NCBI GenBank assembly: GCA_001817065.1
Contig: MHHQ01000020.1
Span: 1-52,720 of the forward strand
Length of the DNA stretch: 52,720 nt
Reading direction: 5' to 3'
DNA from: Candidatus Andersenbacteria bacterium RIFCSPHIGHO2_02_FULL_46_16
GTDB taxonomy: Bacteria; Patescibacteriota; Andersenbacteria; UBA10190
The position numbers and the translations under genes are program-made. Of the stretch, positions 1-52,720 are shown in pieces. Numbering within the stretch: position 1 is the stretch's first letter; each line of letters starts with the position of its first letter. The notes beneath the pieces are model-generated. The model saw nothing but the letters and a program-made list of their open reading frames with translations, did not search any database and was not told where the DNA came from.

Positions 1-21
1 ATAACATAAAAAAATTAATCT

Positions 22-528
22 ATGGACCAAGAAACCGAGCATACATATAAAAAATCTCCTCTAGATAACGAAGATGTGCCATCAGAGGAAGAACCCAAAC
101 TAAAAATAGAGTTGCCGTTTTCGGTGAGGGTATTAATTCCCATAATCCTAGTCGTTTCTGTTCTGACGCTCCTTTTTGTGTTAGTAACATTAATCCAAAT
201 ACCAGGGCAACTAACCGGTGCTGCTTTTTTTAGGACATGGTCATCCTCAACAACGTCACTCCCGCCTCCACCCGCTCCATCACAGTCACCTTCTCCCACT
301 CCTCCTCCGCCTATTTATCCTTGGGGCACTCACAATATAGATACATCTCATCATCAACAAACGTCTAATTTCGGTCCGCTTATCCCTGCTCCATCACAGT
401 CACCAAAATTCCCCCCTATTACTCCTGCTCCATCACCACAGACACCTCCTCCTTGTCAAAATAGGGATCACAATACATACACTTCGCATCATGAGCCTAC
501 GTCTAACCTCTGCTTAGATCTAATCTGA
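22..528 (+). CDS. hypothetical single-TM protein with extracellular Pro/Ser-rich low-complexity tail
   Basis: ORF; hydrophobic segment VRVLIPIILVVSVLTLLFVLVTLI followed by PPPPAPSQSPSPTPPPP-type repeats. Confidence 0.5.
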   Translation: MDQETEHTYKKSPLDNEDVPSEEEPKLKIELPFSVRVLIPIILVVSVLTLLFVLVTLIQIPGQLTGAAFFRTWSSSTTSLPPPPAPSQSPSPTPPPPIYPWGTHNIDTSHHQQTSNFGPLIPAPSQSPKFPPITPAPSPQTPPPCQNRDHNTYTSHHEPTSNLCLDLI

Positions 529-674
529 CACCTCCTTTACTCTTTAATCGGGGCTTTTCCTCTCATCTCGATATTAACGACCAGTAAATCCAATAATTTT
601 CAAATGACGCATAGGTGCGATCCAAAATTAGGACGCTGGTCTTTATTTGCTTTATTAACTATAAACTCAATGTA

Positions 675-2003
675 ATGGACAAAAATGATCGGCAAAGGGT
701 ATTCACCAATAGTCTTCTAATTGTCTTTCTCATTACAACCGCTGTCTTTCTCAGAAGTTACCACCTCACAAGCCTTCATACTGCGAACGGCGACGAAGTT
801 GCCTGGTTAGATGTAGGAATGTCAATAATCAGAACTGGTGCTCCTACAACTTGGACCATCGGCTGGAATTATCATAACTGGGACGCTTACTGGCATGTGG
901 ACAATACTGGTGTGATGCCGGTCGTAACACCCTGGCTGGATCATCCCCCAACGTTTGGTGTGCTGGCGGGGGGCTGGGCATTATTAACTGGCCACCATAA
1001 TTTAGAAAATCCAAACTGGACTTTATTACGAATTCCCATGATTGTAATCTCTGTTTTGACACTATTCTTTACCTATCTAGCCGTTACTAATGTTTTCGGT
1101 TCAAAATTAGCCTTGTTTACTCTGTTCGCCTATACGTTTTTTCCCAGCAGCGTAATAGCCAGTCGGTATATATTGCCGGAGAATGCCGTAACTCTACTCC
1201 TTGTCATCTCTCTTGCAGTGCAAAGTTTTTCAGGGAAAAAATTCAAATCAAAACTAGGCCAGATCATGGTTTTGGCTTGGCAGTCAATAATTTGCTATGT
1301 TGCTCCTGCTATCAAGATGTCCGGACTAGTGGTCCCAGTTACGCTTAGCTTTTACCATTTGCGCCAAAATAAATTTAAACGAGGACTCTGGTTTTTAATC
1401 GTTGGATTGTTAGCCGTGGTTTCTTTTATCACGTATGGATGGATCTATAGCTGGCCAGTCTTCATCGGCGCGCAAACTCAGCACGCTCTAAGACCAAATA
1501 CTTTTGCACATTTCTGGACGCTTTTCACCAAACTCGACGTGGGTCATTTTCCACTTTTTGACCCATCTATTATTGCCGGCCTTATTGGTTATTTTCTTTT
1601 AATGGCCGTGTCCAACGAAAAACAGAAACTATTCCTGTTTATACCATTCTTAAGCATTACTGGCTTAATGCTCTACGTCTCTCCTGTCGAGGCATATGGA
1701 TGGTATAAATATCTACTCTACCCATTAATCGCAATTGGTCTAGGACATATCTTCAAAGAATTATGCGAGGGTAAATATTATTATTGGGTATTATTTTTAC
1801 CACTGATTATGATGCTCATGGAAAATGCACAACTAGTGCAAAATGACTCCATCCGACGTTATATAATGATGGTGTTTTTTGGATTATTTCTTGTTCCCTT
1901 TATCTGGCATAAATCAGTATTTAATATAAAGCACGTCTCTGTCGTGTTGGTTGGTCTATATGCCTGCTTTTCAGTCTTTTGGTTAATCAGAATTATTCCA
2001 TAA
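675..2003 (+). CDS. multi-TM glycosyltransferase (PMT/ArnT, GT39-like)
   Basis: many TM segments; N-terminal loop with GDEVAWLDVG and DHPPTFGVLAGGW resembles GT39-type enzymes; ATG at 675 preferred over GTG at 615. Confidence 0.65.
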   Translation: MDKNDRQRVFTNSLLIVFLITTAVFLRSYHLTSLHTANGDEVAWLDVGMSIIRTGAPTTWTIGWNYHNWDAYWHVDNTGVMPVVTPWLDHPPTFGVLAGGWALLTGHHNLENPNWTLLRIPMIVISVLTLFFTYLAVTNVFGSKLALFTLFAYTFFPSSVIASRYILPENAVTLLLVISLAVQSFSGKKFKSKLGQIMVLAWQSIICYVAPAIKMSGLVVPVTLSFYHLRQNKFKRGLWFLIVGLLAVVSFITYGWIYSWPVFIGAQTQHALRPNTFAHFWTLFTKLDVGHFPLFDPSIIAGLIGYFLLMAVSNEKQKLFLFIPFLSITGLMLYVSPVEAYGWYKYLLYPLIAIGLGHIFKELCEGKYYYWVLFLPLIMMLMENAQLVQNDSIRRYIMMVFFGLFLVPFIWHKSVFNIKHVSVVLVGLYACFSVFWLIRIIP

Positions 2004-2020
2004 TACATCCCATTGCTCCG

Positions 2021-2158
2021 GCCGTTCACCCGCCCGGTTTCGCTTTTCATGTGGCTTACCAAGTCCAGGACAAAACGATGAATGATGCCGAAGTAACCCG
2101 CCTTCATCAAGAGGTAGGTGAAGCGTTACTCAAGGAATTACAGGCTAAACTCAGGTAA
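2021..2158 (+). pseudogene. pheT: orphan 3' fragment of phenylalanyl-tRNA synthetase beta subunit (FDX-ACB domain end)
   Basis: in-frame AVHPPGFAFHVAYQVQDKTMNDAEVTRLHQEVGEALLKELQAKLR* matches the PheT C-terminal signature (...AFRLTYQSPDRTLTDEEV...L...LGAxLR); rest of gene absent. Confidence 0.75.
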
Positions 2159-2352
2159 TTTATAATCACAAATCGCCACCCTAAACTACCCCGATCACAG
2201 CTATCTTTTTAGTTCGTTTTATGCTAATATTATTCTGTGAATGGGCGGGGTAAAAGCCCTGTTTTTTACTTCAAGTCAGCCTATTTTACGCGAGCTGCAT
2301 CCCAGCCGCCCAGTGTGTCTGAAACACACACCCGCCTCTCATTCGTATCTAA

Positions 2353-5811
<3,459 letters not shown>

Positions 5812-5831
5812 ATCCAACCAATCAATTGCCT

Positions 5832-5851
5832 CGACAATTTTTAAATTGTCG
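5832..5851. terminator. short hairpin after gyrB
   Basis: CGACAATTT-tt-AAATTGTCG. Confidence 0.4.
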
Positions 5852-5908
5852 TTATCTTGCTTAGTATCTAATGGTTAGTATCTAATCTATTAAATATAAA
5901 AATTTCAT

Positions 5909-6451
5909 ATGGTTATTATTAGAGAACCAGTCGGTGATTTCACTCTCGAGGCTTTTCACCAGCAAAAGATTAAGTCTGTGCAGTTTTCTAAATATCGAAG
6001 CAAATGGATTATATTATTTTTTTACCCTGGCGACTTTACCTTTGTTTGTCCTACTGAGTTGTCGGAAGCCGCTGATTACTATCAGCGAATACAAAAACTT
6101 GGCGCAGAAATTCTCAGCATTAGCACGGACAGTGTCTATGTGCACCAAGCCTGGCACGATTCTGATCCATTAATAGGTAAAATAAAATTCCCTATGCTGG
6201 CTGATCCCAGTGGTCAGGTAAGCCAGCAGTTTGGCGTGTATCAGCCGGCTAAAGGAATCTCAATGAGGGCCACTTTTATTGTGGATCCGCAAGGAATTTT
6301 GCGCGCCTTGGAAATTCATGATGACAGTGTTGGAAGAAGTATGGCCGAAACTATTCGCAAGCTGCAAGCTGCCATCTATACAGTCGAGCACCCGGGACAG
6401 GTTTGTCCGGCCAGCTGGCAACCAGGAGATAAATCAATCAAGAAGTACTAG
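5909..6451 (+). CDS. 2-Cys peroxiredoxin (AhpC/TSA family)
   Basis: peroxidatic FVCPTE and resolving GQVCPASW motifs. Confidence 0.93.
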   Translation: MVIIREPVGDFTLEAFHQQKIKSVQFSKYRSKWIILFFYPGDFTFVCPTELSEAADYYQRIQKLGAEILSISTDSVYVHQAWHDSDPLIGKIKFPMLADPSGQVSQQFGVYQPAKGISMRATFIVDPQGILRALEIHDDSVGRSMAETIRKLQAAIYTVEHPGQVCPASWQPGDKSIKKY

Positions 6452-6618
6452 GCTATAGAGCTTTAGCTGTTCGTCATATTTCTTCTGTAGCCATAACCAT
6501 ACTAGTGATTCGTCATATGACTGTAACGTCACACCATTTTTGATTTCTACTCGTATCAGAAGCCTGGCACAGCTGGACAATTGCATTATTTCTTTCGTTG
6601 ATATATATTCAAATTAAT

Positions 6619-6637
6619 AGCCCTCCGGGGCTGTTTT
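6619..6637 (+). terminator. terminator-like hairpin after peroxiredoxin
   Basis: AGCCC-tccg-GGGCT followed by gtttt. Confidence 0.5.
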
Positions 6638-6684
6638 AAGAACCGTTAATCTAGGCATTCCTGCTTGGCAAAACTATTACAGCA

Positions 6685-6912
6685 ATGTCCCAACACGCCA
6701 AATCTACCCCTTTTACGCGACTTCCTGGTTTTCCACAGGTAGTTTTAAAATTTGTCAAAGAAGCCAAGGATGAATTAAAAAAAGTCACCTGGCCGACTCG
6801 AGAAGCCACCATCCGTTATACGCTAATTGTTGTCGCCGCTTCCGTAATAGTTAGTCTAATTATTGGTGGCATTGATTTCGTATTAGAAATCGCCTTAGAG
6901 TCTATTGTCTAA
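6685..6912 (+). CDS. secE: preprotein translocase SecE
   Basis: short protein with KEAKDELKKVTWPTREAT and a C-terminal TM; upstream of nusG. Confidence 0.93.
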   Translation: MSQHAKSTPFTRLPGFPQVVLKFVKEAKDELKKVTWPTREATIRYTLIVVAASVIVSLIIGGIDFVLEIALESIV

Positions 6913-6933
6913 AAATTTATTATCTTAGCACTT

Positions 6934-7536
6934 ATGCCTAACAGCCCAGCAGAAAATCAACCGCCTCACTCAACTGACTTAGTAGAGGACCAATCAAGTA
7001 TTGCCCCCGATAATATTCACTGGTATGTCCTTCATACTTATTCCGGGTACGAAGACAATGTCGCTCGTAATTTACGGCAGAGGATCGAGTCTATGGGCAT
7101 GGAAGATAAAATACTCGATGTAGTGGTGCCTCGAGAAAAGAAAATTAGAGTCAAGCATGGCAAACGGCGCACCATCGAAGAGCGGCTTTTTCCTGGTTAC
7201 GTCCTGGTCAAGATGATTGTTACCGAAGATTCCTGGTATGTCGTTAGAAACACACCTAATGTAACGGGTTTCGTGGGTTCCGGCACTACTCCGACGCCTG
7301 TCTCCCAAGATGAAATCGATCGCTTACTTAAACGGATGGGCGAGGATGAGCCAAAGTACAAGATGGATGTATCCGAAGGAGATTCAGTTAAAATTATCGA
7401 TGGTCCATTTAAGGACTTTGAGGGACGCATCTCGGAAGTCAGTGAAGCCAAGGGTACTGTTAAGGTTTTGGTTAATGTTTTTGGGCGGGAAACACCTGTC
7501 GAACTGGACTTCTTGCAGGTGCACAAAGAAGCGTAA
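6934..7536 (+). CDS. nusG: transcription antitermination factor NusG
   Basis: WYVLHTYSGYEDNVARNL, LFPGYVLVKM, KOW motif. Confidence 0.97.
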   Translation: MPNSPAENQPPHSTDLVEDQSSIAPDNIHWYVLHTYSGYEDNVARNLRQRIESMGMEDKILDVVVPREKKIRVKHGKRRTIEERLFPGYVLVKMIVTEDSWYVVRNTPNVTGFVGSGTTPTPVSQDEIDRLLKRMGEDEPKYKMDVSEGDSVKIIDGPFKDFEGRISEVSEAKGTVKVLVNVFGRETPVELDFLQVHKEA

Positions 7537-7637
7537 TGGCACTGACAAACTCTTGTCAAAGGACTACCTAGCTTGCCAAATCAGCCCTATTGACTTACTT
7601 TTAGTTACTAATTCGTCTAACTTACTTAATCACTAAT

Positions 7638-8057
7638 ATGCCCGAAATACTTACCAAGTTTAAAGTTCAAGCACCAGGGGGCAAAGCTACCCCGGCTCCT
7701 CCGATCGGCCCGGTTCTCGGCCAACACGGCGTTAATATCCAAGATTTCGTCAATCGCTTTAATGAGATGACTAAAGAGATGATGGGCGACGTCATTCCCG
7801 CTGAAGTAACTGTTTACACTGATCGTTCTTTCTCTTTGGTTCTAAAAACTCCTCCCGCTGCCGAATTATTAAAGAAAGCGGCCGGTATCGCGAAAGGTTC
7901 CGGAACACCCAATACCGCTAAGGTGGGCACTGTCACCCAAGAACAAATTAAGGAAATTGCCGAACGAAAACTGATAGATCTTTCAGCCCGGGATCTGGAT
8001 GCGGCAATCAAAACGATTGCCGGTACCGCCCGCTCCATGGGTATCACCATTAAGTAA
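7638..8057 (+). CDS. rplK: ribosomal protein L11
   Basis: [38 protein letters not shown]. Confidence 0.97.
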
Positions 8058-8070
8058 TCCCTTTATCGCT

Positions 8071-8748
8071 ATGAGAAGCAAACCATACCAACAAATGAAA
8101 AAATCAGCGCCGGCCCAGCCAGTTACTATCGAAGAGGCGATGACGTGGTTAAAGGAAAACACTAAAACTAAGTTTGACTCAACAGTCGAAGTCCATCTTC
8201 GCTTAGGTGTCGACCCGCAAAAATCAGATCAGATGGTCCGCGGCCAAATTGTCCTGCCAGCCGGTGCGGTTACTAAGCCTGCTATCGTAGTATTTACTGA
8301 CAACGCCGCCCAACAAAAAGAGGCGCTAGCAGCCGGTGCCGCAGCTGCTGGTGGCATAGAGTTAATTAATCAAATAAAAACCGAGGGTTCGCTCCGTGCT
8401 GATATCACCATCTCTACGCCCTCTATGATGCCTAAAGTAGCTCAAATAGCCAAGGTACTAGGGCCTCAAGGCCTGATGCCGAATCCTAAGACAGGTACGG
8501 TCACCGACCAGCCAGCCGTTGTCATCGGTGAGCTTCTGGCGGGTAAAATCTCCTTTAAGATGGATCAGTTAGGTAATATTCATCAGGCAGTAGGCAAGAT
8601 CAGCTGGGATGCAGATAAGATCATTCTCAACACGAAAGTCTTTCTTGAGGCAGTTAAAGCTGCTAAGCCGTCCGCTTCTCGAGGCGAGTTCTTCAAGTCG
8701 ATATTCCTGAAGAGTACAATGAGTCCCAGCATACCGCTGAAGGTATAG
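8071..8748 (+). CDS. rplA: ribosomal protein L1
   Basis: VEVHLRLGVDPQKSDQMVRG, LGPQGLMPNPKTGTVT; ATG at 8071 chosen over 7999. Confidence 0.95.
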   Translation: MRSKPYQQMKKSAPAQPVTIEEAMTWLKENTKTKFDSTVEVHLRLGVDPQKSDQMVRGQIVLPAGAVTKPAIVVFTDNAAQQKEALAAGAAAAGGIELINQIKTEGSLRADITISTPSMMPKVAQIAKVLGPQGLMPNPKTGTVTDQPAVVIGELLAGKISFKMDQLGNIHQAVGKISWDADKIILNTKVFLEAVKAAKPSASRGEFFKSIFLKSTMSPSIPLKV

Positions 8749-8900
8749 GGTAACACACCAAACGCAGCCACCTTAAAACACAAATGTCAATATCCAAATA
8801 TCAATTCAATGTCGAAGTTCAAAATCCAAATACGCGCATTAGAATTTTTTATTTGACATTAGGATTTTGGCATTGATTTAACATTTGTTATTTGGATTTT

Positions 8901-9599
8901 ATGCCAGGCATCTTGATTTCTTTCGATGGTATTGACTCCTCAGGTAAAGAAACCCAAGCCAAACAATTATTGAAGAATGTTGAGACCACCGGTCGTCGCG
9001 TGGGCTTTTTCCAAACACCTGACTATACCACAGCCTCAGGAATCAAACTGAAACATTTATTCCAAGACCAAGACGGCTCCTGGGATAACCTAACGTGGCC
9101 GGAGAAAATGCAACTTATCGCTGCCAATCGCGCTGAGCATAGGGACGAAGTCATCCATCTATTACAGCAGGACGGCATCGTTATCTACGATCGGTATGTG
9201 CCTAGTAGTATTGCGCATATGATGGCTGATGCCCTAGATTCAAAGGCCACCGAGCTTGATCGCCAGGCCATACAAGCGCAAGTAGAAGACCATGAGTATG
9301 GCCACCATCAGATGCCGCACGAAAACTTATCAATATTTTTAGACCTGTCTCCTGCCCAGGCTGCCTCTTTATTACAAGTTAGAAAACAGCAGTTAGCTGA
9401 GGGTGATGAAGCAACTGACCGGCTTGATTTGCAGGAAAGAATTTATCAGGCCTATCAGTGGCTGGTTAGTAATTTTCCCGATCGGTGTATAAAAATAGAC
9501 TGTGTGGAGAAAGACCATTTATTAGCCATAGACGTAATCTCCGATAAAGTCTGGCAATCTGTCACGAACCGGTTTCCTGACCTTATTGCTGACTCCTAG
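8901..9599 (+). CDS. tmk: thymidylate kinase
   Basis: P-loop ISFDGIDSSGKETQAKQL, YDRYVPSS motif. Confidence 0.88.
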   Translation: MPGILISFDGIDSSGKETQAKQLLKNVETTGRRVGFFQTPDYTTASGIKLKHLFQDQDGSWDNLTWPEKMQLIAANRAEHRDEVIHLLQQDGIVIYDRYVPSSIAHMMADALDSKATELDRQAIQAQVEDHEYGHHQMPHENLSIFLDLSPAQAASLLQVRKQQLAEGDEATDRLDLQERIYQAYQWLVSNFPDRCIKIDCVEKDHLLAIDVISDKVWQSVTNRFPDLIADS

Positions 9600-9625
9600 T
9601 TGCTATTTACTGATTACTAGCTCTT

Positions 9626-10270
9626 ATGTCTAAGTTCATCGTCATTGAAGCCCTTGACGCTGGGGGCAGCCAAACACAAACCAACCGCCTAGCACAACAC
9701 TTAATCGAAGGTAGCTATCAAGTGTTACAATTGCATTTTCCTCAAGAAAACCAGCCGACCGGTCGTTTCGTCTATGAAAAATTCTTGCTGGTACATAATA
9801 AACCAAAATTTACTCGCCGCGAACAAGCCCTCATTTATATCCAGGATTTTTACTCACAAACAGACACTATCCAAGCACACTTATCGAAGTCAGCTAAATC
9901 CATTGTCGTCTCTGACCGCTTTTATACCAGTACCAGCGCTTATCAGACTATCGGTCTAACCGGCCGCCCGCGCGCTGCCATGTTGGATTGGATTAAATTC
10001 TTAACCGAGCAGGAAGCATACCATCTACCTAAACCAGACCTAGTAATTTTCTTAGATACTCCAGTCAACATTTCTCTAAACCACCTCAAAAATAAGACCA
10101 AAGATTTCTTTGAAAACAAGCAAAAACTAACCGCTATTCGCAACAGCTATCTACGTATCGCCCAGGAAGAAAAATGGCTGGTTATCAATAGCGTCAATAA
10201 TAGGGGAGAGCAACGCTCGATCGAGGATATTCACGACGAAATTTGGTCTCATTTATCCGGCGTGATCTAA
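9626..10270 (+). CDS. thymidylate kinase-like protein with degenerate Walker A
   Basis: TMK fold motifs (VIEALDAGGSQTQTNRL, VVSDRFYTSTSAYQ, LVIFLDTPV) but the P-loop Lys is replaced. Confidence 0.8.
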   Translation: MSKFIVIEALDAGGSQTQTNRLAQHLIEGSYQVLQLHFPQENQPTGRFVYEKFLLVHNKPKFTRREQALIYIQDFYSQTDTIQAHLSKSAKSIVVSDRFYTSTSAYQTIGLTGRPRAAMLDWIKFLTEQEAYHLPKPDLVIFLDTPVNISLNHLKNKTKDFFENKQKLTAIRNSYLRIAQEEKWLVINSVNNRGEQRSIEDIHDEIWSHLSGVI

Positions 10271-10689
10271 CGCCCTGAGCTACCGAAACCAGCGGCTGCC
10301 CGTTTAGTATCCGATAGCTTTTTCACTTCCTTGATGCGCACCGGTTCAAATTTTTGCATTACGCATTGGATGACTTTATCGCCTGCTTTGATGCCATAAG
10401 GTTTTTTAGTCAGATTGACCAAGATCACTTTCCATTCCCCTCGATAGCCGGAGTCGATCACACCGGCCAGCCGATGAATACCATTGCTGCCTAAACCAGA
10501 CCGATCCCAAAGCAGTGCTACATATCCGCGGGGAAACTCCACCGCGATTCCGGTAGAAAACATATATGTCTCTCCTGGGTTCAGCGTATGTGACTCGTTG
10601 GTGTAAATATCGATACCGGCATCATCCTGATTATTTTTTGTGGGAAGAATAGCGTTAGGCGATAATTTTTGGACTTTAAACGAAAGCAT
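10267..10689 (-). CDS. dut: dUTPase (deoxyuridine 5'-triphosphate nucleotidohydrolase)
   Basis: DDAGIDIY, DRSGLGSNGIHRLAGVIDSGYRGEW, GFGSSGR motifs. Confidence 0.93.
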   Translation of the reverse strand: MLSFKVQKLSPNAILPTKNNQDDAGIDIYTNESHTLNPGETYMFSTGIAVEFPRGYVALLWDRSGLGSNGIHRLAGVIDSGYRGEWKVILVNLTKKPYGIKAGDKVIQCVMQKFEPVRIKEVKKLSDTKRAAAGFGSSGR

Positions 10690-10887
10690 ATAGATATAAA
10701 TCCAAATTACAAAGCTCAAATGTCAAACAAATGCCAAATAATCAAATAACAAAACATCATGCACCCTCTTTTTGACATTTGGATTTTGGCATTGATTTGT
10801 CATTGGGATTTTGATATTTGGATTTTCTTGCTCAACAATTCCGTTCTAACTTAACCTTTATCACTACATCCTTCTTTCTACCAAGAA

Positions 10888-11460
10888 CTATTTGTCCTGG
10901 GTGATCGCTGAATCTGCCACCGTCTTCTTGCTATGGTATTTAGCATTAGGCTTTTTATAATACGGCTGGTCGGCCGGCGAAGACAACTCTTCAAAAATCA
11001 ATTGGCATATGCGCATTTTAGGATAGAGCAATATTGGCGCCATACCAATATTACGCAGTTCCAAAGTCAGCACACCGCGCCATCCGGCATCGATATGCCC
11101 TGATGTCGAATGAATTACTAGCCCCAGTCTCCCTAAGGAACTGCGGCCGTCAACCCGCGCGGCAAGATCATCCGACCATTCCACCCACTCTAGTGTGGCA
11201 GCTAAAACAAATTCATTGGGATGGATTACGTAAGGCTGGCTATTCTTTATTTTTACATGGTCAGTCATGCCGACCACCGTTTTGGGATCAAAGGGATCAA
11301 TAAAAGCCTGGCGATGATTATTAAAAACCCTAAAATCGTAACCAAGCCGCAAATCCAAGCTGGAAGAACCCAGCTGCTCTTTAAGGTCAGGTTTGGGTGT
11401 CACCTTTATTCGCCCCGTTTTCAGGGCTTTCTTAATATCATGGTCTGATAAAATCATCAT
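10888..11460 (-). CDS. dcd: dCTP deaminase
   Basis: LGSSSLDLRLG, VDGRSSLGRLGL, HIDAGWRGVLTLEL. Confidence 0.92.
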   Translation of the reverse strand: MMILSDHDIKKALKTGRIKVTPKPDLKEQLGSSSLDLRLGYDFRVFNNHRQAFIDPFDPKTVVGMTDHVKIKNSQPYVIHPNEFVLAATLEWVEWSDDLAARVDGRSSLGRLGLVIHSTSGHIDAGWRGVLTLELRNIGMAPILLYPKMRICQLIFEELSSPADQPYYKKPNAKYHSKKTVADSAITQDK

Positions 11461-11683
11461 TAAATCTTAATGGCTAAACTAAAAAAGGTAAAACGATTTT
11501 TATTGAACCAATTAGCCAAAACCAAGAAATAACGTAAGAAGCAAAACACCAAACGTCAAATAACAATGAAAGACTCAAAATTATCGACACCGATGTTTTG
11601 AACTTTACATTGTTATTTTACATTTTTCGCTTTACCTTTTAATCTTCCTTGATACTAATCAATAAATATTAAATACTTACGAC

Positions 11684-13165
11684 ATGGAATTAGAACCAGT
11701 TATCGGCCTAGAAATACACATTCAACTAAAAACCAAGAGCAAAATGTTTTGTTCTTGCTCGAACATATTTGGTGATGTTAAGCCTAACTCTGCCATCTGC
11801 CCGATCTGCCTGGGCTATCCAGGTACGCTGCCCGTACCCAATGAAATGGCCATCCAGTGGACGCAGCTGTTAGGCGCTGCATTGAATTGCCAACTAGCAG
11901 TTAAAAGCAAGTTTGACCGAAAAAGCTACTTCTATCCCGACCTTCCCAAAGGTTATCAGATCAGCCAATACGATCAGCCCTTTTGTGGTACGGGAGAGCT
12001 AAAGATCATGGTTGATGGGGAGGAGCATACTATTGGTATCGAACGTATCCACCTGGAAGAGGATGCAGCGAAGAATACTCATCCCGTCGGGGCTAATTAT
12101 ACTCTGATCGATTATAATCGTGCGGGTACACCTTTAGCAGAAATAGTTACTAAACCAGACATTCCTTCTCCAGCGGTCGCCAAGGTCTTCCTGCAAGAAC
12201 TGCAAAAGTTAGTGCGCTTGCTGCAAGTCTCCGATGCCGACATGGAAAAAGGGCAACTACGTTGTGATGCCAATATTTCTCTCCGTGAACGAGGTAGCAC
12301 GAAGTTGCATCCAAAAACAGAAGTTAAAAACATCAACTCGTTCCGGTTTGTTGAGCAAGCATTGCAGTATGAAATAAAGCGTCAGACCAAAGAATGGGCG
12401 CAAGCAGGTCCCTCCCAAATACAATCCACCCGTGGTTTCGACTCGAGCACCGGACAGACAACTGCGCATCGCACGAAAGAAGCGGCCGCTGACTATCGTT
12501 ATTTTCCTGAACCAGATATTCCTCCTTTCACCTTCACGCCACAGTTTCTCGCAAAAATAACTAAGCAATTACCTGAATTACCCTCCACTAAAAGGTTACG
12601 TTTGCAACAGCAATATAATGTTTCTGCCCAACAAGCAGCCTTATTTGTTGATTCTCCGATCCTAGCCAATTATCTGGAAAATACCATCTCTGAGATTGAA
12701 CAATTAGATAATGAACAAAGAGACATTGCGCTAAGCGACAGAGGACCGTTAGTTAAGGATGCGACTAATATGATATTGCGTCATTTACGCCAACTAGTTA
12801 CGATCGGTAATCTGTCCGCTGCCGACATCAATATTAGTCCAGCTAATTTTGCCGAATTAATCGTCCTCATCTATCAAGGCAAGATAAGCAAGAATGCTGT
12901 AGCGCCGGTACTGGCCGAAATGCAGCGCACCGGTGGAGATCCCGACCATATCATAGCTAATCTTGGTTTAGAGCAAGTCAGTGATGACGCCAGCATCACT
13001 AAACAAATCGAAGATGTTATCTTGGCTAATCCAGAGGTTGTCGCCAAAGTTAAAGCAGGTAAGGACTCAGCCTTACAGTTCTTGGTTGGTCAGGTAATAC
13101 AAAAAAACAAAGGGAAAGCCAATCCGTCCAAAGTAATGGAATTGCTCAAAGAGCTAACTAAATAA
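11684..13165 (+). CDS. gatB: Asp/Glu-tRNA(Asn/Gln) amidotransferase subunit B
   Basis: EPVIGLEIHIQLKTKSKMFC, YPDLPKGYQISQYDQP, DYRYFPEPD. Confidence 0.97.
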   Translation: MELEPVIGLEIHIQLKTKSKMFCSCSNIFGDVKPNSAICPICLGYPGTLPVPNEMAIQWTQLLGAALNCQLAVKSKFDRKSYFYPDLPKGYQISQYDQPFCGTGELKIMVDGEEHTIGIERIHLEEDAAKNTHPVGANYTLIDYNRAGTPLAEIVTKPDIPSPAVAKVFLQELQKLVRLLQVSDADMEKGQLRCDANISLRERGSTKLHPKTEVKNINSFRFVEQALQYEIKRQTKEWAQAGPSQIQSTRGFDSSTGQTTAHRTKEAAADYRYFPEPDIPPFTFTPQFLAKITKQLPELPSTKRLRLQQQYNVSAQQAALFVDSPILANYLENTISEIEQLDNEQRDIALSDRGPLVKDATNMILRHLRQLVTIGNLSAADINISPANFAELIVLIYQGKISKNAVAPVLAEMQRTGGDPDHIIANLGLEQVSDDASITKQIEDVILANPEVVAKVKAGKDSALQFLVGQVIQKNKGKANPSKVMELLKELTK

Positions 13166-13170
13166 TTATT

Positions 13171-13263
13171 ATTAGACATATTGCGAAATGATTTATTTAG
13201 GGCTCTAGGGGCATTATATACTGTCCCCAGAGGGTGTTTTGAGACTTTCGCAACAAGTCTAAT
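13171..13263. repeat. MITE-like element with 18-bp imperfect terminal inverted repeats
   Basis: ATTAGACATATTGCGAAA ... TTTCGCAACAAGTCTAAT (16/18 match) flanking an internal hairpin. Confidence 0.65.
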
Positions 13264-13351
13264 ATAATAATTTGTGGTTCTTTTAATGTTAGTTAGAATC
13301 CAGTCACTATAGTTTGCAACTTTCTCGCGACCTAACAATAGGAGAGAAAAA

Positions 13352-13507
13352 ATGTTGACCAAGAAGGATTTACTGAAGGCATACTTTCACGAACAACAGC
13401 AAGACATTGTGCCAGGGGAAGGCGTAGCAATTTGTTGTATCGGCCTGGTTAGTTTGTGTGCAGCATGTGTTGGTTTTATAAAACTCGTGCAATACCTCTG
13501 GTTCTAA
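13352..13507 (+). CDS. 51-aa single-TM microprotein
   Basis: ATG after AGGAGAG Shine-Dalgarno; MLTKKDLLKAYFHEQQQDIVPGEGVAICCIGLVSLCAACVGFIKLVQYLWF*. Confidence 0.5.
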   Translation: MLTKKDLLKAYFHEQQQDIVPGEGVAICCIGLVSLCAACVGFIKLVQYLWF

Positions 13508-13613
13508 GAAATCCCAACCATCCCCCAGCCGCCCCTTAAACAGTCGTGGCTTTTTTCTTTTTCTCAGCAAAGAGTAATTCTGCGTAGCAGGGTTACTCTT
13601 TGCGAAAGAAAAA

Positions 13614-13658
13614 GAATCCCTCCGAAGCCCCGCCAATGGCGGGGCTTCGGAGGGATTC
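13614..13658. repeat. 21-bp perfect palindromic hairpin, 3-nt loop
   Basis: GAATCCCTCCGAAGCCCCGCC-AAT-GGCGGGGCTTCGGAGGGATTC. Confidence 0.9.
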
Positions 13659-13779
13659 AGTGTCAAGCAATTTGCAGATAACTAGCGGCTCGCGCCATGA
13701 ATGTGTACGAAATAACAACTCTTCCGGCTTGTCGTCAGTAGCCTTGTCCTGAAGGGATCCTGTAGAAAGCGAAGGATGG

Positions 13780-14775
13780 TCATCCCACTGTTGCCGGGGC
13801 GATGCCTGCGTCATATGTCTCCAGCATCTCCTCAGCCGTTTTAAACCACTTAATTTCTTCTCGACCACGCCACCATGACATCTGGCGTCGCGCATATTTC
13901 ATATTACGTCTAATCATCTCGTTTTTGTCTGGTACTTGGTAGTAATTAATAGTTTTTAGTAAAGGTAAACCTATTCCGTATTTATCTATTAATTTCTGCT
14001 TTTCTTCTACTAATCCAATATCTAACATCTGTTGTACTCTGGTCGTTATATTGTCTCGAAGAGTCTCCCAGCCAGGGAACAATCCATACATTTCAACCTC
14101 ATACAGACATTCACCTTTTTTTCTCATCTCAGAAAAAGGCCGGCCAGTTGCTTCAATCACTTCCAAAGCTCTAATAATGCGTCGGGCATGGTTGGCTTGT
14201 ACAAACAGAGCCGCTTTAGGATCAACCTTAATTAATTGTTTATATAGTTCTTCCACGGTTTGCGCAGCTAGCTTACTTCGTCTTTCATCATCTTTTGGTA
14301 CGGCTGGAATGTTGTAGGCGCGCACAACACTATCGACGTAAAGCATGGTGCCGCCTGCTAATATTGGCGTCATGTGTTGGTCAATGATAGTGTCAATCGT
14401 TTGATAAGCCGCCGCCTGCCACTCAGTGAGCGACATTTCCTCGTTTGGCCGGCGAATGTTAATTAAGTAGTGTTTAATACCGTTTATCTTATCCGGAAGT
14501 AATATGTGATGCGGCACTTGCCCCTTGCCCGACTTATCATCCGCATCCATCTGGTCTAGGTTAGGTTTGGCCGTACCGATGTCCATCCCTGTATAGACCT
14601 GTCTCGAATCGGCTGACACTATAGCGCCGTTTATTTTGTTGGCCAACCTAATCGCGGCCGTTGTTTTGCCTGATGCTGTCGGCCCTAAAATCACTACTAG
14701 CTTCGCCCGTGAGTATGTCATGCGTTCATTTAGCCTAGTTAACGCAATATCGTCAACTCCTTCCAAGGTAATCAC
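13780..14775 (-). CDS. miaA: tRNA dimethylallyltransferase
   Basis: VVILGPTASGKTTAAIRLA, VSADSRQVYTGMDIGTAKP. Confidence 0.95.
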   Translation of the reverse strand: MITLEGVDDIALTRLNERMTYSRAKLVVILGPTASGKTTAAIRLANKINGAIVSADSRQVYTGMDIGTAKPNLDQMDADDKSGKGQVPHHILLPDKINGIKHYLINIRRPNEEMSLTEWQAAAYQTIDTIIDQHMTPILAGGTMLYVDSVVRAYNIPAVPKDDERRSKLAAQTVEELYKQLIKVDPKAALFVQANHARRIIRALEVIEATGRPFSEMRKKGECLYEVEMYGLFPGWETLRDNITTRVQQMLDIGLVEEKQKLIDKYGIGLPLLKTINYYQVPDKNEMIRRNMKYARRQMSWWRGREEIKWFKTAEEMLETYDAGIAPATVG

Positions 14776-14854
14776 AACCAGTAATTAACGCCCATGTACG
14801 AAATGGTGGATAAGAGAGTATTATAAAAGAGATTAAGCTACTGACTACTTAACT

Positions 14855-15490
14855 ATGTCTAAACTATTGATCCTTTTTCTGGCGGCTATTCTAGCAGTAT
14901 TAATCTTGACCGGTATTGTTGAAATAAAGTTTCATCCGCAAGAGTATGTTAATATCCCGGCGCTCACTAATAATATACTCAACGAGAAAACTACATTGGA
15001 AAAGGCGCGTACTTATACAGTCGCCATTAAGCGCAAAGCGGAACTGTTTATAGTGCAGGACAAAGAGAAAAGACTAGTCTTGTCATTATTGTATGTTAAA
15101 ACCGACGCCGAGCGGCTCAAGGACATGATTGATAAAAAGGTGTCCGCACCAGCTTTACTGCCGCAAGCCGAGTTGCTTGTTAGCAGCATCGATCTTGTCC
15201 GTAAAAATGCCGAGAAAGCACCCGTCGAAGTAGTGGCTAACCTAAAAGCTGAATCTAGTAAGTCGTTTGCGATTGCTCAAGAAGCACTAAGCGGCCTGCA
15301 AGGACAATATGAACAATTCGAAACAATCCATAGCGAGTTTACCCGCTTAACCCAATCCCTTGAATCGCAAATTGGCCAGCTGGGTCTTAACGCCGATGAC
15401 CAAGCAGCGAATCAAGACGTCATTCCCAATCCCAATACCACCGACGTTCAACTCACCCCGTCAGCCAACAACATACCCCTGAAATTCTAA
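14855..15490 (+). CDS. hypothetical membrane-anchored helical protein (DUF5667-like)
   Basis: N-terminal TM then long amphipathic helices; family assignment tentative. Confidence 0.5.
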   Translation: MSKLLILFLAAILAVLILTGIVEIKFHPQEYVNIPALTNNILNEKTTLEKARTYTVAIKRKAELFIVQDKEKRLVLSLLYVKTDAERLKDMIDKKVSAPALLPQAELLVSSIDLVRKNAEKAPVEVVANLKAESSKSFAIAQEALSGLQGQYEQFETIHSEFTRLTQSLESQIGQLGLNADDQAANQDVIPNPNTTDVQLTPSANNIPLKF

Positions 15491-15501
15491 TTTCTCAAAT
15501 G

Positions 15502-17247
15502 TTACTTCCGGTCTTTTATTTCCTGGACCAACTCTGCTTTGATCTGTGCTAAAGCACTCAATCCCTGATCGCCAGCTTCTCGTCTTCTGACCGCTACTTT
15601 TTTCTCCTCCTCCTCCTTTTTTCCGATTATTAACATCACTGGTACCTTCAGTACCTGCGCTTCGCGAATCTTTTTCCCAATACTCTCGGCGCGGTCATCT
15701 ACCTCAACTCGAATATTTGCTGCGCGAAGCTCCGTCGTTACTTGGTTTGCATACGGCAGCTGGTTGTCTGATATCGGTAAGACCTTAACTTGAGTAGGGG
15801 ATAACCACAGTGGTAGTGCTCCCGCATAATGCTCTAACAAAATAGCCATAAACCTTTCTACTGATCCCAAAATTGCCCGGTGAATCATCACCACTCGTTT
15901 TTTATCACCCTGCTTATCCGTATAGGTTAGATCAAACCTGGCAGGTAGATTAAAATCCAGCTGAATAGTTGCTAGTTGCCAATCGCGTCCGAGAGCATCT
16001 TGCGCAATAAAATCAATTTTCGGTCCATAGAAAGCGGCTTCACCTTCTTCTTCCACATAATCAGCTTGTTTCTTATCCAATATATTGCGCAACGCATCTT
16101 GTGCTTTTTCCCACACCTCCACCGTACCAAGGTACTTCTCTGGCTTTTTTGCATCCCACAACGACAAACGCGGCCGCAGCTTGAAAGAAAAAGCGCTATA
16201 AAATTCTATAATAATATTATAAATAGTTTCCATTTCCGCTTCCACCTGTTCCGTTGTGCAAAAAACATGGGCATCGTCCTGGGTTAAAGCCCGTACCCGT
16301 GACAGTCCCTGCAATTCGCCCGCCTGTTCATCCCGATAACAAACTGTGACTTCGCTGTAGCGCAGCGGCAAATCTCGGTAGCTGCGCGGTTGACTGGCAT
16401 AAATTTGCGTGTGATGCGGACAGTTCATTGGCTTCATGACAAACCCAGTATCGCTCGCGCCTTTCACATGGAATAAATCATCTTTAAACTTTTCCCAGTG
16501 TCCGCTCGTCTCATAAAGCTCTTTTTTTGTGATATGAGGAATAAAAACTCGCTCATAACCGCATGGCTCTTGTAATGACTGCACAAAATCTTCTAATTGG
16601 CGGCGTATCAATGTTCCGCGTGGTGTAAATAGTGGTAAACCTGGTCCGACTAGGGGAGAGAAAGTAAACAAATCTAATTCTTGGCCAATTTTACGATGGT
16701 CTCTTTTCTTTGCTTCCGCTAACAATGCTGAATACTCACTCAATTCTTGTTTAGTCTCGAACAACACCCCAAAAATTCGTTGTAATTGCGAGTTGCTTTC
16801 TTTTCCCTGCCAATATACCCCGGATAAATGCGTTAATTTAAATTTACCGATCTTACTAGTTGATTCAACATGCCCTCCCTCGCATAGGGTGACAAACCAG
16901 CCCTCGCCCATATCTGACACACCCACCGTATCACCCTCAATTTGCTCAATTAATTCTAATTTATAAGGATCGTCCTTAAACAATTTACGCGCTTCATCTT
17001 TATTAACCTCGCGTTGAACAATCGGTAAATTCCTCTTTCTTATTTCCTTCATCTTCTTTTCCAGTTTCGCCAAATCCTGCTCAGTCCAAGTTTCCTCTAC
17101 TTGTACATCATGAAAAAAGCCATTCTCTGTGGTTGGTCCCACCCCCAGTTTGGTATCAGGCTTGAGCTCCCTCGAGGCCGCCGCCAAAACATGCGCTGCC
17201 GTATGCCTCATTTTTACCAGCCTTTCATTTGGTTTTAGCTTAGCCAT
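15502..17247 (-). CDS. thrS: threonyl-tRNA synthetase (lacks N-terminal TGS domain)
   Basis: MRHTAAHVLAAA, MKPMNCPHHTQIY, LPLRYSE, VMIHRAILGSVERF. Confidence 0.96.
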   Translation of the reverse strand: MAKLKPNERLVKMRHTAAHVLAAASRELKPDTKLGVGPTTENGFFHDVQVEETWTEQDLAKLEKKMKEIRKRNLPIVQREVNKDEARKLFKDDPYKLELIEQIEGDTVGVSDMGEGWFVTLCEGGHVESTSKIGKFKLTHLSGVYWQGKESNSQLQRIFGVLFETKQELSEYSALLAEAKKRDHRKIGQELDLFTFSPLVGPGLPLFTPRGTLIRRQLEDFVQSLQEPCGYERVFIPHITKKELYETSGHWEKFKDDLFHVKGASDTGFVMKPMNCPHHTQIYASQPRSYRDLPLRYSEVTVCYRDEQAGELQGLSRVRALTQDDAHVFCTTEQVEAEMETIYNIIIEFYSAFSFKLRPRLSLWDAKKPEKYLGTVEVWEKAQDALRNILDKKQADYVEEEGEAAFYGPKIDFIAQDALGRDWQLATIQLDFNLPARFDLTYTDKQGDKKRVVMIHRAILGSVERFMAILLEHYAGALPLWLSPTQVKVLPISDNQLPYANQVTTELRAANIRVEVDDRAESIGKKIREAQVLKVPVMLIIGKKEEEEKKVAVRRREAGDQGLSALAQIKAELVQEIKDRK

Positions 17248-17325
17248 AGATCAATTACTTTTATCATTGTAGCTCACTCCTGACAATGGCAGAAGCAAAC
17301 AGTACAAATCTTCTCAACTATAGAC

Positions 17326-17456
17326 ATCACATCATGAAATGTCACTGCAGAATAAGCGGGTGGCGGCGCGGGGGTCCCCCACCGAGCGCCAGCAGCCCTG
17401 AGCTTGTCGAAGGGCGATGCCGTCGGGTGGGGGAGCAGCTCCGACAGGACCCGCAG
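17326..17456. repeat. GC-rich structured repeat, copy A
   Basis: homologous to the reverse complement of 43347-43504 (shared GCGGGTGGCGGCGCGGGGG...CCGTCGGGTGGGGG); carries CCCTGAGCTTGTCGAAGGG at 17396-17414. Confidence 0.8.
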
Positions 17457-17482
17457 TTTATATTCGTTTTCACTCAACTTCT

Positions 17483-18634
17483 CTATTTATTTTCTACGAC
17501 AATCTCCACCGCCCCGTTTCTAGCGGGCATAACCGTCGCCCAAAAAGGCGTTAGTTCCACCGCCACCTCCCCGATACCAGGCAATTGTTTAAGCTTTTCA
17601 TGCACTTCCTCCCGCGTTAAACCTGCTAAATTATCTGCCTTAAAAATTGTCGCTCCTAATTTAGCTGAAAATAAGCCGGTTAACGATCCCTCGACCAAGG
17701 CTTCGCCTCTCTCCCAATCCCGTCGCAGCATCACTACTTTAAACGACTGTGGATCATACTCAATAAATTCTTGCTGCGCTTCAACCGTCGATCGCAACTT
17801 CAAAAGCGTCAGGCCTAGTAGATCATTCTCATCCAGTAAAAAAGCCTGACCGGCGACTTTGCCTACCACTTCAAAGTCACTAGCACTACTGCCTACTGGT
17901 ACCGCTGTCTCTAGCTCGCTCTTATAACCAATAAAGTCTTCGTGTAGCGCCGCTCCTCCCGCTGCTGAAGTTAACATCCCTCTAACACGCTCCGCCAACT
18001 GGACTTCTAGCTTCTCTTTCTCCTGGTCTATCTCCTCGCTGGTTAGCGGCTTATCAACAGCCACCCCACCACTGAATGACTGGCTGCTTTCGCCATAAAC
18101 CGCGTCCTGCAAAGACATAGGGAGTTTATCCACCACAAATCGGCCCGGTTTTACATTGCCTGCTGCTCCTTTGTCCTTTGCCGTGACTATAATTCCCACC
18201 TTGCCTCGTGGCGGGATGGCCACGCCAGTATCAGTCAGAAAATAGGCACCTGATTCCTTGTGACGCAAATGCGTCTTCGGCAGTAGTTGTTGTTCCTCGT
18301 CTTGATCGTTATAAAGTGTCACTTTACCACGTGCAAAATCATCAAAGGTCACATCGGCTGACCGTTCTATAACTTTTTTTTCCGTCGCTTCTTTCTCCAA
18401 CATCTTGGCGGGCAGTTTGTAATGTACAAAATCAGGCTCCTTCACTGTTGCCGAAATCAAAATCTGCTGGTTAACTGTTTTATTCACAGTGGCTGGTGTA
18501 ATGGTCACGACCGCATGCGGTAAGTATAGATAAACTAAACCACCAAAAATTCCGCCGATGATAATGACCAACAGCAACACCGCCGCTGGATGCGGCAGCA
18601 ATAAAGACCATGATAATTTTTGGCTGGTTGTCAT
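17483..18634 (-). CDS. membrane-anchored baseplate J-like domain protein
   Basis: N-terminal TM then GKVTLYNDQDEEQQLLPKTHLRHKESGAYFLTDTGVAIPPRGKVGIIVTAKDKGAAGNV pattern. Confidence 0.6.
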   Translation of the reverse strand: MTTSQKLSWSLLLPHPAAVLLLVIIIGGIFGGLVYLYLPHAVVTITPATVNKTVNQQILISATVKEPDFVHYKLPAKMLEKEATEKKVIERSADVTFDDFARGKVTLYNDQDEEQQLLPKTHLRHKESGAYFLTDTGVAIPPRGKVGIIVTAKDKGAAGNVKPGRFVVDKLPMSLQDAVYGESSQSFSGGVAVDKPLTSEEIDQEKEKLEVQLAERVRGMLTSAAGGAALHEDFIGYKSELETAVPVGSSASDFEVVGKVAGQAFLLDENDLLGLTLLKLRSTVEAQQEFIEYDPQSFKVVMLRRDWERGEALVEGSLTGLFSAKLGATIFKADNLAGLTREEVHEKLKQLPGIGEVAVELTPFWATVMPARNGAVEIVVENK

Positions 18635-18636
18635 AA

Positions 18637-21600
18637 CTATCTAAACTGCAAAGATGCCGGACCCACTATTTTAGCTAATTTCATCGTCACATTTTCCTCC
18701 CGCGGCACTACATATGGCGTTTTAACTTGCTGCATACTTCCATCACGCTTCAGACGTAACTCCACCGCCAACCAATCCTTCGTATTCTTAGCCTGGCTCG
18801 AGCAATTAGTCAGTTCGGCCTTCAGTCGCTCTAAACCGACCTTATCGAGGTATGAGGGCAATATGATGACTAATAATTGCGCAGATTTAAGCGATACATC
18901 TTTTTTATGAGCCATCTGCGCCGGAGCATTCTGCTGCCAGTCCTTTAGCAACGCATCCGTCAGTTGCCAAACCTTATCCGCCAGAATTTTCATTTCACCG
19001 TCTTTATCGCTGAGCTTACCTTGTACAGCCAGCTTGGCACCTTCCACCCACAATTCGCTTGTTTGCTCTAATAATGAAGGGAAGACTAAAACCTCTGTCT
19101 TACCAGTTAAATCCTCTAGTTGAACAAATAGCATTGGCTTCGCACTTTTAGTGATTATTTTTGTTATTTTTATGATAATTCCAGCGACTCTTACCTGGCC
19201 GCCTGCCGCAAAATCACTGGCTAGTTCGAGCAATGGGACTGTAAAACCGGTCAGTTTTTTGTGCCAAGAGCTCAGCGGATGCTCTGAAAGGTACAAACCC
19301 AACAAATCCTTCTCCCAAGCCAAGAACTCATCTTTTGCGGCCGCTTCACTGGGCATTAATGCTACCGTCGGTTCCGCGAGCAGGACCGACTCGGTACTAA
19401 ATAGACCTTTCTGTCCGGTATCAATCTTGCGATGTAATGTTCGGTTAAACTCCAAAAGTTTATCCGTATTAGCCAGTATTTGCCCGCGCTCACCGCTAGC
19501 ATCAAAAGCTCCTACCTTAGCCATGCTTTCTACCGATTTTTTATTAAAATCTTTTGAGTTAACCCGCCGGAATATGTCAAATAAATCTTTATACGGTCCG
19601 TTGAGCTCTCTTTCTCTGATGACCGCCTCGACCACACCGCGCCCCACATTCTTTATCGCCCCTAATCCAAAACGAATATCTTTCCGGTTATTTCTTTTTT
19701 TAACTACCGTGAAGTCATAGCCGCTATAATTTATATCTGGCGGCAATACTTTTAATCCCATAGATAAGGCCTCGGCCACCTCAATGGCTTGTCGGTCAGT
19801 GTTCCCTTCGTCTGACGTAAGCAGCGCCGCCATGAATTCCGCTGGCCAATGGCTCTTCAGATAAGCCGTCTGATAAGCGATCATCGCGTAGCAAGCGGCA
19901 TGAGCTCGATTAAAACCGTAACGAGCAAATGGCTCAATAAAATCCCACGTCTGTTGGGCAGTTTTTCGCTCGATGCCTTTCTTGCTTATCGCTCCGTCGA
20001 TAAACTTCTCCCGCTGTTCTATCAATAATTTGCGAATCTTCTTACCCACTGCCTTACGCAGAATGTCTGCTTCTGCATAGGTGAATCCGGCAAACTGTCT
20101 AGCGATCTCTAGCACTTGGTCTTGTGTTACAATCACGCCATAAGTTTTCTCCAGTATCGGTTTCAACAGGGGATGTAAGTAGCTTATTTTCCGTCTACCA
20201 TGTTTGGCGTTAATAAAGTCCGGAATCAAATCCATCGGTCCGGGTCGATACAGCGCTACCATAGATATAATGTCCTCAAATTCCGATGGTTTTAACTCAC
20301 GCAGATACCTTTTCATGCCGGATGATTCTAATTGAAAAACACCTGTCGTTTTTCCTTCTTGTAGCAGTTGGTAGGTTAGCCCATCCTCCAGTGGTAAATT
20401 GTTAATATCCACTTCTTCCCCACTTGTTGCCTTAATGTATTGCAAGGCATTTTGAATAATGGTGAGGTTCTTCAAGCCCAAGAAATCCATCTTTAACAAA
20501 CCCAACGCTTCTACGTGATTCATGGCATATTGCGTAACGATCTGCGGTTGTTCGCTTTTGCTGGTGCTGGCCAACTGCAAAGGCAAATGGTCGGTTAGCG
20601 GTTTCTCCGTTATCACCACACCCGCTGCATGGGTGGAGGCATGCCGGCAAACCCCTTCCAATTTTCGCGCTGTGTCTACTAGTCTTTTGACTTGCGGATC
20701 ACTGTCATACATTTCTTTTAATTCGCTGTTCGGCGTGAGGGCTTCCTCAAAGTTAGTGAACATCGGTATAACTTTTGCCACCTGATCGCAAAAGGCATAG
20801 GGAAAACCTAATGCCCGTCCGGTATCACGAACAGCTGCCCTTGCCGCCATTGTACCGAAGGTGATTATCTGTGCCACATGATCACGGCCGTATTTTTCTC
20901 GCACATATTCCAGTACTTCATCGCGCCGGTCGTCAGCAAAATCAAGGTCGATATCCGGCATCGATACTCTTTCGGGGTTCAAAAAACGCTCAAATAGTAA
21001 ATTGTAACGCAACGGGTCTAGTCCGGTGATATTTGTCAGATACGAAACGATGCTGCCAGCAGCGCTGCCGCGGCCTGGCCCTACCAGTATGCCGCGCCGC
21101 TTTGCCTCATTAACAAAATCCTCCACGATCAGGAAATAAGAGGCAAAACCTGTTTTTGCAATTACTCCTAATTCATAATCCAATCGCTTAATGGCCGCCT
21201 CCTTCAATTGGGGCTCATAAATTTCTTCTAGTCTTTTGACGCAAATTTCGCGCAGGGCATTATCTGGTGTCTGACCGGCGGGTAGAGGATAACTGGGTAG
21301 TTTATTGACACCGAACTCAATATCAACTTGGCACATTTCTGTAATCCTTTGCGTGTTATCAATTACTTCCGGATGGTCTTTCCACGCTTCTTTCAGCTCA
21401 GCCTGACTTTTTAACGAATAATTTTCCCCCAACATGCATAAACGATCCTTGTCCTGGACAGTTTTTCCTGTCTGCACACAAACCAACACATCTTGGGCTT
21501 CAGCATCGTCCGGATGAATGTAATGGGAGTCACAGGTTGCTACGACCGGCAAATTATATTGTCGTCCATATTTCAGTAGAGCGTCATTAATAATCGCTTG

Positions 21601-22149
21601 ACCGGCTAAGCTGGGGTGATGTTGTACTTCCAGAAAAAACCGGTCCCTCCCAAACACCTCAATGTGCCACTCAATCAATCTCTTGGTCTCCTCCTCTTGT
21701 TTATTGATAATTGATTTCGCAATGTCACCATTCATGCAGCCGGATAGCACTACCAACCCTTCTTGATGCTCCTGCAGTAATTCGTAATCAATGCGTGGTT
21801 TATAGTAATAACCCTCTAAATGCGCTTTTGATGTCAGCTTGATCAGATTCTGGTAACCGGCATTGTTTTGAGCCAGCAACGTAATATGACGGGGACTCAT
21901 ATCAATCTTCCCTCGCTTATTCAGCCTGCCCTTGGGTGCTATATATGCTTCAAGCCCCAAGATTGGCTTAACGCCGGCTTCGGTGGCGCAGCGGTAGAAA
22001 TCAATCACCCCATACATTACTCCATGATCCGTTAACGCTAAGGCCTCCATCCCCAGTTCCTTCACTTGTTCTACTAATGCATTAATTTTCCCCAGCCCAT
22101 CCAGTAGGGAGTAGTGTGAATGTACGTGTAAATGAGTGAAATCAGGCAT
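18637..22149 (-). CDS. dnaE: DNA polymerase III subunit alpha
   Basis: PHP start FTHLHVHSHYSLLDG; PDIDLDFADDRRDEV; GPGRGSAAGSIVSY. Confidence 0.97.
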   Translation of the reverse strand: MPDFTHLHVHSHYSLLDGLGKINALVEQVKELGMEALALTDHGVMYGVIDFYRCATEAGVKPILGLEAYIAPKGRLNKRGKIDMSPRHITLLAQNNAGYQNLIKLTSKAHLEGYYYKPRIDYELLQEHQEGLVVLSGCMNGDIAKSIINKQEEETKRLIEWHIEVFGRDRFFLEVQHHPSLAGQAIINDALLKYGRQYNLPVVATCDSHYIHPDDAEAQDVLVCVQTGKTVQDKDRLCMLGENYSLKSQAELKEAWKDHPEVIDNTQRITEMCQVDIEFGVNKLPSYPLPAGQTPDNALREICVKRLEEIYEPQLKEAAIKRLDYELGVIAKTGFASYFLIVEDFVNEAKRRGILVGPGRGSAAGSIVSYLTNITGLDPLRYNLLFERFLNPERVSMPDIDLDFADDRRDEVLEYVREKYGRDHVAQIITFGTMAARAAVRDTGRALGFPYAFCDQVAKVIPMFTNFEEALTPNSELKEMYDSDPQVKRLVDTARKLEGVCRHASTHAAGVVITEKPLTDHLPLQLASTSKSEQPQIVTQYAMNHVEALGLLKMDFLGLKNLTIIQNALQYIKATSGEEVDINNLPLEDGLTYQLLQEGKTTGVFQLESSGMKRYLRELKPSEFEDIISMVALYRPGPMDLIPDFINAKHGRRKISYLHPLLKPILEKTYGVIVTQDQVLEIARQFAGFTYAEADILRKAVGKKIRKLLIEQREKFIDGAISKKGIERKTAQQTWDFIEPFARYGFNRAHAACYAMIAYQTAYLKSHWPAEFMAALLTSDEGNTDRQAIEVAEALSMGLKVLPPDINYSGYDFTVVKKRNNRKDIRFGLGAIKNVGRGVVEAVIRERELNGPYKDLFDIFRRVNSKDFNKKSVESMAKVGAFDASGERGQILANTDKLLEFNRTLHRKIDTGQKGLFSTESVLLAEPTVALMPSEAAAKDEFLAWEKDLLGLYLSEHPLSSWHKKLTGFTVPLLELASDFAAGGQVRVAGIIIKITKIITKSAKPMLFVQLEDLTGKTEVLVFPSLLEQTSELWVEGAKLAVQGKLSDKDGEMKILADKVWQLTDALLKDWQQNAPAQMAHKKDVSLKSAQLLVIILPSYLDKVGLERLKAELTNCSSQAKNTKDWLAVELRLKRDGSMQQVKTPYVVPREENVTMKLAKIVGPASLQFR

Positions 22150-22439
22150 GTATTAACTTTGGCTAGCCCATTAGTATAACCCATCAAACTGCAGCACGCT
22201 AAAGAAATCACCTAGCTTCCGGTTGTAATAGAGGTCTCCGTTGCATAAATTAGCAGCGGTTCTGCTTATTCGCGCAGCACCACGTCGCATCATCACCACT
22301 CCAGCGTTACTTCCTTCGTATGGACAGATTCAATACTTCTGGCCAGTTTATCCCAGTTATATACCCCTTAAACCTCTAAAAAGGTATCATCGAAATAAGT
22401 GCTAGTTACTAATTACTAATTACTGATTAATATATATAT

Positions 22440-23234
22440 ATGATTGCTATCCGTCGTATCATCAAACAAAGCATCTACGTTGCACTTAGTCTTGGATTAA
22501 TAGCTCTGGTGTTATTTATTGTCATCATCCCTTCTATGAATCTTTTCCGTCGTGACCCGGCGCCACCACCACCACCTCGAGAATCCATCATCATAGAAAG
22601 CGTAGATACTATTACTCATGATAGCACTATCGATCTCATCGCTCGTGTCCGTAACCCCAACCCGCGGGCTGGTGTTCCTGATTACACCCTCGTCTTCATC
22701 TTATTAGACGAAGATGGACAGGAGATCACCACCATTTCCCAACCCACCTATCTTCTCCCGGGCAGTTTGAAATACGTCGCCGTTCTTGATGTAGCTGTCA
22801 CTCAACCCATCGATCGCGTTCGCGTCGAACAACCGAACGACCCAGTCTTTACTAACGTCAATTTGGATTCGGCTTCACCCTCTTTTAGTTCATTTTTACG
22901 CGAGCGGAACATCAAAGATATGGGTAATCAGCGGTATGAAATCCAGGTTGGCATGGTTACCAACGCCGGCAACTTTGGTTATCGCCACGTCGACATTGTT
23001 GGCATCGGCTTTGATGCCGCCAACCATGTCGTCGGGGTGGGCAAGACTTTTGCCGGTGAGCTTAAAGCCGGCGAACAGCGTGAATTCACTCTCCAATGGC
23101 CGTTGCCGTTTTCTGATACCGCTAAAGTCATCGTCTTGCCTGATACCAATATTTATAGCGAGGATAATATTCTACCTGTGACAGGCGACCCCGGTCGCCT
23201 CCGTGAGCAAGCGACTGTTGAACCGCAGCAGTAG
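22440..23234 (+). CDS. hypothetical membrane-anchored protein
   Basis: N-terminal TM and beta-rich extracellular domain; start follows TTACTAATTACTAATTACTGATTA leader. Confidence 0.55.
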   Translation: MIAIRRIIKQSIYVALSLGLIALVLFIVIIPSMNLFRRDPAPPPPPRESIIIESVDTITHDSTIDLIARVRNPNPRAGVPDYTLVFILLDEDGQEITTISQPTYLLPGSLKYVAVLDVAVTQPIDRVRVEQPNDPVFTNVNLDSASPSFSSFLRERNIKDMGNQRYEIQVGMVTNAGNFGYRHVDIVGIGFDAANHVVGVGKTFAGELKAGEQREFTLQWPLPFSDTAKVIVLPDTNIYSEDNILPVTGDPGRLREQATVEPQQ

Positions 23235-23350
23235 CTCATCTCTACTATCCTTGTGCCGGTCGTCAACATTTATCAATGTATTATTTATTAAACACGAGCG
23301 ACTTTCCTCTGGCTTTGGTGTTTTTTCACGCTTGTCAGCAGTAACCGTCT

Positions 23351-24466
23351 TTGATGTATATCAACCTTAAAAATTTCGATTGGATATTAACTGGATCAGC
23401 TGTGCTGCTATTTGCTATTGGACAGACTATGCTTTTTAGCACCACCTCGGACGTTACCTTTATGTCGTCACTGTTTATTAAACAGTTTATTTCTTTCTTC
23501 ATTGCCTTGTCACTCTATATCTTTTTTTCCTTCTTCCCTTATCATTCCCTCCGCCGTTATGTTGTTGCCATCTACTTGCTTGGTCTATTCAGTCTACTTC
23601 TGGTGGGACAAATCGCCCCTGTGATCCGGGGTACCACTTCCCGTTTAACAATTTATGGCAGTCAAATACAGCCTTCAGAATTCATGAAGGTAGCCATCAT
23701 TATTACACTCGCTGGGCTTTTTGCCCGCTTGTCAGTAACTCGGTTATCATTAGCAACTAGCGCGGTTATCGTCGGTGTATCGGTTGGTTTGATTGCTATC
23801 GAGCCTGATATTGGCATGGCCGCATTGATTTGTTTACTGTGGGGTACCCTCATTGTTTTTCTTGGTACCTCCTGGCGTACCGTCAGTTTAATCTTGCTGC
23901 TTGGCGTCGTGGTCTTTGTCGGTTCTTGGTTTTGGCTGTTTGCGGATTATCAAAAGGCCCGTCTCAGTACATTTATTGATCCCGACCGTGATCCGCTTGG
24001 CGCCGGATATAATATTAATCAATCCATCGTTGCTTTTGGTTCGGGCGGATTGTTCGGCCGGGGATTAGGCCATGGACCGCAATCGCAGCTTAAGTTCCTG
24101 CCAGAAAAACATACCGACTTCATTTTAGCTAGCGTCGGCGAAGAATTAGGTTTTGTCGGCATCTGTCTTATTACGGGGCTTTACGCCGTGTTGCTTTGGC
24201 GGATTGTTGATATTGTCCATATCACTAAAGATCCCTTCGGGCAATACTTGGCAGTATCAGTTTTTTTAACTTTATTAATAAGCTTTTTTATCAGTGCCGG
24301 CATGAACATGGGCCTTCTGCCTGTTACTGGCATCCCTTTGCCCTTAGTTAGCTATGGCGGATCGAATCTTGTCTCCACCATGATCCTCTTAGGTTTGGTG
24401 CAATCTGTTAAACATTATAGCCACTGGTTGCGTCAGCCTCCCCTTGAACTTACCGAAGTAACCTGA
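23351..24466 (+). CDS. FtsW/RodA/SpoVE-family SEDS protein
   Basis: IQPSEFMKVAIIITLA, GLFGRGLGHGPQSQLKFLPEKHTDFILASVGEELGFVG, GIPLPLVSYGGSNLVSTM. Confidence 0.95.
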   Translation: MMYINLKNFDWILTGSAVLLFAIGQTMLFSTTSDVTFMSSLFIKQFISFFIALSLYIFFSFFPYHSLRRYVVAIYLLGLFSLLLVGQIAPVIRGTTSRLTIYGSQIQPSEFMKVAIIITLAGLFARLSVTRLSLATSAVIVGVSVGLIAIEPDIGMAALICLLWGTLIVFLGTSWRTVSLILLLGVVVFVGSWFWLFADYQKARLSTFIDPDRDPLGAGYNINQSIVAFGSGGLFGRGLGHGPQSQLKFLPEKHTDFILASVGEELGFVGICLITGLYAVLLWRIVDIVHITKDPFGQYLAVSVFLTLLISFFISAGMNMGLLPVTGIPLPLVSYGGSNLVSTMILLGLVQSVKHYSHWLRQPPLELTEVT

Positions 24467-24548
24467 AAGAGAAGAACATAATATATGTTCACAATGGCTC
24501 AGCCTACACATTGACAATGCCTGCATAATAAGCTATCATTACACTATT

Positions 24549-24881
24549 ATGGTATTCGATGAGAACATGCAACTGGTTACCCGATGCCCCTTCTGCAGCG
24601 CCGAATATGACCTGGACGGCGCCCAGGTCATTGGTGAGGAAAACGATGCCACCATGGTTTATATCACTTGTTCCGAATGTGAAAGCTCAATTGTCGCCAT
24701 AGTAGCGATGTCCGGACTCGGTGTTGTCAGTCTCGGCCTAGTCACCGATATGACTGTCGAAGACACCAAGCGCTTCATGAACGAAAAACATGTAAGCAGC
24801 GATGAATTCCTGACTATCTATGAATTACTCAGCAACAACGAGCAAAACGCCATAAAGCAGTTGACCAAATCATCTAAATAG
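24549..24881 (+). CDS. zinc-ribbon-like hypothetical protein
   Basis: CPFC...CSEC pairs. Confidence 0.6.
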   Translation: MVFDENMQLVTRCPFCSAEYDLDGAQVIGEENDATMVYITCSECESSIVAIVAMSGLGVVSLGLVTDMTVEDTKRFMNEKHVSSDEFLTIYELLSNNEQNAIKQLTKSSK

Positions 24882-24976
24882 CTTACAAATTAAAGCAGTA
24901 TTATAGGAACTAAGTTAGTTTCTATTTTATTATTATTCTAATATTATATTCAAAAGTCTCTTTAACTATCTCATCC

Positions 24977-25696
24977 ATGACACGTAAAACATCTCATCTA
25001 TTAGCCGCTCCACGAGCCCATGGTCATAATCAGGAAACCAGACGACAGGGGAGTATTCCCGCTGTGCTATATGGATATGGACTCAATAACATCAATATCC
25101 AGATTGATAGCCGAAAATTTTCTACAGTTTTTAATAATGCTGGCTACACGTCGTTGATTACCTTAACCGTACAAGACGAAGAACAAAACAAAGAGCACAC
25201 AGTGTTAATCCGCGATCTGCAGATGCACCCGCTCAAAAGTACTGTCCTGCACGTCGATTTCTATCAACCGCGCTTAGACCAAGCTATCACCGCTAACGTA
25301 CCGTTGAACTTTATTGGTGAAGCTCCTGCGGTGAAGGATCTTGGTGGCGTGCTTGTCCGTACATTAGATGAAGTTGAGTTGGAAGCTTTACCGACGGACT
25401 TGCCGCATGATATTTCTGTAGATATTACTGTCCTCACCAATTTTTCCAAATCCATTTATATTCACGATTTAGTTTTGCCGCCAAAAGTTAAACTGCACCA
25501 TGAACCGGACGAGACTGTCGCCCTTGTCCAGCCACCGCGTACTGAAGCTGAGCTGGAAGAACTTGAGGGTGAAGTGAAAGAAGATGTCGAAAGCGTCGAG
25601 GGTGTCGAGGATAAAGTAGAAGAAACCGATGCCGGTGAAGGTGAAGCTGAGGCAACCGACAAGAATTCATCAAACAAAGACACCTCGTCTAAGTAA
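24977..25696 (+). CDS. rplY: ribosomal protein L25 (TL5/CTC family)
   Basis: RRQGSIPAVLYGYG, HPLKSTVLHVDFYQ, acidic C-terminal tail. Confidence 0.93.
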   Translation: MTRKTSHLLAAPRAHGHNQETRRQGSIPAVLYGYGLNNINIQIDSRKFSTVFNNAGYTSLITLTVQDEEQNKEHTVLIRDLQMHPLKSTVLHVDFYQPRLDQAITANVPLNFIGEAPAVKDLGGVLVRTLDEVELEALPTDLPHDISVDITVLTNFSKSIYIHDLVLPPKVKLHHEPDETVALVQPPRTEAELEELEGEVKEDVESVEGVEDKVEETDAGEGEAEATDKNSSNKDTSSK

Positions 25697-25774
25697 ACAG
25701 TTGCGCCAACTGTCCCAGTTACTTTTCTTCGTGACAATTAGTTCATTGTCCTTTCTCAATATGGGGTACCTTAA

Positions 25775-25978
25775 ATGCCAAAACTTAATCCAGCGCTGGT
25801 CTATGTGATACGGATTCCCGCTGCACTATTTAACTCAACTATCAGTGATGGAACCAAAGTCGCAATCCCTGCCCTTATAGTCAGTCAAATTAAGCCACTC
25901 CTGCTAGGCAGCGAAATTGAGCTAAGTACCACGCAAAGCTTAAACGAAATTACCCTTACCCTTGACTCCAAACATTAG
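25775..25978 (+). CDS. hypothetical small protein
   Basis: 67-aa ORF downstream of L25. Confidence 0.4.
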   Translation: MPKLNPALVYVIRIPAALFNSTISDGTKVAIPALIVSQIKPLLLGSEIELSTTQSLNEITLTLDSKH

Positions 25979-26122
25979 AGCCAGGGTTTTTTATTATTTT
26001 GCCAGAATGAGTGAGCCCGCCGCAGATGGGCCACGAATTCTGTGCGAAATAATAACCCCGCACTAACTTGGCCGTCCTATGAGTAAAAGGCTTAAACAAA
26101 CAATCAAAGCATATAAACACCA

Positions 26123-26174
26123 GCGCTATGCGTGGGCTGAATAAGCCCACCCCTCTGTGGGCGAAGCATAGCGC
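26123..26174. repeat. nested inverted repeat with alternative pairings
   Basis: GCGCTATGC...GCATAGCGC outer arms enclosing GTGGGC/GCCCAC/GTGGGC. Confidence 0.6.
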
Positions 26175-26508
26175 CATGAATAATTAGCCAAGTTTAGTGC
26201 TGGGGTAAATACAATCCCCAAAAATAAGCGTTCACACCTGTGACGGGGCGCCCATTTTGAGGGAAAAACGATCCGCCGAAGTCCGCCATATTGGCGGACG
26301 AAGGGAGATTCACCCCTTTTTCCTCACACACTGGACCAATTCCAGCCCATTAATTGTGAATACACTGATAACAAAGGCCCATCGCCACATGGCATATTCT
26401 TAAGGTCTTGCGTTCCAGGCGCCGCCTTTCAAATGATCCTCGAACGCTGAGTGGCAATCATCACACTAGTATCTGCGTCCCTCCATCATGATGGCACCGA
26501 GCATTTTC

Positions 26509-27327
26509 TCACGCGCTATTGTTTGTCAAAATCTTTCCCCCCACAGATTCGTAAATAAGAGGTATCTTCGTCTTAAGCAATTGATTCACTGTCTCAAGAC
26601 CATCGGAACCGCCATCAAGAGCCACGCGTGGTTCAAATCGAAGTCCTATTTTTTCGTTCCCGCCCGTCTCAGATAACCTCAGCTCAACCGCTGGGACATA
26701 AGGTGGGTTACTGACAATCAAGTCAATTTTCTTGTCTCGGATCGGTTGCAATAAATCGCCTAGTATAAATTCAACCCTGTTTGCTACGTTGTACCTGACC
26801 GCATTTTGCTTAGCGACAGCCAGGGCCTCCTTTGATATATCTGTCGCAATAATTTTCCAATCCATCGCTAGCCCCGCCTTCTTCAGCCATTCATCGATTT
26901 CCAATCCCAATGTTATTGCTACGCACCCACTGCCTGTACCGATATCTGCTATTGTCCATCCTTCCACATTATATTTCTTAGTATTCTGTTCAATTTTTTT
27001 CCAGCAATATATTAGCGCTTCTTCCACTAACCTCTCTGTGCTGGGACGGGGGACTAGCACATCCTTATTAACCAAGAACGGACGGCCATAAAACTCCCAC
27101 TCCCCTAAAATATATGCTAGTGGCTGGCCGGTTTTTCGTTCCGCTACCAGCTCCTCCAGTAATATTTGCTGCCGTTTAGAGAGATGTTCGTTATCATGCG
27201 TATATAGCCAACTTGTCTGTGTTTGACCGAGTACATGTAGCAATAACCACTGAGCATCCAATTGCTGATCATCCAAATATTTAAACTGGCGCATCGTTTC
27301 CGTCAGTGCTTGTTTTATAGTCATCAC
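26509..27327 (-). CDS. prmC: peptide chain release factor N5-glutamine methyltransferase, C-terminally short
   Basis: ADIGTGSGCVAITLGLE, LIVSNPPYVP; ends GLETVNQLLKTKIPLIYESVGGKILTNNSA*. Confidence 0.9.
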   Translation of the reverse strand: MMTIKQALTETMRQFKYLDDQQLDAQWLLLHVLGQTQTSWLYTHDNEHLSKRQQILLEELVAERKTGQPLAYILGEWEFYGRPFLVNKDVLVPRPSTERLVEEALIYCWKKIEQNTKKYNVEGWTIADIGTGSGCVAITLGLEIDEWLKKAGLAMDWKIIATDISKEALAVAKQNAVRYNVANRVEFILGDLLQPIRDKKIDLIVSNPPYVPAVELRLSETGGNEKIGLRFEPRVALDGGSDGLETVNQLLKTKIPLIYESVGGKILTNNSA

Positions 27328-27512
27328 TAAAAAATCCTAATTCTCAAGTTGATATATCTCAGTCCCCATTCACATCTAGTAAGCTGTTTGAAAATTGGTT
27401 ATAAAATTATTTGAAAATTGAGTCTGGTAAATTGAAACTTATTTCTTTGTTTTTAACATTGGTCATTTAGATTTTGTCATTGATTTGACATTTGGTTTTT
27501 TGTCATTTGAAT

Positions 27513-28571
27513 TTAATTCTTCATCTTTCTCATCTCTTCCCTTGTCTCCTGGAATATCTTTTCCCATCCCCCATCCATGACCACCTCGATATTACTCCAA
27601 TTATGCTTGATCCGATGATCGGTAATCCTGTCCTGGGGGTAATTATACGTGCGGATTTTCTCTGATCGATCGCCCGTTCCGACTTGCTGCTTTCGCTCAC
27701 GGGCTTCCCGACTGCTGCGTTTTTCCTCCTCGGCTTCGAGCAAGCGTGCTCGCAACACACTCATTGCCTTGGCTTTATTTTTATGTTGACTGCGTTCATC
27801 CTGCACCGCGACCACTGTATTGGTCGGTAAGTGGGTTATTCGCACTGCCGAGCTGGTCTTGTTGACATGTTGCCCTCCGGCACCGGAAGCACGGTAAGTA
27901 TCAATGCGCAAATCTTCCGGCTTGATCTCGAGATCTATTTCCTGCGCTTGCGGTAACACCGCCACGGTGACGGTCGAAGTGTGAATTCTGCCCTGCTTCT
28001 CCGTTGCGGGGATTCGTTGCACACGATGCACGCCCCTCTCATATTTCAATGTGCCAAACACATTCTCTCCATTGCACTCGGCAATCGCTTCTTTGTAGCC
28101 TCCCTGCTCGTTGATAGATTTGTCTACTAGATGCATCTTCCAGCCCTTTTGTTCTGCGTATCTGGCGTATGATCGCATCAGCTCGGCCGCAAACAAACCC
28201 GCTTCATCTCCTCCGGCACCGGCTCTAATTTCTAAAATTACGTCACGCATATCACGCGGATCTCTGGCGATCAATACATCTTCTATCTGTTGTTTGACCT
28301 GCTTTTGCTTATCTTTCAATGTTGTTGCGTCATCCTCCGCCATTTTCTTCATTTCCATGTCCTTTTCCGTTTCTACTAATTGATCTGTTTCCGTGATCTC
28401 TGTCTCGATGTTTTTTAACTCCTGTCCCAGTCTTAACAGTTCCTCCTTCTGTTTATGCGTCGCCGTCAATTCTTTCATTTTAACTGGATCCAGGCTAATC
28501 CGAGGATTGGCCATCTCTTCCAGCAGACCATTAATTTCCTCCTGCAGTTGTTCGATTGTCGGCATGGCCAT
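27513..28571 (-). CDS. prfA: peptide chain release factor 1
   Basis: [27 protein letters not shown] motif in [22 protein letters not shown]. Confidence 0.97.
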
Positions 28572-28650
28572 ATAAAACAGCTCCTCAGTCTATTAAAAAA
28601 TTTAGCTTCCGTCTCTATTCCTTTAGTTTAACGCATCAACCGCAGTTGAG

Positions 28651-28962
28651 TTAGCCCAGCTGTATTCGTTTAGTATCCCGATCTTTCTTTTTAGCGTTTT
28701 CTGCCTTTTTCCGTTTGACTCTCACTTTTTTAATTTTAACTTCCAGCTTCTCCGCTTCCTCAGCCCTTACCAGTCGTTTCTTGAACTGATCTACTCGCCC
28801 GGCCACATCCAATAATTTCTGTTTGCCGGTATAATAAGGATGGCAGTTTGAACAAACTTCAACTTCCATCGTTTTTTCTGTTGAACCAACTTGCCAGCTA
28901 CCGCCACAAGCGCACGTCACGGTTGCTTTCTGTTGATATTCCGGGTGAATCTTTTTCTTCAT
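28651..28962 (-). CDS. rpmE: ribosomal protein L31 (Zn-binding type)
   Basis: MKKKIHPEYQ, CxC / CSNCHPYYTGKQ. Confidence 0.93.
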   Translation of the reverse strand: MKKKIHPEYQQKATVTCACGGSWQVGSTEKTMEVEVCSNCHPYYTGKQKLLDVAGRVDQFKKRLVRAEEAEKLEVKIKKVRVKRKKAENAKKKDRDTKRIQLG

Positions 28963-29049
28963 ACAATATATTAGACAAATGGTTAAGTTCGATGATTATA
29001 GACAAAAAGATTGATTTTTTCAAGTAACTTCTATATTATTTGCTTCATT

Positions 29050-29907
29050 ATGCCTACAACTAAGATAATAGCCAAAATAAAGACGCCAAAGCCCCTCCTG
29101 GCCATTCCTAGCCTGGTCGACATGCTAGAGGCCGGTGTTCACTTCGGCCACGAGCGCAGTAAGAAAAATCCAAAAATGGACGGGAACATCTTCATGCTGC
29201 GTAATCGTATGGCCATTATTGACCTAGAAAAAACGCAATTAGCTCTCGTTAAAGCCTGTGATTTTATCTACCAAACCGCCTCCATAGCCGGTCGGGAAAT
29301 CCTTTTCGTCGGTACCAAACGACAAACTAGAGAGATTATTAAGAAATACGCCGAAGCTACGAATATGCCCTATGTTACTCAGCGCTGGCTAGGTGGTATG
29401 TTGACCAACTTCTCCACGGTCCTAAAAAGCATTGAGAAACTGGAGGAATTTAAGAGCATGACGATGACCGAATCCACGATGGATAAAATGACCAAGAAAG
29501 AACGATCTGTGCACATGAAATCAATTGAACGGTTAGAAAGAGTCTTGGAAGGAACTAAAAACCTGAAAAAGCCGCCCGCCGCTCTCATCGTTGTTGGGTC
29601 CTATGACGAAAAACTAGCCGTCCGAGAAGCCGCTCGAGTGGGCATTCCCGTTGTTGGTATCACTGACACTAATGCTGACCCATCCCTGGTCGCCTACCCG
29701 ATACCGGCTAATGACGACGCTATCCGAGCCATTGATCTTATTGTTAACACTCTCGCTGGCGCGATTCTAAAAGCACATGGTAAGCCCACCTCAGTCCTTA
29801 CTAAATTACTAGTGACCAAGGTTAAGCCAGCCGAACCTACAGGGGTCATCACAGAGGTCCCGACTGACCTCCCAGCGGACGATGCCGCTCCAAGCGAGGA
29901 AAAATAA
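29050..29907 (+). CDS. rpsB: ribosomal protein S2
   Basis: MLEAGVHFGHERSKKNPKM, RWLGGMLTNFSTV, GIPVVGITDTNADP. Confidence 0.96.
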   Translation: MPTTKIIAKIKTPKPLLAIPSLVDMLEAGVHFGHERSKKNPKMDGNIFMLRNRMAIIDLEKTQLALVKACDFIYQTASIAGREILFVGTKRQTREIIKKYAEATNMPYVTQRWLGGMLTNFSTVLKSIEKLEEFKSMTMTESTMDKMTKKERSVHMKSIERLERVLEGTKNLKKPPAALIVVGSYDEKLAVREAARVGIPVVGITDTNADPSLVAYPIPANDDAIRAIDLIVNTLAGAILKAHGKPTSVLTKLLVTKVKPAEPTGVITEVPTDLPADDAAPSEEK

Positions 29908-29951
29908 ATTCTTAAAAAAATCTCTCTACCAAATTAAGCTATTTCACCAAT

Positions 29952-30536
29952 ATGGCAACAATGGAATTAATTAAAGACCTACGTGCCCGCACCGGCTGTG
30001 GCGTCCTTGATTGTAAAGAAGCGCTGCAGGAAGCAGGGGACAACATTGAGAAGGCTATCGTCATTTTGCGCAAAAAAGGCAAAGCTCAAGTGGCCAAAAA
30101 GACTGGCCGCGATACCCGCGAAGGTGTTGTTGTCTCTTATATTCACAGTAATAACAAGCTAGGTGTCATCGTCACAGTCCTTTGCGAAACAGACTTCGTC
30201 GCTCATAATGCCAAGTTCCAAGCTTTGGCACATAACATAGCTATGCATATTGCGGCTGCTGACCCTCTGGCTGTGGGTCCTGACGATATTGACGAAAAAC
30301 TGCTTAACGCAGAGCAGCAACTAGCGCAAGAGCAAGCTGCTGAATCGGGCAAGTCAGCCGATATCCAAGCTAAGATGGTTGCCGGTAAACTTAACAAGTT
30401 CAAAGCAGAACGGGCTTTGTTAAAGCAACCATTTGTTAAAGATCCCACTAAAACTATTGAAGATCTCATCAACGAGACAGTCCAAGAAATCGGTGAAAAC
30501 ATTACGGTCAGCGAATTCACTCGACACATTATCTAG
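29952..30536 (+). CDS. tsf: elongation factor Ts
   Basis: LIKDLRARTGCGVLDCKEAL, VLCETDFVAHN. Confidence 0.96.
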   Translation: MATMELIKDLRARTGCGVLDCKEALQEAGDNIEKAIVILRKKGKAQVAKKTGRDTREGVVVSYIHSNNKLGVIVTVLCETDFVAHNAKFQALAHNIAMHIAAADPLAVGPDDIDEKLLNAEQQLAQEQAAESGKSADIQAKMVAGKLNKFKAERALLKQPFVKDPTKTIEDLINETVQEIGENITVSEFTRHII

Positions 30537-30665
30537 CTTTAGAAAAAAATAATCTACCATTGCTACCCCCGGATAGAAAAGGGGTATAAGATGTTAATAA
30601 GTCGGGCTCATTAGTCTTGGCTTAAAGAATACGTCTTGCTATGATATCAAAGATTAATTATTGGG

Positions 30666-31880
30666 ATGCTATATAACGTCCTACCGCCACTCATTTTTTT
30701 CATGTCACTAGGGGGCATAATAATTGTCATATCTAGAATTGTTCTGCGGCTCCGTCAACAGCAACTAACTACTAACTTGCAATCACATGTCACCCGCGTT
30801 TCACGCACCAGGCTCAACAAAGTACAAGACTTAGCTGGACTGTTGGCACCGAACCATATTAGTGTTCACAGCTTTAAAAATCGCCTTTCCTTCCTCGTGC
30901 ACAATATTAAAAATACTTGGCACAAAACATGGCAAGATATCACTGAATGGCAAGCCAATAAAGCCAAAGCAAAAACCTTGGTAAAAAAACAGCCACTCGC
31001 CTCAAGTGCTCCTACTGCAAGTGCCAAGTCAAGCTCTGGCCCCGCAGCCATCACTCCACCGAATTCATTCGTCCGAAATAAATTGGCGTCCATAGTCACT
31101 CGAGTTAAACAAGTACGCTTACCCAACACAGCCAAGTTTACACACCAGGCTGCCGCTATATTTAAGACAACCAAAGACAAGTTAATGTCCCTGACCGTGC
31201 ACCCAAGTGTCCAAACTTCATCAAAATCAGTCAACAATCATCAAAACCTTGAAGAAATACTCGCTGATCCGATAGACAACGCATCCGCTCCAGACAAGAC
31301 GAAACAAAGTCCCGTTCTTCGCATTGTTAATACCGATGAACAAAACACACCTAAGCCAGCGCCATCTCCTGTTATGACCAAAATGGGTCAATCAGTCAAA
31401 GCCAGCAGCCTCAGTCAGCTATTTAAAAAAGAATTAAAGAAGTCTCCGCTTCAGGAGGCAGCCGAGGCACTAGAGCAGCTGCAAACGAAGCGGGCGGAAG
31501 ATTTATTAGTGCCGTACATCGTCAAGCATCCCAAGGATACTGATGCTTATATGATGCTGGGTAGAGCCGCGATTAGCCGGCACGCCTGGAGTGAAGCGAC
31601 CGAAATATTTGAGCAGGTTATTAAGTTAAAGCCAGAGACGGAAGGTTGCTATGCTGCCCTTGGGCAAGCTGCTCTGGAAGCTGGCAATCTGACCAAAGCT
31701 ATCGAAACACTGCAGCGCGCTCATGACCAAAATCCCCAAAACGTTTTCGTCATTACATGCCTTTTGCAGATCGCGCGTCGCATGGACAATCGACCTATGC
31801 AACAATCGCTTAACCTCGAGCTACAACAGTTGGAAAAATTACCAATCCCAAACTCCCAGTCAGTAAACTCGCCCCAATAA
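30666..31880 (+). CDS. membrane-anchored TPR-repeat protein
   Basis: N-terminal TM; C-terminal TPR-like AYMMLGRAAISRHAWSEATEIFEQVIKLKPETEGCYAALGQAALEAGNLTKAIETLQRA. Confidence 0.75.
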   Translation: MLYNVLPPLIFFMSLGGIIIVISRIVLRLRQQQLTTNLQSHVTRVSRTRLNKVQDLAGLLAPNHISVHSFKNRLSFLVHNIKNTWHKTWQDITEWQANKAKAKTLVKKQPLASSAPTASAKSSSGPAAITPPNSFVRNKLASIVTRVKQVRLPNTAKFTHQAAAIFKTTKDKLMSLTVHPSVQTSSKSVNNHQNLEEILADPIDNASAPDKTKQSPVLRIVNTDEQNTPKPAPSPVMTKMGQSVKASSLSQLFKKELKKSPLQEAAEALEQLQTKRAEDLLVPYIVKHPKDTDAYMMLGRAAISRHAWSEATEIFEQVIKLKPETEGCYAALGQAALEAGNLTKAIETLQRAHDQNPQNVFVITCLLQIARRMDNRPMQQSLNLELQQLEKLPIPNSQSVNSPQ

Positions 31881-32274
31881 CAATCCACGTACTAAGTTGA
31901 GCGCCAGTTTGTGCTGTCAGCGGGACCGCCAAGATGTCATCATTCTTAACTAGATTATCATTTTCTGTTTTCACGTCTATCGCTGCTTCCTCAGTAATAA
32001 TTCCTTCAATCTGTGGCTCAGGGGCTAAAACATCGGCGTTGTTTACGTCGTTCTTTTTCTCACTAACTAGGATTTCTGGTGTAGCGCTCTCCGATACAAC
32101 CGGTAAGGCGGCTGCTTCTTTGACTTCCACTGGCTCCGGTAAAGCTACTCGCAAATTATTGCGTAGTCCAATACGCTCGCTTTCATTCCCGGTGTAATAA
32201 ACGCCTACACCAAGTAAAATCGATACTATCGCGAGCGCCACTAAAGAAAACTTCATCTCAAACATAATAGACAA
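31810..32274 (-). CDS. hypothetical protein with N- and C-terminal TM segments
   Basis: hydrophobic ends; overlaps convergently with the TPR gene. Confidence 0.45.
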   Translation of the reverse strand: MSIMFEMKFSLVALAIVSILLGVGVYYTGNESERIGLRNNLRVALPEPVEVKEAAALPVVSESATPEILVSEKKNDVNNADVLAPEPQIEGIITEEAAIDVKTENDNLVKNDDILAVPLTAQTGAQLSTWIVIGASLLTGSLGLVIFPTVVARG

Positions 32275-32680
32275 ATATATTGTTCATATGATATGTACTC
32301 TTAGCCGGTATACTTGTCAACCATGTTTCATCGTGACCAGGGCAAGGAAATATTAGGATATGACGTATCTAAAATAGAGTATAAACAACAGTCATGCGCC
32401 CGTATTAAAAGCGGACACCCTGTCCTTTGTTCACCCAGCCTAACCGTATTGTGTCGAATCTAAAGCATCACCCGCCCAGCAAATCCGCAAAAAACGCACC
32501 CGCGAAATTTACCTTCATTAACAAATAAAGTACTATTATTTTAAAAGGAAACATCGCTTACTACACAACATTTGTCTAAGTCTACCTGTTTAATGCCGGG
32601 GCTCATATTAGTAAATAGAAACTGCTAATACGAGCCAATAACACCAAAACCTTAAACTGTCCTTTGCCAAGGAGTAAACC

Positions 32681-33022
32681 ATGGTTATGCACGCCAGTCC
32701 CGAAAATGAAGTTATCACTTGGGAGCAAATACCGCATCGAGCAATTTTTCAGCACAAGGGAGATTTATGGGTTAAACTATCGGAGAGATACATCAGTCGC
32801 GTTATCCAGACCGATGATGCCTGGCTTATAGCTAGTAAGACGGCGATCGAATACGAACCATCCTGGATATTTAAAGCTACTGCCGATACACCATACCGTA
32901 TTAAACCCAATTGTAACGCCACTCTGCTCCGATCGCGCGCCAGCCCTTTCCTCTTCTGGCTGATCGTTGGTAGTTTATCTAGTATTTTAAGCCTTCTTCT
33001 CCTTCTCCGATCGCTCCGTTAA
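32681..33022 (+). CDS. hypothetical protein with C-terminal TM
   Basis: Shine-Dalgarno AAGGAG upstream of ATG; SPFLFWLIVGSLSSILSLLLLL. Confidence 0.5.
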   Translation: MVMHASPENEVITWEQIPHRAIFQHKGDLWVKLSERYISRVIQTDDAWLIASKTAIEYEPSWIFKATADTPYRIKPNCNATLLRSRASPFLFWLIVGSLSSILSLLLLLRSLR

Positions 33023-33188
33023 TTAACCACGCCAAGACCACCACCCACCATGCCATCATTTAGATGGTATTTTTTCTTTATCAACTGACAACAGACCAAT
33101 TAATAAAAAACCGCCTAATTTTAGGGAAATTCAGGCGGAAATAACATAGCTGGCAAAAAGAACGTGAGCTATGACGAGAAAACAGGCG

Positions 33189-33566
33189 TTAAAGGGCTTT
33201 GGCTGTCAGTAAACCCATACTTACAAGACTAACAATGGCATCCCACTGGTCCCGCATTACAAAACCAGCTTCATCCCGATAGGCGTGCAATAACCCTGAG
33301 AAAGCATCATTCAATGTTCTGCCCACTCCAGCACGAACGTGGAATTGCGCGTTCCAAGGCAAGCACTCTTTTGCATTTACACTGGAGCATCTTCTGGATA
33401 AATATTCAACGAAAATATGAGATGTCCGACAGCATCGATTCCCGATTATCGCGCCATCTCGCCAGTTTCCCAAAATCCTTACGCTCGGCTCCTTCTCTTC
33501 TGGCTGTATAGCTATGACTTCATCAATAAAACCAGCAAAACGTTTCTCGGCCGGCTCCACGATCAA
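33189..33566 (-). CDS. hypothetical protein
   Basis: 125-aa ORF, no recognised motif. Confidence 0.3.
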   Translation of the reverse strand: MIVEPAEKRFAGFIDEVIAIQPEEKEPSVRILGNWRDGAIIGNRCCRTSHIFVEYLSRRCSSVNAKECLPWNAQFHVRAGVGRTLNDAFSGLLHAYRDEAGFVMRDQWDAIVSLVSMGLLTAKAL

Positions 33567-33624
33567 TTTTGATGCAGCTTACATTTCTGGGAAACAATAC
33601 ACCGCCACCTGGCAATAATTTACT

Positions 33625-33790
33625 TTTATACCAATCCCACTTGATTGCAACTATAATCAGCCGCGGTGTCAGCCGCGGGTGGCGCCACCCGGGGCCCCCG
33701 ACAGCGCGGACATTTACGAGCACTGGCTGGGTGCAGGCGAGCGACAGAACCCGCGGCATGCTACAAGGTATCAAGTACGTTTGGTATAAC
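33625..33790. repeat. MITE-like element: AT-rich imperfect TIRs around GC-rich palindromic core
   Basis: TTATACCAATCCCACTTGAT ... ATCAAGTACGTTTGGTATAA with core GGGTGGCGCCACCC. Confidence 0.5.
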
Positions 33791-33874
33791 TTTGTCTCTT
33801 TAGATAAATAACTCAACCGAGCCACTAATTATTGCACCAAACCAAGGCGCTGAAATCGAGTGCTTCACGTGCGT

Positions 33875-36579
<2,705 letters not shown>

Positions 36580-36596
<17 letters not shown>

Positions 36597-38154
36597 GGGA
36601 TTTGCTAGTTGCGGGTAGGGGAGATTCGACCAGACTTTGCATGGCATTTTTGGCAGTCTGCAGAAGAGCCGCCTTATCATCAGCTGTGAGTTCGCCAGTT
36701 TGTCCAAGACGAGAGATGACGTCAGGTAAATCCTGACGGACGGCCAAGAGAATCTTGCTTTCCGCTGTTTTGACTTGATCAACTTCAATCGCATCATAGA
36801 TGCCGGACGTAGCGGCGAGGAGTGTTATTACTTGCTCAGCCAGCGAGTATGGTTGGTACTGCCCTTGTTTAAGAACTTCAGTCAGACGTTTGCCGCGAGC
36901 TAGCCGTTGTTTGGTTGCGGGATCTAGATCGGTCGAAAACTGCGCAAAGGCAGCGAGCTCCCGATACTGAGCAAGTTCAAGACGAAGGGAAGGAGCGACG
37001 GCTTTCATCGCTTTGTTTTGTGCGGCTCCACCGACCCGAGAAACGGATAAACCAACGTTGACCGCGGGCCGAATACCTTGATAGAAAAGATCTGATTCTA
37101 AATAAATCTGCCCGTCCGTAATGGAGATGACATTTGTTGGAATATAAGCTGAAACATCATTACCCTGGGTTTCAATAATGGGCAACGCCGTGAGGGAACC
37201 GCCGCCATGTTCCGGGGATAATTTGGCAGCGCGTTCCAGCAAACGTGAATGCAAATAAAAAACATCTCCCGGATAAGCTTCACGACCAGGCGGTCGGCGT
37301 AAGAGAAGCGAAATTTGCCGGTACGCCCAAGCATGTTTGGAGAGATCGTCATACACCACGAGCGCGTCCTGACCGACGTCGCGGAAATATTCACCCATGG
37401 CGGTGCCAGCATAGGGGGCAATGTATTGCAGAGCGGCCGGATCAGAGGCGGACGTAGCCACGATAATAGTTTTAGCCATCGCGTCTTCCCGGCGCAAGCG
37501 GTCAACGAGGCGCGCAACGGTGCTCATCTTTTGGCCAATCGCGACATAAATACAAATGACGCCGCTCTCTGCACGGTGTTGGTTAATAATAGTATCGATC
37601 GCGATCGCGGTCTTACCTGTTTGCCGATCGCCAATAATGAGTTCCCGCTGACCGCGCCCAATTGGAATCATCGCATCAATGGCTTTAAGACCAGTCAAGA
37701 GGGGTTGATTAACGGACTGGCGAGTAATAACACCTGGGGCAATCTTTTCAACCTGTCCCTGTTGGGCGGTTATTATTTTTCCTAAACCGTCTAAAGGTCG
37801 ACCCAGCGGATCAACCACGCGACCAAGCAGTTCAGGACCAACGGGGACTGATAAAACCTGGTGCGTTAGAGTGACTTTAGCGCCAGCTTTGACGTTGCGC
37901 TCGTCACCCAGCAGGACGGCGCCAATCTGGTCTTCTTCTAAATTAAGAGCGAAGGCCGGAACAGGATTGCGACTGTCGTCAGAAGCGATGGCGACCATTT
38001 CGTTGTAACCACAGTCATATAAACCAGTCAGCCAAGCGATGCCATCACCCACCCGCAAGACTGTTCCGACGTCAGTCATTTCAACCGGGCGCTTAACGTC
38101 GGCGATCGCCGCCCGCAGTTCACTTGATAATTGATCTAAAGAGAGTTCATTCAT
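36580..38154 (-). CDS. atpA: ATP synthase F1 alpha subunit
   Basis: [26 protein letters not shown]. Confidence 0.98.
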
Positions 38155-38540
38155 ACGGCGGTAATTTGTTTAATAAGTCCGGTAATAGATAAATCTAATT
38201 CATAACCTGGAGTTCTAATCAGGCAGCCACCAAGCAAAGCCGGATCAGTGGTGACTTTCAGTTGAATAGAAGATGCTTCCGTGGCAGTAGTTAACAGTCG
38301 CTTGATTTGTTTCGTACTATCAGCCGTCAGAGGCCGAGCCAAGACTACTTCCGCTAACAACGTGTGACGCATGGATAGCAAGTGGCGAGCGATTTCGCCG
38401 ACCACGTTATTAACATCTACCGTTCGATGATTAGCAACTAATTCTCGAGCCAGTGCTTGAATAAGCGACGGTAAGGGATATTTATCGTGCAGATGGACGA
38501 AGGCGCGAGCCAAGTCGCTGCGGGAATAACGAATCATCAT
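38151..38540 (-). CDS. atpH: ATP synthase F1 delta subunit (short)
   Basis: position in operon; [23 protein letters not shown]...[25 protein letters not shown]. Confidence 0.85.
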
Positions 38541-39088
38541 CGTTGATCTTTTATCGCCTGCTCTGCTGCCACCACGGCCTTCATAATTATGCTTTCATCT
38601 TGGGCAGCATCTAGCCTAGTAGCGACAACGCGTTCCGTGGCCAGGGCGACGAGTTGCAACACTTCTTGTTTCAGATCACCTTTGACCTGTTCAACTTGCC
38701 GGGAGATACGCGCTTCAGCTTGCTTAAATAAACGGTCAGCTGTCTCTTGGCCGATGGTTTGAGCGTGTTGGCGAATTTCAGCTGCGCTTTTTTCGCCGCG
38801 ACTGATAATGAATTCAGCCTGCTGGCGCGCGTCGGCCATGACAGAGCGTTCAGTACTTTCTAGCTCCGCTTTCGCTTGTTCAATGTCCCGGGCAGACTTA
38901 AGACTGTTGGCAATCGTCTGCCGTCGTTCTTCCAAAACCTTTAGCAACGGCCGATAGGCAAAGCGAGATAAAATCGCTAATAATAGACCGAAATTGATGA
39001 TTTGAAAAATGAGCCCTTTACCATCAATACCGAGTGCGGCAAGGCCAGTGGATGATTCTTCAGCGGCAACAGCAGCAACCAAGAACAT
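38537..39088 (-). CDS. atpF: ATP synthase F0 subunit b
   Basis: single TM then long helix; LIFQIINFGLLLAILSRFAYRPLLKVLEERRQTI. Confidence 0.95.
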   Translation of the reverse strand: MFLVAAVAAEESSTGLAALGIDGKGLIFQIINFGLLLAILSRFAYRPLLKVLEERRQTIANSLKSARDIEQAKAELESTERSVMADARQQAEFIISRGEKSAAEIRQHAQTIGQETADRLFKQAEARISRQVEQVKGDLKQEVLQLVALATERVVATRLDAAQDESIIMKAVVAAEQAIKDQR

Positions 39089-39107
39089 ATCAATAAATCA
39101 AATCGGC

Positions 39108-39341
39108 TTAAACGAATTTAATGACGAGAGCCACCACCAAGGAATAGATCGCGATCGCTTCCGCGAAGGCGACGACTAGAATGAGAATGGTTTGCAGCTT
39201 GCCGGCCGCTTCCGGGTTGCGACCAATTGCTTCCATTGCCGCTCGCCCCATCCAACCAATGGCGATAGCTGGAAAAATACCGCCAATAGCGATAGTAACG
39301 CTCGGCATGATATCTTTGATGATCTCTGGATCAAGAGCCAT
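39108..39341 (-). CDS. atpE: ATP synthase F0 subunit c
   Basis: two TM hairpin, loop GRNPEA, ion-binding Glu in AFAEAIAIYSLVVALVI. Confidence 0.95.
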   Translation of the reverse strand: MALDPEIIKDIMPSVTIAIGGIFPAIAIGWMGRAAMEAIGRNPEAAGKLQTILILVVAFAEAIAIYSLVVALVIKFV

Positions 39342-39382
39342 AATATGTACTTTTAATAATAGATTAATGATTAATTAATAAG

Positions 39383-40168
39383 TTAGTTAACCAGTGAAGC
39401 GGAGGCCGGCGCGGAGTGAACATCCACAGTGTGCTCGCCGTGACTGGCGCTGGCTATTTCTAAAAATACAAGAGTTAGGGTGGTAAAGACAAGAGCTTGG
39501 ATAAAGCCAACGAATAATTCTAAAAAGAAAAATGGCAAGGGAGCAACTAACGGAACTAAAAAACTAATGACGACCAAGAGAACTTCACCGGCAAAGATAT
39601 TACCAAAGAGCCGAAAGGAGAAGGACAGTACCTTAGAGAATTCCGCGATAAATTCGAGTAATCCAACAAAAAGCAAAATGGGATTAAGGCTGAAATACTT
39701 GCCGAGATGAGTGAGCAAACCAAGATGACGGATGGCATAGATTTGCGTTAGTATGACGGAAATGATAGCTAGAGCGAAGGTTGTGTTAAGGTCGGCCGTG
39801 GCGCCACGAAGCAGCGGCATAGTGCCGTGCGGGGTGTTGATAACGATCGTACCGACACCTGGCAGCAGCCCTAACCAATTGTTGACGATGATAAAAAGAA
39901 ACAGAGTGGCAAGAAACGGAAAATAAGTAAGGGCTCGCTGGTGATGATTAGTCACCCGTTCAATCATAGCTAATAAGGCTTCACCGCCAGCATCCAGAAT
40001 GTTCACGGCTAGACCTTTTGGTTGGAGCGCGACGCGGCGGGTGACTAAGAGAGTTAAAGTAACAATGAAGACAGAAGCAACAACACTCGCGAGCATGGAA
40101 TTGGTTATGACAAAGGAACCTATATTAATAACCGGCTCGGCCGCTAGACTGATGTGAAGAGCACTCAT
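39383..40168 (-). CDS. atpB: ATP synthase F0 subunit a
   Basis: EFSKVLSFSFRLFGNIFAGEVLL. Confidence 0.95.
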   Translation of the reverse strand: MSALHISLAAEPVINIGSFVITNSMLASVVASVFIVTLTLLVTRRVALQPKGLAVNILDAGGEALLAMIERVTNHHQRALTYFPFLATLFLFIIVNNWLGLLPGVGTIVINTPHGTMPLLRGATADLNTTFALAIISVILTQIYAIRHLGLLTHLGKYFSLNPILLFVGLLEFIAEFSKVLSFSFRLFGNIFAGEVLLVVISFLVPLVAPLPFFFLELFVGFIQALVFTTLTLVFLEIASASHGEHTVDVHSAPASASLVN

Positions 40169-40231
40169 GGAGAAAAGTTAGGCGCCGTAAATAAATAACT
40201 TGGCCAGATCTCGTTCAATCTGCGCCAAGAT

Positions 40232-40306
40232 ACGGCTTTTTCGATTGAGCGAAATACGAAGCGTAGTTGAACTACGTTGAGTGTTTCGCGATTGAGAAAA
40301 AGCTGT
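40232..40306. repeat. 37-nt-arm imperfect inverted repeat within the atp operon
   Basis: ACGGCTTTTTCGATTGAGCGAAATACGAAGCGTAGTT-g-AACTACGTTGAGTGTTTCGCGATTGAGAAAAAGCTGT. Confidence 0.8.
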
Positions 40307-40361
40307 AGATTGGTGCATAGTGGGCGAGAGATGGTAAAGTTATTTTTTTACGGTGACTATA

Positions 40362-40595
40362 TTAATTTAATCGCTTTATTTTCCGAGCAATCGCGATGAT
40401 AGAAACTGAAAACGAGACTAGTAAACCGATGATAATAAAAAGAGGAGTAGTGCCCGCCCAGCGATCAAGGCGAATGCCGATTAATATTAAGACCAGGAGC
40501 GGAATGACAATCAACAAGGCCAGTTCGCCAGCCAAAGACCAGACTTGAAGCAACGGAGCCGCAGGCTTATCTTCTTGAGAATTAGCTAACGTCAT
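40362..40595 (-). CDS. AtpZ/AtpI-like small membrane protein
   Basis: two TM segments, first gene of the atp operon; GIRLDRWAGTTPLFIIIGLLVS. Confidence 0.75.
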   Translation of the reverse strand: MTLANSQEDKPAAPLLQVWSLAGELALLIVIPLLVLILIGIRLDRWAGTTPLFIIIGLLVSFSVSIIAIARKIKRLN

Positions 40596-40907
40596 ATACT
40601 TGTAATTATAAAGATACTTAACCTACCAACAAAAAAACAGTCCGTGTGGAGTGGAAATGACTATATTTCTGATATCGTAGTCGCGAAGCTAATCGATGTC
40701 AATAATTAGCACTATTGACTGGGTGGCAGATCTGTATTAAAGCGAGCCTTCGCGGCCTAAGTCCTGCGGCTTCCGACGGAGGCGCAATCCCGCACTGACC
40801 GGCCAGTCTTTGGTGTTGACGGATTTCCATCACCTAATTATACTGCGTGAGTTGTCAGGTGTGACAACCTTCAGGACTAACCCTAACCAACGTAAGGATT
40901 TAAATGT

Positions 40908-41330
40908 ATGGCGGGACATGAAGTAAAAACCGTTGTTGTCTTCTGTTCAGACTTTCGTCAGAACCAGCAGGTTATTGCTCATTGTAAGGAAGCATATGGA
41001 GAATTCGATACCCTTTCTTTTCCAGGTGCCTGCTTACCCTTTTTAGCCGAAGAATCAAGCCAGGTAACCGGCCAGTGGCTCACCACTCTGCGTCAATTGC
41101 ACGGTAATGAAAAGGTTGTAGTAATCGATCACCTTGACTGCGGCGCATACAAAGTAACCTACGCTGATGAACTTGCCGGTGCGCCTGTCCAACATGAAGA
41201 CCATCTTCACCGAAAAAACTTCGTCGCTCTTCAGAAAAAATTCAACGAAGACCCAACTCTGCGCCTCCTGAAGCTAGAATTTGCTCTTTACAACATCCCG
41301 GATCAACGCCTAGAAGTGATTAAACTCTAG
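40908..41330 (+). CDS. compact beta-carbonic anhydrase-like protein
   Basis: CSDFR and HLDCGAY match the CxDxR ... HxxC zinc motif. Confidence 0.65.
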   Translation: MAGHEVKTVVVFCSDFRQNQQVIAHCKEAYGEFDTLSFPGACLPFLAEESSQVTGQWLTTLRQLHGNEKVVVIDHLDCGAYKVTYADELAGAPVQHEDHLHRKNFVALQKKFNEDPTLRLLKLEFALYNIPDQRLEVIKL

Positions 41331-41468
41331 TACTTGATTCAGACCAAACACCCTTCGCCCAACCGCCATCAGCGGTTTTTTTCTGCTTATGCAATTAATA
41401 AACCCATCCTCAACTTTTCAGGCGTCCAACGGATAATGGGATAATGGGGTCAGCACCAATATATTTTA

Positions 41469-41649
41469 TTTCCAAAAGGTAAGAGAGAATTGCCTTACCG
41501 TCCATAGCTTCAGCGACGGATAGGAACCAAACCAAGTCTCAAAAGAGAGCGCTTTGCTATGGGTTTTGATCATTCTCTAGCGAGAGCGGAAGCAGCCTGA
41601 AAGTAAAATCAGGCACTTATCATTTTCGCCAGAAAAAGTTTGGAACTGT
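41469..41649. repeat. dispersed ~180-nt repeat, copy R1
   Basis: aligned by eye with 43526-43705. Confidence 0.75.
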
Positions 41650-41741
41650 GTATATTCGTCAAAAAAATCCCCGGTCGGCACGAAGCCTGTCGGGGTAAGG
41701 GAGGCTACAGTAGGGATCAGGGAAAGAATGCTTCCCTTCCC

Positions 41742-42077
41742 TCATAGCAAGTCTGCCGGATTACAACCCTTTTCTCTCCTACTGGCCACCGCAAAAGCCA
41801 TAAAATATCGTTGTAGCTGTTGGGCGGAATACATATTTATTTCATCTGCCAGAATCTCTTTACAAACCTCGTCGCGCATTCGTGCTATTTCCCGGCGGCG
41901 TGGACCGGCCCATCTCGGATCGGATAACGACAAGTCAATTTGCTCCAAAGCTCTTGCTAGGGCGCCCTCAAGCATTTTTTGATTATCTTTTCTTTTCCAG
42001 TGCAATGCTCTCTCGTAATCACTGCCAATATTACCGAGCTGTTCAGCTAAAGTCATGTTATGCCAGTTGTCGTACAT
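41742..42077 (-). CDS. hypothetical protein, likely co-transcribed with the DUF5674-like gene
   Basis: 111-aa ORF 6 nt downstream of the gene at 42084-42434. Confidence 0.6.
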   Translation of the reverse strand: MYDNWHNMTLAEQLGNIGSDYERALHWKRKDNQKMLEGALARALEQIDLSLSDPRWAGPRRREIARMRDEVCKEILADEINMYSAQQLQRYFMAFAVASRREKGCNPADLL

Positions 42078-42083
42078 ATCAGC

Positions 42084-42434
42084 CTAATCTGCAATCAACT
42101 TTGTTACTACAGCTGCAATGATTTCTCGAATCTTTTTATCTTCAACATTACGTGACAGATTGTTTTGCTTTGGGCGAATATTAATCATTGAATCGTATTC
42201 AATCATATCCGGCCCGTCTAACTCGTGATAGATATTTATTCCCCACAAATTTTCCTGTTTAGACCCTTGGTCTAGCAGCCAAGCTTCTTCATCCGCATGC
42301 AGGTCGCCGCCAAGTACCATTAACTCCTTTTCAATATCCACCACCGCTTTAACCATGTCACCAAAACCCTGCTTTGCAATTTGCTTTAATTTATTTCGGC
42401 TGATTGGCTGATCTACCAATCTTATATCTGTCAT
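42084..42434 (-). CDS. DUF5674-like protein
   Basis: FGDMVKAVVDIEKELMVLGGDLHADEEAWLLDQGSKQENLWGINIY; recognised from memory. Confidence 0.65.
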   Translation of the reverse strand: MTDIRLVDQPISRNKLKQIAKQGFGDMVKAVVDIEKELMVLGGDLHADEEAWLLDQGSKQENLWGINIYHELDGPDMIEYDSMINIRPKQNNLSRNVEDKKIREIIAAVVTKLIAD

Positions 42435-42677
42435 AGTCGAAAAAGTTTAAAACTTTCTAGAACAAGCTTATCACAGAAACTCAGCAATTTGCAGGGATTT
42501 ATTCATCAAGTTATTGCCTTTTACTTAACCTTTTGCTTGTGTGCGATCGTGCGCAGGACGTGCGGGCCTGGTCCCCGCCAAGCATTAGCGCAAGGCAGAG
42601 CAGCATGTCCGAAGCCGAGCGTCCACTCGTCGCTGGGCGAGACGACGCGTGTCGCATAAAACAATAGGCGAGAGATT

Positions 42678-42802
42678 GTCCAAAAGGTCAGAGACAATTA
42701 CCTGCCCGCCGTATTGGCGGGGAACCCTTCGTCAAACTCAAGGCAAACCAAATCAAGGGCGAAATTGAGCGCTTTGCGAGCATTTACGAACACTCTCAAA
42801 AC
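42678..42802. repeat. dispersed repeat, diverged copy R3 with embedded hairpin
   Basis: GTCCAAAAGGTCAGAGACAATTACC...ACCAAATCAAGGGCGAAA; hairpin CCCGCCGTATTGGCGGG. Confidence 0.5.
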
Positions 42803-42806
42803 CCAT

Positions 42807-43274
42807 TTACTGCGGCATTAAAATCGGTTCTCTCTCAATGCCACTACAAATCATACCTTTTTCCGTAATGTTTCCGATTGTGCCCTTAGGACAATCACAC
42901 TCCCTATCAGCGAACAGCGTAAACTCGGAATAATAAACTCCAATATCGCATTGCTTTGGCATGCATTTTTTGTCGATGCAAACAGCAAGTTTCGGAACAG
43001 GTTCACAGCTATATTTTACTAAGAAGTTTGAAGGGTGAAGCAAGTTAGAAATGCTAACCCAGGATTGTATCTTCTGCCCCCGGTTGCGGTTGACATAATT
43101 TCCGCACCCAAACGCGACACCATAATTAAAATTGACACAATCTTGATCTGCTTCGCAATAATTAGCGTCCGCCATCTGATCTTGAATCCGCGATGGAAGT
43201 GTAACGAACCACAATAACACTAGCACGCAAATTATAATAACGACGCAAGAATAAATAACAAACTTAGTCTTCAC
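42807..43274 (-). CDS. Cys-rich secreted/membrane-anchored hypothetical protein
   Basis: N-terminal TM then about 14 cysteines. Confidence 0.5.
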   Translation of the reverse strand: MKTKFVIYSCVVIIICVLVLLWFVTLPSRIQDQMADANYCEADQDCVNFNYGVAFGCGNYVNRNRGQKIQSWVSISNLLHPSNFLVKYSCEPVPKLAVCIDKKCMPKQCDIGVYYSEFTLFADRECDCPKGTIGNITEKGMICSGIEREPILMPQ

Positions 43275-43346
43275 ACAGCAATCTTAGCACAACCTCATCA
43301 CAAAAAATAGCCGTTCAATTCTCGGTTTGTTTTACTAACTTTGGAA

Positions 43347-43504
43347 GTCACATTATGAAATGCCACAAATATAGTGACGGGCCCTGTCGGCGCTGCACCC
43401 CCACCCGACGGCTTCGGCCTGCCAGGCGGGCAGCCTGCAGGCGCTCGGTGGGGGTCCCCCGCGCCGCCACCCGTTTATTTAAGAGTGGCATTTCATAATG
43501 TGAC
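43347..43504. mobile_element. MITE-like GC-rich element, copy B, perfect 20-bp TIRs
   Basis: GTCACATTATGAAATGCCAC at 43347-43366 and its exact reverse complement at 43485-43504. Confidence 0.75.
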
Positions 43505-43525
43505 ATCTATTCTTACAGGTTTTCT

Positions 43526-43705
43526 AGTCAAAAGGGAAGAGCCAATTGCCTTGCCGTCCATAGCTCCAGCGACGGATGGGAACCAAATCAAGGCCGAAAC
43601 ATAGCACTTTGCTATGGTTTTTGATCGTTCTCTAGCGAGAGCGGAAGCAGCTTGAAAGTAAAATTAGGCTCTTATCATTTCCGCCAAATAAAAGTTTGGG
43701 ACCGT
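43526..43705. repeat. dispersed ~180-nt repeat, copy R2
   Basis: aligned by eye with R1. Confidence 0.75.
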
Positions 43706-43753
43706 TAAAAAAAGAGCGTGTCCACAATGAGACGCGCTCTCGCAATTTCAGAT

Positions 43754-44860
43754 TCAACGAACACCCAGTGCGGCGCCGGCGTATTCGAGTGCTTTCGGAA
43801 CAATGATGACTCTCTTATCATCGCCACGCTTCTCGATGTGGCCACCCACCCATGCCCTGACATCATGGCAGGCTGCCAGTTCAATCACGGTTTGAGCTTG
43901 ATCCGGTCGCACATAAATGGCAAAACCAGCGCCCATATTGAGATTGCCATAGGCTTCTTCATCGCTGACTGGGCCATGTTCTTGAACGAACCCGAACAGT
44001 GCTTGTGGTTCACCGGGATTATCAATGACGTAGACGAACGGCTCGACAACCCGCATGAGCTTGCGCCAACCGTGACCAGTAATGTTGACGGTATAGTGCA
44101 TCTCCACGTTGTGGGAGAGACACGCTTCAATCACTTTGACGTAAATCGTTGTGGGCTGAACCAGCGCAGCACCATACGTTTGTCCGTCAGCAAGCGGTGT
44201 CAGATAGCCTTGTGGCAGCTTGTCAGCGATCCGGCGAGCCATCGTGAGGCCATTGGCATGGATGCCAGAGCTAGCCAGTAGCACAATAGCGTCGCCATCC
44301 TGGATCCGTGGCACGATCAGCTTTTCTTTGGGCTTGATGAGGCCGATTGCCGAGCCACTCAACACCACCGTTTCCGGAGTGATCATGTCTTTGAGTGTTG
44401 GTGTCTCACCACCTGCCCAAGTGCAGCGCGCCAGATCGCAGCCTTCTTTCCAGCCGTAAATAAGATCGCGCACTCGCTGCTCATCCTTGAACCAGTCTCC
44501 ATGTCCGGCCGCTAAGTGCATCGCCAATGAAATGGGCAATGCGCCGAGCGTGATCATGTCGTTGACGATCATGGCGATCGTATCGCGAGCCACATAATGG
44601 TAGTAGGAACGGCCAGTGAGCTTGTACATAGCGTCAGCCACCAAGTTCTTAGTGCCGAGACCTTCTTCGACGTGAGCCAAGTAGCAATCAGGCATCTCTA
44701 TAAGATAGGCACTCTCGCCACGGCTCCACGGTACTTCCGAGAGATCGAACTCGCGCAGATAGTGCGCCGTTTTTTGCGCCGCTTCCTGTGCTTGCCGCTT
44801 GAAAGGATCCATCAGACTGTAATCAACGCCAGTACTGGCATAGGTCATGGGGTGACTCAT
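43754..44860 (-). CDS. purM: AIR synthase / phosphoribosylformylglycinamidine cyclo-ligase-like
   Basis: YASTGVDYSLMDPFKR, ASSGIHANGLTMARRI, NITGHGWRKLMR, MGAGFAIYV; SD GAGGAG before ATG at 44860. Confidence 0.88.
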   Translation of the reverse strand: MSHPMTYASTGVDYSLMDPFKRQAQEAAQKTAHYLREFDLSEVPWSRGESAYLIEMPDCYLAHVEEGLGTKNLVADAMYKLTGRSYYHYVARDTIAMIVNDMITLGALPISLAMHLAAGHGDWFKDEQRVRDLIYGWKEGCDLARCTWAGGETPTLKDMITPETVVLSGSAIGLIKPKEKLIVPRIQDGDAIVLLASSGIHANGLTMARRIADKLPQGYLTPLADGQTYGAALVQPTTIYVKVIEACLSHNVEMHYTVNITGHGWRKLMRVVEPFVYVIDNPGEPQALFGFVQEHGPVSDEEAYGNLNMGAGFAIYVRPDQAQTVIELAACHDVRAWVGGHIEKRGDDKRVIIVPKALEYAGAALGVR

Positions 44861-45037
44861 TGCAATTCTCCTCAATTAGAAAAGATCAACTTACACCACA
44901 AAACAATTTTGTAGTGAGCTCATTATGATATCCACCAACAACTTATCAGGCAAATACAATTATAATTTTCTCTGAATGGTGGCGATGAGGGAGTATGAAG
45001 TTATTACCATGTGCACATTAATCATCAATACATCTTG

Positions 45038-45225
45038 TCCAAAAGGTTAGAGACATATGCCTTGCCGTCCATACCTTTCTTGACCACCGTAGCTTTAGCA
45101 AAGGTGATAGTTACGGGAACCAGATCAAGCAGGCAGGAACTGCTTTTGCGACTATTTATGATAGAAGCACTGTAAAAAATGAATTGTTTCAATATGAAAA
45201 AATTGTTTGGAACCGTGCTAAAATA
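45038..45225. repeat. dispersed repeat, copy R4
   Basis: TCCAAAAGGTTAGAGACATATGCCTTGCCGTCCAT...GTTTGGAACCGTGCTAAAA. Confidence 0.55.
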
Positions 45226-45231
45226 CCATAT

Positions 45232-45800
45232 ATGAGTAAACGGGAACGCGTCGCAATTTTCGTTGATGGTAGCAATATGTATCACTACGTCAAAGGACTT
45301 GGCCTTGAACCCAAGGTACAATTTGATTACACAAAGTTTGGTTTGTGGCTTGCGGGCGGCACATAATTTCTGCCACTTATTACATAGGCAAAATTTGTTC
45401 TAATCACGACGAAAAAAGCCAGCGCCTAAGATCAAACCAACAACGAATGATGGCGTGGCTTAACCAATGCGGTTGGAAAATCGAATTTGGTCACATGCTT
45501 AGAAATATGGGTATTTATCATGAAAAGGGTGTTGATGTGCACATGGCTGCTGATTTGTTGCGTGGCGCATATAAAAATTTGTACGATACAGCAATCCTTG
45601 TTAGTTCCGACACTGATCTTATTCCGGCCATCCAATATTTACGGGAAGAAGGTAAAAAATTGGAATATATTGGTTTTTCTCATCAGCCGTCTTACGGACT
45701 TATAAAATACTCCGATGTGCGAACTTTACTCAAAAAAGAGGATCTAGAGCCGTTCCAATCCACCAAAAAGCACCAAAAAACCCGCCGTAGCTTGCGCTAG
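45232..45800 (+). pseudogene. NYN-domain (LabA/DUF88) protein interrupted by a frameshift
   Basis: RVAIFVDGSNMYHYVKG...LWLAGGT* then a second frame GRHIISATYYIG...VDVHMAADLLRGAYKNLYDTAILVSSDTDLIPAIQYL. Confidence 0.85.
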
Positions 45801-45991
45801 GAACGGGTGGTTTTAGTAATTACTATAGTATTCGAAGTTACTTTTGCAGTCAATAGCGTTGTCAATATTATTGAAGTCGCTATCAATCATGACATCGAGC
45901 TCAATTTCATTATCGGCATCAAAAGGTAAGTTAATTATCAGGTTAATCCGCTTTTCCAGAAAAAGTTTGGAACCACCACCGGCCTCATGTG

Positions 45992-46918
45992 TTAGAGTAT
46001 TGCAGCCGGGCTTAGTCCCTGATCTTGTGAGTTTTGTAAGTTTTTTAGCAATCCTTTGCCCATTTCATCCAACCAGCCATTTTGTTCAAGCCATTCAAGA
46101 ATAGGGATGAACATAAATGCGTTTGTGTCATCTTGCCATTGGAGATGAGTTGCAAGGCTTATCGTCAGAGGTGCGGCATTTTGTGCTAGGTGTGAGATAT
46201 TAACTCCTTTCCGCTTATCCCAGTAGTGGGCAATTCTAATTGGGGAGATAGGGGAATTAGTAACATATTGAAACTGTTCTGTGTAATAGGGCACTAGTTG
46301 GTGAAAACGCATGATATTAAGATAGTCAATTCTGATCCAAGCCCGCCAAATATCGATGGCTTTTGCTCTAAAACTTTCATCATTCATCAGCTCTTGGTTA
46401 AAGCTCAAAAAGGGCGCTCCAACATCAACAATCCAATTATCATGACCAGCATCATCTAATTTATGCTCAGCATCACTTGGGTCGCACGGAGTTTCGCTTT
46501 TAGGTTGGGAAGCAATGGTGATAGAAAAAGGATTATGGGCAATACCGGTTTTCAAAAAAACTAGCCACAGTCTTCGCAGTGAATACAAATCAACAGTTTT
46601 AAAAGAAGTATCAACTCGAGCCAAATAAAGGGGAGTGGTTAATGTTTTCAGCCAAATAATTTCATGTTCTGCCCATTTCTCATTCTTGAGTCCACCGTAC
46701 TGCAGTGTTGCGCTACCACCCTTAACTTGGAGAGCGCACATTTCGGCTACGGTCTTTGTGGCTTTCCCGGATGCAATCAATGGCTGGCAATAAAAGTCTA
46801 TTCCGAAATCCGCCTCGGAGGGCACTTTAACCATTGATGCCAAATGGCCTAGTAAGCTCTCGGCTGACTTTTCATAGCGCATCCCTCGCAAACCAACGTC
46901 ATGTCTTTGTCCGCTCAT
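45992..46918 (-). CDS. DUF4365/PD-(D/E)XK-like protein
   Basis: SEADFGIDFYCQPL...CALQVKGG resembles D...QxK nuclease core; ATGA overlap with SIR2 gene. Confidence 0.6.
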   Translation of the reverse strand: MSGQRHDVGLRGMRYEKSAESLLGHLASMVKVPSEADFGIDFYCQPLIASGKATKTVAEMCALQVKGGSATLQYGGLKNEKWAEHEIIWLKTLTTPLYLARVDTSFKTVDLYSLRRLWLVFLKTGIAHNPFSITIASQPKSETPCDPSDAEHKLDDAGHDNWIVDVGAPFLSFNQELMNDESFRAKAIDIWRAWIRIDYLNIMRFHQLVPYYTEQFQYVTNSPISPIRIAHYWDKRKGVNISHLAQNAAPLTISLATHLQWQDDTNAFMFIPILEWLEQNGWLDEMGKGLLKNLQNSQDQGLSPAAIL

Positions 46919-47952
46919 GAGCTTAGAAGTGACTCTTTAATATCCTTGAAATGCACTGTCTTACTCTGATCTGGGGGGAATATCTCTCGCATAGAATATG
47001 GAAAATAGCCCTTGGTGCCTTGCTCCCACAGAGGAAGCGCATAATACCGGCCGTTTTGTAGGTATTGTGCAAAATCAGCCGGATCAGACGGATTGATTAT
47101 GTAAAGGCTCAACCCATGATCCTTCATCGCTGTGAGCAAGATATTGTTAATATGCTCGTCGTTGAAGCCATAACCAATAATCAAGAGTCGCTTGTTGCCA
47201 CTAAATAGAACTTCTTGAAATAGCTCGAAATACCATTTGAGGAGAGGCTCCTTATTAATCTGGTCAGCTTTGTTTTTTCCAATGACCATACGCTGCTCTT
47301 GGGTTGCTGATCGCCATCCATAAGATCCGTGCAACTTCACAAACAATGACCGAGGTTCCGCAGTCAGATTTTGCTTAGCTTTCTCAACTTCTTCCTCTGT
47401 TGGGATGGTGATGAAGTTTGATCTCTCCATCTTCCATCCTTTCACGTCGTAAATCTTGGCATCGGGAAATGAGGTCGTACCAAGTGAGCGGCGTTTATAG
47501 TCCCGTTCAAAGAGCAAATCCTGATTGAGAGTGAAAATGAAGCCCTTTTCAGTGGGTGACGTTCCGACGAAAAGGTTGAGCAGATCGGCCAGTCCATAGG
47601 TGTTGAAGGCCGTAGGGTTGTCGTTGTTAAAAGTCCACCCTTTAATCGCATTGTCCAAACCTTCATATGCCTGTTCAACCGCCGCTTTTATGGCTTCCTT
47701 ATCATGTTGGTCATATCGTTCGGCATCCAAGATATTTGAATACACACACTCGTAGTCACTGGTGTTGCGTACCATCGCATCGCGCACATTTGGCCTCACC
47801 TGTACCATTTGGTGATTAAAGATTTTTGACCACATCTCTTTGGCCAAGAACCCTCCGTAGTTTTTGGTAAACCCCGCGCCGGTCAGCAGTACGAGATTGT
47901 GATATTCAATACCATCCGGCATATGTACTACACTAGTCCAACTCAAGATCAC
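46915..47952 (-). CDS. SIR2-domain protein (putative NADase effector)
   Basis: LLTGAGFTKNYGG, FTLNQDLLFER, VKLHGSYGW, LLIIGYGFNDEHIN; ATG at 47922 is an alternative start. Confidence 0.88.
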   Translation of the reverse strand: MILSWTSVVHMPDGIEYHNLVLLTGAGFTKNYGGFLAKEMWSKIFNHQMVQVRPNVRDAMVRNTSDYECVYSNILDAERYDQHDKEAIKAAVEQAYEGLDNAIKGWTFNNDNPTAFNTYGLADLLNLFVGTSPTEKGFIFTLNQDLLFERDYKRRSLGTTSFPDAKIYDVKGWKMERSNFITIPTEEEVEKAKQNLTAEPRSLFVKLHGSYGWRSATQEQRMVIGKNKADQINKEPLLKWYFELFQEVLFSGNKRLLIIGYGFNDEHINNILLTAMKDHGLSLYIINPSDPADFAQYLQNGRYYALPLWEQGTKGYFPYSMREIFPPDQSKTVHFKDIKESLLSS

Positions 47953-50284
47953 CCAAAGATGAGATCATGGGGAGCAAAATGGGGGCAGTTGCTCGAGTAA
48001 ATGTCCCGATTTGTTTGTAGATTGTACCTTCCTCAACCTCGCCACTATCAGCATCACTCTGATGCTCGAAATGCTCCAATATAGCGATCCCAATCAGAAC
48101 TAGACCAAACTTGAAGCGAGCCTCGAGTATTTTAGAGTCAATCTTAGTATTTACCTTAATCTCTGATTTAAGATGCACGTTATCCATATTGACGAAGAAG
48201 TCGTATCCACCTTGACCGTCATCCTTTACCTGCAAAGCAGTTCGCTCATCAAATCCTTGTCTTTCCCAATCGTCATGCCTGATTTCCACAATGTTTGGTA
48301 GAGCGAGCCGTGAAGGACTCTTGTGATCTTTGCCAGTTTGGTTGCTTGCTGGATCTTTCCTTTCTCCGGGTTCGCCACCGCCACCCTTTACCGGTGGAGC
48401 CACCCGAATAAAAAATGCCTCTCCCAATGGATCAACTTTTGAGATGTCACTTATTCCAGCTTCAACTTCTAAGACGGAACCTACACTTGATCCCTTTGGT
48501 AACTGTGCAGTCAGAGTGGCTGTGCCATTCCACAAATTAAGGGAATAATCTTCAACTATGGAGCCGTTGATGGTCAGAGAGAAGTCTCCCGGATCTTTGT
48601 CTCGGTTGAAATAGTCATTTTCAGCATCAGTCTCAAACTGCACCCGGAACTTCCGGTTTTGTGGACACTGTTTTGGGTTCTTTTCTGTATGACGCTTGGT
48701 CAGCTTGAAGTATGTTGGATACCTTTTCCCTTCGAAGTCGTCCTGCGCTGCAACATCAGTAAAGTTGAATGGATTTTTCAATCTAGTGCCAGTGACAAAT
48801 AGTGAAGCAAGTGATGGAGATTTCTTGATGATATTCTCGAGCATCTCCGCCAGAGGTTTTTGATCCTGCAGTCTATTTTCCACTTCTTCCCGCCTCCGTC
48901 GCTCACGGAGATCACGCAGCCCTTGATGGTTTTTTATCAAATCCTCAAGCTGTCGCTCAATGTCTGCTTTGAGACTCCCTTCTCGCAAGCGATCACGGCT
49001 GTTCATAAACAAATCCTCTCTTGCTCGACCTTCAAAGTTGGAGCAGTCAATCATAATTAAAATGCTGTCTGATAGGTACGACATCCCGACTGATTTTCTA
49101 TCAAAGAACTGGCTTGGAAGAAATCCGTGGGCTTGGCCATTAACGCTGAAAATAACTCCTTCATTCTTCGAGTAGTTCTCGCGCTGTCCTTTCCTGAATG
49201 CGTAAATACGCACATCCATTTTCTGGCCAAGAGCAGTGATTTCAGCAGAGCTTGGAAAGCCAGGCTCAAGATTATCTCTCTTGTCCTCATCTAGTCGTAC
49301 AGACAAACCGGACAGCACAGCGTGTTGCGTATGTGCGGAATATCCTTCACGCCGCTCAAATAGAGTGACTGGCAAAGCAATGCCGGGTAGCAGTAGCGAT
49401 AGGCGATAGTAGGGGTCGAGTTTGATTGTGGTTCTAAAGCCCTTGAGTTGATATTCGTACAGCTTAATAAGAGTGCCGTACTCCCACGTCTGCCCATAAG
49501 GATCGGGGTATTCACCGGGCAGTAGTGAAAGACTAGCGGCACTGAATGACATAATTTTTCCGCTGGGCGCCAAGTATCTAAACGTCGAGCTTCTCATACC
49601 ACTTTTAGTATCGGGATCCTCACGGCGGACAACAGTAAAGCCCCACAGTTCTCTGTCGTCATCCTTCTCATTCCTAGCGATCCTTGGATCCCTCCGAGAA
49701 ATTATGAGTTGCATGTTGTGGTTCTTGCTGCAAAATTGAAGCGCTCCCGTTCCCCCCATGTTGAACTTCCCCTGTACGAATGGGATCTTGAGCTTGTTAG
49801 ACTTGTTAAGAGACAGTAGTGTTTCGGGCATCCTACTAGGCGATTGTCCCTCTCCATGATCAATGATGCTGTAACATGGGTCGCCTTTCTTTCCGGTTGC
49901 AACAACAAGTATTTTTTGCGCCAGATCTGCTCGCTGACTCGAACCAATGCTCGAAAGTTTCCCATCATATATTCCAAAAAAGTCACGCTGCGCTATCTCT
50001 ATGGATCCCGGGGCATCCTTTCCATCCGCTTTAATACCTCGCCCAAGGCACTCTCTCATTAGGACAGCATCGACGGAGTTTACGATCTTTTCGACAAGAG
50101 CAGTGTCAGCGCTACTTTGCTGGTTGCCTATGGTTGAGAAGTTGTTCGGATTATTGCCATAATCCCTCCATGACGATGGATCATCCCAATAACCTGCCTT
50201 CTCCAAAATACTAACAACCTTTTTTTCACTCTCTGCTTGAGCGAGCGATATACAAAGCTGTTTGAGGGCGCTATTAGTCATCAC
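47933..50284 (-). CDS. GHKL (Hsp90/MutL/MORC-like) ATPase
   Basis: N-box LVEKIVNSVDAVLM, G1 IIDHGEGQSP, G2 GKFNMGGTGALQF. Confidence 0.85.
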   Translation of the reverse strand: MMTNSALKQLCISLAQAESEKKVVSILEKAGYWDDPSSWRDYGNNPNNFSTIGNQQSSADTALVEKIVNSVDAVLMRECLGRGIKADGKDAPGSIEIAQRDFFGIYDGKLSSIGSSQRADLAQKILVVATGKKGDPCYSIIDHGEGQSPSRMPETLLSLNKSNKLKIPFVQGKFNMGGTGALQFCSKNHNMQLIISRRDPRIARNEKDDDRELWGFTVVRREDPDTKSGMRSSTFRYLAPSGKIMSFSAASLSLLPGEYPDPYGQTWEYGTLIKLYEYQLKGFRTTIKLDPYYRLSLLLPGIALPVTLFERREGYSAHTQHAVLSGLSVRLDEDKRDNLEPGFPSSAEITALGQKMDVRIYAFRKGQRENYSKNEGVIFSVNGQAHGFLPSQFFDRKSVGMSYLSDSILIMIDCSNFEGRAREDLFMNSRDRLREGSLKADIERQLEDLIKNHQGLRDLRERRRREEVENRLQDQKPLAEMLENIIKKSPSLASLFVTGTRLKNPFNFTDVAAQDDFEGKRYPTYFKLTKRHTEKNPKQCPQNRKFRVQFETDAENDYFNRDKDPGDFSLTINGSIVEDYSLNLWNGTATLTAQLPKGSSVGSVLEVEAGISDISKVDPLGEAFFIRVAPPVKGGGGEPGERKDPASNQTGKDHKSPSRLALPNIVEIRHDDWERQGFDERTALQVKDDGQGGYDFFVNMDNVHLKSEIKVNTKIDSKILEARFKFGLVLIGIAILEHFEHQSDADSGEVEEGTIYKQIGTFTRATAPILLPMISSLGDLELD

Positions 50285-50505
50285 AATCGGAACTCCTTAT
50301 TCTCCGGGAAGTAAAACTTTGATTTTACTTCTTTCGTCTTGCGCTCAATTTCAGCAAAAATCTTTTGTATTTCATCCTCGGTATAGCCATACACGCTGCG
50401 GTTGGCACAGTTACCAAGTACCCGAAGGCGATTTAGAATATCGTTGGTTCGCTTGGTGGCGAGTCGCTTGAACCTTTCCTGCTTGGGACTCATATTTTTT
50501 GTCAT
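50281..50505 (-). CDS. 74-aa small protein, first gene of the putative defence operon
   Basis: KQERFKRLATKRTNDILNRLRVLGNCANRSVYGYTEDEIQKIFAEIERKTKEVKSKF; stop/start overlap with GHKL gene. Confidence 0.75.
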   Translation of the reverse strand: MTKNMSPKQERFKRLATKRTNDILNRLRVLGNCANRSVYGYTEDEIQKIFAEIERKTKEVKSKFYFPENKEFRL

Positions 50506-50538
50506 CTTACTTTTTATGGTAAATAGTTAAACATATAA

Positions 50539-50567
50539 TATATAATTCAACCTATTATTATAGTCAA
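50539..50567 (-). promoter_or_regulatory. candidate promoter of the putative defence operon
   Basis: reverse strand TTGACT-N17-TATATA. Confidence 0.4.
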
Positions 50568-50607
50568 CAGTATTTATCATAATAGTCATTTTTCTACCAA
50601 AATCTGA

Positions 50608-50613
50608 TATAAT
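50608..50613 (+). promoter_or_regulatory. extended -10 (TGATATAAT) for the HTH gene at 50626
   Basis: TATAAT preceded by TGA; 13 nt upstream of the ATG. Confidence 0.45.
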
Positions 50614-50650
50614 GCAGGATGGACTATGAACAGCAAACGCAAAAGAACTT

Positions 50651-50658
50651 CTAATGGG
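50651..50658. repeat. IS target-site duplication, left
   Basis: CTAATGGG. Confidence 0.9.
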
Positions 50659-50704
50659 CTGTGAATTACGAAACTCCATTTTACTTACAAAATCTGCTAA
50701 CATA

Positions 50705-50732
50705 ACAAAAGACACCGTAAGGTGTCTTTTGT
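50705..50732 (+). terminator. 12-bp perfect hairpin just upstream of transposase start
   Basis: ACAAAAGACACC-gtaa-GGTGTCTTTTGT. Confidence 0.75.
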
Positions 50733-50751
50733 AAACAATGCATCCTTCAAT

Positions 50752-51558
50752 ATGCACTCACTAGTTTATGACAAGTTGAAGCACATTGTCACCCAATTAT
50801 TCCAACAATTCAAGCTTACCTCACCAACGCCGGTAAGCGGTCGACCAAAAAAGATCTCTGACATTAATGCCGTCACCTTATCCCTGTACAAACAACACAG
50901 TACCCGCGCCACCAAGAAATCCGTCTACGATGACTTCAAAACCGAACTGAAATGTTCCTACAAAACCTTAGTCGTCGCCATCAACCGCGCCGCCTTGCTG
51001 ACGCTCCGGATCCTGCTCATCCTGATGCGCCTTGGTAAGAAACAAGCCCACCCGGTCAAGTATACCGACGCCACCGACTTACCTGTCTGTTTGAAAAAGA
51101 ATGCTGATGACCACCGTACGATGGCTGGCTTAGCGCAACTGGGAAAAAGCTCAAAAGGCTGGTTCTTTGGCCTAAAACTGACTATGACGCGCGATCACGC
51201 TGGCCGGCTGCTGGGCCTTGGATTCACTCAGCCAGGTGTTAATGACCGCGACATCTTCCGTTCCATCAACCAGGATATCTATGGCCTGATCATTGCGGAC
51301 GCGGGGTACGTGTCCAAGCAGCTGGAGCGGGACATGCACATCGAGGGGAAACGATGGACGATGATCCGTCCCTACAAAACGATGAAGAAACTGGCGACAG
51401 ACTGGCAGCTTAAGTTGTACGAAGGGCGCTTTAGGATTGAGTTTGACTTTCGTAACCTGAAACTTTTTCATGGGCTGATCACCTCGCTGCCCCGATCAGT
51501 TAACGGCTACCTGGCGAACTACCTGCACGCGCTGCTGTCGTACGTGCTAACGAAGTAA
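50752..51558 (+). CDS. IS982-like DDE transposase
   Basis: YTDATDLPVC, GWFFGLKL, IIADAGYVSKQL, RFRIEFDFRNLK. Confidence 0.85.
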   Translation: MHSLVYDKLKHIVTQLFQQFKLTSPTPVSGRPKKISDINAVTLSLYKQHSTRATKKSVYDDFKTELKCSYKTLVVAINRAALLTLRILLILMRLGKKQAHPVKYTDATDLPVCLKKNADDHRTMAGLAQLGKSSKGWFFGLKLTMTRDHAGRLLGLGFTQPGVNDRDIFRSINQDIYGLIIADAGYVSKQLERDMHIEGKRWTMIRPYKTMKKLATDWQLKLYEGRFRIEFDFRNLKLFHGLITSLPRSVNGYLANYLHALLSYVLTK

Positions 51559-51689
51559 AAAGACAAACAAATAAAACTAACAGGCGTTGGATTGAGTGAC
51601 AAATCGTGGGTCGTTGAAAAATTCCCAAAGACCGGGTGAGTTTGGTTATGGGTAAATAATATGAATAAATTTAGTTTCGTAATTCACAG

Positions 51690-51697
51690 CTAATGGG
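51690..51697. repeat. IS target-site duplication, right
   Basis: CTAATGGG. Confidence 0.9.
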
Positions 51698-52141
51698 GTC
51701 AAAGGCACTGTTATTAAGAGGCATAGTAAGGTGCTGCAAAAAATGTCGGTAAATGTCGGCAAAAAGGGTAGAAACAGCATCTCTCAAGCTGCCCGGGATA
51801 CCGGTTACTCTGAATCCTACGTTCGCTCCGGCCGGTTACAGAAAATAGAGGATATAAATAATTTATTTATAACCTACAATTCTTCTAATAAGTAATATTT
51901 GAGTTGCTTCTTAAGGAAACGCCTTCCGGCACCACTTTTAAGATAGCGTGCCCCGCAAAATGGCTGTGGCCATCGCGGAGCTGCGAAAAAATCTCTTGTA
52001 CGGCCCGTCGCGTGAGATCTTGGCTTTGGCAAGATTTTACGCGGTCCGCCTTCGTGGAGCATGTTAGAATCTTATTACAGCAAGTAACTGGAGAACTGGC
52101 AATACCAACAATCGGAGGCACTAATATGATAAAATGAGATT

Positions 52142-52540
52142 ATGGTTCACAAAAAGGATTTTGATAATTGGAATGAGAAAAAGAAACAACTTCATGCTAC
52201 CAGTCCAAAGGTCTATTTTCACGAAAGGGAAGTGTGGTGGTGTTCGTTAGGTATTAATATTGGTTTTGAACAAGATGGAAAAAGTGATAAATTTTCTCGT
52301 CCAGTTGTCATTCTAAAGACGTACAGCATTAACGCCGCTTTGGTAGTCCCACTCACGACGAGAGACAAAAAGGGAGCCTACTATTTTGATCTAGGTAAGA
52401 TAGGCGGAAAAGATGCGAAGGCAGTGCTTTCGCAAATACGCTTTATCGACAAACGGCGTTTAATCAAGAAGCTTGATGTAGTAAATAAGGACTTGTTTGA
52501 GAAACTTAAGTCGGCAATCATACAAATAAATCTTTCCTGA
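52142..52540 (+). CDS. PemK/MazF-like toxin
   Basis: REVWWCSLGINIGFEQDGKSDKFSRPVVILKTYSINAALVVPLTT...AVLSQIRFIDKRRL. Confidence 0.85.
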   Translation: MVHKKDFDNWNEKKKQLHATSPKVYFHEREVWWCSLGINIGFEQDGKSDKFSRPVVILKTYSINAALVVPLTTRDKKGAYYFDLGKIGGKDAKAVLSQIRFIDKRRLIKKLDVVNKDLFEKLKSAIIQINLS

Positions 52541-52549
52541 AAATAATTT

Positions 52550-52568
52550 GCCCCGCTAAAAGCGGGGC
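52550..52568. terminator. hairpin downstream of toxin gene
   Basis: GCCCCGCT-aaa-AGCGGGGC. Confidence 0.6.
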
Positions 52569-52720
52569 GAGGCCGAAGCCATTTGTAGTTACCATTATAT
52601 ACTCGCGCTGACACTTGTCAATAGTTATATGTGTAACCGCTCACCGGTTAAGGAAGTGGTAGAATAGAAGCAACGGTAAAAACAAACACTAAGACAAATA
52701 TGACCCAGCGACTTTCAACA

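Follow-up and report, generated by a model that had tools for sequence, protein, structure and literature searches.

A paraMORC-type Small-Protein/GHKL ATPase Module Joined to a Predicted SIR2 NADase in a Putative Defence Operon of Candidatus Andersenbacteria

Introduction

Near one end of a contig of Candidatus Andersenbacteria bacterium RIFCSPHIGHO2_02_FULL_46_16, four consecutive genes encode a small protein, a GHKL ATPase, a SIR2 protein and a DUF4365-like protein. Do these genes act together as one anti-phage system, and is such a system conserved as a set? The window analysed here is the whole stretch of 52,720 nt, which is the entire contig 20 of a Patescibacteria-like genome of 1.36 Mb that is 98.5% complete. 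A preliminary description of this DNA, made from the sequence, had proposed a coupled defence operon, and its claims are considered below together with the results that bear on them.

Results

Gene Organization of the Locus

The four minus-strand ORFs at 45992-50505 were reproduced at the same coordinates, and each was coding in its own frame: the frame-wise coding score was +0.07 to +0.12 in that frame only, and negative in the other five. Gene 1 (50281..50505, minus strand) encodes a 74-aa small protein, which is conserved beside GHKL ATPases and absent from the family catalogues. It is followed by gene 2 (47933..50284, minus strand), a GHKL (Bergerat) ATPase of 783 aa that founds the family called GHKL-A here and is classed as paraMORC-like on its motifs and predicted fold. 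Gene 3 (46915..47952, minus strand) encodes a SIR2-family protein of 345 aa, a predicted NADase, and gene 4 (45992..46918, minus strand) a DUF4365-like protein of 308 aa, possibly a PD-(D/E)XK nuclease.

The small-protein and GHKL genes overlapped by 4 nt with the GTG start, or by 1 nt (TGATG) with the ATG start that homologues favour. The GHKL/SIR2 junction was a 20-nt overlap with the listed GTG start of the SIR2 gene; the probable true start, favoured by homologues, is the ATG at 47922 (SIR2 residue 11), which leaves a 10-nt gap after the GHKL gene. The SIR2 and DUF4365-like genes overlapped by 4 nt (ATGA). Overlaps of about 4 nt at the first and last junctions and a GHKL/SIR2 junction within 20 nt had been claimed before, and the junctions together with the coding signal confirm that the genes are real and coupled. 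A scan of the operon region for promoter- and terminator-like matches found no excess over shuffled sequence.

The contig ends 2.2 kb from the operon. Upstream of the operon, at a distance of about 150 bp, lies an IS982-like insertion (50658..51690), a neighbour outside the system. It carries a transposase gene (50722-51558, plus strand), its terminal inverted repeats are 24 nt long (92%), and its 6-bp target site, TAATGG, is perfectly duplicated. Since this duplication is clean, the element removed nothing at its own site. A PemK/MazF-like toxin gene (52142-52540), divergent from the operon, lies at the contig end. On the other side, a gene for an NYN-domain protein (45345-45800), a predicted RNase, is convergent with the operon; an ORF in another frame (45184-45366) overlaps it and may be its N-terminal part.

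The GHKL ATPase

The preliminary description had stated that the GHKL protein keeps the N-box, G1 and G2, and the alignment agreed: N-box residues E65, N69 and D72, G1 residues D142, G144 and G146, and the G2 region QGKFNMGG were all intact and invariant among 14 homologues. No Pfam match rose above the cut-off (the Bergerat fold appeared below threshold, HATPase_c_3 E=0.12), and neither PADLOC nor NCBIfam held a model for the protein. The AlphaFold2 model, built with 12 sequences, had a pLDDT of 71.9, and a Foldseek search with it returned the 43-kDa ATPase-plus-transducer fragments of ParE and GyrB (E 3e-10, prob 1.00, about 400-470 columns). The TM-scores of these matches were low, an effect of the query's greater size and several domains and of segments that are poorly modelled. 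In the predicted structure, residues ~60-200 form the ATPase domain and residues ~200-430 a transducer/S5-like domain after it, followed by a coiled region; the C-terminal region received no structural assignment.

An ATPase domain with a transducer/S5 domain is the architecture of MORC and paraMORC proteins (PMC2292703), so the match to the GyrB/ParE fold points to a paraMORC-like ATPase. The S5 motif of MORC proper, GhXhhpXXRhl, was not seen by inspection: in the corresponding segment, GVIFSVNGQ, the position of the MORC Arg is always Gln. This replacement argues for a paraMORC-like protein and not a MORC. The model thus places the GHKL protein among the paraMORC-like ATPases, a label given on fold and motifs at the level of the whole group.

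The SIR2 and DUF4365-like Proteins

The SIR2 protein matched Pfam SIR2_2 (PF13289) above the cut-off with 48.7 bits, and PDB 8yhx, a SIR2 family protein, with E 1.6e-7. Its GAG, TLNQD and KLHGS motifs were intact and conserved in homologues of 43-47% identity, including the Asn of TLNQD and the His of KLHGS that had been pointed out before. It therefore has a SIR2 fold with the catalytic Asn and His, and is predicted to be a NADase of the defence type. PADLOC, run on all four proteins, returned only generic models for it (Aga_SIR2 and SIR2) and no match for the other three.

Two relatives of this protein were found, neither of them near a GHKL gene. One (L031) stands alone beside a recombinase, so the SIR2 protein of the window may not need the GHKL protein. 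The other (L032, 8871-10536) belongs to the same subfamily and overlaps, by a few nt, the preceding gene of a DUF4145 protein, itself 3' of a tyrosine recombinase. No relative was found on plasmids or viral contigs, nor within the tested GHKL-A genomes in a search run without a positive control.

Gene 4 matched DUF4365 (PF14280) below threshold (E=0.022; 15.3 bits vs a cut-off of 24.3). It contains E...DFGID...LQVK, which is the pattern E...DxGxD...QxK, and by this pattern it may be a PD-(D/E)XK nuclease. No homologue was found on plasmids; the phylum gave one fragment with internal stops, and the viral contigs five 45-residue matches that were judged spurious. The structure prediction was unusable (mean pLDDT 33.9). 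The proposal that this protein is a nuclease or recogniser thus stays unproven, with no convincing homologue and no reliable model.

Distribution of the GHKL-A Family

Members of the GHKL-A family were found in bacteria, archaea and viral contigs, at 35 loci in all: the window, 11 genome contigs, 6 plasmids, 11 loci from a profile search of sampled genomes and 6 viral contigs. Its distribution was patchy, with 2 of the 240 genomes sampled in the phylum and further members on plasmids and viral contigs. None was found in phage records, nor in E. coli genomes by a DNA-level search.

Genes of DNA modification lay close by in about 20 of the 35 loci, a lower bound because some of the remaining loci end at a contig edge. 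In 11 loci (L004, L006, L010, L011, L068, L069, L071, L073, L074, L085, and L087) a DNA methyltransferase gene was within 60 nt of the GHKL-A gene and often convergent with it. PADLOC assigned two of these enzymes to type II models (L073, 479 bits; L006, 66 bits over part of the protein), and the others were assigned by homology to these two. C5 methylases occurred in L007, L017, and L090, and phosphorothioation-type PAPS reductase/DUF4007 genes in L013, L014, L016, and L072; L076, from its sequences, may be a BREX locus. Restriction-modification neighbourhoods are thus found for the family and not at the window itself. In several loci (L006, L071, and L073) only a methyltransferase, the small protein and the GHKL gene were evident, with no separate nuclease gene.

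A DNA methyltransferase family of ~405 aa repeatedly adjoins GHKL-A (L006, L010, L011, L068, L069, L071, L085, and L087), and the two together are a candidate two- or three-gene system. On a Hymenobacter plasmid, in the phosphorothioation-type island of L014, a ThsA/Dsr-like SIR2 gene (9436-10275) is convergent with GHKL-A, and their ends overlap by 4 nt.

The SIR2/DUF4365-like pair was present in none of the other 34 GHKL-A loci, and its linkage to the small protein and GHKL gene was seen at the window locus only. A conserved four-gene system was therefore rejected. The preliminary description had named a lack of co-conservation as a result that would speak against a joint defence function, and the comparison showed such a lack. 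From the comparison of neighbourhoods, the conserved unit is genes 1-2, a small protein and a GHKL ATPase that recur as a module in DNA-modification neighbourhoods.

The Small Protein and a Second GHKL Family

Homologues of the small protein, which has invariant Arg, Asn, Tyr and Phe positions and no model in Pfam, PADLOC or NCBIfam, were encoded immediately 5' of GHKL-A in seven loci (the window, L003, L006, L007, L071, L073, and L090). In L004, L005, and L012 its place is taken by a protein of ~340 aa with a winged-helix-like C-terminus. Homologues were also encoded upstream of GHKL genes of the PDC-M33A type, which PADLOC lists as part of a candidate system (L035, L091, L094, and others), where the order on plasmids and viral contigs is small protein, PDC-M33A, M33B and M33C, in methylase/Vsr loci. 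Comparison of the profiles of the GHKL-A and PDC-M33A-type alignments gave no significant match; a single family was therefore rejected, and the two were treated as separate. Since they are not detectably related, the small protein seems to accompany GHKL ATPases linked to restriction-modification in general.

Seven PDC-M33-type loci (L035, L036, L041, L091, L092, L094, and L095) had the small protein upstream, many of them with C5 methylase or Vsr genes. In L037 and L039 the small protein and a third type of GHKL were followed by genes for an AAA/OLD-like TOPRIM ATPase and for a UvrD helicase, a pair that resembles Gabija.

Comparison With Known Systems

No named system was found in the literature pairing GHKL or HATPase with SIR2, and none for PDC-M33 either. 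Together with the PADLOC results, this supports the earlier statement that no named system has such a composition. TIR domains are now known as NADases in other systems. The closest published precedent is paraMORC4, which carries a TIR domain or lies next to one; paraMORCs occur in restriction-modification systems (Iyer, Abhiman and Aravind 2008, PMC2292703). In both cases a GHKL ATPase with an S5 domain is linked, within one protein or through neighbouring genes, to a NADase-type domain, and the neighbourhoods, for the window those of its GHKL family, are of the restriction-modification type. The window differs in having SIR2 instead of TIR (no TIR domain was matched in its four proteins), separate genes, additional small and DUF4365-like proteins, and no methylase beside it.

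The PDC-M33 systems share with the window a GHKL-type A protein with a small-protein homologue upstream and occur in methylase/Vsr loci, whereas the window GHKL has no PDC-M33A match and no B or C gene; PADLOC matched neither it nor gene 4 to this system. In VcSduA, a Shedu protein of the paraMORC3 family with a GHKL N-terminal domain, residues of both the GHKL ATPase domain and the nuclease domain are needed for anti-phage activity (PMC12137116). Here too a GHKL ATPase is thought to gate an effector, but the nuclease of VcSduA is fused as DUF4263 in one protein, with no SIR2 and no small protein, and the window GHKL protein has no Pfam nuclease match and hence no Shedu-type C-terminal DUF4263/RE-fold nuclease. 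SPARSA SIR2-APAZ/pAgo, HerA-SIR2, DSR1/2 and Thoeris ThsA have in common with the window a SIR2 domain of the NADase type that keeps its catalytic Asn and His. The window operon holds no pAgo, HerA or ThsB gene, has no TIR partner, and encodes neither a large sensor domain nor an SLOG domain. The four-gene combination was absent from every other genome sampled and matches no system found.

Discussion

The analysis supports a defence-type context for the locus, as first proposed. The operon probably defends against phage, and it is best described as a paraMORC-type defence variant with a SIR2 effector, a composition not conserved as a set. The reading that we prefer, at close to an even chance, is a mosaic defence system in which a paraMORC-type ATPase and sensor module has recombined with a SIR2 NADase and a putative nuclease as effectors. 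It draws on the coupled, coding genes, the intact ATPase and SIR2 motifs, the predicted GyrB/ParE-like fold, the modification-linked context of the GHKL-A family, the small protein upstream of at least two GHKL families, and the paraMORC4 and VcSduA precedents. The small protein and GHKL ATPase would form the module, whose counterparts in related loci adjoin genes for DNA modification. The module probably uses ATP to clamp or loop DNA, and would distinguish self DNA from DNA that is foreign or unmodified. In the window genome the module would be coupled to the SIR2 NADase and the DUF4365-like putative nuclease. Phage DNA would make the ATPase dimerise, and the dimer would activate the depletion of NAD+, perhaps along with cleavage of DNA, leading to abortive infection. 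Several points speak against the mosaic: the four-gene set was seen once, the SIR2/DUF4365-like pair being unlinked to the family in the other 34 loci; a SIR2 relative stands alone; and self DNA would have to be spared without a known cognate methyltransferase.

The main rival is that two independent defence units adjoin within one transcript, the small protein and GHKL ATPase acting alone and the SIR2 and DUF4365-like proteins being an abortive-infection or toxin-antitoxin-like pair inserted downstream. This could well be so, if with clearly less than an even chance. It agrees with the 34 GHKL-A loci that do without the window SIR2, with SIR2 relatives that stand alone or with DUF4145, and with the tightness of the ATGA overlap compared with a GHKL/SIR2 junction that may be a 10-nt gap. 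However, co-oriented genes no more than 10 nt apart are normally one transcript, and no promoter or terminator excess over shuffled sequence was seen in the region.

Several loci hold only the module and a DNA methyltransferase, so the module may need no classical restriction nuclease. That it is an unnamed modification-dependent module of this kind, here rewired to NADase and nuclease effectors as GHKL-gated SIR2 abortive infection, is a tentative and somewhat unlikely extension.

It is quite improbable that the small protein and GHKL ATPase are an orphaned restriction arm, the methyltransferase having disappeared or being encoded elsewhere in the genome, with the SIR2 and DUF4365-like genes as passengers or later effectors. 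The family usually lies beside modification genes, and the IS982-like element directly upstream and the nearby contig end would fit a loss, but the target duplication is clean. A search of the genome found no C5 methylase and three N6/N4-methyltransferase matches, two in frames of 646-715 aa and a weak one in an uncharacterised, methyltransferase-like ORF of 398 aa among housekeeping genes. The two long frames would suit a methyltransferase encoded elsewhere, but all three matches were only weakly similar to the GHKL-linked enzymes, and a hidden cognate enzyme was rejected for the C5 and N6/N4 classes covered. The close relatives L002 and L003 also have no neighbouring methyltransferase.

From this and the genome search, the branch of GHKL-A in the window may have switched from modification-linked to effector-linked, or may respond to a signal other than methylation.

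A non-defence role, for example in DNA repair or regulation, would agree with the part that MutL-like ATPases play in repair and with the suggestion that certain paraMORCs may have taken on a repair function (Iyer et al., PMC2292703), but it is very improbable given the patchy distribution, the presence on plasmids and viral contigs, the modification-gene neighbourhoods and the linkage to a defence-type SIR2.

Broader in scope, and better supported, is the finding of the small-protein/GHKL module beside DNA-modification genes. A small protein and an uncatalogued GHKL family next to methyltransferases, in several loci with no evident nuclease gene, are good targets for defence discovery. If, as the mosaic reading holds, the GHKL protein gates SIR2, then MORC/MutL-like ATPases would be swappable DNA sensors that drive different effectors, restriction-modification would be linked to NAD+-depletion immunity, and MORC silencing in eukaryotes would gain a prokaryotic counterpart that can be tested.
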